Virus record (IMG/VR): IMGVR_UViG_3300047409_000364
Coordinates: 1 to 64,000 of that record
Reading direction: 5' to 3' (one strand)
DNA: 64,000 nt
Source of the DNA: a virus
The position numbers and the translations under genes are program-made. Under the pieces are notes generated by a model. The model was given only the letters and a program-made list of their open reading frames with translations. It was not told the DNA's origin and searched no databases. Below are positions 1 through 64,000 of this stretch, piece by piece. Within the stretch, counting starts at the first letter, position 1. Each line of letters begins with the position of its first letter.

Positions 1-62
1 AGAGCTTGCCGGTCGAGAACAAACCCAATCCGCTGTACGATAACAAGCGCCGCGCGCAATAG
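1..62 (+). CDS. 3' end of a small structural-module protein (5' truncated by window edge)
   Basis: The frame starting at base 3 is open from the window edge to TAG at 60-62 and ends in NPLYDNKRRAQ. An AGGAGC ribosome-binding site for the next gene follows directly. The LYDN motif recurs near the start of the next protein and at the end of the scaffold protein. If the window is circular, the last base plus the first two bases form one codon and this is the C-terminus of the gene beginning at 63889. That protein would have the look of the short phage family with a 'GIPKKVG' core. Function unknown. Confidence 0.55.
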   Translation, partial: SLPVENKPNPLYDNKRRAQ

Positions 63-72
63 GAGCTAGGCC

Positions 73-465
73 ATGGCCGACGGAAATTCACTGTATGACA
101 ACAAAAAGTCTGAGAAATCCGGCGAGAAGAAAGCCGCTCCCGAAAAGGAGAAGGTCGTCGATAAGCCCAAGGAGGCCGCTGAAGAAGGTGGCGAGGAGAA
201 GTCCGAAGCGGGCGAGGACAACGGCGTCACCGAGATGCTGAGCGGCTTCAAGAAGCTCTTGGCCGCGCACGAGGCCGAGCGCCGCGACCACCACAACAAC
301 CACAAAGAGTCGCTGCGCCAGATGGGCAACCGCCACGCCAAGTCGATCAAGGACCACTTCAGCGCGTCCATGGACAAGATGGGCGGGGGCGAGGAAGCGG
401 CACCGCCGGCGGGCGCTCCCGCGGCCGGCGCCCCTCCAGCGGCTCCCCCCGCAGCAGCGGAGTAA
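73..465 (+). CDS. Small charged coiled-coil virion-module protein with LYDN motif
   Basis: 130 aa, acidic and lysine-rich, with no cysteine. SLYDN lies at about residues 6-10. A Lys/Glu-rich segment follows, then a predicted helix (about residues 55-100) rich in His, Arg and Glu (RRDHHNNHKE), and a Pro/Ala-rich tail. An AGGAGC Shine-Dalgarno sits before the ATG. It is followed after 3 bases by the probable staple protein; such a pair of a charged coiled-coil protein and a small capsid-accessory protein is familiar from podophage head modules. It could be a scaffold-like or minor capsid partner. Family not named; role inferred from position. Confidence 0.75.
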   Translation: MADGNSLYDNKKSEKSGEKKAAPEKEKVVDKPKEAAEEGGEEKSEAGEDNGVTEMLSGFKKLLAAHEAERRDHHNNHKESLRQMGNRHAKSIKDHFSASMDKMGGGEEAAPPAGAPAAGAPPAAPPAAAE

Positions 466-468
466 GAC

Positions 469-768
469 ATGCCCTCACTGGAATACGACGACGAGGACCA
501 GTCCGAAGCCATGCCGATGACGGTCGCGGGGTCGGCGGTGAAGCCGCAGTTCCCCTACGGCATGCGGATCTGCCTGACCGACAAGGAGTTCGCCAAGATC
601 GGCTGCAATCCAGACGACCTGAAAGCCGGCGACCTGATCCACCTCACCGAATGCTTCGCCCGCGTCACGGACAAGCACACGAGCGACGGCGAGATGGGCA
701 CGAGCTGCCGTGTCGAGCTGCAGATCGAGCATTGCAATATCGAGGACGAAACGTCCGAGGACGAATAA
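469..768 (+). CDS. Probable capsid staple/accessory protein
   Basis: 99 aa, acidic. The core (about residues 27-92) has the pattern PYGMRICLTDKE...LGx-type turn, then D-L-x-x-GDLIHLT...ARVT, and a final strand VELQIEHCNIED. This matches what I remember of the small phage 'capsid staple' family, where the YPYGLxIxLxD start and the xVxLQITDM-type end are hallmarks. It lies among virion genes directly after a charged coiled-coil gene and before a tail protein. It probably binds the outside of the capsid lattice. The family assignment is from memory of the pattern and is moderate. Confidence 0.55.
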   Translation: MPSLEYDDEDQSEAMPMTVAGSAVKPQFPYGMRICLTDKEFAKIGCNPDDLKAGDLIHLTECFARVTDKHTSDGEMGTSCRVELQIEHCNIEDETSEDE

Positions 769-792
769 GGGCCACGCCCTGATGGAGTGACT

Positions 793-3288
793 ATGTTGAA
801 GCGCCTGCTGATTTCCCTGCTGGTTGCGCTTATCCCGGCACAGGGATGGGGGCAGTCGTTGCAGCAAGGCGGCCAATGGCGCGCCGGGCACGTCCCCATG
901 TATAGCCAGAGCGGGGGCAGCACGCCGATCGTGCAGGACACCGGCGGTGCTGGCGGTGGCGGCCTCGGCGTTGGCCTATCAGAGCTTGGCATCACGGCGC
1001 GCGGCACTGGCACCGCTCCGTTCGCCGGCCAAGGCACCGGGCAGTTTGGCACCGTCTTCCAGATTCAGGATGCGCCGACGACCAACGCGACCGGCTATCA
1101 TGCGCTCTCCTTCAGCGCGAATGCCCAAGGCGGCGGTCTGATCGCATACAACGCCTATGGTGGCGCGTCTCCGCTCAACCTGAACATGGACATCAACGGG
1201 ACGACCTATCAGTTCCCGTTCGTCTTGTCCGGGGTGGTCGGGCCCAATTCAAGCACCGTCGGACACCTCGCGTGCTGGAACAATACCTCCGGCACGCTGC
1301 TTTCGGACTGCCTGGCATCGACCCCCTATCGGATGGTCACGACGGACGCCTCTGGCATACCGGCCCTGTCGACCACGGCGCCGATCAACGGCTGGGGCAT
1401 CAATCTCCCCAACCAGATTTTCTACTGCGAGGGCACATCATTCATCTACGGGGCGCTTCTTGGGACGGGCCAGCTTCCGAATGGCGGTCTCACCGGCAAC
1501 TACTGCGATGACTTTGCCAATTCGGTGTGGGCCACCGGCAAGGGCAATATCTCATGGAATGATGGTGTCAGCGGATCCCAAAGCGGCGCCATCCTGGCTC
1601 GCTATTCGACGGGCAATAGCTGCTGCGGGCCAACTATTCCGTCCGCGCACAGTCTGGCCCCCACCGTCACTGGCACCAGCGACCGGCGAGTGTTCATCGT
1701 CGAGGCGAACGGCTACGCCGACTTTGGTAGTCCCCTAACCATAGGTAGCGGCACCTACGATAACGGGACCGGCGCGGTTGTCCTGACGTTAAGCGCCCCG
1801 ACCTCGACGATTCCGGTTGGCTATCTGATCACCGTGCAGGGACTCACCGGAACAGGTGCCTTTGGATCTCTGGAGGGAACCTTCACTGCTGCGACCGGCA
1901 CCACCGGAAGCACAGTCAAGTTCGTGACGTCGCCGGCTCTGGGTGCCTCCACCATCACTGGCGGCAATGTCACGATCTCCTACCAGCAGAGCATCATCAA
2001 CTTCACGGCGCTCACGACCCTGGCGCAATCCGAGGGATGGTACACCGTCGTCCTGACGATGCCGGTAATGGATCTCAGCGAATACATCGTCGAGAGTGTC
2101 TACAACGTCAATCAGGCGGTTCGCCAGCGCGTGATCCCATCCGATCTCGTAATGGATATGGCGACCTGGGTGCAGAACAACGCTGCCCCTTACTACATTG
2201 ACACGCATCATTTGACCCTGCTGGGGCATCGCCAGGTTGCCGCCAACATGACGGCCTGCTTTATCTCTGGGGGCTGCCAGGTCAACTACTCGGGCGCCTA
2301 TGTGGTCGAGCCGACAAACTTTCGGCACGGCCTGCGAGCGGACAATATCCCGGATGGAACGCCGTTCGTCATAAACTCGTTTATCCAGTCCGTCCCGCTA
2401 GTGTCCTTGACCAATGCTTTTTCGGACCAGCAGACAAACATCACCTTCACCAGCCTGACGTCGCTCGGGGCACTTTCAAATCAGTTCAACCTATCGCTGA
2501 CTGGCCCGGATTATGGCGGCGGTTTTTCCTCGAAATTTGTGCTCGGGAACAACATCACCGGCGGCATCCCGTTCATGGTGGATGCGGCGACCGATCTGGT
2601 TACCCATCTCACCAACAATATATTCGGCTCGACCGGGCGTGCGGCGACATTCACGCTGGCGTCGGGCAATCTGACGGATCTCGCGATACGGTTCGACGAC
2701 AATTCGTCGACTGTGCCGTTGAAACTGCAGAACTATGCGATCACAGCGGCGGCGCAAGGCCTCGGCATCAGTTGGACTTTCGGGGCTGGCGGCTCTCTAG
2801 GAGCCATTGCGGGCCGTGTGGACGTCCTAGCAACCGATACCTGGGCGGCGGCGGGGAACCGATCTGCTAAGATTCTCTTCCAGGTTAACCAGGCCGGCAG
2901 CATCGGAAATGCACTGCAGCTCACGACAGCGGCGGCTACATTCCCCGGCGCCATTGATGGCGTAACGACCATCGCGCAGAGCGGTGCCTACAACAATACC
3001 GCGGGCACAATCCAATTCCTCGGCAATGCCGGCGGCTCGGCCGATGCGCTGACACTGACGCCGTCCCCGGCTCTTACCGCTCTAACCACTGGTGCGATGT
3101 TCGTCTTCAAGGCGTCGGCCAACAACGCGACGACGACGCCTGCCTTGACCATCAGTAGCCTTGCTGGTCGTACTCTGGTCAAGCGCGCCGCAACGGCGCT
3201 GGCGGCGGACGACCTTGTGAGTGGCGGGTATTATTTCGCGGTTATCCAGGCCTCGACAATCCAGATCATCAATCCCACGGTGCCCTAA
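793..3288 (+). CDS. Secreted tail spike/fibre-like protein with SGNH-hydrolase-type domain
   Basis: 831 aa from ATG 793, preferred because GGAG lies 5 bases upstream; an in-frame GTG at 787 lacks one. Residues 1-21 are a Sec-type signal peptide (MLKRLLISLLVALIPAQGWG). A central domain (about 205-490) resembles SGNH/GDSL esterases: block I is CEGTSFIYG with a candidate nucleophile near Ser216, and block V is DTHH with Asp470/His473. The usual GDS is GTS here. The C-terminal 300 residues are Ser/Thr/Gly-rich repeats typical of beta-structured tail proteins, ending in a typical tip module (TAGTIQFLG...ATTPALTIS). It may deacetylate surface glycans. A signal peptide on a tail-region protein is unusual. 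The next start overlaps the stop. Confidence 0.75.
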   Translation: MLKRLLISLLVALIPAQGWGQSLQQGGQWRAGHVPMYSQSGGSTPIVQDTGGAGGGGLGVGLSELGITARGTGTAPFAGQGTGQFGTVFQIQDAPTTNATGYHALSFSANAQGGGLIAYNAYGGASPLNLNMDINGTTYQFPFVLSGVVGPNSSTVGHLACWNNTSGTLLSDCLASTPYRMVTTDASGIPALSTTAPINGWGINLPNQIFYCEGTSFIYGALLGTGQLPNGGLTGNYCDDFANSVWATGKGNISWNDGVSGSQSGAILARYSTGNSCCGPTIPSAHSLAPTVTGTSDRRVFIVEANGYADFGSPLTIGSGTYDNGTGAVVLTLSAPTSTIPVGYLITVQGLTGTGAFGSLEGTFTAATGTTGSTVKFVTSPALGASTITGGNVTISYQQSIINFTALTTLAQSEGWYTVVLTMPVMDLSEYIVESVYNVNQAVRQRVIPSDLVMDMATWVQNNAAPYYIDTHHLTLLGHRQVAANMTACFISGGCQVNYSGAYVVEPTNFRHGLRADNIPDGTPFVINSFIQSVPLVSLTNAFSDQQTNITFTSLTSLGALSNQFNLSLTGPDYGGGFSSKFVLGNNITGGIPFMVDAATDLVTHLTNNIFGSTGRAATFTLASGNLTDLAIRFDDNSSTVPLKLQNYAITAAAQGLGISWTFGAGGSLGAIAGRVDVLATDTWAAAGNRSAKILFQVNQAGSIGNALQLTTAAATFPGAIDGVTTIAQSGAYNNTAGTIQFLGNAGGSADALTLTPSPALTALTTGAMFVFKASANNATTTPALTISSLAGRTLVKRAATALAADDLVSGGYYFAVIQASTIQIINPTVP

Positions 3289-3533
3289 TGAAACTACTGA
3301 TCGTCCTCGCGCTTCTCGTTCTGTCCGCGCCGGTTCTGGCGCAGCAGGGCCCTCCGTCGCCTGAAGCGCAGGCCCTTGGCGGAAAACTGATGGAGGAGAT
3401 CAACTCCAACGTCACGCTGCGCACGGAACTCATCAAGACGCAGGCTCAGCTAAAGTCTGCCCAAGAGGAGAACGCCAAACTGAAGGCGTCGGTGAAGGCC
3501 GAGGCTCCCAAGCCCGAGCCTCCCAAGAAGTGA
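3288..3533 (+). CDS. Small secreted coiled-coil protein
   Basis: 81 aa. ATG overlaps the previous stop (TAATG). Residues 1-18 form a signal peptide with an AQA-type cleavage site (VLSAPVLAQQ). Residues 28-68 are a predicted coiled coil (GKLMEEINSNVTLRTELIKT, then AQLKSAQEENAKLKASV), and the tail is a KPEPPKK repeat. One of four proteins around the tail genes with a Sec-like leader ending in AQ. Possibly a periplasmic partner of the upstream secreted tail protein; function unknown. Confidence 0.65.
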   Translation: MKLLIVLALLVLSAPVLAQQGPPSPEAQALGGKLMEEINSNVTLRTELIKTQAQLKSAQEENAKLKASVKAEAPKPEPPKK

Positions 3534-3539
3534 GGGTCC

Positions 3540-4112
3540 GTGGCCGATACTCCCGCCGCATCCGTGGTGAACGAAGCCCTCCAGCAGATGGGGGGCAACC
3601 AGCCCAAGGTCACCGGGAACGCGCCTGACTTTGACGGCTCGACGTCGGGCGTCGCGGCCAAATACCTCTACAATCCGTGCGTCGCTTTCGTCGCCCAGCA
3701 GTTCGAATGGGACTTCGCCCGGACCTATGTGAACCTGACGGTGAGCGGCAACACGCCGCCTGACGGCTGGGCCTTCGAATACCTCTACCCGCCCGAGGCG
3801 ATCCAGGTGTGGCAGGTGAAGCCCGCGACGGTCGCCGACGCCAACGATCCTCTGCCGACGACCTGGGTGCGCGGCAACACGCTGGTGTCCGCCGTGCAGA
3901 CCGCGGTGCTGTGGACTGACATCCCCTCGGCTCAGGCGGTGGTGAACAACAATCCGTCGCCGACGGTGTGGAACCCCGGCTTTCACATGGCGGTGGTGCG
4001 GCTGCTCGCGGCCGAGTTCGCGATCGCGCTCGCCGGCCGACCCGATACCTCTCAGGTGCTCACCAGCACCTCTGCTATGATGGCGGACATTTCCAAGGCG
4101 CGAGATAGCTGA
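3540..4112 (+). CDS. gp11-like tail tubular / head-tail adaptor protein, copy 1
   Basis: 190 aa from GTG 3540 (GAGGG upstream). The N-terminal helix ASVVNEALQQMGG, the motif FVAQQFEWDFAR and the following beta strands match the podophage adaptor family that includes T7 gp11 and P22 gp4. These proteins form the dodecameric ring joining portal and nozzle. It is the first of three tandem relatives (next two at 4112 and 4726), each with a W-x-FA(R/Q) signature. The gene is followed by a TGATG overlap. Assignment from pattern and position upstream of the nozzle gene. Confidence 0.75.
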   Translation: MADTPAASVVNEALQQMGGNQPKVTGNAPDFDGSTSGVAAKYLYNPCVAFVAQQFEWDFARTYVNLTVSGNTPPDGWAFEYLYPPEAIQVWQVKPATVADANDPLPTTWVRGNTLVSAVQTAVLWTDIPSAQAVVNNNPSPTVWNPGFHMAVVRLLAAEFAIALAGRPDTSQVLTSTSAMMADISKARDS

Positions 4113-4726
4113 TGGTTGCGTCCCTGAGTTCGCCCGCCGACGTCGTCAACGATGCCCTCCGGCGCATTGGCTACAAGCTCCGCGTCGGGCGGCTGGATGA
4201 TGGCTCTGACGCCTCCAACACCGCGCTCGACATCTACGGCCAGACCCGTGACACCCTGCTGCGTGACGGCGATTGGCACTTCGCCCAGCGCGAGGTGAAC
4301 GGCACGCTCCTGAAGTCGGCGCCGGCGGACTACTTCCCGCCCAACGCCTGGGACGCGACCACGATGCCGCCCATGCCCTGGCGATTCAGCTACACCTACC
4401 CAAGTGACTGCCTGAAGGTGCGCTCGGTGCGGCCGCAGCCCATGTTCGCCGTCGACATGACGCCGACGCCGACCCTGTTTGCCGACGTGAACGACAACGG
4501 CTACACGACGCCCGTGCGAGTGATCGTGGCAAATATTCCCACGCCGGTGATCGTCTACACCGGCCGCGTCACCGATCCCGCGATGTGGCAGGTGGATTTC
4601 ACCGAGGCGATGTGTGCCGCCCTGGCCCGCCGCCTGGCACCGCAACTGGCCAGCATGCAAGCGGTGCCGCTCGAGGCCCAGGATGAGGCCGGCGCCTTGC
4701 GCTCTGCTGGCAGGGAGCAGGGCTGA
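4112..4726 (+). CDS. gp11-like tail tubular / head-tail adaptor protein, copy 2
   Basis: 204 aa; ATG overlaps the stop of copy 1. The N-terminus has SPADVVNDALRRIGYKLRVG, then TRDTLLRDGDWHFAQREV, FSYTYPSDCLKVRSV and VDFTEAMCAALARRLAPQLA, the standard order for podophage adaptor proteins. It is the most canonical of the three paralogues: the helix pair, the YPxDC strand and the C-terminal helical pair are all present. Probably one ring or one layer of the portal-nozzle connector. Confidence 0.8.
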   Translation: MVASLSSPADVVNDALRRIGYKLRVGRLDDGSDASNTALDIYGQTRDTLLRDGDWHFAQREVNGTLLKSAPADYFPPNAWDATTMPPMPWRFSYTYPSDCLKVRSVRPQPMFAVDMTPTPTLFADVNDNGYTTPVRVIVANIPTPVIVYTGRVTDPAMWQVDFTEAMCAALARRLAPQLASMQAVPLEAQDEAGALRSAGREQG

Positions 4727-5640
4727 TGGCCGACTACTATTCGCCAGAGATGATTTCCAACCTTGCGCTCCGTGCGGCGGGGGTGGATTTCAGCATCGGC
4801 AGCATGCAGGAGGGCACCAAGCCCGCCCAGGAATGTCTCCTGCACTACTACGACACGATGAAGCAGCTTCTCCGGGCAGCGCACTGGTCGTTCGCCAGGA
4901 AGGACGCCCCGCTGCAGCTCGTGGCGGCGGCCGGCGGGATCGCCACCGACCAGAACGGCAACACCATCAGCGTCAATCCGCTGGTGCCGTCGGGCTTCCT
5001 CTATTCCTACAACTATCCGACCGACTGCCTGCTGGTGCGCTACATCCCGGCCAACTACTGGAACGTCAACCCGCCGATCCCAAGCGGCAACATCGTACCC
5101 AGCGACAACACCGCTCCGCTGACGACCGCGACCATGATCCCGGCGGGCAGTAGCCGTCCCGTGCCGAGCCGCTTCCTGATCACCAACGATCCCAACTACG
5201 TGCCCGAGGGAGCCTCCAACGACACGCCCGGTATCAGCCCGATCGGCCAGACACTCATTCTCAGCAACGTCCAGAATGCCCGGTCGGTCTACACGTTTGA
5301 GGCGTCCTGGGTAAACCTTTGGGATGACCTGTTTCGCAACGCCATGGTGGCGTCCTTGGCAGCGCAACTGGCCTTGCCGCTGGCGACCGACAAGAAGTTC
5401 GGCATGACCATGCGCAAGGACAACATCGCGATCGCCATGGACCGCATCAAGACGGCGCGGGCTTCGTCGGCAAACGAGGGCATCTCCTCCAGCGACCTGT
5501 CCGTCGACTGGATGCGGGCTCGCAACACCGGCTCGCCCATGGGCTACTGGGGCGGTGGCGCCGGGTGGGGTGGCGGCGGGCCGGGCTACCTCTACGGTGG
5601 CTTTGGACAGATGTGGTTCGAAAATTCGAGTTCATATTGA
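4726..5640 (+). CDS. gp11-like adaptor protein, copy 3, with glycine-rich tail
   Basis: 304 aa; TGATG overlap with copy 2. It shares the helix (EMISNLALRAAGV), DTMKQLLRAAHWSFARKD, YSYNYPTDCLLVRY and a C-terminal helical region with the two upstream paralogues. It is about 100 residues longer and ends in a Gly/Trp/Tyr-rich tail (YWGGGAGWGGGGPGYLYGG). The last 9 bases overlap the antisense homing endonuclease gene, and the final codons (GAA AAT TCG AGT TCA TAT) are AT-rich compared with the rest of the gene. The C-terminus may therefore have been altered when the endonuclease gene arrived. Confidence 0.75.
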   Translation: MADYYSPEMISNLALRAAGVDFSIGSMQEGTKPAQECLLHYYDTMKQLLRAAHWSFARKDAPLQLVAAAGGIATDQNGNTISVNPLVPSGFLYSYNYPTDCLLVRYIPANYWNVNPPIPSGNIVPSDNTAPLTTATMIPAGSSRPVPSRFLITNDPNYVPEGASNDTPGISPIGQTLILSNVQNARSVYTFEASWVNLWDDLFRNAMVASLAAQLALPLATDKKFGMTMRKDNIAIAMDRIKTARASSANEGISSSDLSVDWMRARNTGSPMGYWGGGAGWGGGGPGYLYGGFGQMWFENSSSY

Positions 5641-6402
5641 AAGATGCGCGCTGCGAATCTCCTCGATCCGCGCGACTACGGCGCTTCTATAGGCCGCAAG
5701 CGCTTCGCTATAGGTATTGAAAGTGCCAAGATGCTTGCGTCGTTGGCCACCGATGTTGATGCGCGTGCTCCATCGACCATGCTCGAGGCGGATATTCTTC
5801 GTAGCGCCAGCTTCAATCGCGGCAAGAGACTTGAGAAGAAAAGCAAGAGAGCGGAGAGGGCGCGGGCGCCCCAGGTGGGCGTTCCGTATTTTTTCTTTAA
5901 GCGCCGCATTGAGGGGAATTCCGCGTCTCTTTGCAGCGCTCGTTTCAACCGCCGCTCGCGGGAAAGGTTTTCCCTTCTTCGCTGCAGACATGTTTGCTCG
6001 TGCGGTGGCGCTCGCCGCCCTGCCCTTGTGAGCAATTCCTATTTTTCGTTTCGTTTCTTCCGAGTGAGGCTTGCGAAATCCCGGAGTGCCCATGCCGCCT
6101 TCGGTGATGTTGTAGCCCTTGGGGCTGAGAGTGCCGTGCGCCGCAATGAAGCGCTGCTCGGCTGCAGACGCTTCTTCGAGAGAATTAAAGATGCCCAGCG
6201 TTTCGAGAATAAAAGCATCGGCGCCGCAACGCTTGATGGCCCAGTGCAAGAGGCCGTTTTTCCTTTTTCCGTTAACGGACCAGATGTGATTGGCCCAACG
6301 ATTCTCGACGGAACCATTCGTAAGGCCAACATAGGATTTTCGTTCTCTGGCGCACGTAACCTTGTAGATGCGCCAGACGCGCCCTATCGTCTTATCAACC
6401 AT
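5632..6402 (-). CDS. GIY-YIG homing endonuclease with NUMOD3 repeats and AP2-like tail
   Basis: 256 aa, antisense between adaptor copy 3 and the nozzle gene. Residues 10-90 are a GIY-YIG domain (WRIYKVTC...SYVGLTNGS, then ENRWANH, and ITEGG). Residues 110-190 carry three NUMOD3-like DNA-binding repeats (HSEETKRKIGIAHKG; ATARANMSAAKKGKPF; NAALKEKIRNAHLGR). The C-terminus (about 205-250) resembles an AP2 DNA-binding domain (GRWSTRINIGGQRRKHLGTF). It is a selfish nuclease that cuts related genomes lacking the insert. It is AT-richer than its neighbours, a sign of transfer. A hairpin (GAAGCG/CGCTTC, 6451-6469) lies upstream on its own strand. Confidence 0.9.
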   Translation of the reverse strand: MVDKTIGRVWRIYKVTCARERKSYVGLTNGSVENRWANHIWSVNGKRKNGLLHWAIKRCGADAFILETLGIFNSLEEASAAEQRFIAAHGTLSPKGYNITEGGMGTPGFRKPHSEETKRKIGIAHKGRAASATARANMSAAKKGKPFPRAAVETSAAKRRGIPLNAALKEKIRNAHLGRPRPLRSLAFLLKSLAAIEAGATKNIRLEHGRWSTRINIGGQRRKHLGTFNTYSEALAAYRSAVVARIEEIRSAHLSI

Positions 6403-6450
6403 GGAGATGTTCTGCCTTTTCTCTCTGTGGCCAGAGGTGACGAGCTCGTT

Positions 6451-6469
6451 GAAGCGGGCTCGTCGCTTC
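6451..6469 (-). promoter_or_regulatory. Hairpin in the leader of the GIY-YIG gene
   Basis: GAAGCG (6451-6456) and CGCTTC (6464-6469) can form a 6-bp stem with a 7-base loop, about 50 bases upstream of the endonuclease start on the minus strand. It resembles the GAGGCG/CGCCTC hairpins upstream of two HNH genes here. Possibly an RNA leader delaying endonuclease expression; inference. Confidence 0.35.
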
Positions 6470-6500
6470 GCATTTTAGTTGATGCCGCGGAGGGCGACAA

Positions 6501-9500
6501 GTGAGTGCGCCCTTCACTAAAGCCACCTTCACCGTTGGCGAATTGTCTCCGTCTATGTACGGCAGAGTTGATTTGGCCAGGTACAGTGCCGCCGCGTCCA
6601 CGGCACGAAATTGTTTCATCCGGTACGCTGGCGGGCTCTCCTCGCGGGCGGGCTCGCTGTTCGTTGGTTACTCCAAGCAGACCGGGCGGGCCTATCCTCC
6701 GCGGCTGCTGACCTTCCAGTTCAACCTCAATCAGGGTCTCTGTCTGGAGTTCGGCAACTTCTACATGCGGGTGATCCAGAACGGCGCCTTCGTGGTCGAT
6801 CGCACGCTGAGCATCGTTGGGATCACCCAGGCTAACCCGGCCGTGATCACCGTGGGCCCGACCTCGGGCGGCAACACGGTGACAGCCATCAATACGGCGG
6901 TCGTGCGCTCCTACGAGCCCGGCGAGCATGTCACCCTGGCCGGCGGCACTTTCTCGAGCCCTGCGGTGGTGGCAGTGACCAACACGCTCCTGCTGGCCCT
7001 GGAAGTAAATGACGGGGGCACCGGGGTCTATGACATCGCAGACACGATCTCTCTCACGGGAGGATCCCAGACGACGCCAGCCCAGCTTACCGTCACGCAT
7101 ACCCAGGTGACAGGGGCGTCGATCGCCAACGCGGGCGCGGGCGGAACGGACGGCGCGCAGGTTGTGACGGGGACGACCGGCACGGGCACAAAGTTCACGG
7201 CTAACGTCACGATTGCTGGCGGCCTTATTACCTCGGTCGATTCCATTGCCACGGGCGGCGACTACACGGTCAATCCGACGGCGCCGGCGGCGGAGCCTGT
7301 AACGGGCGCGGGAGCGGGAGCCCAACTGGATCTCAGCATTGGCGTGCTTGCCTTCACGATCACCAATCCCGGCGTGTTCACGTCCAACGGGCCGGGCACC
7401 TTCACCCAGAACACGACCTCTGGCTCCGGCCTGGCGGCGACCTTCAAGAACGCAATCTTCGGCATCAACGCCGCCACCTTCAGCGATCCCGGCGTCTATA
7501 CGGTATTCCCGACCAATCCCGTCGCCCAGGACACCACTGACGGCATGGGGCTGGGCGCCACTTTCACCTGCACCAGCGCGACGGTGGGGGCGATGGATAC
7601 CGGCGACTGGATCGAAATCAGCGGCGTCGGCGGCATGACCGAGCTGAACGGCGGCACGTTCGTGGTGACCAAGCTCAGTTCCACGACCTATTCCCTGGCC
7701 GACGTGTTTGGCAACAACATCGACAGCACGGCCTACACGGCGTTCACCTCGGGCGGCATTGCCGAGCGCATCTACACCCTCGAGACGATCTACGACGAGG
7801 TCGACCTGGCCTTCCTGAAGATCACCCAGTCGGCCGACGTCATGTCGATCTGCCTGGTCAATCAGGACACCAACGTCGAATACATCCCGCAGGATCTCGC
7901 GCGCACGACCAACAGCGACTGGACGTTTGAGCCGGTGGTGACGACGGCGACGGTCGACGCGCCCACGGATCTCACGGGCGTGGCGAGCAGCAGCGGCTCG
8001 ACCAACTATCAGTACGTCGTTACCTCGGTCGACCCCAAGAACGGCACCGAAAGCATCGCCTCAAACATCGCCAGCATTTCGAGTGCAGTAAACATCGCCG
8101 CCACAGCGGGCTCGATTCAGTTGAGCTGGACTCCGGTCGATGGAGTCAGTCAGTACAACGTCTACAAGGCCAACCCTGTTTTCGATTTCGCCATCCCGGC
8201 GGGCGTGGAATTTGGCTTTGCCGGCACGGCGTTTGGCACGCAGTTCGTCGACAGCAACATCGTCGCCGACTCCTCGCAGGTGCCGCCCAAGCACCAGAAC
8301 CCGTTTGCTCGCGGCCAGATCATCGGGGCATCGCCGTCGATGACCGGCTCGGGCTACACGACCGCCACCGTCGCCATCACCACCTCGACGGGGTCGGGTG
8401 CGATCATCCGCGCGATCGTCCAGAGCGGCGGCATAGCGGCCTACATCGTCGACAATCCGGGCGAGGATTACGCCACGACCGACACGGCAGCCGTTTCGGG
8501 CGACGGCACAGGGGCGACGTTGATCCTCAATGTCGGACCTGAGACCGGCACCTATCCGGCCGTGCCGACCTACTTCCAGGAGCGCCGCGGCTACGGTTTT
8601 ACGCTCAACCAGCCCGACACCTACTTCTTCTCCCAGCCGGGCTCGTTCAAGGACTTCGATACCCGCATCCCGACCCTGGCCAGCGACGCCATCACTGGCA
8701 ACCCGTGGGCGGTGCAGGTGAACGGCATCCAGGCCATGCTCAACCGGCCGGGCGGCCTGGTGGTGTTCACTGGCCGCGAGGCATGGCAACTCACCGGCAC
8801 CGGCGGCTCGAGCCTCAATCCCCAGCCCATCACGCCCTCGACCCAGCAGGCCCAACCGCAGGCCTTCAACGGCTGCCACAGCCACGTCCCGCCCGTCGGC
8901 ATCGACAACGAGATCCTGTACGTCCAGGCCAAGGGCTCGATCGTCCGCGACCTGTCCTACAACTACTTCGCCAACGTCTATACCGGCTCGGACCTGACGC
9001 TGAATTCCTCGCACCTGTTCACCGGCTATCAGATCCAGGAATGGGGCTGGGCGGAGGAACCGTTCAAGATCCTGCCGGCGGTGCGCGACGACGGTACGGC
9101 GCTCTGCCTGACCTTCGTGAAGCCGCAGGAGGTGGCGGGTTGGACGCGCTGGGATACCAACGGCAGCTTCGTGTCGACGACAGTGGTGACCGAAGTGCCG
9201 GTCGACGCCGTCTATCTCGCCACCCAGCGGCAGCCGGTCCAGGGCAGTGCCTACATGATCGAGCGGATGGACAACCGCATCTGGAACTCGGCCGAGGAGG
9301 CGTGGTGCGTCGACTGCGGTTTGCGACTGGGCCAGCCGGAGCCGGCCGCCACCCTCAATGTCAGCTCGGCCACCGGCGCCGGAACCATCCCCTCTATAAC
9401 CGTCACCAGCGGCGGCACGGGCTACGGCAGCGCCACGACGGCGACGGTGGTGGACGATGACGGCGAGGGCCCGGGGAGCGGCTGTACGGTCGCCCTGACG

Positions 9501-10421
9501 ATCGTGGCAGGGGTGATCACCGCGGCCACCCCGACGGGGGGAACCGGTTACACCTACCCCCAGATCGTGGTCTACGACCCGTCGAACAGCGGCAGCGGGG
9601 CAGTCCTGACGGCCGCCCTGCTCAATAGCGCGACCGCCGTGGCGACCGGGGGCACGCCCTTCACCTCGGGCAACGTGGGCGACGTGATCCGCTCGGGCGG
9701 CGGCATAATGACCATCACCGCCTTCAACAGCACGACCAACGTCACGGTCAACATCACCTCGCCGATCGTGGCGATCACGGTCGACGCCGCGGGTAACCGC
9801 CGGCCGCTGCCGCAGACCTCGGGCAACTGGACGATGACGACCCCGGTCACCGAGGTCTCCGAGCTGATGCACCTGGCGGGCCTGACCGTCACCGGCACCT
9901 ACGACGGCAAGGCCATCCCACCTACGGTCGTACCACCCTCCGGCGTGATCACCCTGCCGGCCGCCGCCAGCGCAGTGACCGTGGGTCTGGGCTTCGTAAT
10001 GCAGGCCCAGAGCCCCTACTTCAGCGTGCAGGGTCAGTCGGTCGAGGGCCATCGCAAGAAGGTGGCCGACGTGGTCGTGCGGGTCGAGGCGTCGCTTGGC
10101 TTCACCGTCGGCACCAACCAGCCGGACGGGTCGACCTTCTCGCCGATCCAGATCGCTCCGGTGTGGGAGGACATGCAGCCCGTGGAGAAGGCGACGGCGA
10201 GTTTCAACCGCGCGCCCTACGGCTCCGACGTCGAGCCGCTATGGACAGGCGATTCGAAATTCATCCCGGTCATGTCGGGCTTCGGCGTGCCCGGTCAGGT
10301 TTGTGTCCAGCAGGCATTGCCGTTTCCACTCAACCTGCTTGCGTTCATCCCCGACATTCTTCCCGGTGATGTCCCCCAAGTACAAGAGCCCAAGAGCGCC
10401 CGGAGTGGCCAAAATCAATAG
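6501..10421 (+). CDS. gp12-like tail nozzle protein
   Basis: 1306 aa from GTG 6501 (GGAGGGC upstream). The N-terminus (FTVGELSPSMYGRVDLARY, then NCFIRYAGGLSSRAGSLFVG) is the hallmark of podophage nozzle/tail tubular B proteins. Several inserted Gly/Thr-rich beta repeats follow (about residues 100-330 and 610-680), then a conserved C-terminal half. The T7 protein is about 794 aa, so this one is enlarged by repeat insertions. It forms the tip of the short tail below the adaptors. The first 45 or so codons use rare AT-rich codons (TCT, AGA, TTG, AGG, AGT), unlike the rest; this segment abuts the GIY-YIG gene. Confidence 0.85.
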   Translation: MSAPFTKATFTVGELSPSMYGRVDLARYSAAASTARNCFIRYAGGLSSRAGSLFVGYSKQTGRAYPPRLLTFQFNLNQGLCLEFGNFYMRVIQNGAFVVDRTLSIVGITQANPAVITVGPTSGGNTVTAINTAVVRSYEPGEHVTLAGGTFSSPAVVAVTNTLLLALEVNDGGTGVYDIADTISLTGGSQTTPAQLTVTHTQVTGASIANAGAGGTDGAQVVTGTTGTGTKFTANVTIAGGLITSVDSIATGGDYTVNPTAPAAEPVTGAGAGAQLDLSIGVLAFTITNPGVFTSNGPGTFTQNTTSGSGLAATFKNAIFGINAATFSDPGVYTVFPTNPVAQDTTDGMGLGATFTCTSATVGAMDTGDWIEISGVGGMTELNGGTFVVTKLSSTTYSLADVFGNNIDSTAYTAFTSGGIAERIYTLETIYDEVDLAFLKITQSADVMSICLVNQDTNVEYIPQDLARTTNSDWTFEPVVTTATVDAPTDLTGVASSSGSTNYQYVVTSVDPKNGTESIASNIASISSAVNIAATAGSIQLSWTPVDGVSQYNVYKANPVFDFAIPAGVEFGFAGTAFGTQFVDSNIVADSSQVPPKHQNPFARGQIIGASPSMTGSGYTTATVAITTSTGSGAIIRAIVQSGGIAAYIVDNPGEDYATTDTAAVSGDGTGATLILNVGPETGTYPAVPTYFQERRGYGFTLNQPDTYFFSQPGSFKDFDTRIPTLASDAITGNPWAVQVNGIQAMLNRPGGLVVFTGREAWQLTGTGGSSLNPQPITPSTQQAQPQAFNGCHSHVPPVGIDNEILYVQAKGSIVRDLSYNYFANVYTGSDLTLNSSHLFTGYQIQEWGWAEEPFKILPAVRDDGTALCLTFVKPQEVAGWTRWDTNGSFVSTTVVTEVPVDAVYLATQRQPVQGSAYMIERMDNRIWNSAEEAWCVDCGLRLGQPEPAATLNVSSATGAGTIPSITVTSGGTGYGSATTATVVDDDGEGPGSGCTVALTIVAGVITAATPTGGTGYTYPQIVVYDPSNSGSGAVLTAALLNSATAVATGGTPFTSGNVGDVIRSGGGIMTITAFNSTTNVTVNITSPIVAITVDAAGNRRPLPQTSGNWTMTTPVTEVSELMHLAGLTVTGTYDGKAIPPTVVPPSGVITLPAAASAVTVGLGFVMQAQSPYFSVQGQSVEGHRKKVADVVVRVEASLGFTVGTNQPDGSTFSPIQIAPVWEDMQPVEKATASFNRAPYGSDVEPLWTGDSKFIPVMSGFGVPGQVCVQQALPFPLNLLAFIPDILPGDVPQVQEPKSARSGQNQ

Positions 10422-10437
10422 ATTGCCGCATACTGTC

Positions 10438-10472
10438 GAGGCGACACCGCATTTGGCGTGCGATGCCGCCTC
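10438..10472 (+). promoter_or_regulatory. Hairpin leader upstream of HNH gene 1
   Basis: GAGGCG (10438-10443) and CGCCTC (10467-10472) are inverted repeats followed by TAACC and, 27 bases after the hairpin, the ATG of the HNH gene at 10500. The same arrangement, GAGGCG...CCGCCTCTAACC then about 27 bases to ATG, occurs upstream of the HNH gene starting at 61583. Probably a conserved leader travelling with this nuclease family; role inferred. Confidence 0.45.
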
Positions 10473-10499
10473 TAACCCTGACCCGATAGGAGCGGAATC

Positions 10500-11003
10500 A
10501 TGGCTGGCACCAAACGTACTACGCCCGAACGGCTGCGTGAATTGATGGATTACAATCCAGACACCGGAGAGTTTACGTGGTTAAGGGGACGCGCCCGCAC
10601 CGCGCGGGGAACCGTCGCTGGGCATAGGTGCCCCGACGGCTATATTTCCATCAAGATAGATCGTGAGCCGAATTTGGCGCACCGTCTGGCGTGGCTCTAT
10701 ATGACGGGAGAGTGGCCGTCGAACGACCTAGATCATAGAGATCTAAATCGCTCCAATAATGCTTGGAGCAATTTGCGCTTGGCGTCGCCTAGCTTGAATC
10801 AGGCAAACACGACCAAACGTGAGCGCAATACGACTGGCTATAAGGGCGTCGTGTATTGGCCAAAGAGAGGCAAGTGGTCCTCGTCTATTATGGTGCGGGG
10901 AAAACGAATGTTTCTCGGAATGTTTGATAGCGCCGCTGAGGCGCACTGGCATTATTCCGAGATGGCCAAAGAGCACTTTGGTGAATTCGCGAGGCTCCAT
11001 TGA
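10500..11003 (+). CDS. HNH homing endonuclease with AP2 domain (copy 1)
   Basis: 167 aa with an AGGAGC site before ATG. The N-terminus RLRELMDYNPDTGEFTWL is typical of the family. The HNH core is AHRLAWLYMTGEW...DLDHRDLNRSNNAWSNLR (about residues 60-95). Residues 112-160 are an AP2-like DNA-binding domain (GYKGVVYWPKRGKWSSSI, then FLGMFDSAAEAHWHY). It ends in GEFARLH, shared with two other HNH proteins here. It sits between the nozzle and GNAT-fold genes; the GNAT TTG start lies inside its stop region. It is a mobile nuclease, AT-richer than its neighbours. Confidence 0.9.
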   Translation: MAGTKRTTPERLRELMDYNPDTGEFTWLRGRARTARGTVAGHRCPDGYISIKIDREPNLAHRLAWLYMTGEWPSNDLDHRDLNRSNNAWSNLRLASPSLNQANTTKRERNTTGYKGVVYWPKRGKWSSSIMVRGKRMFLGMFDSAAEAHWHYSEMAKEHFGEFARLH

Positions 11004-11539
11004 GCCGCGTCCAAGTTGTTCCCGGCAAATTGCATCATTGTGGTCGCATGGCGCGCGCTCTGCGCTACGAACACTATGCGGCGATGACGCGGGTCGGTGT
11101 CGATGCTCACCGCTCGATCCGGGCGAACTTCGAGGCGTCGTATTTCTCCGAAGCTGTACTGATCGACGGCGAGCTTGCGGCGCTCGGCGGGGCTATCGGG
11201 TCCAGGCTGTCCCCGTTCGCCTTCGTGTGGGCGGTTCTGGCGGAGAAGGCCGCGCGCTATCCGAAGGAAATCGTGAAACAGGGACGCCGTGCGCTTGCCG
11301 AGCTGATGAACGACAAGGTCGAGCTCGTGACCACGGTCGACGTCGGCGATGAGGCGGCGCTGCGCTTCGCGGCCTTCTTGGGGTTCTACACCGAGGAATT
11401 CGGCGAGGGTCAGGCGGCCTTCAGCCACCATGGTCGGCGCCGGCTGGTGCGTTACGTCAAGACCTCGCCCGACCTCCGTGTTCCGCACGGCCACAGCCAT
11501 GTCGTGCGCCTGGGCTATCATCCGATGGAGCTGAGCTGA
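11000..11539 (+). CDS. GNAT-fold internal virion protein (T7 gp13-like position)
   Basis: 179 aa; TTG 11000 overlaps the HNH stop (TTGA). The sequence GKLHHCGRMARALR...IRANFEASYFSEAVLIDGEL...TTVDVGDEAALRFAAFLGF has the layout of the acetyltransferase-like internal virion proteins found between nozzle and gp14 genes in podophages. Residues 150-179 contain a His-rich strand (VPHGHSHVVRLGYHP). Probably structural rather than enzymatic. The first 20-25 codons are AT-rich and atypical, next to the HNH insertion. The TTG start probably exists because the insertion re-created the 5' end. Confidence 0.7.
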   Translation: MSRVQVVPGKLHHCGRMARALRYEHYAAMTRVGVDAHRSIRANFEASYFSEAVLIDGELAALGGAIGSRLSPFAFVWAVLAEKAARYPKEIVKQGRRALAELMNDKVELVTTVDVGDEAALRFAAFLGFYTEEFGEGQAAFSHHGRRRLVRYVKTSPDLRVPHGHSHVVRLGYHPMELS

Positions 11540-12045
11540 TGCCGCTGAAATTTAAGGCGCCTCCGTCGCTGGACCTTCTGCGGGCGCGGCTTTCGTATGA
11601 TGCCGAAACGGGCGTCTTCACTTGGCGCAAGAAACCAGGGCGCAGCATGGTCGAAGGAGCCGTCGCTGGGTGTCTCAATCACTACGGATACACGGTCATT
11701 GGCGTAGAAGGAGAATTGTACTACGCCCATCGTTTGGCATGGCTCTGGATGACCGGGGAATGGCCCGCCGACCAGATCGACCACCGCAACGGGGTGAGGG
11801 GCGATAATCGCTGGGAAAATCTGCGGCAAGCAACCAATCAACTCAATCAGGCGAACAGAAAGCGCAACGCCGGCGCTTTTATGAAAGGTATCACCAAGTA
11901 CAAGCCCAACGGAAAATGGCAGGCTCAGATCTCCGTTGAGGGCAAACATATAAGCCTAGGCTATTTTAGATGCCCCGCAGCCGCGCATCTGGCTTACGTG
12001 GTGGCCGCAAACGAAGCCTTTGGCGAATTTGCGAGGAGCGCTTAG
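11539..12045 (+). CDS. HNH homing endonuclease with AP2 domain (copy 2)
   Basis: 168 aa; TGATG overlap with the GNAT gene. It has the same architecture as the HNH gene at 10500: LRARLSYDAETGVFTW, HNH core AHRLAWLWMTGEWPADQIDH...NRWENLRQAT, AP2-like GITKYKPNGKWQAQISVEGK...SLGYF, and C-terminus GEFARSA. It separates the gp13-like and gp14-like genes. The downstream gene starts 3 bases after its stop, and its first 50 codons look synonymously recoded. Homing nuclease. Confidence 0.9.
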   Translation: MPLKFKAPPSLDLLRARLSYDAETGVFTWRKKPGRSMVEGAVAGCLNHYGYTVIGVEGELYYAHRLAWLWMTGEWPADQIDHRNGVRGDNRWENLRQATNQLNQANRKRNAGAFMKGITKYKPNGKWQAQISVEGKHISLGYFRCPAAAHLAYVVAANEAFGEFARSA

Positions 12046-12047
12046 CC

Positions 12048-12677
12048 ATGGGTCTAGCGGCTGTAGGAGCTGTTGCTGCGGTTGTTAGCACTGCGGTCAG
12101 TGTAGTTGGGGCCATTCAACAGGGGAATGCTGCATCGGCAGCAGCGCAGGCAAATGCTCAGCAGGCTGCCTATCAGGCTCAAATTGCACGTAATAATCAG
12201 ATCATCGCTAACCAGCAGGCGGAGCACGAGACCGAGGTCGGGCAGGAGCAGGCGGCCCGCAAGTCACAGGAGGGAGCTGCCAAGCAGGCGTTGACGCGCG
12301 CCGGGCTGGCCGCCTCCGGGGTCGACGTCAACACCGGCTCGGCCAAGGACGTCCAGGTGTCCGAGCGCGAGCTGAATAAGCTCGATGCCGAGACGGTGCT
12401 GAGCAACGCCCAGGAGAAGGCATACGGCTACCGCAGCCAGGCGGCGAATTTTGGCGCACAGGCGGGGCAGTACGCCTTGCAGGGCGGCCGGTATTCGAAC
12501 GAGGCGGGCTACGACACGACGGCGGGCTACCTGAAGGCGTGGGGCACGCTGGCCTCGGCGGCGTCGGTGATCCCGTGGAACAAGTTCGGCGGGCAGACGA
12601 CGGGCGCTGGCGGGACGGGCGACCAGACGATTACCGGCGGTACGACGCCGTCCGGCAGCGACACGCTGACGGCCTAG
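12048..12677 (+). CDS. gp14-like internal virion (ejection) protein
   Basis: 209 aa from ATG 12048. The N-terminal helix MGLAAVGAVAAVVSTAVSVV is followed by a long Ala/Gln-rich helix (NAQQAAYQAQIARNNQIIAN), a conserved central turn (LTRAGLAASGVDVNTGSA), the QAANFGAQAGQYALQGGRYS region and a Gly/Thr-rich tail. This is the usual composition of T7 gp14-type proteins, which insert in the outer membrane during DNA ejection. Codons from 12048 to about 12200 are strikingly AT-rich (GTT, GCT, AGT, GTA), then switch abruptly to the GC-rich norm. Confidence 0.75.
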   Translation: MGLAAVGAVAAVVSTAVSVVGAIQQGNAASAAAQANAQQAAYQAQIARNNQIIANQQAEHETEVGQEQAARKSQEGAAKQALTRAGLAASGVDVNTGSAKDVQVSERELNKLDAETVLSNAQEKAYGYRSQAANFGAQAGQYALQGGRYSNEAGYDTTAGYLKAWGTLASAASVIPWNKFGGQTTGAGGTGDQTITGGTTPSGSDTLTA

Positions 12678-12680
12678 TAG

Positions 12681-15176
12681 ATGGCTGCCACGCCCTACAC
12701 TGGCGTCCCGACGACCGAGCCGCAGCCGGCGGCGCCGCCGTTCCAGCGCATCGAGACGCCGCACGCCGAAGCCAATATGTTCGGCGCCCAAGTTGGCCAG
12801 GGTCTCGAGCAGCTTGGCGCGGGGTTCCAGCGAGCGTCGGTCGTCTTTGGCGAGGTGGCCGCCGACGACGCCTCCAACCAATACCAGGAGAAAACCAACG
12901 CCATCATGTTCGGGGTGCCGGGCAAGATGGTGCTGGGGCCGGACGGCAAGACCATGGTGCCCGATAGCGGCTTCATGGGCCTGAAGGGCGACGCCGCACT
13001 CCGGGCCCGTCCTGAAGTGCAGAAGCAACTCGAACAGGCCCGCAACGAGATTCGCAACGGTCTGATGACGGGACCGCAGCTTCTTCGCTATGACGACTTC
13101 TCGCGTCGACACAAGACATGGGTCGAGGACCGGGTGGGCCAGCACGCCGATACGCAGGCCAATGCCTGGTACGACCAGGTCGAGAATGCGAGCGCGGCGA
13201 TCGCCCAGAAGCAGATTGCCGTAAATGCCAACGATCCGCAGGCGGTGCTTGAGGGGCGGGAGAGGCTGCGCGAGGCCCTGGTCAAGAAAGCCCAGCGCAT
13301 GGGCGGTGGTCCGGAGCTGATTCAGGCGGCGGTGAACAAGGCGGACATGCTGGCGGTTGAAGCCCAGGCGAGCGCCATCGCTGCGACCAACCCGCAGGCG
13401 GCCCGCCGCATCATCGAGAACAACAAGGATGCGCTGGGCGTCCACTACGACGAGATGATGAACAGGGTCCGGGTGCGGGCCGAGACGGCGGATGGGCGAG
13501 ACTGGGCAGACGAGAAACTGACGGGCGGTGATTTCGATAATAACACCGGCAATATTACGAGAAGCGGGTTCAACTACTCTGGAGGCAAAGGGGCGCCGCG
13601 CGGGAATTTCGAGACGTTCAAAACCGCCGAGCATGGCGTGGCGGCGGCCTACCAGACTATGCAGGCCAAGGCTCGCGACAACGGTGGCCAGATTAGCTTC
13701 ATTGATCTGATTGCGGGCAACATTGACCGCGGAGGCAAGGTGAGGGGATGGGCGGCAGCACCCAAGACGGCGGCGGATCAGGCCAATCCGATGCTGAAGG
13801 GTAATAACCCGGAGGCATATGCCAAGACGCTTGCGGATGCCGTCGGACTGAAGCCGACCGATAATATCCCGCTGGGCGATGCCGACAAAATGGCAGCGAT
13901 CCTGAAGGCCCAGAACAAACTCGAGAAGGGTCGACAGACGGTTCCAGACGACGCCTACAAGGGCGGCATTGTGCTCGCATCTGGTGGCTCTCTTCAGCAT
14001 GCGCCGCCACTGCCGCGGACGCAGAACGACCTTATTCAGGATGCGCTCAACGACCCCGACTTAAACGACAAGCCGCATGCGCAGGCGGCGGCCATCGCCC
14101 GCATCAATCAATCCTTCCGCGCCCAGAACGCACGCGAGGCCAAGACCAAGGCGGCCTTCCAGCAGATCGAGGACGACACGGTCGCGGCGGCGACAAAGAC
14201 CGGCGAGCTGCTGCCCAATTCGCCGACAGAACGGGACTATCAGCAGCACTATGGCCCGGAGAACGGCACCGCGAAGTACGTCGACTTTCAGGAGAAGGTG
14301 AAGGCAGGACAAGCGTGGCACAGCCTCCAGGACATGCCTGACGCCGAGCAGCGCGCCTACCTCGCTGACCGCGCGAACAAGCTCGACCCCGTGGCACCGG
14401 GCTTCGCTCGTGCGCAGAAGTTCCAGGAACACCTCGAGAAGATGGTCGAAACTCTCCAGAAGACACGCCGTGAGGATCCCGCCCAAGCGGTGGCGCGCAA
14501 TTCTGCGGTGGCGGAAGCCACGACCCAGGTTGACCAGAAAGACCCGCAGACTGTCCGCAATCTTGGACAGGTCCGAATGAAGGCTCAGGGGCAGTTTGGC
14601 ATCGAGGGCGACGCGCGTAGTCCGATCACCAAGGCCGAGGCGCTGAAGATTATGAACCCGGTGATCATGGCGTTGCCGGGCGCCAAGCAGGAGGCGCTTG
14701 AAAAAGTGGCGGCCGATCTTCGTTCGGTCTACGGCGAAGAGATGTCGATTCCGGCCTTCATCTATGGCCTGCGGGCAATTCACATCTCGGGGGCGGCGGC
14801 AGAGTCGGCCGGCGGTGTGCTGGAAGATCTTGCTCGTGGCCGGCCGATCACAAGCGCCGATCGCGACGCAGCCCGAGATGCGGCCCAAGGCAAGGTGATC
14901 CAGGACGCCCTAGAGGCCAAGCCAGACTACTCCGGCTGGACGCAAAACTGGATGCTGTCGCCGGGCGAGACGCTGGCGGGCTCTCCCCAGGTGCCCGTCG
15001 AGGGCCCCAAGCCCCGCGGCATAACGGCCGTGCCAAGTGATGAAGCGCTGCGCATGTTGCGGGACAATCCCTCGACGGCTTCGCAGTTCGACGAGGCATA
15101 CGGCCCTGGCAAAGCCAAGGAAGTGATGGAGCAGTTCCCCTGGTACTTCCAGAAGCGCCCCAGTAATGGCCGATGA
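12681..15176 (+). CDS. Large internal virion/ejection protein (gp15-like position)
   Basis: 831 aa, mostly helical, Ala/Gln/Lys-rich. The first 270 residues are coiled-coil (FQRASVVFGEVAADDASNQY). Residues about 285-425 form an inserted domain with NNTGNITRSG, FETFKTAEHGVAAAYQTM and a WAAAPKTAAD stretch. That order (GNxx...FxxFxxxxxGxxAA...WAxP) resembles a lysozyme-like or cell-wall-associated module often seen in phage structural proteins. The remainder is helical. It probably spans the periplasm in the ejection conduit with the neighbouring 2113-aa protein, whose ATG overlaps its 3' end by 11 bases. Confidence 0.65.
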   Translation: MAATPYTGVPTTEPQPAAPPFQRIETPHAEANMFGAQVGQGLEQLGAGFQRASVVFGEVAADDASNQYQEKTNAIMFGVPGKMVLGPDGKTMVPDSGFMGLKGDAALRARPEVQKQLEQARNEIRNGLMTGPQLLRYDDFSRRHKTWVEDRVGQHADTQANAWYDQVENASAAIAQKQIAVNANDPQAVLEGRERLREALVKKAQRMGGGPELIQAAVNKADMLAVEAQASAIAATNPQAARRIIENNKDALGVHYDEMMNRVRVRAETADGRDWADEKLTGGDFDNNTGNITRSGFNYSGGKGAPRGNFETFKTAEHGVAAAYQTMQAKARDNGGQISFIDLIAGNIDRGGKVRGWAAAPKTAADQANPMLKGNNPEAYAKTLADAVGLKPTDNIPLGDADKMAAILKAQNKLEKGRQTVPDDAYKGGIVLASGGSLQHAPPLPRTQNDLIQDALNDPDLNDKPHAQAAAIARINQSFRAQNAREAKTKAAFQQIEDDTVAAATKTGELLPNSPTERDYQQHYGPENGTAKYVDFQEKVKAGQAWHSLQDMPDAEQRAYLADRANKLDPVAPGFARAQKFQEHLEKMVETLQKTRREDPAQAVARNSAVAEATTQVDQKDPQTVRNLGQVRMKAQGQFGIEGDARSPITKAEALKIMNPVIMALPGAKQEALEKVAADLRSVYGEEMSIPAFIYGLRAIHISGAAAESAGGVLEDLARGRPITSADRDAARDAAQGKVIQDALEAKPDYSGWTQNWMLSPGETLAGSPQVPVEGPKPRGITAVPSDEALRMLRDNPSTASQFDEAYGPGKAKEVMEQFPWYFQKRPSNGR

Positions 15177-18100
15177 TCCCACCGACCAGATCGTAGCCGA
15201 TCACGCGGCACTCGATCAGCAGCCGGACGCGCCGCCGCAGGTGCGAGCGCCCGACGACCTGGCCCAGTCCGAGGAGGCGCGCAAAGCCCGTGAGGCAATT
15301 CGGCCCTCGATGCCGAAGCCGAAGGAGCCAGAGCCCGCGACGCCGACGCCGTTGCGCGAGACCGGCGTCGAGGAAAACCCCTACGCTCGGTTCATCAAAG
15401 GACCGCAGGACAACGGGCCGGACAATCTCGAGCGTACCAAGCTCAACACGCTGAATTCCTACTACCGCGGGACGGTGGCGGGTGCATTGGGCCTGCAGTC
15501 CATGGCAGCCATCTACAATCAGGAAGACCCGCCGGACATGGCGTCGGACATGAAGAAGGCCCGGCAGGGCGTGCGCGACCAATACGAGAGCATCGTCACG
15601 AGCCTAATGCGCTACGACATGATGCCGTCGTGGAGCGGACTGCCGCAGTTGGGCGCGGCGGTTGGCGGTTCTGTGGCCGGTGGAGCGTTGAGCCCCGAGG
15701 CGTTCGCGGGTTGGGCGGCGAAGGGCGCGACGTGGACGGCGCGGACAATGTGGGCGGCGCTCCAGCAGGGGTTTATCAGCGGCGTGACCGACCCAGTCGT
15801 TCAGATCCTTAACATCGAGGCGGGCGCGCAGAAGGAATACGACCCGGCCCAGACCGCCGGCGCGTTCCTATTTGGCGCGGGCATGGGCGGCGGCTTCCAT
15901 GCGGCGGGCGAGGGCGTTGGGCATCTTATTGGCCAGCGCGAGCTTCGCCGGCAGATGCTCGACCTGGCCGACGTTGATCCTTCGGTGGGCTCTTCCGAGC
16001 GGGCGCTGTGGCGGTTCGATCCGGCGAACGGCTACCAGGAGCGCACGCCGGAGTTTCCCTACCAGCGCTTCACCGGGCCTGAAGCGACACGCGAAGTGCC
16101 GCCCGACCATAGCTTTGCCGACACCATCGCCGCAGAGCAGGAGCGCCTTGGCCCGGAGGGTAGGCCCGAGGAAGCCAAGCAGGTAGCGTTCGAGCAGGAG
16201 GTCGGACCGGGCCTTCGGACGCTCATGGAAGAGTATCAACTGCCGCCGGAGAAATACGACGAGGTCGCTCGACACTACGATCGCCAGGAGGGCGAGACGG
16301 TCGAGGCGGCCACCCAGCGCGCCATTGATGACTGGGAGGCGGAACTATCCCGCGGCGAGCAGGGGACGATTGATGCCATCCCCGATCTAAAGCGCGACCT
16401 TGAAGAAGCCAAGCCGCCGGCATCGAAGGATGCGCCGCCGAAAGACTGGCAGCCGGCACCAGACCAACTCGAGGAGGCCAGGCGCCTGTCCCGTGGCTGG
16501 ACGCCACGCGCAGCCGAGGGGCCGCCGCCGCAGTCGCTTGTGAACTTCGTGCGCAAGAACGGTGGCTTGCGAATGGGGACGCCGGAGGCGGGAGACCTCC
16601 TAGCCCAGGACATCGGCCGCCAGCCGGGATTGCTGCGCAAGGAAGGCAAGCAGGCCGACCAGATGGCCCAGGCGGCGATGGACGCCGGCTACGACCTTGG
16701 CCCGCCTGGAGAAATTGGCTCCGGTGTAAACGTCGATCGCTTCATGCAAATGCTGGCTGAGGACGCCGGGAAGCGGGTGAGGCATTACCCGCAAGGCATT
16801 GATACCGATAAGCATTTCGAGCTTCAGCGCTACAATGACGACACGCTCAATCACCTGCGCAATGTGCTCGGCGTCAACCCGAAGGGGATGGACCCCCGGC
16901 AGATTGCTTGGCTACTCTCGATGGAGAGGGAAAATGTCCGTTCGAGGCAACCACTACAGGAAGAGGGCGGCGGCGTTTCAGAAGGCGGCCGGCCACAACC
17001 CGGAGAAGAAGGACGCCCTGCTGGACCTGGCGAAGGTGAACCAGGTGGCGGCGGCGGTGGCGGACGGGAAACACTTGGCCCAGCCCGAGAACCCACAGGA
17101 GCCCCCGGAAGAGGTGCAGGCGCAGTTGGCGCGGAGGTCCGCCGAGGGGAGCGCGTAAATTCAGCGGAGTACGAGGCTGCATCAGCCAAGGCGAGTGCGG
17201 CGTCCCGCGAATTTGCCGAGGCACAGCGCAAGTACCGCGCCCGTGAAATTGGCGACGATGAATTCCTAGCCGCCAAGGCCAAGCACGACGCAGCACAAGC
17301 CGAGTTCGACAGGGCCTACGAAAAGGAGGCGGCTAAGGAGCCCGACCTTATCGAGACGAAAGCGGCTACGCCGGAGGAATTGGCCACGCGCCAGCGAGCG
17401 GCGGATAAAGAAGAAGCCGAAGCCCGCATGCGCGGGAAACAGCGTTCCGGGGCAGGCCAAGAGAGCCCCGAGGACGCGCCGCTGTTCGGCGGTGAGCGGC
17501 AGGCAGATCTTCTAGGTCTGCGGACCAGCCGCGAAAACAATCCCATGCCGGGCGAGGAGCGCCGCGCGCCGGACCAGGGCGTGCCGTTGCCGAAGGCCGA
17601 GCAGCTTTCCCCCGAGCAGGAGGTGCGGCTGCGCTCTCTGCATGCGCTTGCGCTCGACCTGGCCGAGAAGGTCGGCGTGCCGCTGCGGCAGGGCCGCATG
17701 ACGCTGAAGAAGGCGTCCGGTCAATTCAGCCCGACGACCGGCGTGATTCGCCAGCCGGAGATCGCCGATTTCGAGACGGTCAAGCACGAGGTCGGCCACG
17801 CCATCGAGCAGAAGGTCGGCAAGGTATTGACCGACCTGACCGAGCAGCACCGCTACGAGCTAGCCCTTCTCGATTACGACCAGGGACCGCAGGGCCAGCG
17901 GGTGAACGAGGGCTTCGCCGAATGGATGCGCGTCCGCATGACCAACCCGCGCGCCGCCCAACGGCTGGCGCCGGACTTCTACAATGCCTTCAATGCCATG
18001 ATGGTGCAGCGCCGGCCGGACTTGCTGAACATCATTGGCGAGGTCGCCCAGGCGCACCGGGCATGGCTGGAGGCGCCGTCGATCGACGTCGGCGAGGCGG

Positions 18101-21100
18101 TGGTGCGCAACACTATCCCGGACCCATTGGGCATCCGCGAATTACAGGAAGACGTGAAGCGCGACGGCTGGGCGCCCACGGCGAGCCACGTCATGGGCAA
18201 GTTCTATGAAAAGATCCAGGACCAGTACACGCACTATGTCGACCAGTTCGCCGACCTCGAGCGCGCGGTGCATGACCTGGCCGGGCTCAAGTTCCAGCAG
18301 CAGGGCGGCGAACTTCCGGTCCACATCAAGGCGTCCGAAGACCCCAGTATCCTGATCCGGTCGGCCCACCTTGTCGGCAACACGGCGATGATCGAATCGC
18401 GCTTTGGCATGGTGCCCCACCGCGGGGTGACGCCCGAAGGGCCGGGCTTGGCCCAGATTATGAACACGGCGATCGGCAATCCGTCGCTAATGGGCAAGTG
18501 GGACAACCAGGCGATCGAGCGCTTCGACCAGTACGTGACCGCCCGCATGAGCGAGTACCTGTGGCGGCTCTACGACGAGGGCAAGGTTCCCAACCCGCCG
18601 TCTCCAATCAAGCCGGGCGATGCGCGCGAGATCATATCGCACTGGGAGACGGCCCATCCTGGCTTCAAGGAAGCCGCCAACATGCTGCAGGACTTCGTCG
18701 GGCGCATGCGCAAGAAGGCATTCGACGCGGGCCTGATGGGCGCCGACACGTTCGCCAAGCTGTCCGAGTACGAGTTCTACGTGCCGATGCGCCGCGTGTT
18801 CGAGGAGGGCGAAGGTCGCCGGGCGGTCAGCTCTCCCGACAACGCCAAGCTGGCGAGCTCGCCGATCAAGCGCCGCGGTTCGGAGCGCGACGTCGACAGC
18901 CCGCTGCGCAACATCATGCGCAACCTGTTCACCCTCGAGCAGGACGTCCGACGCAACGAGATCAACAAGGCGCTGCTCAGCCTGTCCGAGAGCGTGCGTG
19001 GCGAAGGCGGTATCTACGCCGAGCGTCTGCCGGCGAGCGAGGCGCACAAGTACAGCGCCCCGCTGGAGGACATGATCAACAACCGCGCCAAGGAGGTCGG
19101 CATCGACCCGGACGAAGCGCGCACCATGGTCGACACCCTCCTCAACGGCGAAGAGGGCCCGCTGACCGGGAGCTACTGGCGATACGAGACCGCGGCGGCG
19201 CGCGGCGAGCCGGTGCAGTTCATGTGGGAGAACGGCAAGCCGGTTCCCATCCGCGTCATGTCCAAGCGCGCCGGCGAGCGCTACGCCCTGCACGAGGTCA
19301 TGTCGGCCGCTCCGCCGCCGGTGCTGGACCTGTGGGTCAACTTCATGCAGTTGGGCGCCACCACGCTGCGCGCCGGCATCACCAATTCGCCGGTGTTCAT
19401 CCTGACCAACTACCTGAAGGATCAATTCCAGACCGCGCTTTCCCAGCCGGGCTACATCCCGATCTTGGGTGGCCTGAAGGGCATCAAGCAGGAATTGGCA
19501 CAGGACAAGGTCGCGGTCATGCGTGCCTACTTCGGCGGCGTCATGGGCGGCTCGCTGGTCGGCGAAGTGCAGCACAAGTTCAACGCGGACCTTCGCGACC
19601 TCGCCAAGCAGGGCTACGCCGTCCGGCACTTCACGTCGTTCCATGGACTAATCGAGGCGATGCAGGTGACCGAGGCCGGCACCCGCAATTCGATCTTTGA
19701 GCGCTACTATCGGTCGAAGCTAAAGGAGGGTCTGTCCGAGTACGACGCCGCCTGGGAGGCCGCACACCAGGCCAACGACATTATGGATTTCTCGCGTCAC
19801 GGTGATCGCATGGCGGTCGTGCGCAAGATCATTCCGTTCCTCAACGCCAACATCCAGGGCCAGGACCGCTACACCTTCCGCACCCTGATCGAGCCGTTCT
19901 TCAAACAGATGGCGGGCCAGAATGTCACGGTTCGTGATCGAGAGAATCTTAACCGCGGTCTGTACGCATGGGCCATGGCTGGCGGTGGCGGCCTGGCATT
20001 TGGCACAGCTTGGGCGGCACTGAACTGGGAGAAGGACGCCTACCGCGACGCCACGCCGGAAGTGAAGGGCACTCACGTCGTCGTCCCCATGGGCGGCAAT
20101 CAGGTGTTTGTCATGCCCAAGCCGTTCGAGCTTGGCATTGGCTTCACGGCCGGCGAATACCTCTACGGCATGCTAGCCAAGAAAGACCCGCGCATGGCGG
20201 CCCAGATGCGCTCCGCCCTGATGCAGGCCATGTCGCTGCCCAACCCGGTGCAGAACCTTCCTGGCATCACCCCGGCGCTGGAGATGTCGGCCAACCAGAA
20301 CTTCTTCACCGGCCGGCCGATCGTTCCCGAGGCGATCCAGAACAAGGCGCACCCCGAGCTCGAGTACAACGACCGGACAAGCTCGCTGGCGCGCTACCTT
20401 GGCAAACAACTAGGCTGGTCGCCGATGAAGGTCGACTACGCCATGGGCGCCTACTTCGGCACCAACGGTCGCGATCTCATGTCTTTGAGCAGCATGACCG
20501 ACCAAGACAGCCCGACCGCGGCGCTGGACGACGTTGTGTTCGCGCGCCGCTTCATCAAGAACAGCGAACGCATCAGCGGCCGTGTGCGCCAATTCTGGGA
20601 TCTCATGGGGGCAAAGAACGGCAAGTATCACGACGAGGCTGCCGCCTATCGCAAGCTGGTGACCGAGGTCGTGAAGCGCGGGCAGGATCCGGCCCAGGCC
20701 AATGAGCTGCTGAAGAACATGAACGACTCGGAGAAGGCATACGTCACCCTGCATGAGGGCGCCAAGCGGGACGGCAAGCCGGCGTTCACTGCCGACGACC
20801 GCCGCATGCACCCGCTGACCCGAGCCTACGAGGCGGTGCGCGTGCTCAACGGCTTGGCGACCGAGCTGCAGACCAACACGCTCGTGCCCTTCGCGGGCAA
20901 GGAGAAGCTGCCGCTGACGCCGGACGCCCGCCGCAGCCTGATTGACGAGGTCCGCACCATGGCCGGCGCCGAGATGCGCAATGCCTTTGTGGTGGTGAAG
21001 GAGAAGGGATATGAGGACCGCCAGACCTTCGACATCAACACCTACATGGACAAGATTCGCCAGGTCTCGCCGCAGGTAGCCGATGAGATCGCCAACCGCT

Positions 21101-21507
21101 ACGCCACGGGCAAGGTCTACTCATTCGATGCCGTAAAAGAGGCGTGGCCGCAGATCCAGCGCGAGCTTGCCACGGCCGGCACCGACGCCCGCATCAGCTC
21201 CATGACCAGCCACATTAAGGGGGCTGGGTACGAGTTCCGCGGGACACGCAGCAAGGCGCCCGGTCCGGTCCGGCAGCCCATTATCGTCCCCCAGGGCGAG
21301 CGCAGAGGGGACATTGGTCCCACCACCCCCGGTATGGTAACTTCGCCGCCGGCACAATTTGCTGAGATACAGAAGCCGCCGGAGCCGGAAATCAGCTTTA
21401 TGAACGACGAGGGGGGTAAGTTGCAGCACGCCATGCTTCGGGGACGCCGGGTCAACTTTACCCGCCATCCCGAGACCGGGCGCATCGTGGGGGCGAGCTT
21501 TGCCTAA
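15166..21507 (+). CDS. Giant ejection / polyvalent protein with HExxH metallopeptidase motif (gp16-like position)
   Basis: 2113 aa, the largest protein in the window. The N-terminal 100 residues are acidic and proline-rich; residues about 150-250 hold hydrophobic Gly/Ala helices (WSGLPQLGAAVGGSVAGGAL). HEVGH at residues 874-878 followed by NEGFAEW with Glu919 is a zincin-like arrangement (HExxH plus a downstream Glu). The C-terminal half (YVPMRRVFEEGEG; later PFLNANIQGQDRYTF) resembles the LPD38-type domain of large polyvalent proteins. It probably enters the host with the DNA; the peptidase could act on cell-envelope or host proteins. Position equals T7 gp16, but no transglycosylase motif was recognised. 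Confidence 0.7.
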   Translation: MADDPTDQIVADHAALDQQPDAPPQVRAPDDLAQSEEARKAREAIRPSMPKPKEPEPATPTPLRETGVEENPYARFIKGPQDNGPDNLERTKLNTLNSYYRGTVAGALGLQSMAAIYNQEDPPDMASDMKKARQGVRDQYESIVTSLMRYDMMPSWSGLPQLGAAVGGSVAGGALSPEAFAGWAAKGATWTARTMWAALQQGFISGVTDPVVQILNIEAGAQKEYDPAQTAGAFLFGAGMGGGFHAAGEGVGHLIGQRELRRQMLDLADVDPSVGSSERALWRFDPANGYQERTPEFPYQRFTGPEATREVPPDHSFADTIAAEQERLGPEGRPEEAKQVAFEQEVGPGLRTLMEEYQLPPEKYDEVARHYDRQEGETVEAATQRAIDDWEAELSRGEQGTIDAIPDLKRDLEEAKPPASKDAPPKDWQPAPDQLEEARRLSRGWTPRAAEGPPPQSLVNFVRKNGGLRMGTPEAGDLLAQDIGRQPGLLRKEGKQADQMAQAAMDAGYDLGPPGEIGSGVNVDRFMQMLAEDAGKRVRHYPQGIDTDKHFELQRYNDDTLNHLRNVLGVNPKGMDPRQIAWLLSMERENVRSRQPLQEEGGGVSEGGRPQPGEEGRPAGPGEGEPGGGGGGGRETLGPAREPTGAPGRGAGAVGAEVRRGERVNSAEYEAASAKASAASREFAEAQRKYRAREIGDDEFLAAKAKHDAAQAEFDRAYEKEAAKEPDLIETKAATPEELATRQRAADKEEAEARMRGKQRSGAGQESPEDAPLFGGERQADLLGLRTSRENNPMPGEERRAPDQGVPLPKAEQLSPEQEVRLRSLHALALDLAEKVGVPLRQGRMTLKKASGQFSPTTGVIRQPEIADFETVKHEVGHAIEQKVGKVLTDLTEQHRYELALLDYDQGPQGQRVNEGFAEWMRVRMTNPRAAQRLAPDFYNAFNAMMVQRRPDLLNIIGEVAQAHRAWLEAPSIDVGEAVVRNTIPDPLGIRELQEDVKRDGWAPTASHVMGKFYEKIQDQYTHYVDQFADLERAVHDLAGLKFQQQGGELPVHIKASEDPSILIRSAHLVGNTAMIESRFGMVPHRGVTPEGPGLAQIMNTAIGNPSLMGKWDNQAIERFDQYVTARMSEYLWRLYDEGKVPNPPSPIKPGDAREIISHWETAHPGFKEAANMLQDFVGRMRKKAFDAGLMGADTFAKLSEYEFYVPMRRVFEEGEGRRAVSSPDNAKLASSPIKRRGSERDVDSPLRNIMRNLFTLEQDVRRNEINKALLSLSESVRGEGGIYAERLPASEAHKYSAPLEDMINNRAKEVGIDPDEARTMVDTLLNGEEGPLTGSYWRYETAAARGEPVQFMWENGKPVPIRVMSKRAGERYALHEVMSAAPPPVLDLWVNFMQLGATTLRAGITNSPVFILTNYLKDQFQTALSQPGYIPILGGLKGIKQELAQDKVAVMRAYFGGVMGGSLVGEVQHKFNADLRDLAKQGYAVRHFTSFHGLIEAMQVTEAGTRNSIFERYYRSKLKEGLSEYDAAWEAAHQANDIMDFSRHGDRMAVVRKIIPFLNANIQGQDRYTFRTLIEPFFKQMAGQNVTVRDRENLNRGLYAWAMAGGGGLAFGTAWAALNWEKDAYRDATPEVKGTHVVVPMGGNQVFVMPKPFELGIGFTAGEYLYGMLAKKDPRMAAQMRSALMQAMSLPNPVQNLPGITPALEMSANQNFFTGRPIVPEAIQNKAHPELEYNDRTSSLARYLGKQLGWSPMKVDYAMGAYFGTNGRDLMSLSSMTDQDSPTAALDDVVFARRFIKNSERISGRVRQFWDLMGAKNGKYHDEAAAYRKLVTEVVKRGQDPAQANELLKNMNDSEKAYVTLHEGAKRDGKPAFTADDRRMHPLTRAYEAVRVLNGLATELQTNTLVPFAGKEKLPLTPDARRSLIDEVRTMAGAEMRNAFVVVKEKGYEDRQTFDINTYMDKIRQVSPQVADEIANRYATGKVYSFDAVKEAWPQIQRELATAGTDARISSMTSHIKGAGYEFRGTRSKAPGPVRQPIIVPQGERRGDIGPTTPGMVTSPPAQFAEIQKPPEPEISFMNDEGGKLQHAMLRGRRVNFTRHPETGRIVGASFA

Positions 21508-21898
21508 TACCCTGTTCGACAAGGGCCGCGAGGCATTCCTGTGCGGCGACATCCGGTGGATGAAAGACACCATCCGCGCCGCCCTGTGCTCGGCCATGCC
21601 GGATGCGAAAAAGGACGAATATCTGACCGACGTGAAGACCGTTCTGGTCAGCGGCCCCCTCACCGGCAAGACCAAGGACAATGGCGTGGCCGGCGCTGGC
21701 AGCACGATTTTCCCCAATGCCGCGGGCGAGAAGAGCGTGGCGGCGGTGCTGTTCCAGGACACCGGCAATCCGGCCAGCAGCCGGCTGATCGCGCTTATAG
21801 ACACCCTGGGCTCGGGCAAGGATTTCTCGATCGTCCCCAACGGCGCCGACATCCAGATCAACTGGGCGAACGGCGCGAACAGGATCTTCAAACTATGA
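21500..21898 (+). CDS. Conserved phage structural-type protein (LFDKGREAFL family)
   Basis: 132 aa; TTG 21500 overlaps the previous stop. It starts NTLFDKGREAFLCGDIRWMK and ends SIVPNGADIQINWANGANRIFKL-type. This is a widespread small phage family in which a 'LF.KGRE.FL.G.I.W' start and a 'NG.DI.I.W.NGANRIFKL' end bracket a beta-rich core. I recognise the pattern but know no function; it is commonly encoded beside tail or decoration proteins. The next gene overlaps by ATGA. Confidence 0.7.
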   Translation: MPNTLFDKGREAFLCGDIRWMKDTIRAALCSAMPDAKKDEYLTDVKTVLVSGPLTGKTKDNGVAGAGSTIFPNAAGEKSVAAVLFQDTGNPASSRLIALIDTLGSGKDFSIVPNGADIQINWANGANRIFKL

Positions 21899-23148
21899 AA
21901 ATCTCGGTGCTCATTCCAAGCCGCGGCCGGCCCGAGAGCCTGGTCAGGTCTGTGAGGGCGTTGCAGGGGATGGCCAGCGGCAACCACGAGATCGTCTATG
22001 CGATCGGCGCCGACCATGACGACCCGCCCACGGTGGCGGCCTGCATCCCGTTGGGGCCAACCGTGCGCGTTCATGTCCTGAAGCGGCGGGGTTCGCTGGG
22101 CCAGATCGTCAACATCCTGAGTGAGCAGTGCCCGGCGGACGTCTATTGCAGCTACGCCGACGACATCGAAATGCTCGAGCCGGGCTGGGACCAGCACATT
22201 GCCGACGCTGTCGAGGAGCATCCCGACTGGGTGATGTGGTTCAAGGCGAACGTGAAGGACAACTTCAACACCTACGCGATCGTACCGGAGAAGTGGCGCA
22301 AGGCGGCCGGCCGGATTTTCACCGATTACTTTCCGTTCTGGCATGACGACGGCTGGCTGATGCAGGTCGATCTCTACGCGAGGGGTGCCGACGAATGGGT
22401 TGCACTCGAGGTCGCCGTTAAAGAAATGGGCGAGACGGCCGGCAAGACTCATCGGCTGTTCGCAAACGACTTTCCGTTCTGGCAGCAGTTTTTCTGGAGC
22501 CGCGACGGCGAACGGCTGGAAGAGGCGGCCCGTATCGCCAAGGCGCTCGGCTGGCCAGCCGACACCGCGCTATTGCGGACGATCGCCAAGCCCTTTGCTC
22601 AATTTGGCTGGGAGTTGCCGCAGCGGACCGACAGCCCGCTCGCCCGCGAAGAGCCGCTTATCAGCTTCCTGCCCGAAAGCGCCGGCGTGCCGTTCTCGCA
22701 GACTGCGTGGCCGACTCCCCTGCTGACGCGGCTCAGCGTCCAAGCCGGAATCCCGGTAAACCTTCTGCCGGCGCACACGCCACCGACGCCGGAGGAAGAG
22801 CGCCGGGTCGGCAAGCGCGACATGCTGGGCGATGCGGCGTACATGCTGGCCGAGCTGCTGCGGCAACAGGAAGCCGCCCGGCCGCTCCAGCGCCAGGTGT
22901 TCGAGGCGGTCGGCGGGATCGAGCCCGAGGCAGCGATCTGGGCGCCGACGGTCGGCCAAGGCGAGCTCGAGCCGGAGGCCGCGCCCGCGCCGTCCCGTCA
23001 GACGCTCCAGGTGCCCAGCATTGCCAGCGAGGAAGCGGTTGGCGCGCCGGAGCTGTGGAGCCACGCCGACGACGTCAAAGACGCCATGGCGGCCCTCCTG
23101 CCGCTCCTCGAGGAGCTGCATCGCAAGTCCATTCTTCCATACAGCTAA
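21895..23148 (+). CDS. GT-A type glycosyltransferase-like protein
   Basis: 417 aa from ATG 21895 (ATGA overlap). The N-terminal 210 residues have the family-2 glycosyltransferase layout: first strand KISVLIPSRGRPESLVRSV, EIVYAIGADHDDP, and an acidic DxD-like site CSYADDIEML with Asp89/Asp90, followed by FPFWHDDGW. The remaining 200 residues are a Pro/Glu/Ala-rich tail with a C-terminal helix. It sits in the late operon between the ejection and decoration genes. It could glycosylate a virion protein or modify host surface polysaccharide. The donor sugar cannot be read from the sequence. Confidence 0.75.
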   Translation: MKISVLIPSRGRPESLVRSVRALQGMASGNHEIVYAIGADHDDPPTVAACIPLGPTVRVHVLKRRGSLGQIVNILSEQCPADVYCSYADDIEMLEPGWDQHIADAVEEHPDWVMWFKANVKDNFNTYAIVPEKWRKAAGRIFTDYFPFWHDDGWLMQVDLYARGADEWVALEVAVKEMGETAGKTHRLFANDFPFWQQFFWSRDGERLEEAARIAKALGWPADTALLRTIAKPFAQFGWELPQRTDSPLAREEPLISFLPESAGVPFSQTAWPTPLLTRLSVQAGIPVNLLPAHTPPTPEEERRVGKRDMLGDAAYMLAELLRQQEAARPLQRQVFEAVGGIEPEAAIWAPTVGQGELEPEAAPAPSRQTLQVPSIASEEAVGAPELWSHADDVKDAMAALLPLLEELHRKSILPYS

Positions 23149-23178
23149 TAGTGTTATAAACCTTCAAGGAGATACCAG

Positions 23179-23556
23179 ATGGCCGGAACCCCAGGCGTAG
23201 GCAGAAGCACCCGAGCACAGGATCTCTCCTATGCGGAGATCCCGATCGTCGCCGAAATCGCCTCTGGCGTGCTGACGATCGACCTGTCCAAGGGCACCGA
23301 GTTCATCGTCGCGATGGACGCCAACATCACGAGCCTCGTGATCGACCAGGCGCTCCGGGGGAAGGGCAACGCCTTCACCCTGTTCTGTACCGGAAACGGC
23401 AGCAGCTTTACCCAAGTCTGGACGAACGTGCTGTGGGCCGGCGGGACGGCGCCGACGCTGACTACCACCGTGAACGGCATCGACATCCTGACGTTCCTCA
23501 ACCGGGGCAATAACGCCCAGTGGTTCGGGTTCACCGCCGGGCAGGCGTTCGCGTGA
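23179..23556 (+). CDS. Small beta-rich late structural protein
   Basis: 125 aa with a strong AAGGAG site (23167-23172) before ATG. N-terminus MAGTPGVGRSTRAQDLSYAE, then alternating strands (TEFIVAMDANITSLVIDQAL, AFTLFCTGNGSSFTQVW) and a C-terminal FGFTAGQAFA. It looks like a small jelly-roll decoration or tail-fibre-tip protein. The next gene (LamG-like) starts by GTGA overlap, so the pair may work together. No family name assigned. Confidence 0.6.
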   Translation: MAGTPGVGRSTRAQDLSYAEIPIVAEIASGVLTIDLSKGTEFIVAMDANITSLVIDQALRGKGNAFTLFCTGNGSSFTQVWTNVLWAGGTAPTLTTTVNGIDILTFLNRGNNAQWFGFTAGQAFA

Positions 23557-24317
23557 TTGGTACTTCGCGGGCAGCGCTGCTCGGTGCTGCCGGAGCCGCC
23601 GGCGGCGGTGGCTACCACGCCCCTGCGGTGCATTTCGACGGGGCGACGGATATTGCCAACGCGTCGCTGACGGCAACAGATACCAACTTTGTGGCCTTCT
23701 CTTACTGGATCAACGTCGCCAATCCTGCGGGGGATTTTCCGACTCCCTGGAGCAGGCCGGCCACGCTTGAGAATGATCATTACCTTGGAGATGACGGTGC
23801 TGGTAACTGGGCGCCCAACCTCAGTCTTACGGGTACCGGCGGCGTGGCCGGCTTTACGACCGGAGGCACGTCCCCCATTGCACAATCTACATGGGTTCAT
23901 GTTCTGGCTGCCTTCGACACAACGAATGGCTTCGGAACGCGCGTCTCCAAACTTTATATAAACGATATAGCGGTTGCGATGCCAGATGTTAGCGGCAGCG
24001 GGCTTGGGTTTCTGATTCAACTGGCGGGCGTGGCGTTAACAGTTGGCAGCGATAGTTACTCCGATGATTTCGTGGTGGGCGATATGGCCGATTTCTGGCT
24101 CAGTAACCAGAACATTCTCGTTGCAGGCGACATCCCTTTGGCAACGCGCCGCAAGTTCATCAGCGCGGCAGGCAAGCCGGTCGATCCCTCGGGCTTCCCT
24201 GCGGGCCTTGTGCTTCTGAGCGGAGACGCCACGACCTTCGCCACCAACCAAGGCAGCGGCGGCGCGTTCACCACGACCGGCACGCTGACCAACGCCTCGA
24301 CCAGCCCGAGCGACTAA
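23553..24317 (+). CDS. LamG / concanavalin A-like lectin-type virion protein
   Basis: 254 aa from GTG 23553, which overlaps the previous TGA. A Gly/Ala-rich start is followed by a Laminin-G-like fold: VHFDGATDIANASLTATDTN, FSYWINVAN, then the diagnostic STWVHVLAAFDTTNG...KLYINDIAV, and ADFWLSNQN. Typical LamG_3 domains have the same 'W.H.a.t.d......lYvdG' core. Probably binds host or environmental glycans as part of the virion surface. Encoded last before the lysis genes, with a TAATGG overlap to the holin-like gene. Confidence 0.7.
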   Translation: MIGTSRAALLGAAGAAGGGGYHAPAVHFDGATDIANASLTATDTNFVAFSYWINVANPAGDFPTPWSRPATLENDHYLGDDGAGNWAPNLSLTGTGGVAGFTTGGTSPIAQSTWVHVLAAFDTTNGFGTRVSKLYINDIAVAMPDVSGSGLGFLIQLAGVALTVGSDSYSDDFVVGDMADFWLSNQNILVAGDIPLATRRKFISAAGKPVDPSGFPAGLVLLSGDATTFATNQGSGGAFTTTGTLTNASTSPSD

Positions 24318-24652
24318 TGGCCGAGCCGTCCCTGCTCGATTTACTCGTCCAGCACGAGCAGGGCATTGCCGGCTCCATGGTGCTGTCCACATTCTTCTCC
24401 GCCACCTACGCGATCGGGAGCGAATTCGGGCTGAAGAAAGGCGTGCAAGGCGTCTTCATTGGCTGTGTTTTTTCCGGGGCAGGATGGTTTTTTCTGGCGG
24501 AGTATATCCATCTGGCCGTCTACTTCGTTGTACTCGTAGCGCTTGGTGGGTCTTACCTCCCTTTCCCCTTAATTCGCGCCTACATACGGCGTCAGGATAA
24601 GTTGGCGGACAAGTTGCTGGACAAGGCGCAGACAAAGACTGGAGTGGACTGA
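24317..24652 (+). CDS. Holin-like membrane protein
   Basis: 111 aa. Hydrophobic segments lie at about residues 18-36, 43-62 and 65-85 (GVFIGCVFSGAGWFFLAEYI; LAVYFVVLVALGGSYLPFPL), with a charged C-terminal tail (RRQDKLADKLLDKAQTKTG). Three spans plus a charged tail immediately upstream of the endolysin suggest a holin or holin-associated protein. The gene is coupled to both neighbours (TAATG, TGATG). Confidence 0.65.
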   Translation: MAEPSLLDLLVQHEQGIAGSMVLSTFFSATYAIGSEFGLKKGVQGVFIGCVFSGAGWFFLAEYIHLAVYFVVLVALGGSYLPFPLIRAYIRRQDKLADKLLDKAQTKTGVD

Positions 24653-25092
24653 TGGACTGGATCGCCCGCAACCTGCAAAGCACGCCCTACGAGACCACGC
24701 AGGACTTTCTGTGGCGCCCTGTCGGGCACTGGTTCTGGCTCGGCCTGAGTGCGGTGGCGTTCCTCGGTTTCTGCGCCCTGTTCGTCAACCTGATGCACGA
24801 GGTCGACAAGCGGCGCGCTGTCGGGTTGCCGGGGCTCGATGCCCTGATGATCGGGCGTATGGGCTGGATGGGCGCGCTGATCATGGCGGCGGGCATTCCC
24901 TACAACAGCGGCCTGCAGCCGTGGGCGCTGGCGTTGTTCGTCACCTCCGGCACCTTCATGGCCCTTTTGATAGTGACCCGCTGGTGCGAGCTCCGCGGCT
25001 CATTCTGGTTCCGGCTTGGCCACATATTCGGCGGTGTGGTCGGTGCCTGGCGGCACAAGGACAAGCACGGGATTACAGTCCGCCATCGGTAG
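24652..25092 (+). CDS. Lysis-cassette membrane protein
   Basis: 146 aa. Three hydrophobic segments at about residues 27-47 (FWLGLSAVAFLGFCALFVNL), 70-85 (MGWMGALIMAAGIPYN) and 92-107 (ALALFVTSGTFMALLIV), followed by a basic tail (WRHKDKHGITVRHR). It starts by TGATG overlap with the holin-like gene and lies 33 bases before the endolysin. Possibly a second holin/antiholin; no family recognised. Confidence 0.55.
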   Translation: MDWIARNLQSTPYETTQDFLWRPVGHWFWLGLSAVAFLGFCALFVNLMHEVDKRRAVGLPGLDALMIGRMGWMGALIMAAGIPYNSGLQPWALALFVTSGTFMALLIVTRWCELRGSFWFRLGHIFGGVVGAWRHKDKHGITVRHR

Positions 25093-25125
25093 ATTGTCCG
25101 CACGCTGGCTGCTACAATCTACGGT

Positions 25126-25662
25126 ATGCCGGCTGACTACAGCGACGACTTCCTTGGGATCCTCGCCCGCACCTTCGACATCGAGGGCGGCATTGCCGAC
25201 ATCAAAGAAGACCGCGGCGGCTACACGAATATGGGAATCACGATTCCCTTTTTGACCGACTACCTCGGTCGGGCGGCAACGCAGTCCGACATTGCCAATC
25301 TGACGAAGCCGATGGCGGCTGATGCCTATTGGCGCAACATCTGGCAAGGCCTCAACATCCCGCAGTTCCCGGCGTGGTCGCACGAGACGATGTTCAACGC
25401 GGCCTGCGGGTCGATGTACCTGTTCAATCGCATGGTGCGGCAGCTCCAGGGCTACGTCGGCGCCGATGCCGACGGCCAGTGGGGCCCGAAGTCCGCTGCC
25501 GCCGGTGCCAATCCGCACATCATGTCGCGCAAGGGCCACAACGACATGGTCAATCTTCTGTGCGAGCAGTACGAGCTCATCGTGAGCAACGACGAGTCCC
25601 AGCACATCTTCGCGCTCGGCTGGTATCGCCGTGCCTTCAGGTTGTTTGACTTCGGCTACTAG
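25126..25662 (+). CDS. GH108-type endolysin (N-acetylmuramidase)
   Basis: 178 aa without a signal peptide. The N-terminal motif FDIEGGIADIKEDRGGYTNMGIT carries the catalytic Glu (Glu20) and the D-x-GG-x-TNxGI signature of glycoside hydrolase family 108. The middle (KPMAADAYWRNIWQGLNIPQ; MFNAACGSMYLFNRMVRQLQ) and the C-terminal part (ADADGQWGPKS...) match the adjoining peptidoglycan-binding region of that family. It cleaves the glycan backbone of peptidoglycan at lysis, reaching it through the holin encoded upstream. Confidence 0.9.
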   Translation: MPADYSDDFLGILARTFDIEGGIADIKEDRGGYTNMGITIPFLTDYLGRAATQSDIANLTKPMAADAYWRNIWQGLNIPQFPAWSHETMFNAACGSMYLFNRMVRQLQGYVGADADGQWGPKSAAAGANPHIMSRKGHNDMVNLLCEQYELIVSNDESQHIFALGWYRRAFRLFDFGY

Positions 25663-25672
25663 GAGACGACCC

Positions 25673-26002
25673 GTGACCATGACCCCGCCCAACCAAGAGC
25701 AAATTAAGAGCGCCATCCGCTGGCTGCTGACCGCCGGCGGCCCGCTCGCCTCGATCCTGGTGAGCAAGGGCGCGAGCGCCGATACTGTGAACAACATCCT
25801 GACGATCGCGCTGATCGTGGTCCCGCCGGCCGTGAGCCTCATTTGGTCGATGATCGACCATACCGACGCGGCCAAGGTGCAGGCGGTGAATTCGGTGCCG
25901 GGCGTCCAGGTGGGTGTCGATACGAGCCGGGCCAGCCAGGCGACTCCCGCAGTCCAGGCAGTGGCCAACGATCCCAAGGTAGCGAACGTCAACCCGCTCT
26001 AG
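25673..26002 (+). CDS. Small holin-like / lysis-associated membrane protein
   Basis: 109 aa from GTG 25673, chosen because AGGAG (25661-25665) is optimally spaced; ATG 25679 is the alternative. Two hydrophobic stretches (AIRWLLTAGGPLASILVSKG; ILTIALIVVPPAVSLIWSMI) are followed by a soluble tail rich in Val, Ala and Gln. The pattern is that of small phage holins of the type often annotated next to endolysins. Directly after the endolysin gene and before a lipoprotein. Confidence 0.55.
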   Translation: MTMTPPNQEQIKSAIRWLLTAGGPLASILVSKGASADTVNNILTIALIVVPPAVSLIWSMIDHTDAAKVQAVNSVPGVQVGVDTSRASQATPAVQAVANDPKVANVNPL

Positions 26003-26012
26003 GAGGCTTCTA

Positions 26013-26408
26013 ATGATCCGCGCGCTCCTGCTTGTTGCTGCCCTGGCGCTGGGTGGCTGCCAGACGATCAAGGCGGCGAACATCGCCGTCTCTCCGGTCG
26101 GCACCTCGGCGGTCGACCTACAGAAGGCGGCCTACGCCACCAAACTCGCCTTTGAGGCTACGCTGGTACTGGCGACCGCATACATCGAACGCCCGCGATG
26201 CGGGAAGCCGACGTCGCCGATCCTGTGCTCGAGCCAGGACGTGGTGAACACCATGCGCAAGGCCATCGTTTCGACCGACGCAGGCATACAGGCGGCGGAG
26301 AACGCCGCGCGCACGACCGGGCCCGACACGACGATCGCCGTGGCCCTGGTGACGGCGGCCACGCAGTCGCAGGCGGCTTTCAAGCTGATCACCGACGCCA
26401 ACAAGTGA
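26013..26408 (+). CDS. Lysis-region lipoprotein
   Basis: 131 aa. Signal sequence MIRALLLVAALALGGC has a clear lipobox (LGGC) predicting lipid attachment at Cys16. The mature part is helical (AAYATKLAFEATLVLATAYI; VNTMRKAIVSTDAGIQAAEN), with two further Cys near residues 62 and 71. Position after endolysin and holin genes suits an outer-membrane spanin-like role, but it is longer than typical Rz1 and not proline-rich. Function inferred from context only. Confidence 0.6.
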   Translation: MIRALLLVAALALGGCQTIKAANIAVSPVGTSAVDLQKAAYATKLAFEATLVLATAYIERPRCGKPTSPILCSSQDVVNTMRKAIVSTDAGIQAAENAARTTGPDTTIAVALVTAATQSQAAFKLITDANK

Positions 26409-26415
26409 GGCCGCC

Positions 26416-26628
26416 ATGCTCGCCATTGCCATTGCCCTAGCCAACGAGCTCTCCGCCATCGCCCCGCAGGCGATACAGGCCGGTATCAGCATTGCCGGAT
26501 TGTGGACCCAGGTGCGGGCGGCGCTCGATGCCACGGCGGCCCCGGATGATGCGGCATGGGCCCAGGCCGATGCGGACGTGAATGCGCTCAAGGCTCGCGC
26601 GTTGGATCCGGCGACGGACGACCAGTAG
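26416..26628 (+). CDS. Small Ala-rich protein ending the lysis cassette
   Basis: 70 aa, Ala-rich and acidic. The first 26 residues are moderately hydrophobic (LAIAIALANELSAIAPQAIQ), the rest a charged helix ending ALDPATDDQ. GAGGCC precedes the ATG. Last + strand gene before the convergent leftward operon, whose final stop lies only 4 bases away, so no room is left for a terminator. Function unknown. Confidence 0.5.
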   Translation: MLAIAIALANELSAIAPQAIQAGISIAGLWTQVRAALDATAAPDDAAWAQADADVNALKARALDPATDDQ

Positions 26629-26631
26629 GCC

Positions 26632-27228
26632 TCACCAGAGTTTGGCGCCATACGGCACAAGGCCGGAGACGCCAACACTCACTGTCCCGATCGGCACGGC
26701 GCCATCTTGGGTGTTTCCCTCGACGCCGATGACCAGGCCATCCTGGCCGGGAATCACCATTGCCGTGCCGGCGGCGGCCAACTGCCATATCCCGTTGCGC
26801 CGCACCGAGATGTCCTTGAGCAGGACTGGGACAGGACTGGCGATGCCGTACTCCTGGCAGGCGACGATGTTGACGCTCTGGGCGGTGCCCACGCCCATGT
26901 CGAAGTTGCCCTGTGACTTGCCGTCGACGGAGAACTGCCAGCGTGTTCCTGATTGAAGGCTCATCTCGAATACGTGGTCGCCAACAGGGAGTTGCGTCTT
27001 GGGCGGATGCCCCGTGACCTTGCTGGTTTTGACCAGGCCGCCGTCCTTGAACACCTGCATGAACGGCTTGCCGAGTTCGGTGATACCGACCTGTCCCCAG
27101 TAGGCCCCGACGTACTGGCTGATCCAGAACGCACCGGGCGGGTAGTTCCAGGCCAGCGGGACGTTCATTGTGCAGCGGATGCCGTCGTTGGGCTGCGGGT
27201 CCGATGCGATTGCGCCGAAGTAGCTCAC
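26632..27228 (-). CDS. Beta-sandwich (lectin-like) protein of the leftward operon
   Basis: 198 aa from GTG 27228, which overlaps the stop of the upstream gene (GTGA). Strand-rich: PPGAFWISQYVGAYWGQVGI, PFMQVFKDGGLVKTSKV, FEMSLQSGTRWQFSVDGKSQ, GIWQLAAAG. The alternation and the 'W.fsvDGk..G.fdmG' stretch look like a ConA-like or carbohydrate-binding sandwich, but no family is certain. It is the last gene of the leftward transcript, converging on the lysis cassette. Confidence 0.6.
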   Translation of the reverse strand: MSYFGAIASDPQPNDGIRCTMNVPLAWNYPPGAFWISQYVGAYWGQVGITELGKPFMQVFKDGGLVKTSKVTGHPPKTQLPVGDHVFEMSLQSGTRWQFSVDGKSQGNFDMGVGTAQSVNIVACQEYGIASPVPVLLKDISVRRNGIWQLAAAGTAMVIPGQDGLVIGVEGNTQDGAVPIGTVSVGVSGLVPYGAKLW

Positions 27229-27593
27229 TGGGGGGCTCCCATCTTCATGCGGTCCCACTGCGCGCCCCGGTCCGGCTTGGCTAGGTTGGATGGCGGCGGC
27301 TTGATGGGATGGGAGACGTTACCAAGGACGTGGCAGGCAAGTTCGTGGGACAAGGCACCGTCGCGTGTGATTCTGTTGGCGTCGCTGGCCACAAAAACAA
27401 TCGCAGGTCCATCTTTGTCGAGTTTGATTGTTCGTCCAAAGGTACCACGAGGAAGGTCGGTGGTGTAGATGACTTCGTAAGGCGTTTTGATTTGGGCACG
27501 CAACGCCTCCAATGATTGCCCGCCACACTCACGCGGAGCATCGGTACAGCCAGCAATTATTGGGAATAAACAATAATAAATAATTCGTTTCAT
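27225..27593 (-). CDS. Small lipoprotein of the early operon
   Basis: 122 aa. MKRIIYYCLFPIIAGC is a lipoprotein signal with lipidation expected at Cys16. The body includes EVIYTTDLPRGTFGRTIKL, ITRDGALSHELACHVLGN and a Pro-rich tail. SHELACHVLG resembles a peptidase HExxH but has one extra residue between the metal ligands (HExxxH), so catalysis is doubtful. AT-richer than its neighbours. It could be a superinfection or envelope-modifying factor; unknown. Confidence 0.6.
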   Translation of the reverse strand: MKRIIYYCLFPIIAGCTDAPRECGGQSLEALRAQIKTPYEVIYTTDLPRGTFGRTIKLDKDGPAIVFVASDANRITRDGALSHELACHVLGNVSHPIKPPPSNLAKPDRGAQWDRMKMGAPQ

Positions 27594-27922
27594 GTGGGTG
27601 TCTCCTTGTCCGCCAGCGCGGCGCGGGCGATCAACTTCATGGTGTTGAATTTCTCCACCAGTTCGCTGATACGTCCGGTCGTTGCTATATCTTTGATGTT
27701 CTCTAGCGCCTCGCTGAGCTTTGCCTCGCGTGCGGTGGAGGCGAGAAGGGCGCGGGCGACAATGACGGCATCGCTGTCACCGACACCTATTGAGCCATCA
27801 GGATTGATCGTCACAGATGGTCCATCTGGCGCAGCCAAGATCGCTTCCAACTCTGCGATGGTTGGGCGTTCCTTCTTTGGCGGCTCAAGTATCCTGCGTG
27901 CGGCTTCTTCTGGTGTGGTCAT
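27590..27922 (-). CDS. Conserved small phage protein, helical
   Basis: 110 aa; ATGA-type overlap with the lipoprotein gene. Central Gly/Asp-rich turn (TINPDGSIGVGDSDA) followed by a long helix with IVARALLASTAREAKLSEAL and IARAAL. This composition is familiar among hypothetical proteins of alphaproteobacterial phages. Function unknown. Confidence 0.6.
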   Translation of the reverse strand: MTTPEEAARRILEPPKKERPTIAELEAILAAPDGPSVTINPDGSIGVGDSDAVIVARALLASTAREAKLSEALENIKDIATTGRISELVEKFNTMKLIARAALADKETPT

Positions 27923-27925
27923 GGC

Positions 27926-28231
27926 TCAGTCTCCAGTGGGTATGTGGCTCGCCTGCGAAGGCTCGCGCCCAGCGATTGCTTCATTGAGTGCGGTGCCGAT
28001 TAATTCGATGATCTTGCAATTTAGGTCGATTAGCAGTCCTTGCTCCCTGCGAAGGGGATGTGCGATCTTTTCAAATGTCGCGTATCGCGCCATCAACATT
28101 CGGTGTTCCCTTTGTCGCTCTTTCTTCCACTCGCGCAGGCTGTTGAGATAATAGCCATGGCTGCTAGTTGCAGTCGGTGATGAGCCACCCCTACTCGCGG
28201 GGACATCAGTTGGGGGCGTGGCGTCTGTCAT
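27926..28231 (-). CDS. Small helical early protein
   Basis: 101 aa. A disordered Ser/Thr/Pro-rich start is followed by a basic helix (LNSLREWKKERQREHRMLMA) and a second helix (LIDLNCKIIELIGTALNEAI). Tightly packed in the leftward operon. No family recognised. Confidence 0.55.
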   Translation of the reverse strand: MTDATPPTDVPASRGGSSPTATSSHGYYLNSLREWKKERQREHRMLMARYATFEKIAHPLRREQGLLIDLNCKIIELIGTALNEAIAGREPSQASHIPTGD

Positions 28232-28247
28232 TTGGGGTCTCCGAGGT

Positions 28248-29051
28248 TCACGCTATCTGCGCCTCCTTGGCGCGCTCCAGCCGAACGCGGACTTCGCTGA
28301 TGTCGAGAGCGTCGGCCTGTTTCCCAATGGCAAAGGCTTCTTCGGCTATGGCGATGCAGTCAGCATAGATCGCGGCACTCGCGTCCCACGCGGCACTCGC
28401 GTCCCACGCGGCACTCGCGTCCCACGCGGCACTCGCGGCCCACGCGGCCCTCGCGGCCCTCGCGGCCCTCGCGGCACTCGCGGCCCTCGCGGCACTCGCG
28501 TCCCACGCGGCACTCGCGTCCCACGCGGCACTCGCGGCCCACGCGGCCCTCGCGGCCCTCGCGGCCCTCGCGGCACTCGCGGCCCTCGCGGCACTCGCGG
28601 CCCTCGCGGCACTCGCGGCCCTCGCGGCACTCGCGGCTACTTGGCCGCATTCATCGAATGTACCCACCGCCTGACAGAGCGCGGCCTGTTCTGGAAGATT
28701 GGCCGCCCGCATGGCCGACGAGACGTGCCGCTGCACGGTCCGCAGCACGATCAATTCAAGGCGCTGCTGTTCGATGGCGGGCGTATCAGCCGAACCCGAC
28801 AAGCGCAGCACGAACGGCATGAGCTTTTGCCGCCAGTCGTCGGGCATCAGGTCGTTGATGCCGATCAGGTAGGCCGACAGCACGGGCGAGAAACATGGCG
28901 GGCAGTCGGTGGCCGACCCGACCTTCTTGTATTCAAAGCCAGCCGCGATGATGGCCGCCTCGTTGATGCACGTTCCGCCATCGGGGCCGGGGAAATCGTG
29001 GCTGCCGACGAGCAGCCGCCACTTAATGATCTTTGTCCAGTCGTATGCCAT
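28248..29051 (-). CDS. Protein with long alanine-rich tripeptide repeat
   Basis: 267 aa. The N-terminal 140 residues look globular ([25 protein letters not shown]-type turn; [28 protein letters not shown]). Residues 140-228 are a repeat of three-residue units AAS, AAR, AAW and DAS, predicted to be one long helix with Arg or Trp at regular spacing. A normal charged helix follows ([18 protein letters not shown]). The repeat corresponds to a 9-bp DNA repeat and may vary in number between isolates. GAGG precedes the ATG. Alanine-rich repeats of this kind occur in other phage and plasmid hypothetical proteins; role unknown. Confidence 0.65.
28371..28636. repeat. 9-bp tandem repeat array inside the Ala-rich gene
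   Basis: About 29 units of GCGGCACTC / GCGTCCCAC / GCGGCCCTC / GCGGCCCAC in tandem, always in phase with codons. A higher-order pattern (a GCGTCCCAC-rich stretch followed by a GCGGCCCTC-rich stretch) is present about twice, suggesting an internal duplication of roughly 120 bp. Prone to slippage. Confidence 0.9.
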
Positions 29052-29102
29052 TGCTAAGCCTCGTTGCTAGTTTTCAATCAAATGGGTTCGCTTCGCCGCA
29101 GG

Positions 29103-29501
29103 TCACGCGGCTCGACCCGTATGGGAAACGGTGGCCTGTTTCAGCATCGCCTCGATGCGCCCGAACTCCTCGGACGGATTGAACCAGTCGTCCTTGACGA
29201 TGTGACCGATGGCGTGAACCTTGGGATGTTCGTGGCGCACGCGGATGGTTTTGCCGGGCAGTTTCTCCCACGTCTCAACACCGCCGATCTGGATGCAGCG
29301 ATGGATGAAGACGCCTGTGTAATTGCCGAGATAGCGATGATAGTCGTCGCGGCCTTCATCGCCCCATGGCGGCATGTAGAGGACGTAACCGCCGAAGCTT
29401 TGGCCGCTGCCGCCATAGTCGAGATGCAGCCACGCAGACAGGCAACGCTCGGTGTCAATTGTCGCGCTTTTGATGAGCGCATTCTGTATTTGGATACCCA
29501 T
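29103..29501 (-). CDS. Conserved phage protein of unknown function (ALIKSA...HAIGHIVKDDWF family)
   Basis: 132 aa. The sequence runs IQNALIKSATIDTERCLSAW, LDYGGSGQSFGGYVLYMP, GNYTGVFIHRCIQIGGVETW, KLPGKTIRVRHEHPKVHAIG, HIVKDDWFNPSEEF. This order is a well-populated family of small phage proteins usually found near recombination genes; I know no assigned function. GAGG precedes the ATG. Confidence 0.75.
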   Translation of the reverse strand: MGIQIQNALIKSATIDTERCLSAWLHLDYGGSGQSFGGYVLYMPPWGDEGRDDYHRYLGNYTGVFIHRCIQIGGVETWEKLPGKTIRVRHEHPKVHAIGHIVKDDWFNPSEEFGRIEAMLKQATVSHTGRAA

Positions 29502-29561
29502 TGCAAAACCTCGCTGTCAGTTAGAAACCAAAGGGCGCGGCACCTGCGCGCGAACTCAACT

Positions 29562-29939
29562 TCACCCGTCGCCTCGCAGTGAGAGACCTTGGATAGCCTT
29601 GCGGCCCCCCTCGCTGAACGAGGCAATCCAGGGTCCGGGTGCTTTCCATGCGCCGTTCCAGAAATGCTCCTCCTTGCCTTGGTGCAGCATCCGATGACAG
29701 GATGAACAGAGCGGCACGGCAAGATAGTCCGACTTGCGGACGCCCATGGTGCGCAGCCCGAGCCGGACATGGTGAGCCTCGTTCGGCGGAAAGCGATCAC
29801 AGAACAGGCAGCGTTCCTGCCGCACCCTTGCCAGATGCTCCGGGTCGCGGGCAGGGCCCTTGGCTACCCGGCTCCGCGTGCCGCTGTCTCTCTTGGGCTT
29901 GCGCGCCTTGTGCCCGCGCTTCATGGGGCTACGCTTCAT
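29562..29939 (-). CDS. HNH nuclease
   Basis: 125 aa from ATG 29939, where the basic start MKRSPMKRGHKARKPKRDSG fits the family; an upstream extension is out of place because it would overlap NinB fully. The core CLFCDRFPPNEAHHVRLG...AVPLCSSCHRMLHQG supplies paired Cys and the HH of an HNH/zinc motif. Similar to small Ref-like/DUF968-type phage HNH nucleases encoded beside NinB and Bet, which act in recombination. Here it is a member of the recombination module rather than an obvious homing gene. Confidence 0.75.
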   Translation of the reverse strand: MKRSPMKRGHKARKPKRDSGTRSRVAKGPARDPEHLARVRQERCLFCDRFPPNEAHHVRLGLRTMGVRKSDYLAVPLCSSCHRMLHQGKEEHFWNGAWKAPGPWIASFSEGGRKAIQGLSLRGDG

Positions 29940-30366
29940 CGGACGGTGGCGGCTCGGGCTGCCGCTCCTTGAAGATGACGCCATGCTCGATACCAAAGGG
30001 GTAGATCCACTCACATAGAGCCGCGCACTGCTCGGTAGTGAGATCGCTGGTATGGGGCAGCAGGATGGCGCTCGAGTCACCGTAGGCGTCGACGATGATG
30101 TCGGGCATGGCCTTGATCTCATTCAGCCAGGTAAGTGTTACCGTGCGCTTCCACCACTCAAGGTCACGCAGCTCGCCGTAGTTTGGCGGCCACACTAGCT
30201 GCTCGGAGAGATCGGCCAACAGGGCATGCAGGAGCCTGTTCTGTTCGCCGGTCCTGGTCGGCTTGCTGATCTTCACCTGCATGCCGAGGTCGGCGAGCTG
30301 CACGGCGCGGATTGCAAAGGCCCGATCCCGAGGCTCGCGCAGCACGTAGGTGGCGGGTCGGCTCAC
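29929..30366 (-). CDS. ninB: NinB-like recombination protein
   Basis: 145 aa. Contains KISKPTRTGEQNRLLHALLADLSEQ, the NinB/Orf hallmark 'K..R...QN...ha.l.DL', then EWWKRTVTLTWLNEI and an aromatic C-terminal region (LCEWIYPFGIEHGV). Lambda NinB (Orf) binds ssDNA and SSB and substitutes for RecFOR. It overlaps Bet upstream by 4 bases and HNH downstream by 11, a compact recombination module. Confidence 0.8.
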   Translation of the reverse strand: MSRPATYVLREPRDRAFAIRAVQLADLGMQVKISKPTRTGEQNRLLHALLADLSEQLVWPPNYGELRDLEWWKRTVTLTWLNEIKAMPDIIVDAYGDSSAILLPHTSDLTTEQCAALCEWIYPFGIEHGVIFKERQPEPPPSDEA

Positions 30367-31622
30367 CCCTCCGCTCCGGGTTCGCGCGGCTCCTTCGCCA
30401 AGACCTCACCGTAGACCGCCAGGATGTCGGTAATGCCGTCCTTGATGCGCTTGATGTCGCTCTTGGCGGCCTTCTCGATCTGCTCGTGGAACTTCTCTTC
30501 CCAGAGCTTGGCGTGGGCCGGGGTGCGCTCCGGCTTGGCGAGCCAGTCCGACGAGAAGTCGATGAACTCGGTCATGCGGGTGAATTCGGGGAACTCGATG
30601 GGCGCGTTCTGATCCTCGACATCGGTAACGGGCGCAGGCTGGCCGGAGGAAGTTGATCCCTCTCCTCCGGCCGCAGGGGGTGCGGCGCCTCCTGCTTGCC
30701 CGCTCCCAGACGTCGGCGACTCGGGGGAGAGTGAGGTCGCCGCGCCAGATTTGTTGCGGGGGGACCGCTTCTTGGGAGCGGCCTTTCCCCCGGTAGAGGG
30801 TTCTTGGAAATCCTTCGCCTTCGGCTCGGGCGGCGGCGGCTCTGTCGTCGCGCTGCTTTCGCCGGTCACGTCGGTGGGCGCGTGGGTAGTGAACGCGCCG
30901 ATCTCGTCGATGGAATAGTCGCTGCCCAGTTCCTCGGGGAAAGCGCGACGCAAGGCGGCGGCCTCGGCGCACTTCTCGAGTTGGCCGTTGGCGCGCTTCT
31001 CCCACATGCTGTTCGGCACCTCGCAGTCGTTGCGGATGCGGGCATAGGTTTCGAGCCAGAAGACACGCGGACCAGGAAAAGGCACGCGATTGCCGCCGAG
31101 AACGCGATAGACGGTGATCGAGCACCACTCGGGAAACTGGACGGTGGCCTCGACCTTCTTCCATTGGTCGCCACCTTGGCCGCGCGTGCGAATGCTGCCT
31201 TCGAAATGGCGCTCGATGATGGGGCCAAACGTCGGGACGTCCATGCCGGCATACTGCCCGGTGCGGATCGCCGTCGTGCGCAGTTCGTTGATGCCAGGCC
31301 AGATCGTCTCGACCATGGCGCCGCGGCCATTCTCGCCGGCTTGGGCATTCCAGATCGGCACGATATGGACGGGATGCTTGAACACGTCGAGCTTGCGGCG
31401 AGCGCAGTATTCTAGCGCCATCATTACCGATGTCTGGCTCTTTGCGGCGGGGAATATGCTTTCGGTCAGCGTGCGCCACCCCTCGATGTCGACCTCGTAT
31501 TTCTGGAGGATGCCGTCGGCCGGCGGCGCGAGGCGCGGGGGGGCCAGGACAGCAACGGCTTGCGCGGGCGTGGCGATCGTTGCGCCGTTCTGCTGGGTCG
31601 GTCTCGTCGTTGTCTGGGCCAT
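30363..31622 (-). CDS. bet: Bet-type ssDNA-annealing recombinase
   Basis: 419 aa. The N-terminal 220 residues match lambda Red beta/Bet: VMMALEYCARRKLDVFKHPV, MVETIWPGINELRTTAIRTG, RVFWLETYARI and KCAEAAALRRAFPEELG. A Pro/Glu/Ser-rich linker (about 240-320) and a helical C-terminal segment follow. It anneals complementary single strands in phage recombination. No exonuclease partner was identified nearby; the coiled-coil protein upstream is a common neighbour of such modules. Confidence 0.88.
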   Translation of the reverse strand: MAQTTTRPTQQNGATIATPAQAVAVLAPPRLAPPADGILQKYEVDIEGWRTLTESIFPAAKSQTSVMMALEYCARRKLDVFKHPVHIVPIWNAQAGENGRGAMVETIWPGINELRTTAIRTGQYAGMDVPTFGPIIERHFEGSIRTRGQGGDQWKKVEATVQFPEWCSITVYRVLGGNRVPFPGPRVFWLETYARIRNDCEVPNSMWEKRANGQLEKCAEAAALRRAFPEELGSDYSIDEIGAFTTHAPTDVTGESSATTEPPPPEPKAKDFQEPSTGGKAAPKKRSPRNKSGAATSLSPESPTSGSGQAGGAAPPAAGGEGSTSSGQPAPVTDVEDQNAPIEFPEFTRMTEFIDFSSDWLAKPERTPAHAKLWEEKFHEQIEKAAKSDIKRIKDGITDILAVYGEVLAKEPREPGAEG

Positions 31623-31624
31623 AA

Positions 31625-32389
31625 CTACCTCACGACCGTTTCGGTCTTGGCAAAGATTCGGATGCCCTCAATTTTCAGGGCGCATTTCCCATCGCGGTCA
31701 GTGTTGGCCTTGATAGCGGCGCGAATCGCTCCGTCGTCGACCCTGAGATAAAGGCGGGGCACGGCGTCCTTTTCGACAATCTCATGCTCCCATGTCGTGC
31801 GCAGCGACGCCACGGAGCCGATGGTCGAGCGGTTGCGGGTGAGCTCGGCGGCCTTGACGCCCGCCTCCTCCTTGGCGACCTGGGCGAGTGCCCTGGCGGC
31901 GTTGGCTTCGTCCCGCAGGCGCTTGGCCTCAACCTCGTCGCCAGCCTTCTTGGCGGCCCTGGCGGCGCGCTCAGCCTCTTGGGCAACCCGACGCTCCTCG
32001 GCGGCGATCGCCTCCCGGCGCCTGCGCTCCTCGTCCGCAACCCGTCGCTGGTAGGCTGTCAGCAGCGCCCCAGCGGCTTGCTTCACCCGGTCGACCGGAT
32101 CACTCAGGGCCTTGAAAAACCCATCCACGGCCCTCCCAGAGGCTAGGAAGGGCTCTTTGGCAGACACTCGGGCGGCATCGGCGTTCTTGGTATAGGCGGT
32201 ACACGCCTTCACTGCGTCTGCAAGTTTGGCCGCCGTGTCCTCGTCGTCGCATGACGCCGGCAGGCGGTCCTTCATGTCGACCAGCTCTTGGCCGCGCTCT
32301 ATGAAAAATTGGTACATCGCCTCCAACTTGGTGCGCAGGATCTCGATCTCTTCGGGCGGCTTGTTATGGCCCAGCATAGCGTCGGTCAT
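31625..32389 (-). CDS. Coiled-coil protein of the recombination module
   Basis: 254 aa. N-terminus AMLGHNKPPEEIEILRTKLE, then KEPFLASGRAVDGFFKAL, a 60-residue charged coiled coil (EERRRREAIAAEERRVAQEA), and a C-terminal domain with RTTWEHEIVEKDAVPRLYL...IKIEGIRIF-type strands. This family frequently precedes Bet/RecT genes in phages; function not established. Stop lies 3 bases before the Bet start. Confidence 0.7.
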   Translation of the reverse strand: MTDAMLGHNKPPEEIEILRTKLEAMYQFFIERGQELVDMKDRLPASCDDEDTAAKLADAVKACTAYTKNADAARVSAKEPFLASGRAVDGFFKALSDPVDRVKQAAGALLTAYQRRVADEERRRREAIAAEERRVAQEAERAARAAKKAGDEVEAKRLRDEANAARALAQVAKEEAGVKAAELTRNRSTIGSVASLRTTWEHEIVEKDAVPRLYLRVDDGAIRAAIKANTDRDGKCALKIEGIRIFAKTETVVR

Positions 32390-32399
32390 GTCTTCCCCT

Positions 32400-32738
32400 T
32401 CAAAACGGCGGCTTCAGCTTCATTAGATCGACGGCTACGCTGGGAGCTGCGTCGGCGTGGTGCGGCGCGTATTTGGTCGACCATTCGGAGTGAGCGATTA
32501 GATGCTGATATTGGGCCTTGGTGATCGACTCAATGTTCCTCAAGAACATCCCCTCCACCTCGACCGGCGTGTGATCGCCCTGCAAGATCGCCCGGCTCGT
32601 CGTCTCGTTGCGCACGAGGCACTGCCAGGAATGCGAGCGGTCCTGTTCCTCGCCGTCGCGGATCGGCATGCCGAACCAAGTCATCACCCCGATATAGGGG
32701 CCGTCTTTGACCAAGCGCGCTGACCAGTAATGGATCAC
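32400..32738 (-). CDS. Conserved small early protein
   Basis: 112 aa from GTG 32738, overlapping the upstream stop (GTGA). Sequence IHYWSARLVKDGPYIGVMTW, FGMPIRDGEEQDRSHSWQCL, VEVEGMFLRNIESITKAQYQ. Aromatic and compact, probably globular. Sits directly upstream of the recombination genes; no function recognised. Confidence 0.65.
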   Translation of the reverse strand: MIHYWSARLVKDGPYIGVMTWFGMPIRDGEEQDRSHSWQCLVRNETTSRAILQGDHTPVEVEGMFLRNIESITKAQYQHLIAHSEWSTKYAPHHADAAPSVAVDLMKLKPPF

Positions 32739-33025
32739 GAGACTTTTCCCGAATGCTGGATCGCCTTTGCCACAAACTCCGGCGCCATGCGAAGGGCGGT
32801 CAGCGTGTAGCGGGCGGCGCTGACGATCGAGACGGTGTCGGCGCCGTTCTCCTTTGCGGCGTCCCGGTAGCATTCGAGCAATGCCAGTTCGGCGTTCTGA
32901 CGTCGCGCCTCCCGCGCCTTTTTATCACGATCTAACTTGGCGCTGCGGCGCGCCGCCTTGAGCGACGCGGTCACGCTGTAGTTAAGGACGTCGCGATAAT
33001 GGCGATACCAATCCCGCTGCGTCAT
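32735..33025 (-). CDS. Basic helical early protein
   Basis: 96 aa from ATG 33025. N-terminus MTQRDWYRHYRDVLNYSVTA, then a highly basic helix (KAARRSAKLDRDKKAREARR) and a C-terminal helix. Overlaps both neighbours by 4 bases. Could bind nucleic acid; unassigned. Confidence 0.6.
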   Translation of the reverse strand: MTQRDWYRHYRDVLNYSVTASLKAARRSAKLDRDKKAREARRQNAELALLECYRDAAKENGADTVSIVSAARYTLTALRMAPEFVAKAIQHSGKVS

Positions 33026-33210
33026 GGATGCACCTGAGAAAGAGCCCACACGGCCGCCGCACACGCCGCCAAACAGGCGGCGCCAACGAAGCCTGCGCCG
33101 AGCCTCACCATGGGGTGGTGCGGATAGCGATCAAAGGCCGTGCCGAGGCACCCCAGCGCACCAAGGGCCATGAAGAAGATAAATCCAGCGATCGCGCCCA
33201 TGGGATCCAT
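33022..33210 (-). CDS. Two-span membrane microprotein
   Basis: 62 aa from ATG 33210. Two hydrophobic helices (GAIAGFIFFMALGALGCLGT; GAGFVGAACLAACAAAVWAL) separated by a short loop with RYPHHPMVR. The start overlaps the stop of the 30-aa gene upstream (TGATG). Confidence 0.6.
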   Translation of the reverse strand: MDPMGAIAGFIFFMALGALGCLGTAFDRYPHHPMVRLGAGFVGAACLAACAAAVWALSQVHP

Positions 33211-33302
33211 CACAGCCGCCACCCGTGAATCACCAGGAACGCGCCGCAGGTCGCGACCAGAAAGGCCAGCGACATTGCGCAGACGTAGAGGACGTCGGTC
33301 AT
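33210..33302 (-). CDS. Single-span membrane microprotein ending VIHGWRL
   Basis: 30 aa: MTDVLYVCAMSLAFLVATCG then AFLVIHGWRL. One hydrophobic helix with a basic end. Coupled to both neighbours by 4-base and 1-base overlaps. Its C-terminus resembles that of the 29-aa protein at 49034 (MMVVHGWRR), suggesting a microprotein family duplicated at two loci. Confidence 0.55.
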   Translation of the reverse strand: MTDVLYVCAMSLAFLVATCGAFLVIHGWRL

Positions 33303-33565
33303 GGCTTGTTCGCCTTGGCGACCCTGTTGTGAACATCGGCTATCAGCGCGAGGACGCTTTCGGTCATCGCCTCTGCATAGCCTTCGTTCAGTTCGCCTTT
33401 TGCTTTGAGTTCGTTCAGCAATGCCATCTTGCCATTGGCCGCCTCAACGGCGGAAATCAGTTGTTTAATGTCCAGGCGCGGAGTGGGCATCGGCTTGGGT
33501 GCCTTCTCAACTTCTGCAGGGATGCTCGCCGCCTCCCGCTTCATCCAGTCAGGTGCGTCAGTCAT
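33299..33565 (-). CDS. Small early protein
   Basis: 88 aa from ATG 33565. N-terminal MTDAPDWMKREAASIPAEVE, a Lys/Pro linker and a helical body (LISAVEAANGKMALLNELKA; LALIADVHNRVAKANKP). Part of the overlapping leftward operon. Unknown. Confidence 0.6.
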   Translation of the reverse strand: MTDAPDWMKREAASIPAEVEKAPKPMPTPRLDIKQLISAVEAANGKMALLNELKAKGELNEGYAEAMTESVLALIADVHNRVAKANKP

Positions 33566-33834
33566 CGCAACCACAGCCCGCGGCTCCCCATGACGTAGGT
33601 GTATCCACGCTGCCGTAGCCACAGGGCGGCCCACGACGGCGCGAAGTTGGCGAGCAGGATGCCGCTGCGGCTATCTCTGATCTCGACACGATGCTCGATA
33701 GTCTCCGTGCCCACGCCGGTCTGGATATGGTGGAGGGAGATCGCGCGCGGACCCTCGAGCGTCGGTGCTGGGCATAGGCCGTCGTTGGCCAGGGCGACTG
33801 CGTCGAGGGGGTCGCCGATGTCAGGGTAGCTCAT
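33562..33834 (-). CDS. First gene of the leftward early operon
   Basis: 90 aa. MSYPDIGDPLDAVALANDGL, then a strand-rich part (ISLHHIQTGVGTETIEHRVE) and WAALWLRQRGYTYVMGSRGL. GAGGAA precedes the ATG at a suitable distance. First gene behind the leftward promoter at 33871-33899. Function unknown. Confidence 0.6.
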   Translation of the reverse strand: MSYPDIGDPLDAVALANDGLCPAPTLEGPRAISLHHIQTGVGTETIEHRVEIRDSRSGILLANFAPSWAALWLRQRGYTYVMGSRGLWLR

Positions 33835-33870
33835 GTCAGTCGTTCCTCGCTCGGGTTGGGCATGGCCACT

Positions 33871-33899
33871 ATAAAAACTGAAAACTGAAAATAGGTCAA
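33871..33899 (-). promoter_or_regulatory. Leftward early promoter candidate
   Basis: On the minus strand TTGACC (33899-33894) and TTTTAT (33876-33871) are separated by 17 bases, a sigma70-type arrangement, 37 bases upstream of the leftward operon's first start. The -35 lies within the palindrome shared with the rightward promoter. Two direct AAAACTG heptamers (33874-33887) lie between the boxes. Confidence 0.5.
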
Positions 33900-33905
33900 G
33901 TTGAC
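33895..33905. promoter_or_regulatory. Palindromic operator candidate GTCAA-G-TTGAC
   Basis: Perfect 11-base palindrome centred between the divergent operons. Its two arms are the TTGAC cores of the leftward and rightward -35 boxes, so a bound repressor dimer would block both promoters. The likely binder is the HTH protein encoded from 33936. Confidence 0.5.
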
Positions 33906-33930
33906 TTTTGAAAATGACCGCATCTAAAAT
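33901..33930 (+). promoter_or_regulatory. Rightward promoter for the Cro-type regulator (leaderless transcript)
   Basis: TTGACT (33901-33906) and TAAAAT (33925-33930) with an 18-base spacer. The expected transcription start is at or within a base or two of the ATG at 33936, implying a leaderless mRNA as known for phage cI messages. No Shine-Dalgarno is present. Confidence 0.6.
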
Positions 33931-33935
33931 GGGGC

Positions 33936-34124
33936 ATGACCCAACGCCAGGCCCTAGCCCTAGTAAACAGCCACTTCAAGTCGGATGGAATTGCCGGCAT
34001 CAAAGCCCTTGCGGAACGGTTGAGGGTGCCGTGGATGACCGTCTACCAGTGGAAGCGCAATGAGGGGGTGCCGCGATGGCACCTCGATCGTTTCAACAGG
34101 GCCCTCGGTAAGAGGGCGGCCTGA
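33936..34124 (+). CDS. Cro/CI-type HTH regulator
   Basis: 62 aa: a single helix-turn-helix, GIAGIKALAERLRVPWMTVY followed by QWKRNEGVPRWHLDRFNRAL. Size and layout match Cro-like proteins (no C-terminal peptidase domain). First + gene behind the divergent switch, probably translated from a leaderless transcript, and likely to bind the GTCAAGTTGAC palindrome. Overlaps the next gene by TGATG. Confidence 0.75.
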   Translation: MTQRQALALVNSHFKSDGIAGIKALAERLRVPWMTVYQWKRNEGVPRWHLDRFNRALGKRAA

Positions 34125-34450
34125 TGGGCCGGCGCGCACAAGAAATACGGGCCGAGATCGCGTCATTGAAGACGAAAATCCAGACGTTGCGCGTCGAGCT
34201 CCGAGCGGAATACGCGACGCAGAAGAATGAAATTGTGGTGCTGCGCAAGGCGGGGCTTGGGCTGCATGAGATCGCCGCCAAGCTCGGCGTCCCCTACACC
34301 ATCGTCGTGAACAACCTGCACCGCGCGTCGGTGCGGCGCCCTGGCAAGAGGCTGTACGACTACAGTCCGCGCCAGCAATGCCAATACAGGAAAGCCCGAC
34401 GATCCGGCGTGAGCGCGGAGGAAGCACGCGCCGCTGCGGGCATGGATTGA
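34124..34450 (+). CDS. HTH protein with N-terminal coiled coil
   Basis: 108 aa. Residues 5-33 are a basic coiled coil (EIRAEIASLKTKIQTLRVEL); residues 36-66 an HTH (EIVVLRKAGLGLHEIAAKLG, VPYTIVVNNLHRA); the tail has a second possible HTH (KARRSGVSAEEARAAAGMD). Probably a second early regulator or DNA-binding accessory factor. Coupled to the Cro-type gene. Confidence 0.6.
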   Translation: MGRRAQEIRAEIASLKTKIQTLRVELRAEYATQKNEIVVLRKAGLGLHEIAAKLGVPYTIVVNNLHRASVRRPGKRLYDYSPRQQCQYRKARRSGVSAEEARAAAGMD

Positions 34451-34495
34451 GTTCCAAAGCGTAGTCCAAATCAACTTTCACTGGAGGTTTAGCCG

Positions 34496-35080
34496 ATGGC
34501 TCAGAGAGCACGAGGAAAGAAGAAGTCTGCATCCAAGGGCAAGATCCCGAGCAGGGGCCGGGTGGCGACACTGCCGAAGCAATCGAAGAAGCGGCGCGGG
34601 CGGGGCGACAACAGCGGCGACCACGCACTGAGCAACGATGACGTCCTGTACCACGGCGCGCAGCTCGACGCGGCCCGCAACAAGATGAAGTCGATTACGG
34701 AGGAGCTTGACCAGGCCCGCGGCGTCTACCGCAGCCGGCGCAAGACCGCGAAGTCGGCGGGCTACAATCTCGCGGCCTACGACATCAACGTGAAACTCAA
34801 GACGCAGGACATGGGCCATATCCAGGTCGACTATGCTGATGCTGGCCGCTACCTGCGGCTCGAGGGGTCGCCCTTGGCTACCCAACTCAGCCTCTTCCAG
34901 AACATGGAAGCCCCGGCGCCCGAGGTCGACGCGCTGCTACAGGGGGAGGCGGCCGGGAAGAACGCCGAACCTGCCGAGAACAATCCCTTCCTGGCTGGCA
35001 GCGACAACTTCGCGAGGTGGGCCGAAGGCTGGGCGAGCGGACAGTTGGAAAACGCCAAGACTTTTTCTCAACAGCAATGA
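34496..35080 (+). CDS. Early protein with RMF-like C-terminal motif
   Basis: 194 aa with GGAGG before ATG. Very basic first 35 residues (RGKKKSASKGKIPSRGRVAT), a coiled coil (LDAARNKMKSITEELDQARG), then GHIQVDYADAGRYLRLEGSP, LATQLSLFQ. The C-terminus NPFLAGSDNFARWAEGWASG has the 'NPF..G.....W..GW' pattern of ribosome-modulation-factor-like segments. Found upstream of phage RuvC genes; function unknown. Overlaps ruvC by ATGA. Confidence 0.6.
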   Translation: MAQRARGKKKSASKGKIPSRGRVATLPKQSKKRRGRGDNSGDHALSNDDVLYHGAQLDAARNKMKSITEELDQARGVYRSRRKTAKSAGYNLAAYDINVKLKTQDMGHIQVDYADAGRYLRLEGSPLATQLSLFQNMEAPAPEVDALLQGEAAGKNAEPAENNPFLAGSDNFARWAEGWASGQLENAKTFSQQQ

Positions 35081-35598
35081 CGTCGCTCTTGGCGATCGAC
35101 GCGAGCAAGGCCGTAGGAGTCGCGTTCTTCGCCTCACCTACGGCCAAGCCGCAATGCCAGACGTGGCATGGTCGCGGGTCTTGGGATTCGGATGAAATGG
35201 GGTCGTTCTTTTCCGAGTTCGAAAGCTGGCTGATCGACCTGCTGCGCGTAATGCGGCCACAGATATTGGCATTTGAATCGCCCCTCCTATTGCCGCGGCA
35301 GAAGGGGCGCGGCACCGATGAGCAACAGGTGCGGCGCCTGATTGGGATGGCGACGATCGCTGAGAAGGTGGCCTATCAGACGGTAATTCGATGCTGGGAG
35401 GTCAATGTGCAGGACGTGAAGTCACACGCCGGGGTGCCGGGGCGTCGACCCGAGGGAATGACCAAGGGCCAGTACAAGGATCTTATGACGATCGCGATGA
35501 CGGCGCTCGGCTATGAATGCGCCGATTCGCATCAAAGTGACGCGGCGTGCGTTGCGCGCGTGGTCTATGACCAGTTGGGGGAGCTGAATGCCGACTGA
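35077..35598 (+). CDS. RuvC-like Holliday junction resolvase
   Basis: 173 aa from ATG 35077 (ATGA overlap). Acidic motifs in order: LLAIDASKAVGVAFF (first Asp), PQILAFESPLLLP (Glu), VNVQDVKSHAG, and SHQSDAACVARVVYDQL (C-terminal Asp pair), the RNase H-fold layout of phage RuvC-type resolvases. It would resolve branched DNA from Bet-mediated recombination before packaging. Confidence 0.8.
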   Translation: MTSLLAIDASKAVGVAFFASPTAKPQCQTWHGRGSWDSDEMGSFFSEFESWLIDLLRVMRPQILAFESPLLLPRQKGRGTDEQQVRRLIGMATIAEKVAYQTVIRCWEVNVQDVKSHAGVPGRRPEGMTKGQYKDLMTIAMTALGYECADSHQSDAACVARVVYDQLGELNAD

Positions 35599-35770
35599 GC
35601 GCAGCCCGCATGGTAAGCGCTTGGACGAGCGGCGTATCCAGGCGATCAAGCGCGCGTGGCTGACGGGGGATGCGTCGACGACCGAGATCGCGGCCAGCTT
35701 CGGCACATCGCGCGGGGCTATCCTGCGGCTTGCGAAGGAGCAGGGGTGGCCGCCGAGGTCATCCCCGTGA
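35588..35770 (+). CDS. Small HTH protein (GcrA/transposase-type helix-turn-helix)
   Basis: 60 aa. RLDERRIQAIKRAWLTGDAS followed by TTEIAASFGTSRGAILRLAK is a single resolvase/GcrA-like HTH. No other domain. Overlaps ruvC by 11 bases and the putative next gene by GTGA. Likely DNA-binding regulator. Confidence 0.65.
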   Translation: MPTERSPHGKRLDERRIQAIKRAWLTGDASTTEIAASFGTSRGAILRLAKEQGWPPRSSP

Positions 35771-36147
35771 TTCAGTTGCAGAGCGGCGGCGGCAGGCGTA
35801 TCGTCCACAAATGCCAACGCCCCCGGCAAAGGGGGCGCTGGACTGGTCCGAAGGGTGGCACCCCGATGGACCGGATGGCTGATGTAGCAGCCAATTGGGT
35901 AACGATTAAATTACCCGTTTGGTTTCCCTTCGTCCATCTGCACTTTCGGTGCCACGTACTGAGTGCCGGGAGACTTTCCGGGTGCAGCGTTTACGCTTCT
36001 CCCCGGTTTCCGGCCCTGCGACACGGGCGGCGTAATGGGTTCGATTGGCTTGCAAGCGCCCGCAGTAGGCATTCAGTAGTGAGTAACCGGCTTGTGGGTG
36101 AAACGGACCCATACGCCGGAAATCTTTCATGTCTTTCAGAGTCTTAG
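35767..36147 (+). CDS. Putative protein after the small HTH gene
   Basis: 126 aa from GTG 35767, which overlaps the preceding TGA (GTGA) as elsewhere in this operon. The frame stays open and reads protein-like: GPKGGTPMDRMADVAANWVT, FPFVHLHFRCHVLSAGRLSG, LVGETDPYAGN. Base composition is lower in GC than in its neighbours. It contains a 7-bp GC hairpin (CGCCCCC/GGGGGCG, 35818-35837) with no T-run. Alternatively this is a non-coding 430-base interval. An antisense frame (35906-36154) is less convincing. Confidence 0.45.
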   Translation: MIQLQSGGGRRIVHKCQRPRQRGRWTGPKGGTPMDRMADVAANWVTIKLPVWFPFVHLHFRCHVLSAGRLSGCSVYASPRFPALRHGRRNGFDWLASARSRHSVVSNRLVGETDPYAGNLSCLSES

Positions 36148-36199
36148 CTTTCAAGAGTCCTTTGAACGATCATCACTGAAGCCGCGCGAGGGAAGGGCG

Positions 36200-36697
36200 A
36201 TGATTAAGCCGCACGAAATCAGCAACAAGGCCGCCGCTCAGTTGGAGAGGCAGCACCGCACGCGGATGAAGAAAATGCGCGGCACCAACCTGGTCGGCGG
36301 GAAGAAGTTCGGACAGTTGGGGCGCGTCGGAAAGGGGTCCAAGGTGCGTGTGCTGGCGGGGGAAGCGCTGGAAGCGCGCAAAGCCGAGATCGAGGCTCGG
36401 GCGAGGTCCGAGGGCGCGGCTGGTCCGGCCCATCTACATGACGTGATAACAGCGAAGCTGAAGCGCCAGAAGGCCAAGGAAACGAAGGATCTCCGCGAGC
36501 GCGTTTTGGGCAAGCCGATATGGCCCAGCGGCAAGAGGGCGAAAAAGCGCACCATTGCTGAGCGGCCGCCCGTCGCGCCGTTGCGCAAATGCGAGTCCCA
36601 GTCCGAGGACGTCTGCCGGGCGCTCGTCTGTCCGCGCCATCGTGGCCGGCTAGCCTATTGTCCGTGGGCACGAAACGGACACGTTAACCACCACTGA
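36200..36697 (+). CDS. Very basic early protein
   Basis: 165 aa from ATG 36200 with GAGGGAAGGGCG upstream. Lys/Arg-rich throughout (KAAAQLERQHRTRMKKMRGT; AKLKRQKAKETKDLRERVLG) with three Cys near the C-terminus in a DVCRALVCPRHRGRLAYCP stretch that could hold a metal. May bind nucleic acid. No family recognised. Confidence 0.55.
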   Translation: MIKPHEISNKAAAQLERQHRTRMKKMRGTNLVGGKKFGQLGRVGKGSKVRVLAGEALEARKAEIEARARSEGAAGPAHLHDVITAKLKRQKAKETKDLRERVLGKPIWPSGKRAKKRTIAERPPVAPLRKCESQSEDVCRALVCPRHRGRLAYCPWARNGHVNHH

Positions 36698-36711
36698 TAC
36701 CGCGAGGGCAA

Positions 36712-36879
36712 ATGGCGAATCGCAATCGAGCAGGAACGGCGCGGGCGAAAGAGCGAATCGCGCGGCTGAAAGCGCAGGGGCGTGGCCAATTTCTGAAGCC
36801 GGTTTTGTGGGATGGCGAGGCCAAGCCTAAGCGACGCCCGCGTTTCCGGCTGCGGTTTCTGCCGGGCAAGCACGCATGA
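36712..36879 (+). CDS. Small highly basic protein
   Basis: 55 aa, Arg/Lys-rich (MANRNRAGTARAKERIARLK; PKRRPRFRLRFLPGKHA). GAGGG precedes the ATG and the stop overlaps the next start (ATGA), supporting a real gene. Possibly DNA- or RNA-binding. Confidence 0.55.
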   Translation: MANRNRAGTARAKERIARLKAQGRGQFLKPVLWDGEAKPKRRPRFRLRFLPGKHA

Positions 36880-37226
36880 TCGAGCGGCGACTGAGCGCGA
36901 GCGTTAGGGCCGCGAGAGAGGCCCGCAAGGCAGCGGCAAAAATCGACGGTCGGGAAGATTATTTTGTCGCCTATTACCGTCATCGCCGCGATAGCGGCGG
37001 CGTTCAGCACACGCATTTAGTGCAGATACCGGAGGTGTCGCAGGAATCCGTGAAAGAGCTTTTCAAGACGATTACGTCTTGGGGGCAACCTCATCGGGTG
37101 CTGGTGGTGTGCGATAGTGAAAAGCAATGTCGGCTGGCAGCGAGATTGGCGGATAAGTTTCTCCCCGACTATGAAAGCATTTCGGAAGAGCGGGCCATGG
37201 ACGGTGGCTGGGGGCCGGTATCGTGA
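36876..37226 (+). CDS. Early protein of unknown function
   Basis: 116 aa. N-terminal basic helix (ERRLSASVRAAREARKAAAK), then KIDGREDYFVAYYRHRRDSG, PEVSQESVKELFKTITSWGQ, RVLVVCDSEKQCRLAARLAD. The VLVVCDSEKQ stretch is a hydrophobic strand. Overlaps both neighbours by 4 bases. Confidence 0.6.
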   Translation: MIERRLSASVRAAREARKAAAKIDGREDYFVAYYRHRRDSGGVQHTHLVQIPEVSQESVKELFKTITSWGQPHRVLVVCDSEKQCRLAARLADKFLPDYESISEERAMDGGWGPVS

Positions 37227-37648
37227 GCGACGTTCCGAGCCTGTTTCAAGATGGCGAGCTTGCGCCGCATCCGTCCAAGCAGGTGCAAGATGCCCTGGAA
37301 GCCTGGAATATGGCGGCGGCGGCCCACGGCTGGCCGCTGGCGCGAATCCTTGGTCCGTCGAGGGTGAAGGGCTTGAAACGGGCAATCGCGCTCAGCGGCG
37401 GCCTAATAGGCTGGAAGGCGGCCTTGGCAAAGGCGGGCGAGTCGTCGTTCTTGACGGGCAAGACCGGCCGAAATGGGGACCATGCGAATTGGCGCCCGGA
37501 CCTGGAGTTCTTTTGCAGCGAGAAGAAGCTGACCAAGATCTTAGAGGGCGGGTTCGACAATGCTGCGCCGGCTGCCGCCCGCGAATCCTGGCGCGAGAAG
37601 CAGGCCCGCGAGGCAAGAGAGGCCGTCGAGCGGGCGTTGCCGAAATGA
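37223..37648 (+). CDS. Replication-associated protein (primosomal C-terminal-like domain)
   Basis: 141 aa. The C-terminal segment HANWRPDLEFFCSEKKLTKI, LEGGFDN is the conserved 'W.pdf.w.......KilEG.Yd' motif found at the end of many phage replisome organisers, and SSFLTG fits the same module. The N-terminal part (VQDALEAWNMAAAAHGWPLA; RVKGLKRAI) is helical. Probably delivers helicase or marks the replication origin, but the usual winged-helix domain is absent. Confidence 0.65.
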   Translation: MSDVPSLFQDGELAPHPSKQVQDALEAWNMAAAAHGWPLARILGPSRVKGLKRAIALSGGLIGWKAALAKAGESSFLTGKTGRNGDHANWRPDLEFFCSEKKLTKILEGGFDNAAPAAARESWREKQAREAREAVERALPK

Positions 37649-37845
37649 CCGGGTGGACGCTGACATGCCGTGGTGTCGATTGGGTGTGTCCCACTGAGCA
37701 GGATGCGCTCGGCGTTCTCTGCTACCTGCGCGATTACGGACGGGAACCGCTCGGCAAGATCACGGTGAACCCGTTGCCTTCCGAGACGATGGCGGGGCTG
37801 CTGGCCAAGCTGCCCAATCAACAGGAACAGGGATCGCTTCTATGA
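37645..37845 (+). CDS. Small protein between replication genes
   Basis: 66 aa from ATG 37645 (ATGA overlap). WTLTCRGVDWVCPTEQDALG, VLCYLRDYGREPLGKITVNP. Two Cys. No recognised domain; translationally coupled to the replication-associated genes on both sides. Confidence 0.55.
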   Translation: MTGWTLTCRGVDWVCPTEQDALGVLCYLRDYGREPLGKITVNPLPSETMAGLLAKLPNQQEQGSLL

Positions 37846-38567
37846 ACGTGCGCGAACTGCTGATAGCGATGACGGGCGGATTCAAGGGCTTCGACGCGCC
37901 GGCCGTGACGGCGATGGCCGACGTCTTCAAAAGAAAACTCGAGCGCTACGAGGGGCCGGAACTCGCCAACGCCTGGGTCGAAGTGGCGGCTTCGTTCAAG
38001 GCCACTGGCAACAAGCCCTATCCTCTGCCGGCAGATTTCGAGGACGTGCTGCCGCGTGCAGCCAAGATGCCGAAGGGCAGCGGCCCGGTGCTGGACTTCA
38101 AGGCGCGCGGCGAGCGAAAAAGTGCATTAATGGAGGAGTGGCGGGCGAGCCAACGGCCCGAGATCGCCAATATGCTAGGGCCGCGCGTGGCGTTCTGGTG
38201 CGAGGCAGAAGTGCGGGACCGGGCGGGGCTGCTGGCCTGGAAGTCGGACGCGCCCACGACGATCCGGCTGGGCGACAAAGACATCAAAAAGATATTCGAG
38301 TCGGTGGTGAGCCGAGACCGGATGGATGCCTTCGGGCCTGCGGTGCTGGATAAGCCGGCCTATGGCGAGGTCGCCCGCGAGCAAATGGAAAAGTGCAGAA
38401 CGATAGTCGCGCGGGGCGGGTATTCGCGGGAGGAGATCGCGGAGCCTGTCGAGGGACGCCGTCCGGCGCACAAGGGGCCGACCGTGGATCTTCGCGAGGA
38501 TGAGTTCACAGAAACGCCGCCGCCCTGGTTGGACGACGGCGCGCCGCCTGCGGAGGATTACAGCTAG
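37842..38567 (+). CDS. Probable replication-module protein
   Basis: 241 aa. N-terminal region VRELLIAMTGGFKGFDAPAV, VFKRKLERYEGPELANAWVE, FKATGNKPYPLPADFEDVLP resembles the N-terminal domain seen in phage helicase-loader-type proteins, where a fixed number of helices ends in a 'P.P..F' segment. The C-terminal half is charged. Placed last in the rightward early operon; its stop overlaps the convergent gene by 4 bases. Confidence 0.55.
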   Translation: MNVRELLIAMTGGFKGFDAPAVTAMADVFKRKLERYEGPELANAWVEVAASFKATGNKPYPLPADFEDVLPRAAKMPKGSGPVLDFKARGERKSALMEEWRASQRPEIANMLGPRVAFWCEAEVRDRAGLLAWKSDAPTTIRLGDKDIKKIFESVVSRDRMDAFGPAVLDKPAYGEVAREQMEKCRTIVARGGYSREEIAEPVEGRRPAHKGPTVDLREDEFTETPPPWLDDGAPPAEDYS

Positions 38568-38740
38568 GCCGGGGTAACGCTCGCCATATGCCAGTCGATA
38601 TTGCGCTCTGGTGGAAACAGGCGCTTGGCGAGGGCTTTTGCTGCATGTAGGGATGATGCTTCGATGATCTTAGTATCAGCGAGCATTTCACGTAGGACGG
38701 GCGAGCGTGTGACGGGCTCAAATCTGACGGCGAACCGCAT
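38564..38740 (-). CDS. Small protein ending the leftward ATPase operon
   Basis: 58 aa: MRFAVRFEPVTRSPVLREML, ADTKIIEASSLHAAKALAKR, then LFPPERNIDWHMASV. The strand-helix arrangement is plausible for a compact fold. It shares 4 bases with the end of the convergent replication gene, and its start is 4 bases from the upstream stop. Confidence 0.55.
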   Translation of the reverse strand: MRFAVRFEPVTRSPVLREMLADTKIIEASSLHAAKALAKRLFPPERNIDWHMASVTPA

Positions 38741-38743
38741 GGG

Positions 38744-39022
38744 TCACTCCACGATGATAGCGCAGCCGAACGGCCGCGCGGGGTCGATTTCGAGCTGGCC
38801 TATGATGAGGTCGGCCAGAACGTCGAGCGCGTGCGGTGTGGCGATGAGCTGCGGCGCGGCGTGCTTGGCGATTTCCAGGGCGGCGGTTGCCAATTCTGCG
38901 GTAGGCCAATCTTCCAGGGTGATCCTGCGACCATCGGGCAACCATCCTATCGCACGATGAATCGTGAGGCGGTCGGCTTCGTACTGCTCGGCGCTGACGT
39001 TGGGGAGTAAGGGGTCGGTCAT
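38744..39022 (-). CDS. Small helical protein
   Basis: 92 aa. IHRAIGWLPDGRRITLEDWP, TAELATAALEIAKHAAPQLI, DVLADLIIGQLEIDP and a final strand FGCAIIVE. Compact, probably globular. ATGA-type overlap with the upstream gene. Unknown. Confidence 0.55.
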   Translation of the reverse strand: MTDPLLPNVSAEQYEADRLTIHRAIGWLPDGRRITLEDWPTAELATAALEIAKHAAPQLIATPHALDVLADLIIGQLEIDPARPFGCAIIVE

Positions 39023-39243
39023 GGTTTGCCTTTCTGCGGTTGGTCGAACAAGTCTGCGGTCGTTTTGCCTTTGCGCAGGCCGGAGAACATATCCGGCGTG
39101 AGCGGGCAGGCGGCGCGCGAAAGGTGCGTGCCTAGCTTGCCCTGGGTGGCGCGTTCGCGGGCGTGGAAGTCGGCTAGGGTCTCGCCCATTAGTCGCCGCT
39201 CGCTATCCAAGCGGCGGCGGTCGCGGTTGCGGTCGTAGGTCAC
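39019..39243 (-). CDS. Small basic protein
   Basis: 74 aa, strongly charged N-terminus (MTYDRNRDRRRLDSERRLMG) and C-terminal GLRKGKTTADLFDQPQKGKP. Overlaps its neighbours by 4 bases each. No recognised domain. Confidence 0.55.
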   Translation of the reverse strand: MTYDRNRDRRRLDSERRLMGETLADFHARERATQGKLGTHLSRAACPLTPDMFSGLRKGKTTADLFDQPQKGKP

Positions 39244-39587
39244 AGAAGATTCTCCATTTCCTCGGTGAGGTTGCCGTCGTCGTCGAATACTGGCACGGGC
39301 TCAAAGTCTCGGTCGTCGATTCGCTCCGCATAGAGCGGCCAAGGTCGGCGAGAATTAAGGGGGCGCGTCAGAAGGTATCGCGCCGCTCCGGCAATTAGCG
39401 TGAGGTTGGCAACGTAAATGCTGCCATCCTCGTCGCGCTGTTCAATATCGAAGTGCTCTACGTCCTCTTGTGAGAAGCGGGCCGCGCGTGTCCCTGCCGT
39501 TTCCATGGCGATGTAAAGTGCGCCATAGCATTTTAGCAGGGACGCCTCGTTGAAAAGATCGCGGGGGATGACACGTTGGTATGTCAC
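39240..39587 (-). CDS. Small protein of the ATPase operon
   Basis: 115 aa. RVIPRDLFNEASLLKCYGAL, FDIEQRDEDGSIYVANLTLI, RRPWPLYAERIDDRDFEPVP and an acidic end. The mixture of strands and helices suggests a globular fold; the order 'Y......f.Ifn....pw......' is familiar from small phage/plasmid proteins but not assigned. Confidence 0.6.
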   Translation of the reverse strand: MTYQRVIPRDLFNEASLLKCYGALYIAMETAGTRAARFSQEDVEHFDIEQRDEDGSIYVANLTLIAGAARYLLTRPLNSRRPWPLYAERIDDRDFEPVPVFDDDGNLTEEMENLL

Positions 39588-39877
39588 GGCCGCACCGTCG
39601 CCGTGCTAATGTTGATATTCGGGTCATAGCCGCCAACCTTGGCAAGCTCCAAGTCGGCGGCCATGCGGGTGAGCTGCTGGGCGTTGTACTCGAACATGGT
39701 GGGATCGCCTCCGCTCTGCTTCATAAGCCGCGCGGTCAGCCGGTAGAGGTCGGCCAGGGCTGCGGCGTTTTCGGCCGTGGGATGCTCCTGGAGTTCGGCA
39801 ATGCCGGACTCCGAAGTGACGACCAAGGCCGCGATGATCGCCAACAGGTCGGCGCGGTCGATGATGATGCCGCTCAT
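39584..39877 (-). CDS. Small helical protein
   Basis: 97 aa. IIIDRADLLAIIAALVVTSE, ELQEHPTAENAAALADLYRL, TARLMKQSGGDPTMFEYNAQ. Helical, acidic. Overlapping operon member. Unknown. Confidence 0.55.
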   Translation of the reverse strand: MSGIIIDRADLLAIIAALVVTSESGIAELQEHPTAENAAALADLYRLTARLMKQSGGDPTMFEYNAQQLTRMAADLELAKVGGYDPNINISTATVRP

Positions 39878-40083
39878 GGCCGCGCCTCCGTGTGATAGTG
39901 GCGTTGCGCTGCTTCAAGCACACAATCCACGTCAAGCCCGTGGTATTGTGCATAGTGCAGCAAGTCGGCCATTAGATCGGTGATGGTGTCGGCGTCGATT
40001 ACGCCGGGGCCGCGAAAGGCCACTAATGCGCGGCGAGCCATTGCCCGATATTTGGCAAGGTCGGCCAAGGTTGTGTCGCTCAT
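39874..40083 (-). CDS. Small helical protein
   Basis: 69 aa from ATG 40083. DLAKYRAMARRALVAFRGPG, VIDADTITDLMADLLHYAQY, HGLDVDCVLEAAQRHYHTEA. The sequence 'I..LmaDLLHyA...g.d.d..L..A..Hy' is a common pattern of small phage proteins; function not known. Confidence 0.6.
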   Translation of the reverse strand: MSDTTLADLAKYRAMARRALVAFRGPGVIDADTITDLMADLLHYAQYHGLDVDCVLEAAQRHYHTEARP

Positions 40084-40649
40084 GACTCTCCCCCTGTGAT
40101 GCCTGCGGCCTCGGCCTGGGCGATGGCGGTTGCGATAGCGTCCCAAGTGTTGATCCCATCGGCGGGACCGCGTGCGAGCCATGGCGCTGCCTGCGGGCAA
40201 CCCTGCACCTGTCGCAGCGCGGCCAGCATGGCGCGGGCTGCGTCTGCGGTGGCGGGCGCGTTGGCGATTAGCGCCGCGTTGCCTGCAATCTTGCCCGACC
40301 ACTTGTCGAGGGCCGCGAGGGCGGCGCGTAGCTCGTCGCGCTCGTCAATGGCGCAATCCAAGGGGTCGCGGTGTGCGGTCGGGATGGTGAGTCCGTTCCT
40401 GTCCCAGAGATTGCCGCGCTGCTCGCAGTCCTCGGCTGCCTCGCGCGTGCCACAAGGCGCAATCTTGCTGATGAACGATTCGCCGCTGTCGTCGTAGGTG
40501 CGCTGGCTGTCGTAGTCGGCTTCCTCGTAGGCGAGCTTGCACGCTTCCTCTAGGGTCGGCGCGCTTACGGCCACGTCCACCCACGCGGTATTGTGCCATT
40601 CGATGCGTGCAACAAAGTGCTTTAGCTTCTGCTTGGTTTCGGTCGTCAT
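40080..40649 (-). CDS. Early-operon protein with mixed domains
   Basis: 189 aa from ATG 40649, preceded by the operon's recurring AAACGAAAGGGACAGACA leader. N-terminal part KHFVARIEWHNTAWVDVAVS, APTLEEACKLAYEEADYDSQ looks like a small strand-helix domain. The C-terminal part (ALAALDKWSGKIAGNAALIA; ADAARAMLAALRQVQGCPQA) is helical. No family recognised. Confidence 0.55.
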   Translation of the reverse strand: MTTETKQKLKHFVARIEWHNTAWVDVAVSAPTLEEACKLAYEEADYDSQRTYDDSGESFISKIAPCGTREAAEDCEQRGNLWDRNGLTIPTAHRDPLDCAIDERDELRAALAALDKWSGKIAGNAALIANAPATADAARAMLAALRQVQGCPQAAPWLARGPADGINTWDAIATAIAQAEAAGITGGES

Positions 40650-40671
40650 TGTCTGTCCCTTTCGTTTGTTT

Positions 40672-40728
40672 TTACGCTTGGTACTCAATGCAGCGCGCTC
40701 GTGGGGAGTGCGCTGTTAGGAGTGCCAT
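40672..40728 (-). CDS. Possible 18-aa leader peptide
   Basis: MALLTAHSPRARCIEYQA, preceded by AAAGAAAGGGACCGCC, which matches the ribosome-binding leader of the other genes in this operon. Very short, so coding is uncertain; it fills an otherwise unexplained 96-base gap. Confidence 0.3.
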   Translation of the reverse strand: MALLTAHSPRARCIEYQA

Positions 40729-40745
40729 GGCGGTCCCTTTCTTTG

Positions 40746-40997
40746 TTAGGCGATGCGGTTAAAGGTGGTTTCGCCGTCGTCGATAGCGGCGGGGTTGGTT
40801 TCGCCGCGCTCGGTCTCGGCCACAAAGGCGCGGCGTTCCTCGGCGTCGGCCAGGGGATCGTCGGGGCAATCAAGTGCCATGATCGCGCGGGCCTTTTCGA
40901 TTAGGCTCCGTAGCGTTTCCTCGTAGTCGGATGCTTCGGGGTCCATTGCGGCAATGTCGCGGACCATCATAAAACTCTGAATCTCTTGCTCTTCCAT
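40746..40997 (-). CDS. Small acidic protein
   Basis: 83 aa, acidic. MEEQEIQSFMMVRDIAAMDP, EASDYEETLRSLIEKARAIM, ADAEERRAFVAETERGETNP. AACGAAAGGGAACCGACAC precedes the ATG. Lies directly downstream (in transcript order) of intergenic element A. Confidence 0.6.
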   Translation of the reverse strand: MEEQEIQSFMMVRDIAAMDPEASDYEETLRSLIEKARAIMALDCPDDPLADAEERRAFVAETERGETNPAAIDDGETTFNRIA

Positions 40998-41070
40998 GTG
41001 TCGGTTCCCTTTCGTTGTGATGCTCTAGCGCATCGCACTAGACCGGCCGGAGTCGGTCTAGGTCGCTGGG
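40998..41070 (-). ncRNA. Structured intergenic element, copy A
   Basis: Whole gap between a stop and the next start. In transcript (minus) order: CAGCGACC, hairpin 2 (41061-41038, stem CTAGACCG/CGGTCTAG), GTGC, hairpin 1 (41034-41019, stem GATGC/GCATC), then CAACGAAAGGGA and the start codon. Same order as copies B, C and D. Best read as a repeated mRNA leader or processing element; function unknown. Confidence 0.6.
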
Positions 41071-41187
41071 CTAGAGTCGGATCGGCTCTCGGTTGACCAC
41101 GGTATAGACGCGCGACAGGTCGATGCGGGTTAGCTGGTAATGCGCTACCAGCGAGAGAGCGCGCCAAATGTAAGTATTGATCGTCAT
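41071..41187 (-). CDS. 38-aa protein
   Basis: MTINTYIWRALSLVAHYQLT, RIDLSRVYTVVNREPIRL. AAAGGAT precedes the ATG. Its stop codon abuts element A. Strand-forming sequence without a clear membrane span. Small, but its context (RBS, tight spacing) supports translation. Confidence 0.5.
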   Translation of the reverse strand: MTINTYIWRALSLVAHYQLTRIDLSRVYTVVNREPIRL

Positions 41188-41191
41188 GGGC

Positions 41192-41536
41192 CTATCCTTT
41201 GTGAGTGTGCCAAGTCTGGCCGTTGTCGTGGCTGTGATGGCCGTGGGCTACGGCCTGCCGGTTGACGCTGCGGCCGCTCAATGCCTCGGCCGCTGCGATC
41301 TTCGCTTTTGCCAGGGCTGAGCCGGTGGCCATGACGCGGCGATACATGCAAGCGTCGGTGACTCCGTCGCGCTCCTGGTCCGTGAGACCAACAAAGGCGA
41401 CTCCGCCCGTGGGGCCGATATTGACCCGCACGCGGTTGGTGGCGAGTCCCTGGGCCAGGGTGGCAACGGCGCGGCGGATTTCTTCGGCGCGCTGTTGGAT
41501 CGTCTGGCGGGGTTTTAGCTTCGTGTCGCAGGGCAT
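41192..41536 (-). CDS. Small protein with His-rich tail
   Basis: 114 aa from ATG 41536 (GGAGGC upstream). PCDTKLKPRQTIQQRAEEIR, RAVATLAQGLATNRVRVNIG, GVAFVGLTDQERDGVTDACM, then a tail with AHGHHSHDNGQTWHTHKG. The His cluster may bind metal. In this position the body resembles many 'dN...R..vt..cmYR.vma' type phage proteins; not assigned. Confidence 0.6.
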   Translation of the reverse strand: MPCDTKLKPRQTIQQRAEEIRRAVATLAQGLATNRVRVNIGPTGGVAFVGLTDQERDGVTDACMYRRVMATGSALAKAKIAAAEALSGRSVNRQAVAHGHHSHDNGQTWHTHKG

Positions 41537-41538
41537 GG

Positions 41539-41730
41539 CTAAGCCTCCTGGGTGAAGTGAGCCGGGAGGAGATAGGCGGCGTCCCAACGCTGGCAGGCGC
41601 GGCGCATGGCCGTGCGGAAGCCGTGGCGATAGGCGGCCCGTTGTGACCGGCTCATGCGGGCGGACTGGTCCGGCCGTCCGGCGCGGCAGTCGCGCGCGCC
41701 GTGGGTGTAGGGGTCGAGATAATGAGACAT
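41539..41730 (-). CDS. Small basic protein
   Basis: 63 aa from ATG 41730 (AAAGGACCGCCA upstream). SHYLDPYTHGARDCRAGRPD, then RAAYRHGFRTAMRRACQRWD. Basic, with two Cys. Immediately downstream of element B in the transcript. Confidence 0.55.
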   Translation of the reverse strand: MSHYLDPYTHGARDCRAGRPDQSARMSRSQRAAYRHGFRTAMRRACQRWDAAYLLPAHFTQEA

Positions 41731-41806
41731 TGGCGGTCCTTTCGGTTGGATGCGGGAGCGCATCGCACTAGCGCCAGGGTGAACCGGCGCTAGGTCGCTG
41801 CGTTGC
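41731..41806 (-). ncRNA. Structured intergenic element, copy B
   Basis: Between the 261-aa gene's stop and the 63-aa gene's start. Hairpin 2 at 41768-41793 (stem CTAGCGCC/GGCGCTAG); hairpin 1 at 41749-41764 (GATGCG, 4-base loop, CGCATC). Flanked by CAGCGACC and CAACCGAAAGGA in transcript order. Stem sequences differ from copies A, C and D but stay complementary. Confidence 0.6.
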
Positions 41807-42592
41807 CTACAGGAACAGGGCGGGTTGAGCCGGGGCGGCCTCGGCCTTGACCGGGGCGGGGGTGGTATCCAAGTCGAGGGCGCGGCCGGTCACGGTCGGG
41901 GCTGCGATCTCGGCGGCCGGGGTGTCGAGATCAAGGAAAGCCGTGCGGCTCTCCGTGATGGCGCGCAGGGCGCGTTGGTCAATCTCGACGGCCGCTGCCT
42001 CGCCTGCCTTGACGATATTCCGGGCGGCGTCCCTGGCGGTGCTGATAGCCTTCTCAAGGCGCTCGGATGCCTCGGGGGTAATCATGCTGCCGAGTGCCTT
42101 GGCGCGCTTGGCTGCGTCCCTGATGGTCTCCACATCGAGGTTTCGGACTCCCTGCTCCATCCGGTTGAGGAGGTCCGACACTTCGGAATTGATGGCGCGG
42201 ACTGCCTCCACGTCATCCTGGGCGATGCGGCCTGCTATCACGTAAACCTGGACCCGAGTCAGGGTCGCGCGGCTGTTGAAGTCGTCGGCCAGGGCGCGAG
42301 CCTCGGCAATCGCCTTGTCCAGCTTGTCGGCGTTGGTGTTCGGGCAGAGCAAGCCAAAGCTGCTAGCGGCGCAGCAACGGGCAATGAGGGTGCGCGCCAT
42401 GCTGCGAACCTTGCCCGCTTCCTCGTATTCGGCGGGGTCGGTGATCGTGCGCTCGGTCTCCCATTTGGCACGGCGCGCGCCGTCGTCCGTGGTGTGTTCG
42501 GTTTCGATGTCGCGGCGAATATAGTTCGCGTTGCCCGTGACTCTGGTATTCAGCGATACCAGCAAGCCGGGGCGGAGTGTCGTTACGGTCAT
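41807..42592 (-). CDS. Partner protein of the AAA+ ATPase
   Basis: 261 aa from ATG 42592, after an ACAACGAAGGGAATCGACAA leader. TTLRPGLLVSLNTRVTGNAN, ARRAKWETERTITDPAEYEE, FGLLCPNTNADKLDKAIAEA, RVQVYVIAGRIAQDDVEAVR, then Ala-rich helices. It follows the ATPase gene, separated by element D. I have seen this ATPase/partner pairing in other phages and prophages, but no function is established. Mostly helical, possibly the substrate or adaptor of the ATPase. Confidence 0.7.
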   Translation of the reverse strand: MTVTTLRPGLLVSLNTRVTGNANYIRRDIETEHTTDDGARRAKWETERTITDPAEYEEAGKVRSMARTLIARCCAASSFGLLCPNTNADKLDKAIAEARALADDFNSRATLTRVQVYVIAGRIAQDDVEAVRAINSEVSDLLNRMEQGVRNLDVETIRDAAKRAKALGSMITPEASERLEKAISTARDAARNIVKAGEAAAVEIDQRALRAITESRTAFLDLDTPAAEIAAPTVTGRALDLDTTPAPVKAEAAPAQPALFL

Positions 42593-42669
42593 TTGTCGAT
42601 TCCCTTCGTTGTCCAGCGTGAGCGCTGGGGAATGGGGACGCCAATGGCGCGTCCCCATGGTCGCAAAGC
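42593..42669 (-). ncRNA. Structured intergenic element, copy D
   Basis: Between the ATPase stop and the partner's start. Hairpin 2: ATGGGGACG (42632-42640) with CGTCCCCAT (42650-42658), 9 perfect pairs. Hairpin 1: CCAGCG-TGAG-CGCTGG (42613-42628), where the other copies use GATGC(G)/(C)GCATC. GCGACC and ACAACGAAGGGA flank it. The compensatory changes in both stems support a conserved RNA structure. Confidence 0.65.
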
Positions 42670-44250
42670 TCACAAGTCGATGGCGCGTCCCTTGGGCTGA
42701 GTGCTGGCCTTGTCGGCCGTGGTGGCGGAGCGGGCGCGCCCCACAGCCCATTGGCGCAGCTTGGCGATCTTCTCGGCGGCGGTCTTGGCCAGGGGGACGA
42801 CCGTACCAGCGGCCGCGATTAAGTCGTCCGTGGTGATCTCGCGGGCGTTGTCGGCAAAAGCCGCATACATGGCGTCCGGGACGATAGCGGCGATTTCTGA
42901 GCCGGTGAAACCGTCGCAAGCTGTGGCTACGATCTCTAGACCGTTGACGGTAGCGCCCTTGCGGGCGTGGCTGCGCAGCGCGGCCTTTAGGATGTCGGCG
43001 CGCTCTTGGGCGTTGGGTAGATCGACGAAGAACACTTCGTCGAAACGTCCCTTCCGCAGCAGCTCGGGTGGGAGCGCTGATACGTCGTTAGACGTTGCGA
43101 CCACGAATGCTTGGCCTTGGCGTTCTTGCATCCAAGATAGGATGGCGCCTAGCGCATCGCTGCTAACTCCACCGTCTGCGGCTCCCTGGGTGGCACCTGC
43201 CAGGGCCTTTTCGATCTCGTCCAGCCATACGACGCAACGGCCGATAGCCTCTATGACGGCAAAGGCCTTGCGCAGATTGCCCTCGCTCTCGCCCACGAAT
43301 TTAGATTTAAGCGCGCCCAGGTCGAGCCGTAGCAGGGGCACGCCCCATGCCGTGGCGATCGCCTTGGCCGTGAGGCTCTTGCCACATCCGGGGACGCCAA
43401 CCAGGAGCGCGCCTTTCGGGGCGGGCAAGCCATAGGCGCGAGCCTGCGGGCTATATGCGCTCTTGCGGCTGGCGAGCCATGCTTTGAGTTGGTCCAGTCC
43501 TCCCACGGCGTCCATGCCACCTGGAAGCGGGTCGAACCATTCGATTACGCGCTCGCGGGCAATGACTCGCTTTTTCTCCTTGGCTACGGTCGCGGGTTCG
43601 ATGGTGCGTGTCTGCACCAGGGAACGGGCATAGCAGGCGGCCGCCTCTTCGCCGGTCAATCCCACGGCCGCGTCGATGGCCGACTCGCGTGTACCATTCG
43701 GGGCCGCTGTCGCCTGCATTTCCTCCGGGAGGGACGCAATGGCGGCGTCGAGTATTGACGCGATTTCCTCGCGGTCTGGAAGCGTCCATTCAATCACGGT
43801 GGCGTGTCCAGCGAGTTCGGCGGGGACGTTGGCAGTGGGTGAGAGTATGATAACGGCCTGGGCGCGGTCCCTTGGGGTTGATGGCAGGATGCGAGCAAGG
43901 TTGCGCAGGGCGCGGCAGGTAGCAGCCCCGCTGATACCGTCCAGCCACACCGGCAGATCGCGCATGATCCAGACTCCACGGTCGCTGCCATTGCTGGCGC
44001 GGGCTGAAATGACTCTAAGCGCTTCGCCTGGGTCTTGCGCGTCCGGCTGCGAGCCTGGGCGCGGGCCGCTGATCTCGGCTACGCCCTGGGCCACATCCCA
44101 AGTCCGGGCGATGAATCCAGCGCTCGCCGCTGCCTCAAATAGGTGGCTCTCGACTCGCGCTTCCTCGCGCGAAACAATCCAGAGCAGCGGATTGCGAGCA
44201 CGCAATAGCGCGCTCACATCGGCTGCCAGGAGTTGAGATCGTGTTTGCAT
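42670..44250 (-). CDS. AAA+ ATPase (Ycf46/FtsH-like module)
   Basis: 526 aa. The N-terminal 220 residues resemble the degenerate ATPase half of Ycf46-type proteins (NPLLWIVSREEARVESHLFE; VIILSPTANVP). The C-terminal AAA+ module is intact: Walker A GVPGCGKSLTAKAIA, Walker B CVVWLDEIEKAL, sensor 1 FVVATSND, and LLRKGRFDEVFFVDLPNAQE with arginine-finger residues, followed by a helical lid. It lacks a protease or other effector domain. First large gene of the leftward operon, bracketed by structured elements C and D and followed by its probable partner. Could remodel protein complexes during infection. Confidence 0.85.
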   Translation of the reverse strand: MQTRSQLLAADVSALLRARNPLLWIVSREEARVESHLFEAAASAGFIARTWDVAQGVAEISGPRPGSQPDAQDPGEALRVISARASNGSDRGVWIMRDLPVWLDGISGAATCRALRNLARILPSTPRDRAQAVIILSPTANVPAELAGHATVIEWTLPDREEIASILDAAIASLPEEMQATAAPNGTRESAIDAAVGLTGEEAAACYARSLVQTRTIEPATVAKEKKRVIARERVIEWFDPLPGGMDAVGGLDQLKAWLASRKSAYSPQARAYGLPAPKGALLVGVPGCGKSLTAKAIATAWGVPLLRLDLGALKSKFVGESEGNLRKAFAVIEAIGRCVVWLDEIEKALAGATQGAADGGVSSDALGAILSWMQERQGQAFVVATSNDVSALPPELLRKGRFDEVFFVDLPNAQERADILKAALRSHARKGATVNGLEIVATACDGFTGSEIAAIVPDAMYAAFADNAREITTDDLIAAAGTVVPLAKTAAEKIAKLRQWAVGRARSATTADKASTQPKGRAIDL

Positions 44251-44322
44251 TGTCTGTCCCTTCGTTGGTTATGATGCTGAGCGCATCGCACACGGTCCCC
44301 AGTGGGGGCCGTGGTCGCTGGG
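44251..44322 (-). ncRNA. Structured intergenic element, copy C
   Basis: Between the 85-aa gene's stop and the ATPase start. Hairpin 2: ACGGTCCCC (44292-44300)/GGGGGCCGT (44304-44312) with one G-T pair as read on the + strand. Hairpin 1: GATGC-TGAGC-GCATC (44273-44287). CAGCGACC and CCAACGAAGGGACAGACA flank them in transcript order, as in the other copies. Confidence 0.6.
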
Positions 44323-44580
44323 CTAGCGGGCGAATTCAATGCAAACGACAACGCCAGTGCGGCGGTAGATTTCATTCGCGACCTTCACGGCCTGCAAATA
44401 GGTGAAGCGCTTGCCACGGCCTGCGACGGTGAAAAGCTGCTTTGTCTGTGCCATCTGAGGGACTCCATCGGCCAGCGGGATTGCGGCCCAAGGTGTCCCG
44501 TACACGAGAGACTCTTGTGCGTCGCCGTGACCGATTGTCGCAGGCTGTTTAACGTTGATTTGGCTACCTTTTAGGGCCAT
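44323..44580 (-). CDS. First gene of the ATPase operon
   Basis: 85 aa from ATG 44580. MALKGSQINVKQPATIGHGD, PWAAIPLADGVPQMAQTKQL, FTVAGRGKRFTYLQAVKVAN, EIYRRTGVVVCIEFAR. Compact strand-helix-strand. Its start is divergent from, and almost touches, the GIY-YIG gene. No promoter is clearly visible in the tiny divergent gap, so promoters may lie inside the neighbouring coding sequence. Confidence 0.55.
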   Translation of the reverse strand: MALKGSQINVKQPATIGHGDAQESLVYGTPWAAIPLADGVPQMAQTKQLFTVAGRGKRFTYLQAVKVANEIYRRTGVVVCIEFAR

Positions 44581-45158
44581 TGTGGCGCGTGTCCTCCGCT
44601 CCCAAGCTTTTCGCAATCTATGGTCTGTATTGTCCTGAGACCGGGGCGCTGCGATATGTCGGCATGTCGGCGCGCCCATTGGATCGGCTGCGGCGTCATA
44701 TGCGGCCAGCGCTTGAAGCCATGCGCTTGCCCGTCTCGCGTTGGTGTCGCGACCTTGTGGCCAAGGGCCTAGCGCCTCGCATGGAAGTGTTTACTTGGGC
44801 GCGTGACTGGGAAACGGCGGAGCGGCGCATAATCGCGGCTCATCGCAAAGCGGGTGCGCCTCTGCTCAACGTGGCGCGGGGTGGTGTCGATATTCCAGCC
44901 AACCGGGGCAAAGCACGCGGTCTATCCACGCCCCATTGGCGCAAGATCGTGGGTCACTTCGTTTGGGCTATTGGCATGGTGAGCGAGCCATACAAGCATA
45001 TTTACCGCGATCTATTGCGCGCCACAGGCCGCGTCCGTCGCGCTATCCTCCTCAAGTTCGGCCCGGACGCCTTAGCCTTCTATGACAAGGCGTTTCACGC
45101 CCAAGTCGTCCTACGCCAGCCCCTAGCGTGGCGGCCATTGCCCGGCTTCTTCCTCTAG
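44580..45158 (+). CDS. GIY-YIG nuclease next to small terminase
   Basis: 192 aa if read from TTG 44580; GTG 44589 is an equally good start and neither has a clear Shine-Dalgarno. N-terminal GIY-YIG domain: FAIYGLYCPETGALRYVGMS, PLDRLRRHM, MEVFTWARDWETAERRIIA, LLNVARGG. The C-terminal 90 residues are basic and not recognised (HWRKIVGHFVWAIGMVSEPY). Probably a free-standing homing-type nuclease beside the terminase gene; phage nucleases beside terminases can also aid packaging. Confidence 0.75.
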   Translation: MWRVSSAPKLFAIYGLYCPETGALRYVGMSARPLDRLRRHMRPALEAMRLPVSRWCRDLVAKGLAPRMEVFTWARDWETAERRIIAAHRKAGAPLLNVARGGVDIPANRGKARGLSTPHWRKIVGHFVWAIGMVSEPYKHIYRDLLRATGRVRRAILLKFGPDALAFYDKAFHAQVVLRQPLAWRPLPGFFL

Positions 45159-45174
45159 TCCATCATTGCGCCTT

Positions 45175-45675
45175 ATGGCAGCTACAGCACTCGGCAATCG
45201 CAAGCGCCACATCAAGCACGAGCCGATGCTTCCCGTAGCCCAGCGCACCGGGCCAGGGCGCAAGAGCCTATATAAACCCGAGTATTGCGACATTGCCGTA
45301 ACACTCGGAAAACAAGGCAAGTCCGTCTCCCAAATAGCGTTAATCCTCAACGTTGACCGCGCCAGCATTAATAGGTGGGCGGCTGACAATGAAGAATTCG
45401 CGCTTGCCCTATCGCGCGCGAAGACATTTGAGCAAGCGTGGTGGGAGAAGAAAGCCCAGACATCACTGGGGCGTAAGCATTTCCAAGCGCAGCTATGGCG
45501 TCATTCTGTGGCTGGTCGCTTTGATGATTACCGCGAGCAACGCGACGCTGGTGCGAGCAATGCCTTTGACCTAGGCGCATTCGTTGGCGCGCTAGCCCAG
45601 GCGCTACAGGCTCCGGGCGACAAGGCAAAGCCGACAAACGTACTAGATGTGGTGCCAGACAAGCCGAAAGGCTAA
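45175..45675 (+). CDS. terS: Small terminase subunit (TerS)
   Basis: 166 aa from ATG 45175; TTG 45166 is an alternative. Residues 30-75 hold an HTH (EYCDIAVTLGKQGKSVSQIA, LILNVDRASINRWAADNEEF) followed by ALSRAKTFEQAWWEKKAQTS and FQAQLWRHSVAGRFDDYREQ, the standard arrangement of phage small terminases of the P22 Gp3-like type. It recognises the packaging site. Unusually, the large subunit lies 4.3 kb downstream behind many small genes. Confidence 0.75.
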   Translation: MAATALGNRKRHIKHEPMLPVAQRTGPGRKSLYKPEYCDIAVTLGKQGKSVSQIALILNVDRASINRWAADNEEFALALSRAKTFEQAWWEKKAQTSLGRKHFQAQLWRHSVAGRFDDYREQRDAGASNAFDLGAFVGALAQALQAPGDKAKPTNVLDVVPDKPKG

Positions 45676-45736
45676 TGTTACAGAGTGCAAGTATAGCTAA
45701 GTGCTTGCGGCGCAAGGCATAACGGGCCGCTACCGT

Positions 45737-45742
45737 TATAAT
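45737..45742 (+). promoter_or_regulatory. TATAAT -10 box candidate
   Basis: Perfect TATAAT 8 bases upstream of the ATG at 45750, behind an inverted repeat AACGG...CCGTT (45721-45737). No convincing -35 at 16-18 bases. If used, the transcript would be nearly leaderless. Confidence 0.35.
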
Positions 45743-45749
45743 TGATATT

Positions 45750-45938
45750 ATGACAAATAGACTCAGGCCAGCAGCGCGCGTGCTTGCGGTGTGGGAGATT
45801 GCGCGAGGGAAGGCCGCCGCTCGCAATCAGGCCGCCGCAGATCGACTTCGGGGGGCCGCCGCCGCCAAGCCCGAGGCCGTAACCTGCCTTCTCTCACAGC
45901 TCTCGAGTAATTTCTGTAAAAAATATATAGGAAACTAA
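45750..45938 (+). CDS. Small protein after TerS
   Basis: 62 aa: TNRLRPAARVLAVWEIARGK, AAARNQAAADRLRGAAAAKP, then a Cys-containing hydrophobic stretch (CLLSQLSSNFCKKYIGN). No Shine-Dalgarno; start chosen on the preceding TATAAT. Helical, basic. Doubtful but open and in the operon direction. Confidence 0.4.
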   Translation: MTNRLRPAARVLAVWEIARGKAAARNQAAADRLRGAAAAKPEAVTCLLSQLSSNFCKKYIGN

Positions 45939-45962
45939 TTTAGCATATGCCATATATTAAAC
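45939..45962 (+). promoter_or_regulatory. AT-rich promoter region before the small-gene cluster
   Basis: An AT-rich island (about 45908-45962) in a GC-rich genome. It contains palindrome GCATATGC (45943-45950) and TATATT (45953-45958) just before ATG 45963, again implying a leaderless start. A -35 box is not clear. Likely promoter of the terminase-to-portal operon. Confidence 0.4.
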
Positions 45963-46427
45963 ATGGCGGGTGTGAGGCTGTGTCCGCGGTGCGGGAAGAA
46001 TTTGGCGCTGGTTGGTGTGGCGCATAACTGTGTTTCGCGGGCGGGAGGTCGGGATGGTGGATCGGTGGGACGTTCCGTCTCTGGCGCGGGTTCTCGAGAT
46101 GGCGATCGTGGAGGGCCATCGGGCGTCGCGAGTAGAGGGGTTCGGCCGAACGCCGATCGACCGGCTTCATCTCGCGGTACTGCTGGCGGCGGCAAGGACG
46201 GTGCTCGAGGGGATGGTTCCTCCGGAACTCACGCCGGAGCAGGCAAAGTTCAAGGCGGTTCTGGAGGAGCTAAGAAACCCGGTCGACCGAAGGGGCCGGA
46301 CAGGCGGGCTGTCCTCGTCGAGCTGGAGTTGGGACTGATGGCGAAGCTGGACGCTTGGGCGTCGGCGCGGGGTCACAGGCGGTCCGCGGCGATTCGGGTG
46401 CTGTTGGAGGAGGGTCTGAGGAAATGA
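45963..46427 (+). CDS. Zinc-ribbon plus ribbon-helix-helix protein
   Basis: 154 aa. The N-terminus RLCPRCGKNLALVGVAHNC has a CxxC...C zinc-ribbon-like pattern. A 90-residue Gly/Ser/Arg-rich linker follows, then a C-terminal RHH/CopG-like domain: RRAVLVELELGLMAKLDAWA, SARGHRRSAAIRVLLEEGLRK-type. Probable DNA-binding regulator. The linker coincides with a second, well-formed gene in another frame (46054-46338), so one of the two was overprinted on the other. Confidence 0.6.
   Translation: MAGVRLCPRCGKNLALVGVAHNCVSRAGGRDGGSVGRSVSGAGSRDGDRGGPSGVASRGVRPNADRPASSRGTAGGGKDGARGDGSSGTHAGAGKVQGGSGGAKKPGRPKGPDRRAVLVELELGLMAKLDAWASARGHRRSAAIRVLLEEGLRK
46054..46338 (+). CDS. Nested gene overlapping the zinc-ribbon/RHH gene
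   Basis: 94 aa in a different frame within the gene at 45963. A strong GGGAGG lies 6 bases before ATG 46054. The sequence is helical and normal-looking: VPSLARVLEMAIVEGHRASR, LHLAVLLAAARTVLEGMVPP, ELTPEQAKFKAVLEELRNP. Its stop overlaps an in-frame ATG of the RHH domain (TGATG, 46336-46340), so a 29-aa RHH fragment could also be made alone. Confidence 0.55.
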   Translation: MVDRWDVPSLARVLEMAIVEGHRASRVEGFGRTPIDRLHLAVLLAAARTVLEGMVPPELTPEQAKFKAVLEELRNPVDRRGRTGGLSSSSWSWD

Positions 46428-46606
46428 GGGCCGACAATCTCGCGCGGGTCTTGCTGTTCATAGCCGGGGTTTCCTTCGCCCTATCGACGGCGGGAGCCAA
46501 CATGGTTTTTCTGACGGGGCCGGACCGGCCGCTGTCGTGGCTGTTTGGCTGCGCCGGTGGTCTTGCATTGGGTCTGGCGGCGTCGCAGTGGAAGGGGCTG
46601 AAATGA
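46424..46606 (+). CDS. Two-span membrane microprotein
   Basis: 60 aa from ATG 46424 (ATGA overlap). Two hydrophobic helices (ARVLLFIAGVSFALSTAGAN; LSWLFGCAGGLALGLAASQW). Operon of small overlapping genes. Unknown. Confidence 0.6.
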   Translation: MRADNLARVLLFIAGVSFALSTAGANMVFLTGPDRPLSWLFGCAGGLALGLAASQWKGLK

Positions 46607-46809
46607 GGTTCCGGGCGGGTCGCTATGTCGCCGTGGTGTTTCCTCGGGCGCAGGACGGCCAGGCGACGCGGCTCGTGCAGCTTCACCGGGGTGGGGGCGA
46701 TGAGCAGGCGGCGGAGATGGCCGTCGATCTCGAGGACCTGGCGGATCTCCGGTATCTGATCGGGCGAGCGATCGCGGCGCACCGCGGGGATGAGGAGGGT
46801 CTGAAATGA
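46603..46809 (+). CDS. Small soluble protein
   Basis: 68 aa (ATGA overlap). RFRAGRYVAVVFPRAQDGQA, VQLHRGGGDEQAAEMAVDLE, DLADLRYLIGRAIAAHRGDE. Strand then helix. Overlaps the next start by ATGA. Confidence 0.55.
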   Translation: MRFRAGRYVAVVFPRAQDGQATRLVQLHRGGGDEQAAEMAVDLEDLADLRYLIGRAIAAHRGDEEGLK

Positions 46810-47852
46810 GCCGACTTCGGGCGCTGCGCAGCGGGGTGCTGACGGAGTTCGAGTTCGAGAACATGGGCGAGGTTCGGCCCGGCATCTTCCGGTCGCGCTT
46901 CGAGGTTCTTGGCGGCTGGGCTCGCTCGGACAGCCAGTCCGCAGATCCCGACCGCCGGTTGGCGAAGGACATGATGGTCATGGCGCTGAACGGCTACAGC
47001 ACGGCGAGCTTGGAAGTCTTCGAAAACGGCGGCTGGTCGCAACTGGGGAGAGCGAGTATGAGCGGGATAGGCGGGCCGCATCTGACTGGGGTTAGCGGGT
47101 TTGGCCCGGTGGGCCCCGCGGGAATTATGATGGGGCCCGCCGTGCCCCCGCCCTCGTCGTTCCACGCATGGATGCGGCCCGATCCTCGGGTGCCCGACAC
47201 GCTGGGCTGGCGGGAATGGCTCTGGAACGGGGAGAGGCTGCGCAGCCCGGTGCGGTCTACCTTCTGGCCGACGGCCGAGCTCACCGCCGAGACCTGGACC
47301 GACGAGGGCGGCGTCCGGGGCGAGGTCGGCATCCACGCCCATCTCGTGCCCAGGCACTGGAAGGTCGTCAGCGAGCTTGGCTCGGACAGCACCGTGCGGG
47401 TGGCCGGCATCGTCGAGCGCTTCGGGCGCTATGTCCTTGGGACCGAGGGCTGGCGCGCCGAGCAGGCGGTGATCCGCGAGCTCATGGCGCCGTCGACCGA
47501 AATCGGCCTGGCGCTCGAACAGGCCTACCCCGACGTGATCGTCCACTACCCCGATCAAACCGACGAAGGAGAATTCAAATGGACATCGGAAAAATCGTCC
47601 GAGTTGGAGAGAGGGAGCCGATCCCTGCTGCCGTCGAGCCGCGCCGCACCGGCGCCCCCTCCGCCCCCGGACCGGAACCAGATCGTCGCGATCGCGCCCC
47701 TGGGCACGACGCTGACGTTCCCGAGCCACTTCACCCTGACCTCGTCCCCGCCTGAGCCGGTCACCATGACGGTGCCGAGGGCGGGTGCGCTGGTATTCGG
47801 CGTCCTGGCGACCTCGGCGCTTCTCTGTTGGCTGATCGGGCTGCCGTCGTGA
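46806..47852 (+). CDS. Conserved phage protein with 'GIHA' core and C-terminal membrane span
   Basis: 348 aa. Residues about 125-260 contain DPRVPDTLGWREWLWNGERL, RSTFWPTAELTAETW, GEVGIHAHLVPRHW, VAGIVERFGRYVLGTEGWRA, EQAVIREL, the core of a widespread phage family of unknown function. The C-terminal 100 residues are Pro-rich and end in a hydrophobic helix (AGALVFGVLATSALLCWLIG). This tail region is overprinted by the 58-aa gene at 47579. Codon-rich in C/G as in its neighbours. Confidence 0.65.
   Translation: MSRLRALRSGVLTEFEFENMGEVRPGIFRSRFEVLGGWARSDSQSADPDRRLAKDMMVMALNGYSTASLEVFENGGWSQLGRASMSGIGGPHLTGVSGFGPVGPAGIMMGPAVPPPSSFHAWMRPDPRVPDTLGWREWLWNGERLRSPVRSTFWPTAELTAETWTDEGGVRGEVGIHAHLVPRHWKVVSELGSDSTVRVAGIVERFGRYVLGTEGWRAEQAVIRELMAPSTEIGLALEQAYPDVIVHYPDQTDEGEFKWTSEKSSELERGSRSLLPSSRAAPAPPPPPDRNQIVAIAPLGTTLTFPSHFTLTSSPPEPVTMTVPRAGALVFGVLATSALLCWLIGLPS
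47579..47755 (+). CDS. Nested Pro/Asp-rich small protein (MDIGK family)
   Basis: 58 aa inside the 3' part of the gene at 46806, in another frame. A strong AAGGAG (47565-47570) precedes the ATG. MDIGKIVRVGEREPIPAAVE followed by a Pro/Glu/Arg-rich tail resembles the small MDIGKEIER-type proteins commonly encoded next to the GIHA family in phages. Function unknown. Confidence 0.6.
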   Translation: MDIGKIVRVGEREPIPAAVEPRRTGAPSAPGPEPDRRDRAPGHDADVPEPLHPDLVPA

Positions 47853-48148
47853 GTGCTTCACATGAAACAATGCAAGACGCCGATAGGCTGCGCGAGGCGA
47901 TTGCGCGCTGCCGCCGCCGCATTGGTCCGCGAGACAGGTGGTCGGCCGTAACCGAGGTGGGCACCCTTGAGCTTGAGGACATCATCGCGGCCGCCGAGAA
48001 GACGCTGCCGCCCAGGGTCCGCTACCACGTTTCGTCCAACAGCGTGCCGTCGGGGATGTACCTCGACTCGCTGGAAGAGGCGGTCGGCGCGGTGAAGTAT
48101 TTCGTGCTGAACGGCAAGGTGGCGACCATGCGGCAGGTGACGGGATGA
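47849..48148 (+). CDS. Small soluble protein
   Basis: 99 aa from GTG 47849 (GTGA overlap); ATG 47870 is possible. QDADRLREAIARCRRRIGPR, VGTLELEDIIAAAEKTLPPR, VRYHVSSNSVPSGMYLDSLE, EAVGAVKYFVLNG. Helix then strands. Unknown. Confidence 0.55.
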   Translation: MSASHETMQDADRLREAIARCRRRIGPRDRWSAVTEVGTLELEDIIAAAEKTLPPRVRYHVSSNSVPSGMYLDSLEEAVGAVKYFVLNGKVATMRQVTG

Positions 48149-48369
48149 GCCCAACGGATAAGCAAGTCGCTCGGCTGCCGCGGTGGGCCCAAGCCTACAT
48201 CCACGGCCTTGAAAGCCGGATCGAGCGCTCTGAAACGCCGCTGAAGATTGAGGCGGGTGTCGTCCAGGGCTTTGTCCTGACGCGGGCCGAGGTTCGATGT
48301 GCCAGGATGGTAGCCGAGTCGCAGATGCGGCGCGAGGTTGCCGACATCGTGCGCGGGCGGAAGCCATGA
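48145..48369 (+). CDS. Small helical protein
   Basis: 74 aa (ATGA overlap). KQVARLPRWAQAYIHGLESR, IERSETPLKIEAGVVQGFVL, RAEVRCARMVAESQMRREVA. The opening 'aRLPrWAq.yI..Le..I' is a common phage small-protein motif. Unknown function. Confidence 0.6.
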   Translation: MSPTDKQVARLPRWAQAYIHGLESRIERSETPLKIEAGVVQGFVLTRAEVRCARMVAESQMRREVADIVRGRKP

Positions 48370-48449
48370 TCCCCGAGTACGTCTACTGGCTGATCGCTGG
48401 GGCGGCCCTTGTCGTCATCTACCTCGTGATCCGGAGCCGGCCGCGATGA
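48366..48449 (+). CDS. 27-aa single-span membrane peptide
   Basis: MIPEYVYWLIAGAALVVIYL, VIRSRPR. Both ends overlap neighbours by 4 bases (ATGA), which supports translation. One hydrophobic helix with an Arg-rich end. Confidence 0.5.
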   Translation: MIPEYVYWLIAGAALVVIYLVIRSRPR

Positions 48450-48538
48450 GCGATCTCGGCGTTCTGTTCGTTTGTATAGCGGCAATCGTAATCGCGTTCA
48501 TCATCGCCAATGCGTGGCTGGATTCGAGGCACAAATGA
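48446..48538 (+). CDS. 30-aa single-span membrane peptide
   Basis: MSDLGVLFVCIAAIVIAFII, ANAWLDSRHK. ATGA overlaps on both sides. One hydrophobic helix, charged end. Confidence 0.5.
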   Translation: MSDLGVLFVCIAAIVIAFIIANAWLDSRHK

Positions 48539-48735
48539 CCACCATCCGCTCTCTCCACAAACGCCCCGCGGTGTTCCGCCTGCCATCCTACAAGAAGGTG
48601 CATACGGTGCCGTCGATGAACTACAACGCCTCGACGTCATCGCGCCAGCGGATCGAGGACAACACCCCGGTGCTGCGCGACACCCGCGCCCTGATCGACC
48701 GCATCGACGCCTTCCTGCGCGGGACACGCCCGTGA
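48535..48735 (+). CDS. Small basic protein
   Basis: 66 aa (ATGA overlap). TTIRSLHKRPAVFRLPSYKK, VHTVPSMNYNASTSSRQRIE, DTRALIDRIDAFLRGTRP. Disordered start and a helical end. Unknown. Confidence 0.5.
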   Translation: MTTIRSLHKRPAVFRLPSYKKVHTVPSMNYNASTSSRQRIEDNTPVLRDTRALIDRIDAFLRGTRP

Positions 48736-49031
48736 CCGGCGACGACCTCGAAACCCAGAAGCGGTACTCGACCGACCCGCGCTACCACGACAGCTTTTCA
48801 CAACAGGAGAAGACGATGCACCCCTCGACCTATGAATATCTGAAGCCGACCGACGCGCAACTCGAGCAGATGGCAAAGGTTCGCGCTGCGGCGAAGGCCT
48901 ACAACGACATCCTCGACGCCGAACTGCCCGACGGTCCCGACAAGACATTCGTGATCCGGGCCCATCGGTCCAACGCGATGTGGGCCAACGTGGCGATCAC
49001 ACGGCTGCCCAACGGCACCCCGCGGGAGTAA
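48732..49031 (+). CDS. Acb2/Tad1-hairpin-like protein (possible anti-CBASS)
   Basis: 99 aa from GTG 48732 (GTGA overlap), or 71 aa from ATG 48816, which has AGGAG 6 bases upstream. The C-terminal 70 residues form a helical hairpin: YEYLKPTDAQLEQMAKVRAA, AKAYNDILDAELPDGPDKTF, VIRAHRSNAMWANVAITRLP. The layout 'p....q......R...k.....i...lP.g..ks.air.l..amMWAN.aI.r' is that of the Acb2/Tad1 hairpin family, whose studied members sequester cyclic nucleotide signals of CBASS or Thoeris. Assignment is by pattern only. Confidence 0.55.
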   Translation: MTGDDLETQKRYSTDPRYHDSFSQQEKTMHPSTYEYLKPTDAQLEQMAKVRAAAKAYNDILDAELPDGPDKTFVIRAHRSNAMWANVAITRLPNGTPRE

Positions 49032-49033
49032 GC

Positions 49034-49123
49034 ATGACCTGGGCCGACGTCTTTCCGGTGATCATGTGGCTGCTGCTGATCGTGGCCGGCCTGATGATGG
49101 TGGTTCACGGATGGCGAAGGTAG
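49034..49123 (+). CDS. 29-aa single-span membrane peptide ending VVHGWRR
   Basis: MTWADVFPVIMWLLLIVAGL, MMVVHGWRR. One hydrophobic helix. Similar in length, span and C-terminus to the 30-aa peptide at 33210-33302 (FLVIHGWRL). Confidence 0.5.
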   Translation: MTWADVFPVIMWLLLIVAGLMMVVHGWRR

Positions 49124-49332
49124 CCGACCCTGAATCCGCCCGCGTCGTCAGCCTGACCGACGGGGCCAAGAACATCGGCTATAACTTGGCCCTTGCTGAT
49201 CTCGCCGGTTGTGTCGCCGAGCTGATGCGCCGGCGCCGCATCGCGGGCATTACCAGCGAGAACTACTCCGCCGCCGTCAACGACATGCTCGCCATCATCC
49301 AGGCCCTCATGGCGCAGCACCGCAAGAAGTAG
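49111..49332 (+). CDS. Small helical protein
   Basis: 73 aa from ATG 49111, overlapping the previous gene by 13 bases. VVSLTDGAKNIGYNLALADL, AGCVAELMRRRRIAGITSEN, AAVNDMLAIIQALMAQHRKK. Helical, basic. Unknown. Confidence 0.55.
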   Translation: MAKVADPESARVVSLTDGAKNIGYNLALADLAGCVAELMRRRRIAGITSENYSAAVNDMLAIIQALMAQHRKK

Positions 49333-49343
49333 TAGGTTGCGCC

Positions 49344-49610
49344 ATGCAAAGGTGGCTTACCCGGTGCCGGAGGCCTTCGCTCCGCGAACTGGTCACGCAA
49401 CTCCTACAAAAGGTGGATAAAATGGCGACAAAAGAAGAGCTCGACGCCGTGGCGACCCGTATTGCTGCCGACGTCAGCTCCGCAGTCGACGAAATCAAGG
49501 CGCTGATTGCCGGCGGCACCGGCAGCATCAACCCGGCCGACCTCGACCCGATCCTCGCCAAGCTGAGCGCCGCCGCGGACGCACTCGAGGCCGCGCCCAA
49601 GGCGCCGTGA
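49344..49610 (+). CDS. Small coiled-coil protein
   Basis: 88 aa from ATG 49344; ATG 49422 is possible. Basic start (QRWLTRCRRPSLRELVTQLL), helix MATKEELDAVATRIAADVSS, then GGTGSINPADLDPILAKLSA. This acidic helical pattern with a central 'PaDLdPi...l' is frequent in phage small proteins. Unknown. Confidence 0.5.
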   Translation: MQRWLTRCRRPSLRELVTQLLQKVDKMATKEELDAVATRIAADVSSAVDEIKALIAGGTGSINPADLDPILAKLSAAADALEAAPKAP

Positions 49611-49786
49611 CCGTCGACCAGACAACGCGGTACCTCGATATTCTCGAGCGCCAGACCAGGGTGCTCGAGACCATCGCGGAGTATCTGGCCAAACTGGCTA
49701 ACCCCCAAGTCGTGCTGCCTGAGCCGATCCCGCCACCCCACCCACCCCGCCAGGCCGTCGCCCCCGCCCGCAAGGTCAGCGCATGA
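49607..49786 (+). CDS. Small protein with helix and Pro-rich tail
   Basis: 59 aa from GTG 49607 (GTGA overlap). VDQTTRYLDILERQTRVLET, IAEYLAKLANPQVVLPEPIP, then a PPPHPPRQAVAPA tail. Ends in an ATGA overlap with the Tat-signal gene. Confidence 0.5.
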   Translation: MTVDQTTRYLDILERQTRVLETIAEYLAKLANPQVVLPEPIPPPHPPRQAVAPARKVSA

Positions 49787-50019
49787 TCGACACCTCTCGC
49801 CGTAGCTTCCTGTTCGGCGCCGGTGTTGCCTTCGTGGCGGCGCCGGCGATCGTGCGTGTGGCCGCCCATCTCATGCCGGTCAGCACGAACGCGCTGGCGC
49901 CATATCCATATTCAGTGGACGACCTGGCGTTTCTGGAGGGCATGGGCCAGACCATCGAGCAGACGATCTGGTATGGCAATCCAGACGTCCTGCCGGTCCG
50001 CTACAGCGGCTTCGCATGA
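49783..50019 (+). CDS. Tat-signal protein fused to a major-capsid fragment
   Basis: 78 aa. Residues 1-30 read MIDTSRRSFLFGAGVAFVAA then PAIVRVAAHL: a twin-arginine signal (SRRSFL) with a hydrophobic core. Small Tat-signal proteins of this kind occur in related phages. Residues about 44-65 (DDLAFLEGMGQTIEQTIWYG) closely match major capsid residues near 58078-58140 (EDVAFIEGMGQTIEETCWYG), identical for over 20 bases at DNA level. This looks like a fusion produced by recombination with the capsid gene. Overlaps terL by ATGA. Confidence 0.6.
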   Translation: MIDTSRRSFLFGAGVAFVAAPAIVRVAAHLMPVSTNALAPYPYSVDDLAFLEGMGQTIEQTIWYGNPDVLPVRYSGFA

Positions 50020-52571
50020 GCCGCGTCGACAAGCGCCTGGTCGAGGCCGGCGCCCGCTGGCGCCAGAACCCCGCCGCCATGGTGCGCGAGCTGTTCGGTG
50101 TCGAGCCCGACCTGTGGCAGATCGACGTGCTGGAATGCTTCCCGACCTCTCCGCTGCTTGCCATGAAGGCCTGCAAGGGCCCTGGGAAGCTGCAACCGAA
50201 AAGCATGATGTTGGACACGCCTGATGGTCCGCGTCGTTGGGGTGACCTGAGAGTGGGGGATCGACTATTCGCCGAAGACGGTTCTCCAACTCGGATCAAG
50301 GCTGTCTACGACAACGGTGTAGTGCCGCTATTCCGAGTGATATTCGACGACGGGTCTTCAACGCTCGCAGGCGCAGAACATCTGTGGAAGGTGCGCGGTC
50401 ATCGGGAGCGCGAGCGCCGGCGTGTGCGGGGCAAGACCACTGAAGAATGGATAGTGATAAATACGGCGGAGATCATCCAGCGCGGCGTGCGCAGCAGCAA
50501 CGGCAAGTGGCAGCAGCGTCAATTTGAAATCCCGCGGCACGGGCCAGCACAAATCGCGCATGCGGAGCTTCCGCTGGATCCGTATGTACTAGGCGTATGG
50601 CTTGGAGACGGATCGAAGAACAGCGGGCAATTCACCGGCGTAGACTCGGACGTCGATGCTGAAATCGTCCGCCGTGGTTACGAGATCGGGAATAAACGAG
50701 ATGGCAAGACAGCAACTATTTACGGGATTTCTGGAGCCCTTCGGTCTCTAGGAGTGCTGATTCTGGGAAGTCACGAGAGATACGTTCCACAGGCCTTTAA
50801 ATATTCATCCATCCAGCAGCGCACCGACTTGTTGATGGGCCTCATGGATACCGATGGGTGCGTGGCGACGGATGGCCATTGTGAATTCGGCAGTACCTCT
50901 CGCGCCTTGGTGGATGACGTGGCGTGGCTCGTTCGGTCGCTGGGCGGCTGCGCAACCGTCAAAGCCAAGGTGAAGCGAGGGCGCTACAAGGATTCCGCTG
51001 GCGATATTGTCGAGTGTCGAGACTTCTATCGCCTGACCGTGACTGTTCCGTTCGCGCCATTCAAGGCGTCGCGCAAGAGCGTTCGCTGGAAGCCCAAAGA
51101 CAACAAATCATCTGACCGCTACATGACGCGGTACATCGACAGAATCGAGCCCGCTGCCGCGGAAGATTCCATGTGTGTCGAGATCGACCATACATCCCGA
51201 TGCTATCTAGCCAACGATTTCATCGTGACGCACAATACGACCGTGCTGGCGTGGCTGGCGTGGAACTTCCTGCTGACCAGGCACAATCCCAACATCGCCG
51301 CGACCTCGATCTCGGGCGATAACCTCAAGGACGGTCTCCTCAAGGAGATGTCCAAGTGGTACGCCAAGTGCCCGCTCCTGCAGGCCGCCTTCACCATCAC
51401 CAATACCCGCATCTTCGCCAAGCAGGCCGAGAAGAACTGGTGGCTCTCCTTCCGCACCTGGCCCAAGAGCGGCGACACCCAGTCCCAGGCCGATACCCTG
51501 GCCGGCCTGCACGAAGACAACGTCATGTTCATCCTCGACGAAGCCGGCGGCATCCCGCCTGCCGTCCTGGTCACCGCCGAAGCCGCCCTGTCGTCCTGCG
51601 TCGAGGGCCACGTCCTGATGGCCGGCAACCCGACGTCCCTCGACGGCGCCCTCTACGCTGCCGAAAAGGAAAGCACCGAGCGCGGCGGCAAGTGGCGCAC
51701 CTTCTCCATCACCGGCGACCCCGAGGATCCCAAGCGCGCGCCCCGCGTGAAAGAGGAATGGGCGCGCGACCAGATCCGCAAGTACGGACGGGATAATCCG
51801 TGGGTGCTGGTCAACGTGTTCGGGCAATTCCCGCCGACCTCGCTCAACACGCTTATCAGCGAGGACGAAGTCCGCGAGGCCATGCGCCGCATGTACCGCG
51901 AATGGGATCTCGGCCATCAACCCAAGATCATCGGTGTCGATGTGGCCCGCCAGGGCGACGACGCCTCCGTCCTCGCCCGCCGCCGCGGCCTGCAGATGTA
52001 CCCGTTCAAGAAATACCGCAACCTCACCGGCATCGAGGGCGCCTCGATCGCCAACCGGCTGTGGAACGAGTTCGGCGCCGACGCCATGTTCGTCGATGGC
52101 ACCGGCGGCTTTGGCTACACCTGGATCGACCAGCTTTCTACGCTGGGCCGCACTGCGATCCCCGTGGGCTTCGCCGACGAAGCCCGCGACTCGGTGCGCT
52201 ACTACAACCGCCGCGCCGAGATGGCCCTGGAATTCGTCGAGGCGATCAAGAATGGCCTGGCCCTTCCCCCGGAAGGAACCGAAGGCATGCACGAGCTCAA
52301 GGAAGCCCTCATCCACACGACCTACACTTTCAAGGGCGATCGGCTGCTGCTCGAGCCCAAGGAAGATGTAAAATCCAAGATCGGCTTCTCGCCCGACGAG
52401 ATGGATGCCGCCATGCTGACCTATGCCGAGCCGGTCACCGCGGCCCGCAAGCAACCCGGCGCCGTCAACTACTCCGCCGTCTCCACCTACAACCCTCATG
52501 CCGAGATGGATAGGATCATGGGGACCGGCTACAATGTGGTCGGAAATTACAACCCGTTCGGGGGCAACTGA
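50016..52571 (+). CDS. terL: Large terminase (TerL) interrupted by an intein
   Basis: 851 aa precursor; 502 aa after intein removal. Walker A is split as KACKGPGK | TT by the intein. After splicing: Walker B VMFILDEAGG, the motif AGNPTSLDGALY, and nuclease acidic residues in IIGVDVARQGDDASV, MFVDGTGGFGYTW and FSPDEMDAAML. It is the packaging motor and headful/cutting nuclease that docks on the portal encoded 3 kb downstream. The intein must be removed for ATP binding. Confidence 0.92.
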   Translation: MSRVDKRLVEAGARWRQNPAAMVRELFGVEPDLWQIDVLECFPTSPLLAMKACKGPGKLQPKSMMLDTPDGPRRWGDLRVGDRLFAEDGSPTRIKAVYDNGVVPLFRVIFDDGSSTLAGAEHLWKVRGHRERERRRVRGKTTEEWIVINTAEIIQRGVRSSNGKWQQRQFEIPRHGPAQIAHAELPLDPYVLGVWLGDGSKNSGQFTGVDSDVDAEIVRRGYEIGNKRDGKTATIYGISGALRSLGVLILGSHERYVPQAFKYSSIQQRTDLLMGLMDTDGCVATDGHCEFGSTSRALVDDVAWLVRSLGGCATVKAKVKRGRYKDSAGDIVECRDFYRLTVTVPFAPFKASRKSVRWKPKDNKSSDRYMTRYIDRIEPAAAEDSMCVEIDHTSRCYLANDFIVTHNTTVLAWLAWNFLLTRHNPNIAATSISGDNLKDGLLKEMSKWYAKCPLLQAAFTITNTRIFAKQAEKNWWLSFRTWPKSGDTQSQADTLAGLHEDNVMFILDEAGGIPPAVLVTAEAALSSCVEGHVLMAGNPTSLDGALYAAEKESTERGGKWRTFSITGDPEDPKRAPRVKEEWARDQIRKYGRDNPWVLVNVFGQFPPTSLNTLISEDEVREAMRRMYREWDLGHQPKIIGVDVARQGDDASVLARRRGLQMYPFKKYRNLTGIEGASIANRLWNEFGADAMFVDGTGGFGYTWIDQLSTLGRTAIPVGFADEARDSVRYYNRRAEMALEFVEAIKNGLALPPEGTEGMHELKEALIHTTYTFKGDRLLLEPKEDVKSKIGFSPDEMDAAMLTYAEPVTAARKQPGAVNYSAVSTYNPHAEMDRIMGTGYNVVGNYNPFGGN
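50190..51236 (+). mobile_element. Intein with LAGLIDADG endonuclease inside the TerL Walker A
   Basis: 349 residues between GPGK and TT. It begins LQPKSMMLDTPDGPRRWGDL, with no Cys/Ser at position 1. Block B is HLW (Trp66), block F CVEIDHTSRCYLANDFI (Cys329) and block G VTHN (Thr347, His348, Asn349); the +1 extein residue is Thr. Trp, Cys and Thr at these places with a non-nucleophile first residue match class 3 inteins. LAGLIDADG motifs are LDPYVLGVWLGDG and RTDLLMGLMDTDG. Lower GC than the flanking exteins. Confidence 0.88.
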
Positions 52572-52574
52572 ACC

Positions 52575-52808
52575 ATGGGACTATTTGGCGGGGCTCCTCC
52601 AGCCGCGGCGGCTGCACCTCCGCCCCCACCTCCGCCGCCGCCGCCTCCATCGCCGCCGACCATGGCCAGCGCCAACGTCCAGGGATCCGGCGCGGCCCAG
52701 GCCGCCCGCGTCGCTGCCGCAGGCGCCTTTGCCGACACGCTGCGCTCCTCGCCCCAGGGCGTCACCGGCACCACCAAGTCCGCCGGCAAGCAGCTTCTAG
52801 GCTCTTGA
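52575..52808 (+). CDS. Polyproline small protein, copy 1
   Basis: 77 aa. MGLFGGA, a run of 11 prolines, then PTMASANVQGSGAAQAARVA, AAGAFADTLRSSPQGVTGTT, AGKQLLGS. Such short Pro-rich proteins between terminase and portal genes are common in podophages. A near-identical paralogue follows. Role unknown; perhaps portal-associated. Confidence 0.7.
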   Translation: MGLFGGAPPAAAAAPPPPPPPPPPPSPPTMASANVQGSGAAQAARVAAAGAFADTLRSSPQGVTGTTKSAGKQLLGS

Positions 52809-52810
52809 CC

Positions 52811-53053
52811 GTGGGGCTGCTCCAGGGCGCGATCCAGGCGGCGCAAGCCAACGGCTCGTGGACCGGCCCGCCGCCTCCACCGCCGCCGCCCGCCTCTCCC
52901 CCGACGATGGCCGGCGCCAACGTCCAAGGCGCCGGTGGCGCGCAATCGGCCCGTGCCGCCGCGGCCGGGGCATACGCCGATACCCTGCGCTCCTCCGCGC
53001 AAGGCGTGCTCGGCTCGACCACCACCGCCGGCAAACAGTTGCTAGGAGCCTGA
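52811..53053 (+). CDS. Polyproline small protein, copy 2
   Basis: 80 aa from GTG 52811; alignment of its MGLLQGA with MGLFGGA of copy 1 favours this start over TTG 52805. Eight prolines, then PTMAGANVQGAGGAQSARAA, AAGAYADTLRSSAQGVLGST, AGKQLLGA. About 70% identical to copy 1 over the C-terminal 50 residues: a tandem duplication. Confidence 0.65.
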   Translation: MGLLQGAIQAAQANGSWTGPPPPPPPPASPPTMAGANVQGAGGAQSARAAAAGAYADTLRSSAQGVLGSTTTAGKQLLGA

Positions 53054-53054
53054 C

Positions 53055-54875
53055 GTGCCTCTTGATAGCGGACCCGGCGACTATACCCAGCAGGGCGTGA
53101 CGCTTCTGGCGTCACAGCCCGTTGTCCCGACCCGCACCTCGCCGATCGTCGACAACGAGGACTGGCAGGTCGTCTACAACCACCTCGAGCGCCGTCTTGC
53201 GGCACTGCGCGCCTGGCGCTGGACCCGCTGGGCCGTCTGGCAGGATCTCGGCGCCTACTTCCTGCCGCGGCGCGTGAAGGCCTTTATCACCCCGAACAAC
53301 TACGCGCGTGGACGCTGGCTCAACAACAACATCATCGACTCGACCGGCGTGCAGGCCATGAACACCTGCGCCTCCGGCATGTGGAGCGGGCTGACCAATC
53401 CCGCCCGGCCGTGGATGGAGTTCGCCCCGGCAATCGAGATGCCCAATCTCGACGAGGAAAGCAGGGCTTGGCTGGTCGACCTCAAGCAGAAGGTCCACGC
53501 CGTCCTCGCAAGCTCGAATTTCTACCAGACCACCGCGCAGATGTTCCAGGACACGACCGTCTTTGGCCAGTCGCCGATGCTCGCCTTCGAAGACAAGGAA
53601 GACATCGTCCGCTTCTACCTGCCCTGCGCGGGCGAGTATTTCATCGCCGTCGGCTCGCGCCTCTCCGTCGACACGCTCTACACCGAAGCCACCTGGACCG
53701 TGGCCCAGCTCGTCGAGATGTTCTCGCTCGCCAACTGCCCGGAGAACGTCCAGAAAAACTGGGAAGAAGGGATGTACGACTTCGAATACATCCTGTGCAT
53801 GGCCATCGAGCCCAACTTCGCCGTGCGCGGCCGCGGCAAGAAGAAGGTCACGGTGATCTCCGGCCGCTTCCCCTATCGCCAAGTCTATTGGCTGCGCGGT
53901 CAGAAGAATGCCCGCCCCCTCCAGGTGAAAGGCTTCCTCGACAAGCCGTTTATGACGTCGCGGTGGTGGGTCGTCGGCAACGACGCCTACGCCCGCGGCC
54001 CCTGCGAGGATGCGCTCGGCGACAACAAGCAGATCCAGACCGAGACCATGCGCAAGGCCGAGTTCCTGGAAAAGGGCGTGCGCCCGCCGATGCTGGCCGA
54101 CCCGGAGCTGAAGAACGAGCCGGCCTCGATCATGCCCGGCATGGTCACCTTCGTTAATACCCAGAACGGCAAGCTCGGCTTCAAGCCCGCGTTCGAGGTC
54201 GGCGCCCAGTGGCTCCAGTACATGACCGCCGACATCAAGGAGGTCCAGGCCCGCATCAAGGAAGCCCTCTACGTCCCGCAGTTCATGGCGATCACCCAGA
54301 TGCAGGGCGTCCAGCCCCGCAACGAGCTTGAGCTCACGAAACGTGATCTGGAACGTTTGCAGGTGCTCGGGCCGGTGATCGAGAATTTCGAGAACGAGGT
54401 CGCCCCCATCATCCAGCGCGTCGTGTCGATCATGCAGCGCCGCGGCCTGATCAAGCCGATCCCCGACGGCCTCGCCCGCGTGCCGCTCAAGATCAACTTC
54501 ATGTCGCTGATGCGGCTCGCCCAGCGCGCCGCCGAGTCGATCGCCATGAAGGACGGCTTCCAGACCCTCGGCGTGCTCTCGGTCGCCGCCAAGAACGCCG
54601 GAGTGCCCGACCCGCTCCGCGTCATCAACCTCGACAAGTCGGCCAAGCACTATCTCTTCCTCAACAACTACCCGATGGACTGCATCTTCTCCGACGACGA
54701 GGTGAAGCAGCACGACCAGATTCGCCAGCAGGAAGCCGAGCGCGCCAAGCAGGAAGCCGCCGCCTCGCAAATGACCAAGCCCGCAGTCGACGCCGCCAAG
54801 GTGCTCGCCAATACCCAGGTCGGCGGTGGCTCCATGCTGAATTCGATGCTGGGCGGCGGCACGGCGCCGCAATGA
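53055..54875 (+). CDS. Portal (head-tail connector) protein
   Basis: 606 aa from GTG 53055. NHLERRLAALRAWRWTRWAV, QDLGAYFLPRRVKAF, STGVQAMNTCASGMWSGLTN, PARPWMEF, DTTVFGQSPMLAFEDKEDIV, SRWWVVGNDAYARGPCEDAL and a C-terminal Gln/Ala-rich helix are the ordered landmarks of the T7-like connector family (Head_tail_con). It forms the 12-mer through which DNA is packaged. Two hairpins with T-runs follow its stop. Confidence 0.88.
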   Translation: MPLDSGPGDYTQQGVTLLASQPVVPTRTSPIVDNEDWQVVYNHLERRLAALRAWRWTRWAVWQDLGAYFLPRRVKAFITPNNYARGRWLNNNIIDSTGVQAMNTCASGMWSGLTNPARPWMEFAPAIEMPNLDEESRAWLVDLKQKVHAVLASSNFYQTTAQMFQDTTVFGQSPMLAFEDKEDIVRFYLPCAGEYFIAVGSRLSVDTLYTEATWTVAQLVEMFSLANCPENVQKNWEEGMYDFEYILCMAIEPNFAVRGRGKKKVTVISGRFPYRQVYWLRGQKNARPLQVKGFLDKPFMTSRWWVVGNDAYARGPCEDALGDNKQIQTETMRKAEFLEKGVRPPMLADPELKNEPASIMPGMVTFVNTQNGKLGFKPAFEVGAQWLQYMTADIKEVQARIKEALYVPQFMAITQMQGVQPRNELELTKRDLERLQVLGPVIENFENEVAPIIQRVVSIMQRRGLIKPIPDGLARVPLKINFMSLMRLAQRAAESIAMKDGFQTLGVLSVAAKNAGVPDPLRVINLDKSAKHYLFLNNYPMDCIFSDDEVKQHDQIRQQEAERAKQEAAASQMTKPAVDAAKVLANTQVGGGSMLNSMLGGGTAPQ

Positions 54876-54886
54876 CTTAGAGGGGG

Positions 54887-54946
54887 CATCCCGGAAGCAA
54901 CGCCGGGATGTTTCTGGGGGCCAGACTTCGTGTGCTGGCCCTTTTT
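54887..54946 (+). terminator. Tandem rho-independent terminators after portal gene
   Basis: CATCCCGG/CCGGGATG (54887-54910) followed by TTTC, then GGGCCAG/CTGGCCC (54918-54941) followed by TTTTTCTT. The second is the better terminator. They would end or attenuate the terminase-portal transcript. Confidence 0.7.
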
Positions 54947-55021
54947 CTTGTCTGGCTGTATGGTGGCCGGGCAACCTAGCTTAGCAGCCTGGCTGCATTG
55001 TCGGTCCCCAAAACAACTCCC

Positions 55022-55053
55022 GCCGCCGGTGTCACAGCCGGCGGCCTTTTTCC
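55022..55053 (+). terminator. Rho-independent terminator
   Basis: GCCGCCGG (55022-55029) pairs with CCGGCGGC (55038-55045), with CTTTTTCC after it. A strong stem and T-run, third hairpin in the gap between portal and the leftward cassette. Confidence 0.75.
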
Positions 55054-55055
55054 GT

Positions 55056-55139
55056 CCCGATTTCCCGATTAGCCGTCCCGATTTATGTGTCTGATTATGC
55101 TGGTTATTATCAGATAATCGGGGAAATCGGGAAATCGGG
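55056..55139. repeat. Inverted array of six CCCGATT heptamers
   Basis: CCCGATT at 55056, 55064 and 55077; its complement AATCGGG at 55116, 55125 and 55133. Three copies in each orientation, spaced 8-13 bases, flank an AT-rich centre (TTATGTGTCTGATTATGCTG). The arms could form a 90-base stem-loop or bind protein dimers. Candidate replication, packaging or regulatory site, or the terminator of the leftward cassette. Confidence 0.6.
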
Positions 55140-55147
55140 ATTCCTGA

Positions 55148-55396
55148 TTATCGCAGTCTGGGCCGCGATATGCCGCCCGCTCCGACCAGGCAGTCGACCA
55201 GATCCCAGATGAGATAAAGCACCAAAATCAGCATGACCGCGTACAGGACGATGTTGATCACCTGGCCCAGCAGCGTCCCTGGCCCGCCAAAATTGGCCAG
55301 CACGGCGGGCAGCACTACCTTGATGATGGCGTAGAGAGCGCCAATGACGACCAGCCAGATACAAAGCTGAAAGAAAAAGCCGACTGAAAAGCACAT
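55148..55396 (-). CDS. Two-span membrane protein of the inverted cassette
   Basis: 82 aa. Hydrophobic helices at about residues 5-30 (VGFFFQLCIWLVVIGALYAI) and 44-66 (LGQVINIVLYAVMLILVLYL), then LIWDLVDCLVGAGG. GGAGG upstream of the ATG. Last gene of a three-gene leftward unit inserted in the late operon. No function recognised. Confidence 0.65.
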   Translation of the reverse strand: MCFSVGFFFQLCIWLVVIGALYAIIKVVLPAVLANFGGPGTLLGQVINIVLYAVMLILVLYLIWDLVDCLVGAGGISRPRLR

Positions 55397-55447
55397 GGCG
55401 CGTACCTCCGGTTGGCGAGGTAACGCAGAAAGGCGCGGAAAGGTCCG

Positions 55448-55681
55448 CTACTCGAATTGGGGGCTGCGCCGCCGCCCGCCGGTCTGGTCATAAAGCGGAC
55501 TTGGCCTATTCAGGAATTCCGCTGTAGGGCCCGACGGCGTTCCGTTCCCGGTCCAATGTTTCTTCCAAGGAGAGGTGGCGTCCCGGACTTTTGCTTCCTC
55601 GTGATTCCACGGCTTCTTGACCGGCGCGGGCTGCGGCGCTGGCCTGAATAGGCGATGCCAGAGACGGCGGATAAAGTTCAT
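55448..55681 (-). CDS. Small basic protein with LYDQ motif
   Basis: 77 aa from ATG 55681. MNFIRRLWHRLFRPAPQPAP is an amphipathic basic start; WNHEEAKVRDATSPWKKHWT follows and SPLYDQTGGRRRSPQFE ends it. The LYD motif recalls LYDN in three virion-module proteins. Unknown. Confidence 0.5.
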   Translation of the reverse strand: MNFIRRLWHRLFRPAPQPAPVKKPWNHEEAKVRDATSPWKKHWTGNGTPSGPTAEFLNRPSPLYDQTGGRRRSPQFE

Positions 55682-55890
55682 TCGACCCTCACTGCGCGCT
55701 TGCGGCGCCACTCGTCCAGTTCGGCCTTGCTGTAAATCACGGTGCGCCAGCCATAGCGCGTGTAGGGCGGGCCCTGACCGGCGTTTTGCTTCATTGCCAT
55801 GTTGGCGAGCCGGTTGTGGTCGATCGGACAGCCTTGGCTTCGCAGGTACGCCGCGGCCTGTTTGCGATTCAGGAAATCGTCAGCAGCCAT
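55678..55890 (-). CDS. Small MerR/excisionase-type HTH protein
   Basis: 70 aa from ATG 55890. FLNRKQAAAYLRSQGCPIDH followed by NRLANMAMKQ...YTRYGWRTVIYSKAELDEW is a winged HTH of the excisionase/AlpA-like type, ending in basic RRKRAVRVE. First gene of the leftward cassette; likely autoregulator. Confidence 0.65.
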   Translation of the reverse strand: MAADDFLNRKQAAAYLRSQGCPIDHNRLANMAMKQNAGQGPPYTRYGWRTVIYSKAELDEWRRKRAVRVE

Positions 55891-55992
55891 CGCCCCACTC
55901 TCATTAAGACTAAGCAATCATAGTCGTGCCTCTCCAATAATTCCACCGCATCTTGTGTCATGGGGACGCGCACCGTCATGGTGTCCCCATCA

Positions 55993-56421
55993 ATGGCCAC
56001 CCTGACTGAAGCCGAGATTTTCGATCGCCTGCGCACGAGCCTACGAGCGGTGATCCAAGGCTGTGAGGATCTGGCGCGCTGGCCGGCGCAAGGCCCGACC
56101 TACATGAAGCTGCGCGAGGAATTGGCCCTACTCGAGGGCGCTGCGCGACAGGCCGGCTTCGCCCGCGGCGACGCCCGCTGGAACCGCTTCGGCTGGGAGA
56201 TGGCGGCGTTTCAGCAGCGCATCGGCGATGCCATCCGCTGCCACAGCCCGCGCAAGGTGTTCCTCGCCATGGCGGAGATGGTGCGCAAGGCGCTCTACGA
56301 GGCCGACAAGCTCAAGGTCGCCAAGACTGGCCGGCGCGGTCCGATCCTCCCGATCCCCAAGCCCGGCCCGCATCGTGAGACGCGCCCGGTCTACGTCCGG
56401 CCCTCGGGCCTGATCGTCTGA
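55993..56421 (+). CDS. Small structural-module protein
   Basis: 142 aa from ATG 55993; ATG 55960 is possible but lies in a hairpin ATGGGGAC/GTCCCCAT (55960-55990). LTEAEIFDRLRTSLRAVIQG, CEDLARWPAQGPTYMKLREE, LALLEGAARQAGFARGDARW. Helical, restarting the rightward late genes after the inverted cassette. Similar small proteins precede Bbp19-like genes in podophages. Confidence 0.6.
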   Translation: MATLTEAEIFDRLRTSLRAVIQGCEDLARWPAQGPTYMKLREELALLEGAARQAGFARGDARWNRFGWEMAAFQQRIGDAIRCHSPRKVFLAMAEMVRKALYEADKLKVAKTGRRGPILPIPKPGPHRETRPVYVRPSGLIV

Positions 56422-56810
56422 TGGCCGGCGATGATGACGACAAACCCGTCGACCAGCCCGAAGTCCTCCCCGACCAGCAAAGCGCTGTCGATCCCAAGGA
56501 AGCTGAGCGTCGCGAAAGCAAAAAGCAGCTCGCCGAGCGCCGGCGCCGCGAGTGGCTTGCCGAACAGCTCCGAAATCCGATCGCCCGCGAGTTTCTGTGG
56601 GGCATTCTCTGGTCGGCCGGCACCTTCGAAGAGAAGTACGGCTTTGGCCCCAACGGCGAGCCCAACGACCGGGCGAGCGAATACTTCCTCGGACAGAAAG
56701 ACCTTGGGCTTCGGCTCTATCACTCGTGGTCGGTACTCGACCGTGCCGGCGTTCTTTCTCTGCTCGATGAGTACCACCCGACCTTCCCCAAGCCCCGGAA
56801 AGGTAAGTGA
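56421..56810 (+). CDS. Bbp19-like structural protein
   Basis: 129 aa. Acidic start, then QLRNPIAREFLWGILWSAGT, FEEKYGFGPNGEPNDRASEY, FLGQKDLGLRLYHSW. The pattern 'np..r.flw..l...g.f......' then 'eG.r..GL.l' is that of the Bordetella phage BPP-1 Bbp19-like domain. Precedes the scaffold by a TGATG overlap. Confidence 0.7.
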   Translation: MAGDDDDKPVDQPEVLPDQQSAVDPKEAERRESKKQLAERRRREWLAEQLRNPIAREFLWGILWSAGTFEEKYGFGPNGEPNDRASEYFLGQKDLGLRLYHSWSVLDRAGVLSLLDEYHPTFPKPRKGK

Positions 56811-57733
56811 TGGCTGATCCGGTTGAGCCAAAGGAAACCCCGGTCGCCAGCGAAGCTCCGCCTGTTGTGACGGAGGCGCCGCCGGTTGCCGCGTCAGAGT
56901 CCGCTCCGATCCCTTCGGCGGACCCGGCACCTACAGCCGACTCCTCCCCAGGTGGCGAGGCCCCGGCGGCGCAGTCTCAACCGGAGCGCACGCCCAGCCT
57001 GCTCGAGGCCGCGATCGCGCCAGGCACCGAAGAGCCGAAGGTAGAAACGCCGCCCGCGGAAAAGGTTCCCGAGGCGAAACCCGCCGAGGAAAAGGCCGCC
57101 GAGCCGCCGAAGGCAGAGGCCAAGCCGGAGGAAAAGCCGGCTGAGACCAAGGCGGAAGAAAAGCCGCCAGAGCCCACGAAGCCCGAGCCCATCGAGTACC
57201 TGTTCAAGGCGCCCGAGACCCTGCAGATGGACGACGCCGTGCGCGGCGAGTTCACCACGGCGCTCGACGAGTTCCGCGCCGACCCGCAGGCCGGTTCCCA
57301 GAAGCTCCTCGACATGCACGTCGCCCAGCTCGTCAAGCACGACGAGCACCTGCGCAACGAGCAATACCGGATTTTCAACGAGACCAAGAAGGGCTGGCGC
57401 GACCAGGTCCAGGCCGACGAGATGCTGGGCGGCCCCGGTCATCGCACCGCGATGGGCCAGGTCGCCATGGTCCGCAATATGTTCGTGTCCGACCATCCGC
57501 AGGGCTCCAAGCAGTGGAAGGCCGATCTGCAGGAATTCAACAACGCCCTGGACGCTACCGGCGCCGGCGACCACCCCGCAATCCTGCGGGTGCTCTATCG
57601 CATGGCCCGCTTCGTCAATGAGCCGTCGATCCCGACCACCGTCGATCCCAAGCCCGCGCCGGGTGCGGGTAAGCGCAATGGCGCCGATACGCTGTACGAC
57701 AACGACCGATCCCCGCGCGGGAATTCTCAGTAA
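56810..57733 (+). CDS. Scaffolding protein with LYDN C-terminus
   Basis: 307 aa from ATG 56810 (TGATG overlap). The first 125 residues are Pro/Glu/Ala/Lys repeats (EKAAEPPKAEAKPEEKPAET). A helical part follows (FTTALDEFRADPQAGSQKLL; MHVAQLVKHDEHLRNEQYRI; DEMLGGPGHRTAMGQVAMVR) with the typical 'a...l.....' core of podophage scaffolds, ending GADTLYDNDRSPRGNSQ. The gene lies directly upstream of the capsid gene. The terminal LYDN may be a capsid-binding peptide. Confidence 0.8.
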   Translation: MADPVEPKETPVASEAPPVVTEAPPVAASESAPIPSADPAPTADSSPGGEAPAAQSQPERTPSLLEAAIAPGTEEPKVETPPAEKVPEAKPAEEKAAEPPKAEAKPEEKPAETKAEEKPPEPTKPEPIEYLFKAPETLQMDDAVRGEFTTALDEFRADPQAGSQKLLDMHVAQLVKHDEHLRNEQYRIFNETKKGWRDQVQADEMLGGPGHRTAMGQVAMVRNMFVSDHPQGSKQWKADLQEFNNALDATGAGDHPAILRVLYRMARFVNEPSIPTTVDPKPAPGAGKRNGADTLYDNDRSPRGNSQ

Positions 57734-57745
57734 AGGAGAGATAAA

Positions 57746-58792
57746 TTGGCTACAGGTTCTTGGATCACGCTTGCTGATCTTACCTCCCGCATGGATAGCG
57801 CGGACAAGCAGGCCTACATCGCCGAAATGCTGTCGCAGAGCATTTCGCTCTACCAGGACATGCCCTTCAAGGAAGGCTCGGAGATCTTCGGACACGAAGG
57901 CGTGTTCCGCTCCTCCATCCCGGCCGGATCGTGGCGCTACCTCAACGGCGGCACCGCCTACGGCAAGTCGACGACCGGCAAGTTCCGTATCGGCATGGGC
58001 TCGCTGACGGGCTACAGCCAGATCGACAAGCTCTTGGCCAAGGCCTCGGGCAACGTGCCGATGTTCCGCAAGAACGAGGACGTCGCCTTCATCGAGGGCA
58101 TGGGCCAGACCATCGAAGAGACCTGCTGGTACGGCAACACCGCGACCAACCCGGCCTCCTTCATGGGCCTGTCGACGTTCTACAACACGACCTCACAGAC
58201 CACCGCGCAGAATGCGCAGAACGTGATCGACGCCGGCGGCACCGGCTCCGACAACGCTTCGATCTGGCTGGTGTGCTGGGGCGATCGCACGATCTACGGC
58301 ACCTACCCGCGCGGCTCCAAGGCGGGCCTTGTGTCGGAGGATCTGGCTGACACGCGCGCCGCCTACGACAACCTCGGCAATCCCTACGAGGCGTGGACGA
58401 CCTACTTCGAACAGAACATGGGCATCTTCCCGGAAGACTGGCGCCAGGTCGGCCGTATCGCCAACCTCGACGTCACCTCGGCTGGCCTCGCCGGCTCCAA
58501 CGCCTACGACCTGTTCCTCGGCCTCTCGAGCCTGGTCATGCTGCCGCCGATGCTGACCTCCGAGTCGTCCGGCATCACCTCGACCGACGCGCCGAACGAT
58601 CCGGCGCCGGGCATCCGGCCGGTCATGTACACCAACCGCACCATCCGCTTCTGGATGGACGCCCAGGGCATGCGCGATCGCAACGTCCTGATCTCGATCA
58701 ACGAGGCGCCCGGCAAGGTCCAGGACCGCTTCCGCGGAATCCCGGTCAAGGTCTCGGACAGACTTTTGACAACTGAAGATGCTGTAGCTTAG
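57746..58792 (+). CDS. Major capsid protein
   Basis: 348 aa from TTG 57746, with AAAGGAGAG 5-11 bases upstream deciding the start. SWITLADLTSRMDSADKQAY, MLSQSISLYQDMPFKEGSEI, SWRYLNGGTAYGKST, FRKNEDVAFIEGMGQTIEET, KAGLVSEDLADTRAAYDNLG, RIANLDVTSAGLAGSNA, YTNRTIRFWMDAQGMRDRNV are the ordered landmarks of the BPP-1/podophage capsid family. The last dozen codons (AGA CTT TTG ACA ACT GAA GAT GCT GTA GCT) are unusually AT-rich. Confidence 0.88.
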   Translation: MATGSWITLADLTSRMDSADKQAYIAEMLSQSISLYQDMPFKEGSEIFGHEGVFRSSIPAGSWRYLNGGTAYGKSTTGKFRIGMGSLTGYSQIDKLLAKASGNVPMFRKNEDVAFIEGMGQTIEETCWYGNTATNPASFMGLSTFYNTTSQTTAQNAQNVIDAGGTGSDNASIWLVCWGDRTIYGTYPRGSKAGLVSEDLADTRAAYDNLGNPYEAWTTYFEQNMGIFPEDWRQVGRIANLDVTSAGLAGSNAYDLFLGLSSLVMLPPMLTSESSGITSTDAPNDPAPGIRPVMYTNRTIRFWMDAQGMRDRNVLISINEAPGKVQDRFRGIPVKVSDRLLTTEDAVA

Positions 58793-58846
58793 CCGTCCGA
58801 CATTGTAAGTCGAACGCACAAAGGCTTTGTAAGAAGGAGAATTCCA

Positions 58847-59407
58847 TTGGCTATCAATGACGCACTACTCGCGTTCGTGCCGTACAACGCGCCTCTGTCG
58901 CTGGTTGGCGGCGCGGGCGTCGATTTCGCGACCGACCCCTACGACATCCTGGGTGCGGGTGCGGGCACGCTCGTGACCAACATCTGGGGCAACTCGACCC
59001 TGCCGGGTCAGGCTGACGGTCTCTCCGTCGGCATGCCGCAGCCCTACATCTCGGTGCTGATCGGCACCGCGCTGGTGGCCAACACCGGCACGCCGCTCTT
59101 GAACGTCCAGTTCCAAGGCGCCCCGGACAACGGCTCGGGCTCGCCCGGCACCTACCTGACTTACGCCCAGACCGGCGACATCACCGTCGCACAGGGCACC
59201 GCCGGCACCGAGATCTGCCGGCTGCCGTTCGTGCCGCCGTTCCCGCTTAACCACCGGCCACGCTTTCTGCGGCTGAACTTCGCGATTGCGGCGGCGACTG
59301 ACTACAGCGCCGGCACCATCTCCTCGGCCTATGTCGTCGGCACGCGCGACGACCAGTACCAGTTCCAGGCCGCGAAGAACTACACCTCGCCCCGCTACAC
59401 CGGGTAA
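58847..59407 (+). CDS. Capsid cement/decoration protein (Bbp16-like)
   Basis: 186 aa from TTG 58847 with AAGGAG upstream. VDFATDPYDILGAGAGTLVT, GMPQPYISVLIGTALVANTG, TPLLNVQFQGAPDNGSGSPG, LPFVPPFPLNHRPRFLRLNF, GTISSAYVVGTRDDQYQF. The order and position right after the capsid gene match the Bbp16-type cement proteins of podophages. Probably trimeric on the capsid surface. Confidence 0.7.
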   Translation: MAINDALLAFVPYNAPLSLVGGAGVDFATDPYDILGAGAGTLVTNIWGNSTLPGQADGLSVGMPQPYISVLIGTALVANTGTPLLNVQFQGAPDNGSGSPGTYLTYAQTGDITVAQGTAGTEICRLPFVPPFPLNHRPRFLRLNFAIAAATDYSAGTISSAYVVGTRDDQYQFQAAKNYTSPRYTG

Positions 59408-59416
59408 GGGTGAACC

Positions 59417-60187
59417 ATGGCACGCAAGTCCAAGGCCCAGATCGAGGCCGAAACGCTCGCCCGGCAGGAGGAGCTTAACCAGGCGTCCGAGAAGCGGGCG
59501 ATGGATATGTTCTCCGGCTTCATGGCGAAGTTCATGGAGCAGATCGGCCAGGCGCGTGTTGCAACCGGCGGCGAGGCGCCTGCCTCCGCCGCCGAGGGCG
59601 ACCGCAAGCTGGCGGATCAACTCGCGCACGCCATGATGACGGCGTCGGCTACGCCATCGAAGCGGGCCGCGCTGATTGCACCGGAGGAACGCGCCGCTCG
59701 CGATGCCGCCCGCCAGCAAATGATCGACATCATCGTCGCCAACAACGCCAAGGGGCTCGTGCCGATCTACCGCGTCACGCGCAAGACGTTCCTGGCCGAG
59801 ACGATGGTCGACCCGCAGTTCCGCGATCCGCAGAGCAAGCAAATGGTCGACCAGGAGATCAACTATCGTGGCATCCCCAACCAGGCGATGACCCCGATCA
59901 CGCGACCGCCCAACACCGAAAGCGAAGAGGCGCGGTTCGCCGCCGGCAAGCTGGTCTACGATATGTACCTGCGGTCGATCGGCAACCAGCCGGTGATCAA
60001 CGCCAACATGCCTTCGCAGTGGGTGACCAGCGGCAAGGAATTGCTGCGCGGCAATCCCGCGCCGGCCCCGTCCCCGCTGGCCCAGATTGCGCCCGGTGAC
60101 GATCCGCGCCGCCTCGGCCCGCAGCAGGGTGCTACCACTGTCCGCCTGCTCGGCAAGACCGCAGAGCCGGCGGTGATCACGCCGTAA
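59417..60187 (+). CDS. Structural-module protein of unknown function
   Basis: 256 aa. A helical start (RKSKAQIEAETLARQEELNQ) and a middle with IIVANNAKGLVPIYRVTRKT, FLAETMVDPQFRDP, QEINYRGIPNQAMTPITRPP, then a Pro-rich tail. Likely virion or assembly protein by position between cement and tail genes. Family not named. Confidence 0.6.
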   Translation: MARKSKAQIEAETLARQEELNQASEKRAMDMFSGFMAKFMEQIGQARVATGGEAPASAAEGDRKLADQLAHAMMTASATPSKRAALIAPEERAARDAARQQMIDIIVANNAKGLVPIYRVTRKTFLAETMVDPQFRDPQSKQMVDQEINYRGIPNQAMTPITRPPNTESEEARFAAGKLVYDMYLRSIGNQPVINANMPSQWVTSGKELLRGNPAPAPSPLAQIAPGDDPRRLGPQQGATTVRLLGKTAEPAVITP

Positions 60188-60197
60188 GGAGTACCCC

Positions 60198-61064
60198 GTG
60201 GGCGTTAATGCAGCTAGCGACGTATCGGCGTCGGGCGTTTCGCCTTATGCGCCCCACGACTGGGCCAACAGCGTCCTCTCCGGCACCTTCAGCGACGAGC
60301 AGGTGTCGGCGCCGCTGGCCATCTATGGCTGGTTCAATGTGTCGATCTGGGCGAGCTATTCGAGCTCGCTGGCAACCACGGCGAATTCGCTCAGCGCCAC
60401 CATCGGCACGGCGGGCTCGATCGCCAAGGGCAACAGCATCTACTCGACCAACACGCCGGCTGGCGCGACCATCCAGGGCGTGTCGGGCACGACGCTGACG
60501 CTCTACCTGCCGCCGGTCACCATCCGCGGCCGCGCGGTTGTTGGCAGCACTCACATCACGGGGCTCAACTCGACCGATGGCCTGACCGGAGCCGCCATCA
60601 CCGGCCTCGGAGTCCCGGCGTCTACCACGGTGTCGTCGATCGTCACGGCCGCCGTGGCGGCCACCGCCAACTCGCCCGGCGTGAAGGGCGAGATCATCAT
60701 CTCCAATCAGATCACGGCGACGACGGCTGACAGTTCCGACACGCCCTTCGTGTTTGTGCGCGACGGTCACGGCATTACCGCCAGCGCGACTGACAGCGCC
60801 GCGGTGTACGTCGGCAACGAACTCACCTTCAGCGGCACTATCCAACTCGAGCGCAGCTTCGATGGCGGCCACACTTGGATCCCTTGCTTCGCCTGGTGGG
60901 GCGGCAGCCAGCTCAAATGGACGACCGAGATGTCGACCGTCCTGATGGAGCCCGAGAAGGGGGTTTTGTATAGATTGAATTGTGTAGCGTACACCAGTGG
61001 GACGATGAATTATCGCATCAGCACCACCGGGCAGGCCGCTACTACCTTGAATGTTCCCCTATAG
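60198..61064 (+). CDS. Beta-rich tail/virion protein with recoded 3' end
   Basis: 288 aa from GTG 60198. Ser/Thr/Ala-rich beta sequence; FSGTIQLERSFDGGHTWIPC is a conserved phage tail/decoration motif ('G.v.leRsfDgg.tW'). It ends GQAATTLNVPL. From about 60958 to 61064 the codons turn AT-rich. A GC-rich second copy of the last 12 codons lies beyond the HNH gene at 61668-61703. The stop shares palindrome CTATAG with the convergent HNH stop. Confidence 0.7.
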   Translation: MGVNAASDVSASGVSPYAPHDWANSVLSGTFSDEQVSAPLAIYGWFNVSIWASYSSSLATTANSLSATIGTAGSIAKGNSIYSTNTPAGATIQGVSGTTLTLYLPPVTIRGRAVVGSTHITGLNSTDGLTGAAITGLGVPASTTVSSIVTAAVAATANSPGVKGEIIISNQITATTADSSDTPFVFVRDGHGITASATDSAAVYVGNELTFSGTIQLERSFDGGHTWIPCFAWWGGSQLKWTTEMSTVLMEPEKGVLYRLNCVAYTSGTMNYRISTTGQAATTLNVPL

Positions 61065-61583
61065 CAGGCGAGCGAATTCACCATGAAGTTCCTTCGCCCT
61101 CTTACAATACGCATCGTAGGCCCCCTGCGGGGTCGCGAAGTATCCGAGCGAATAGCTGACGTTCTGGAAGCGGATCTCAGCGCGCCAGCGCCCTGTCGGT
61201 TTGAAATAGAAGACTCCCTTGTATCCGCTCTTGTTGAGCCTTGTGCGCGTTCTGTTGCATCGGTTTTGAGAGACCGTGGCCAGTCGAAGATTGGCCCAGC
61301 GGTTGTCGCCTCGAATCATGTTGATGTGGTCGACTTGGCTCGCGGGCCATGTGCCGGTCATCCAGAACCACGCCAGCCGATGGCAGCGAACCAACATACG
61401 GCCCACTCTAATTTGGGAATATCCGCTTGGAGCCAGCGTGCCCGCCGGTTTGCCGGCATAGCGCAAGTTCCATCCCGCCCAGTTGGATGGGCGAGCGAGC
61501 CAAGTGAACACGCCAGTTTCGGGATTGTAGTGAAGCATCTTCTTGATGCTGTCGTGATCAAGGGACAGACTTTTCTTAGCCAT
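61059..61583 (-). CDS. HNH homing endonuclease with AP2 domain (copy 3)
   Basis: 174 aa, antisense. IKKMLHYNPETGVFTWLARP, CHRLAWFWMTGTWPASQVDH (HNH), NRWANLRLATVSQNRCNRTR, AP2-like SGYKGVFYFKPTGRWRAEIR...SLGYF, C-terminus GEFARLL. It is a close relative of the HNH proteins at 10500 and 11539. Its leader shares the GAGGCG...CCGCCTCTAACC hairpin (61647-61611 on this strand) with the 10500 gene. The insertion duplicated the 3' end of the adjacent + strand gene. Confidence 0.9.
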   Translation of the reverse strand: MAKKSLSLDHDSIKKMLHYNPETGVFTWLARPSNWAGWNLRYAGKPAGTLAPSGYSQIRVGRMLVRCHRLAWFWMTGTWPASQVDHINMIRGDNRWANLRLATVSQNRCNRTRTRLNKSGYKGVFYFKPTGRWRAEIRFQNVSYSLGYFATPQGAYDAYCKRAKELHGEFARLL

Positions 61584-61610
61584 TCGGAGATCGCCTTCTT
61601 CGATAGGTTA

Positions 61611-61647
61611 GAGGCGGTCGCCGCGTTGATAGCGCCGCGATCGCCTC
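61611..61647 (-). promoter_or_regulatory. Hairpin leader of HNH gene 3
   Basis: Inverted repeat GAGGCG (61611-61616)/CGCCTC (61642-61647), followed on the minus strand by TAACC and about 27 bases to the ATG. Equivalent to the leader at 10438-10472. Confidence 0.45.
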
Positions 61648-61667
61648 GCGCATCTTACTTCATTACT

Positions 61668-61703
61668 GGCCACGCGGCCACGACCCTCAACGTGCCCCTA
61701 TAG
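61668..61703 (+). pseudogene. Residual original 3' end of the gene at 60198
   Basis: 36 bases reading GHAATTLNVPL-stop, GC-rich like the genome. The functional gene ends GQAATTLNVPL-stop with different codons at nearly every wobble position (for example ACG versus ACT, CTC versus TTG, AAC versus AAT, GTG versus GTT). The remnant keeps the ribosome-binding site (TAGGAGC) of the next gene in place. Confidence 0.8.
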
Positions 61704-61713
61704 GAGCGCATCA

Positions 61714-62721
61714 ATGACCACTCCCTTCGTTCCCGGCGCTGTTATGGTCGATCCGCTCGACGGCACCGAGGAGCTTTCAATCTTCACCGTGGGGCCGACG
61801 TCGGCCAAGACCACGACCCAGGCCATTGCCGACCTCGCCGTAGGAAGCGAGAACGTGCAGACCGGCATTACCGCCCATTCGACCGGCGGCCAGACCAGCG
61901 CATGGCAACTGACCAATGGCATCAACAACGTCACCACCGTGGCGGCGGCCAATGACAGCGTTAAGCTGCCCAGCGCCACCGTCGGCAATGTGGTGACGGT
62001 GATGAACAACGGCGCCAATGCCATGCAGGTGTTCGGCACTTCACCCGACACCATCAACAGTATCGCCACGGCGACCGGCGTCTCGCAGCTTTCCAAGACG
62101 GTCGAAACCTACACCTGCGTGGTGGCGGGCAACTGGATCCGCGACCAGGTCGTGCAGGCGTTCTCGACGATCACCGCGACGAACCCGCCGACCCAACGCA
62201 ACTACTACGGCGCGGTCACGCTCAATTTCCAAGGCACCGTCACGATCGCCAGTGGCAACGGCTCGGTGGCGGGCGGCCGCGGCGAGGTTATTGGCGCCAC
62301 CGGAACCACGCTGAGCGACGGCTTCTACTATGGTCTGCAGGGCAAGTTCACGCTCGGTGGCGCGACCATCTCCGAGGTCTCGGCCTCGCGCTATGTCGGC
62401 GTCATCGCCCAGTTGGATCTCTCCTCGGGCACCATGACCTCCGGCCAGGTGTCGGCTTTGTGGGCCGACATGGGGGCCACAGCGGCGGGTGCGTTCGCCG
62501 CCGAGACCAACATCGTGCGCGCGACCAACACGACCGCCTCGACCGTCAACGCCATCCTCTACGGCTACGGCAAGGCGACCTACGTCATGGATCTGTCGGC
62601 CAATGGCGGCACTAACCTCTCGACCACGGGCACGGCGGGTGCCACGGCAACCAAGGGCTGGCTGAAATGCTTTGTCGCCGGCGTCGTCCGCTACATCCCG
62701 CTCACCGACTCGGTGTCCTGA
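61714..62721 (+). CDS. Tail fibre-like structural protein
   Basis: 335 aa with TAGGAGCG upstream. N-terminal VDPLDGTEELSIFTVGPTSA, then TTVAAANDSVKLPSATVGNV, VTVMNNGANAMQVFGTSPDT, TYTCVVAGNWI, a module I recognise from phage tail-tip proteins. The C-terminal part is Gly/Thr/Ala-rich beta (ATKGWLKCFVAGVVRYIPL), the usual end of fibre proteins. Likely surface-exposed. Confidence 0.65.
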   Translation: MTTPFVPGAVMVDPLDGTEELSIFTVGPTSAKTTTQAIADLAVGSENVQTGITAHSTGGQTSAWQLTNGINNVTTVAAANDSVKLPSATVGNVVTVMNNGANAMQVFGTSPDTINSIATATGVSQLSKTVETYTCVVAGNWIRDQVVQAFSTITATNPPTQRNYYGAVTLNFQGTVTIASGNGSVAGGRGEVIGATGTTLSDGFYYGLQGKFTLGGATISEVSASRYVGVIAQLDLSSGTMTSGQVSALWADMGATAAGAFAAETNIVRATNTTASTVNAILYGYGKATYVMDLSANGGTNLSTTGTAGATATKGWLKCFVAGVVRYIPLTDSVS

Positions 62722-62915
62722 TGGATCGCGAAGCTCTCGAAAAGCGCATCGCCGACCTCGAGAAGGGGTCGCAGAGCCTCGCCGAGATGATCGAAAAGCT
62801 GGGCCGCGACCTCACCGCCACGCGCGGCGCGCTCGATGAAAACCGGCGCTGGCTCGCCACGCTCGAGCCGGTAGAGACCAACGTCTTTCCTCTCCCGCAA
62901 GGAGCAGCATCGTGA
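62721..62915 (+). CDS. Small coiled-coil protein
   Basis: 64 aa (TGATG overlap). DREALEKRIADLEKGSQSLA, EMIEKLGRDLTATRGALDEN form a coiled coil, with RRWLATLEPV after it. Between tail genes; overlaps the next GTG start by 4 bases. Possibly an assembly chaperone or minor tail part. Confidence 0.6.
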   Translation: MDREALEKRIADLEKGSQSLAEMIEKLGRDLTATRGALDENRRWLATLEPVETNVFPLPQGAAS

Positions 62916-63397
62916 AGAAACTCATCGCAATCGTCGCCGGTCTCGGCGTTCTCTTGGGCGGGGTAGTCTTCGCCCAGACCCCGATCCCCTACGTGACGTC
63001 TCTCGGACAGAGCGACATCATGCAGGCGATCAAGAATGCCAATCCCCAAGCCGGCAATACCTATGCGACCCTGACGCAGCTCCGGGCCTGGTTGCTCGGG
63101 GGCGCCAGCGGACACTCCGCTACGCCCAGCCTCGGGGCAACCTGTGGCACGGCACCGGCGATCGTCGGTTCCGACTTCGCCGGCCGGGTGACGGCTGGGA
63201 CCGGCACCCCGACCTCGTGTGTGGTCACCTTTGCCTTGGCTTTCACGGCCGCGCCGGCCTGCGCCGTGGCTTCGGAGACCGCACCGGGCACGACGACGCC
63301 GCACTACACGATTTCCACGACCGCCATCACGATCACCCAGGCGGCCAACGATTCGACCATCTACGATTTCATCTGCATCGCCAAGAACGGCGGCTAG
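62912..63397 (+). CDS. Secreted tail-region protein, paralogue 1
   Basis: 161 aa from GTG 62912 (GTGA overlap). Signal peptide MKKLIAIVAGLGVLLGGVVF then [43 protein letters not shown], and a C-terminal beta domain (CVVTFALAFTAAPACAVASE) with paired Cys suited to a disulfide outside the cytoplasm. About 60% identical to the next gene. The C-terminal module resembles fibre-tip domains. Confidence 0.65.
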   Translation: MKKLIAIVAGLGVLLGGVVFAQTPIPYVTSLGQSDIMQAIKNANPQAGNTYATLTQLRAWLLGGASGHSATPSLGATCGTAPAIVGSDFAGRVTAGTGTPTSCVVTFALAFTAAPACAVASETAPGTTTPHYTISTTAITITQAANDSTIYDFICIAKNGG

Positions 63398-63406
63398 GAG
63401 CGCACC

Positions 63407-63889
63407 ATGAAGAAACTGATCTACGGCATTGCGGGCATTGTCGCCCTGGCGGCCGGCCTGGCGTTTGCCCAAACCCAGATCCCCTATGTGGCGTCGCTGG
63501 GCCAGGCCGACATCCAGCAAGTCATCAAGAATGCCAACCCGCAAGCGGGCAACACCTACGCCACGATCACCCAGCTTCGGGCGTGGATCCTGGGTGGCGC
63601 TTCGGGCCACTCGGCCGTGCCGACCATCGGTTCGTGCGGCGGCGGTACGCCGACCATCGTCGGTTCCGACTTCGGCTTCCGGGTTACCCAGGGCACCAGC
63701 GCCACGGGCTGCGTCGTGACGTTCGCGGCGGCCTTCGCCACCATCCCAACCTGCGTGGCAGTCAACGAGACAGCGCCCGGCACCTCAACGCCGGCCTACT
63801 CGGTGACGACTACTGCAATCACCCTGGTGACGGCGAGCACGTCCGGCGAGATATGGGACGTGGTCTGCGTCGCCCGTAACGGCGGCTAG
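63407..63889 (+). CDS. Secreted tail-region protein, paralogue 2
   Basis: 160 aa with AGGAGCG upstream. Signal peptide [20 protein letters not shown] then [83 protein letters not shown]. Tandem duplicate of the gene at 62912; Cys positions conserved. Followed by a TAGTG overlap with the gene that runs off the window. Confidence 0.65.
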
Positions 63890-64000
63890 TGCCCAACCTT
63901 AGCGAGGCGCAGCGGGGCGCGATGGCCGCCGCTGCGGCTGGCGAGTCGACGCTCGGCATCCCGAAGAAGGTGGGTGCCGAGTTCATGGCGAGCGACAAGG
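63889..64000 (+). CDS. Small conserved protein, 3' end beyond the window
   Basis: GTG 63889 overlaps the previous [23 protein letters not shown] then [16 protein letters not shown]: the 'r.am.aaa.G.[10 protein letters not shown].eF..aDk' pattern is a common short phage protein near head-tail genes. It is open to the last base. Joining base 64000 to base 1 keeps the frame and gives a complete protein of about 57 residues ending LYDNKRRAQ. Confidence 0.65.

Follow-up and report, generated by a model that had tools for sequence, protein, structure and literature searches.

An HNH homing endonuclease gene in a phage genome, accompanied by a re-spelled 3′ end of the gene it invaded

Known endonuclease insertions and substitute gene ends

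In fungal mitochondria, atp6 of Allomyces macrogynus and atp6, atp9, cox2, and nad3 of Glomus combine an endonuclease ORF with a diverged replacement C-terminus. Nearly all changes in these replacements are synonymous (e.g., 63.5% nucleotide identity and 91% amino acid identity), and the native end, left downstream, is the copy closest to insert-free relatives (PMC3630166). The locus described here lies in a window of 64 kb (the whole stretch of DNA that was analyzed) from a 65,587-base IMG/VR phage record, and it shares this layout: an in-frame replacement end precedes the nuclease gene, the native end lies beyond it, and the replacement is diverged mainly at synonymous sites (23/31; 91% amino acid identity to the insert-free relative L001). 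These fungal genes are the direct precedent. The fungal mORFs, however, encode LAGLIDADG or GIY-YIG proteins in an organelle, whereas the window has an antisense HNH gene in a double-stranded DNA phage. In the Glomus genes the endonuclease ORF is part of the host transcript (PMC3630166), and a mirrored 5′-end version, present in related phage loci, further separates the phage loci from the fungal mORFs.

The window locus resembles free-standing phage HNH homing endonucleases (PHROG 99; T4 Mob/Seg, Skunavirus HNHEs) in its HNH family and in its sporadic distribution beside conserved genes. For free-standing phage homing endonucleases, the donor allele is taken to have a different sequence at the cleavage site (PMC12724721; PMC2988022). 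Published accounts treat the free-standing HNHs as separate insertions and note that the target gene is polymorphic in sequence; a carried duplicate end plus a remnant was not found described, and no phage precedent for an HNH gene with a duplicated gene end was found in the open-access literature, subscription papers not being covered. ShiLan-type hidden HNH insertions in phage methylase genes also lie in a coding gene without an intron or intein (PMC11855218); in those genes the host-gene reading frame continues through the insert, whereas the window gene is completed by a substitute end. The synthetic home-and-rescue drive HomeR likewise pairs a cutter inserted in a gene with a recoded copy that rescues the same gene (PMC7968924). 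It is an engineered Cas9/guide RNA system in Drosophila, and the window cassette is related to it by functional analogy and not by descent. The design is already known from fungal mitochondria; the phage HNH nuclease, the antisense orientation, and the 5′-mirror form are the parts that differ from it.

Structure of the invaded locus

The host gene (60198-61064, + strand) encodes a 288-aa virion-region protein that gave no Pfam or PHROG hit and whose C-terminus reads ...YRISTTGQAATTLNVPL before the stop. It is a hybrid of a native body and an imported AT-rich 3′ end of ~35 codons including the stop (60960-61064; start approximate), in which GC3 is 0.61 vs 0.86 in the body. Within this tail, 61029-61064 translates as GQAATTLNVPL-stop. 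The antisense gene that follows (61059-61583, - strand, 174 aa) encodes a homing endonuclease of the HNH_3 type with a possible AP2-like C-terminal DNA-binding domain. It matched PHROG 99 (E 4e-67) and PF13392 (HNH_3; 50 bits, cut-off 24.8), and its AP2 match (PF00847) of 30.6 bits was just below the cut-off of 33.3. Alignments showed that the conserved D-H and N residues are present; a PDB search with this protein gave no homologue. The palindrome CTATAG (61059-61064) is common to the host-gene stop on the + strand and the HNH stop on the - strand.

The HNH leader (61584-61650, - strand) has an AGAAGG ribosome-binding site at 61594-61599 and a hairpin at 61611-61647. The leader is conserved in L277, a second phage with an HNH gene at this site; the L277 hairpin (2283-2351, - strand) has the same shape, and its paired bases have changed together (UCGC/GCGA vs UUGG/CCAG). 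This hairpin could regulate the nuclease or mark the end of the cassette.

Beyond the leader, a GC-rich piece of the former host-gene 3′ end has survived as a remnant (61665-61703, + strand) that reads TGHAATTLNVPL and closes with a stop. Its left edge is uncertain (about 61655-61665); 61668-61703 translates as GHAATTLNVPL-stop. The remnant matches L001 5300-5338, and the match extends into the L001 downstream sequence. The remnant TAG overlaps the AGGAG ribosome-binding site (61702-61706, + strand) of the next gene, 7 nt before its ATG at 61714, and the site is arranged in the same way in L001. The next gene (61714-62721, + strand, 335 aa) is collinear with L001 5349-6356 and directly follows the host gene in that phage.

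The L001 host protein (4472-5338) has 84% amino acid identity to that of the window. No HNH gene is present here in L001; the GC-rich gene end runs straight into ...CCCCTATAGGAGCGCAT and the next gene. The downstream copy in the window abuts the next gene in the same way as the L001 end and is therefore the original end. By blastn, window 58853-60961 corresponded to L001 3122-5235 and window 61665-63369 to L001 5300-6998. Homology thus stops at 60961 and restarts at 61665, indicating that 60962-61664 is foreign or replaced. L001 5236-5299, 64 bp of the original gene, has no counterpart in the window; the tail therefore replaced part of the host gene, and only ~39 bp of the original end survives.

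The preliminary description had proposed that the HNH gene brought a recoded duplicate of its host gene's 3′ end, a proposal that would have failed if an insert-free relative carried AT-rich codons at the gene end or if the downstream copy belonged to a different gene. The L001 end has GC-rich codons and not AT-rich ones, and its single end is contiguous with the next gene, which excludes the second possibility. All coordinates given for the two peptides hold, as do the shared palindrome with both stops and the ribosome-binding site kept by the downstream copy. Two parts required revision. The re-spelling stands, but it spans ~35 codons by the blastn break vs L001, not 12; and the leftover copy is indeed the original, but the tail was not purely added, because 64 bp of the gene were lost.

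Codon usage was compared with L001 over eight collinear genes (2026 codons). At conserved codons, synonymous change was found at 23/31 positions in the tail (60960-61064) and 533/1613 elsewhere (Fisher p=4e-6). Changes in the first two codon bases, of the types AGA/CGC, AGT/TCC, and TTG/CTC, were found at 7/31 positions in the tail and 15/1613 elsewhere (p=6e-8). The tail was the most extreme 35-codon stretch for synonymous change in the entire comparison, while its protein identity to L001 was 91%. When ten copy pairs were examined for re-spelling beyond random synonymous choice, none was significant (lowest P 0.066, window tail vs L001). Because copy divergence matches independent random codon choice, we do not claim selection for maximal difference.

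Recurrence at the same gene and at other HNH loci

Relatives of the host gene were found at 67 loci in viral contigs, most of them without an HNH gene at the gene end. The HNH site is empty in L001 and occupied in the window, L277, and L331. In L277 the host gene has 47% amino acid identity to that of the window; its HNH protein is 45% identical and of the same length (174 aa), and its HNH gene is antisense and in the same place, with convergent stops overlapping as in the window. Of 25 tail codons, 13 were identical between L277 and the window, ranking L277 first among 55 relatives (mean 28%). The two tails have in common an exact 15-nt run, TATAGATTGAATTGT, which encodes YRLNC with codons seldom used in this genome (AGA is 3.5% of Arg codons and TTG 10.6% of Leu codons). 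No recognizable remnant was found in L277. Because L277 has a related HNH gene in the same place and the same unusual tail codons, the tail evidently belongs to the cassette. In L331, a third phage with the same host-gene family, the functional host-gene end TSFTSGTLAYRLSQ is followed by a distantly related antisense HNH gene and then by the remnant SAYTSGTVNYRLSQ, both ends being closed by a stop.

HNH genes have reached this host-gene end more than once, as L017 also has one there, on the sense strand and immediately after the host gene (9374-9874, equivalent to L282 3894-4394). No remnant or duplication was found beside this HNH gene. The host-gene tail of L017/L282 carries an odd local insertion, TLVEVAPIIA.

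HNH ORFs were surveyed in three viral-contig scans (200 distinct ORFs, 194 usable) for a peptide common to both flanks, with a threshold score of at least 60. Excluding the window locus, which itself scores 59, such duplications were found for 8/193 HNH ORFs vs 2/716 control ORFs (p=1e-4); both control hits resemble paralogous repeats, and most surveyed HNH loci have no duplication. The 3′ end is duplicated in L256, L066, and L103. In L256, 34 aa of the large terminase are duplicated and each copy ends with a stop; the target in L103 is presumably NinB-like. A host-gene scan for L066 gave two relatives, among them L268, which keeps the remnant-like residues RVHPRSI.

The mirror arrangement, with the 5′ end duplicated, was found in L037, L088, L221, L222, and L243, a tail fiber gene being among the targets. 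In L037, L221, and L222, the HNH protein starts with a remnant of the host-gene start, and the HNH gene is followed by the host gene in complete form, with a re-spelled start of its own. The remnant codons of L037 are closer than those of the functional copy to the insert-free Bradyrhizobium phage ppBeUSDA76-2. Because L221, L222, and L243 were hit in the same gene and their HNHs are related, they should not be counted as three fully independent events and may represent one lineage. All duplicated pairs had 55-74% nucleotide identity and no long exact tracts.

In HNH-positive Felixounavirus phages, the HNH gene lies right at the stop codon of the DNA polymerase gene, and no remnant is left. 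When HNH-positive JohannRWettstein was compared with HNH-negative finno, 17/38 synonymous changes were found in the last 40 codons vs 31/306 upstream (p=6e-7); for HNH-positive ASO1B the values were 14/37 in the tail vs 26/309 upstream. Tail differences were 2/39 between two HNH-negative phages and 4/38 between two HNH-positive phages. The HNH-positive polymerase genes thus have a re-spelled end of the kind seen in the window, but not the duplicate. The polymerases of HNH-positive CECAV_041 (L343) and FO1a (L345) are more broadly diverged, the 3′ half in protein as well, and the tail signal therefore cannot be isolated; this divergence suggests larger replacement tracts beside the HNH gene.

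Origin of the re-spelled end

We interpret the locus as a mobile "home-and-rescue" cassette consisting of an HNH gene and a synonymously diverged 3′ end of the invaded gene (probability roughly 75%). The structural claim is strong: the architecture, the polarity (the remnant is original and the functional tail imported), the tail-HNH linkage across phages, and the recurrence were all observed. The mechanism is inferred. The nuclease would cut the uninvaded gene near a conserved 3′ coding motif (about GVLYRLNC..SGTINYRIS), and repair of the break would copy the donor cassette, so that the gene end is swapped for the re-spelled end plus the HNH gene. The protein would remain whole while the recognition sequence disappears, and the donor would be protected. 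Low DNA similarity between the two copies may prevent repair or recombination from losing the HNH gene. What is left of the old end, its final ~39 bp, would preserve the ribosome-binding site of the next gene. Cutting, site location, the benefit of re-spelling, and target destruction are all inferences, no cleavage or homing data being available. The lack of a remnant in L277, the L017/L282 HNH gene without a duplication, and the many surveyed HNH loci that also lack one count against the cassette reading.

The main competitor to the cassette is plain co-conversion, in which a free-standing HNH gene from a diverged phage brought along that phage's ordinary gene-end allele, the re-spelling having no function and never having been selected. 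This remains possible, although we lean against it. The copies differ about as random codon draws would, and with divergence at this level a diverged donor allele explains the re-spelling as well as selection does; the low GC of the tail fits an AT-richer donor, and Beaudet et al. 2013 prefer donor transfer for the fungal cases (PMC3630166). However, the protein encoded by the imported tail has 91% identity to that of L001 despite saturated synonymous sites, and HNH-bearing L277 is the only one of the 55 relatives that matches the tail codons well. Co-conversion alone also leaves unexplained the insertions inside ORFs and the presence of a complete in-frame end on the correct side (3′ or 5′). 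It is rather unlikely that re-spelling serves mainly to block recombination between gene-end copies (HNH deletion or short-circuited repair), with target immunity secondary. Such a role would fit the 55-74% identity and lack of long exact tracts in all duplicated pairs, and an insertion between the copies would already split a site; but the re-spelled zone of Felixounavirus exists although the insertion follows the stop and there is no second copy, so repeat avoidance is not the sole reason.

The remaining explanations receive very little support. It is highly improbable that the two copies arose by ordinary tandem duplication or resemble each other by chance, independently of the HNH gene, or that the downstream copy derives from another gene, even though the repeat in the window is short (12 codons) and paralogous repeats occur elsewhere in such phages (the two controls). 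L001 led us to reject chance and an unrelated downstream gene, since it has a single end contiguous with the next gene and its blastn alignment to the window is interrupted just where the insert lies; duplications are also far more frequent at HNH genes than at control ORFs, and the linkage in L277 and L331 speaks against this reading as well. HNH genes frequently reside in introns, and a degenerate intron or intein whose splicing formerly restored the gene would account for an HNH gene here. We consider this practically untenable: the upstream ORF is intact and has a stop of its own, and the HNH gene is antisense and outside the host ORF. A group I intron or intein was rejected on these grounds, the HNH gene not being in frame, and an Rfam intron search of window 60000-62500 gave no hit at E<=1.

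Whether phage HNH genes recurrently act as natural home-and-rescue drives, whose recoded gene end (3′ or 5′) has been favored by selection because it preserves the protein and abolishes the target site, is a question on which we are evenly divided. A homing gene that lacks an intron or intein would be expected to ruin whatever coding gene it enters, and the cassette shows a way out. If the interpretation is true, it would be a third route for a homing gene into coding sequence, besides introns and inteins. Because engineered drives share the design, phages would offer a natural, fast-evolving model of drive spread, persistence, and decay. The cassette model predicts nuclease sites inside re-spelled, protein-conserved gene ends, and it is open to testing in cultured Felixounavirus of E. 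coli K-12.

The window contains two more HNH_3/AP2 genes near each other in tandem (10500-11003 and 11539-12045, + strand), with an ORF at 11000-11539 that sits between them and overlaps both. Neither had a flanking gene-end duplication above noise. Downstream of the host locus, the genes at 62912-63397 and 63407-63889 are tandem paralogs with ~51% protein identity. In L001, a GIY-YIG-like gene, identified by eye, lies between two paralogous genes (7030-7767, + strand); the window has no such gene at the corresponding position (63397/63407). A short stretch of collagen-like PRG/GTR triplet repeats is present at 28365-28640.
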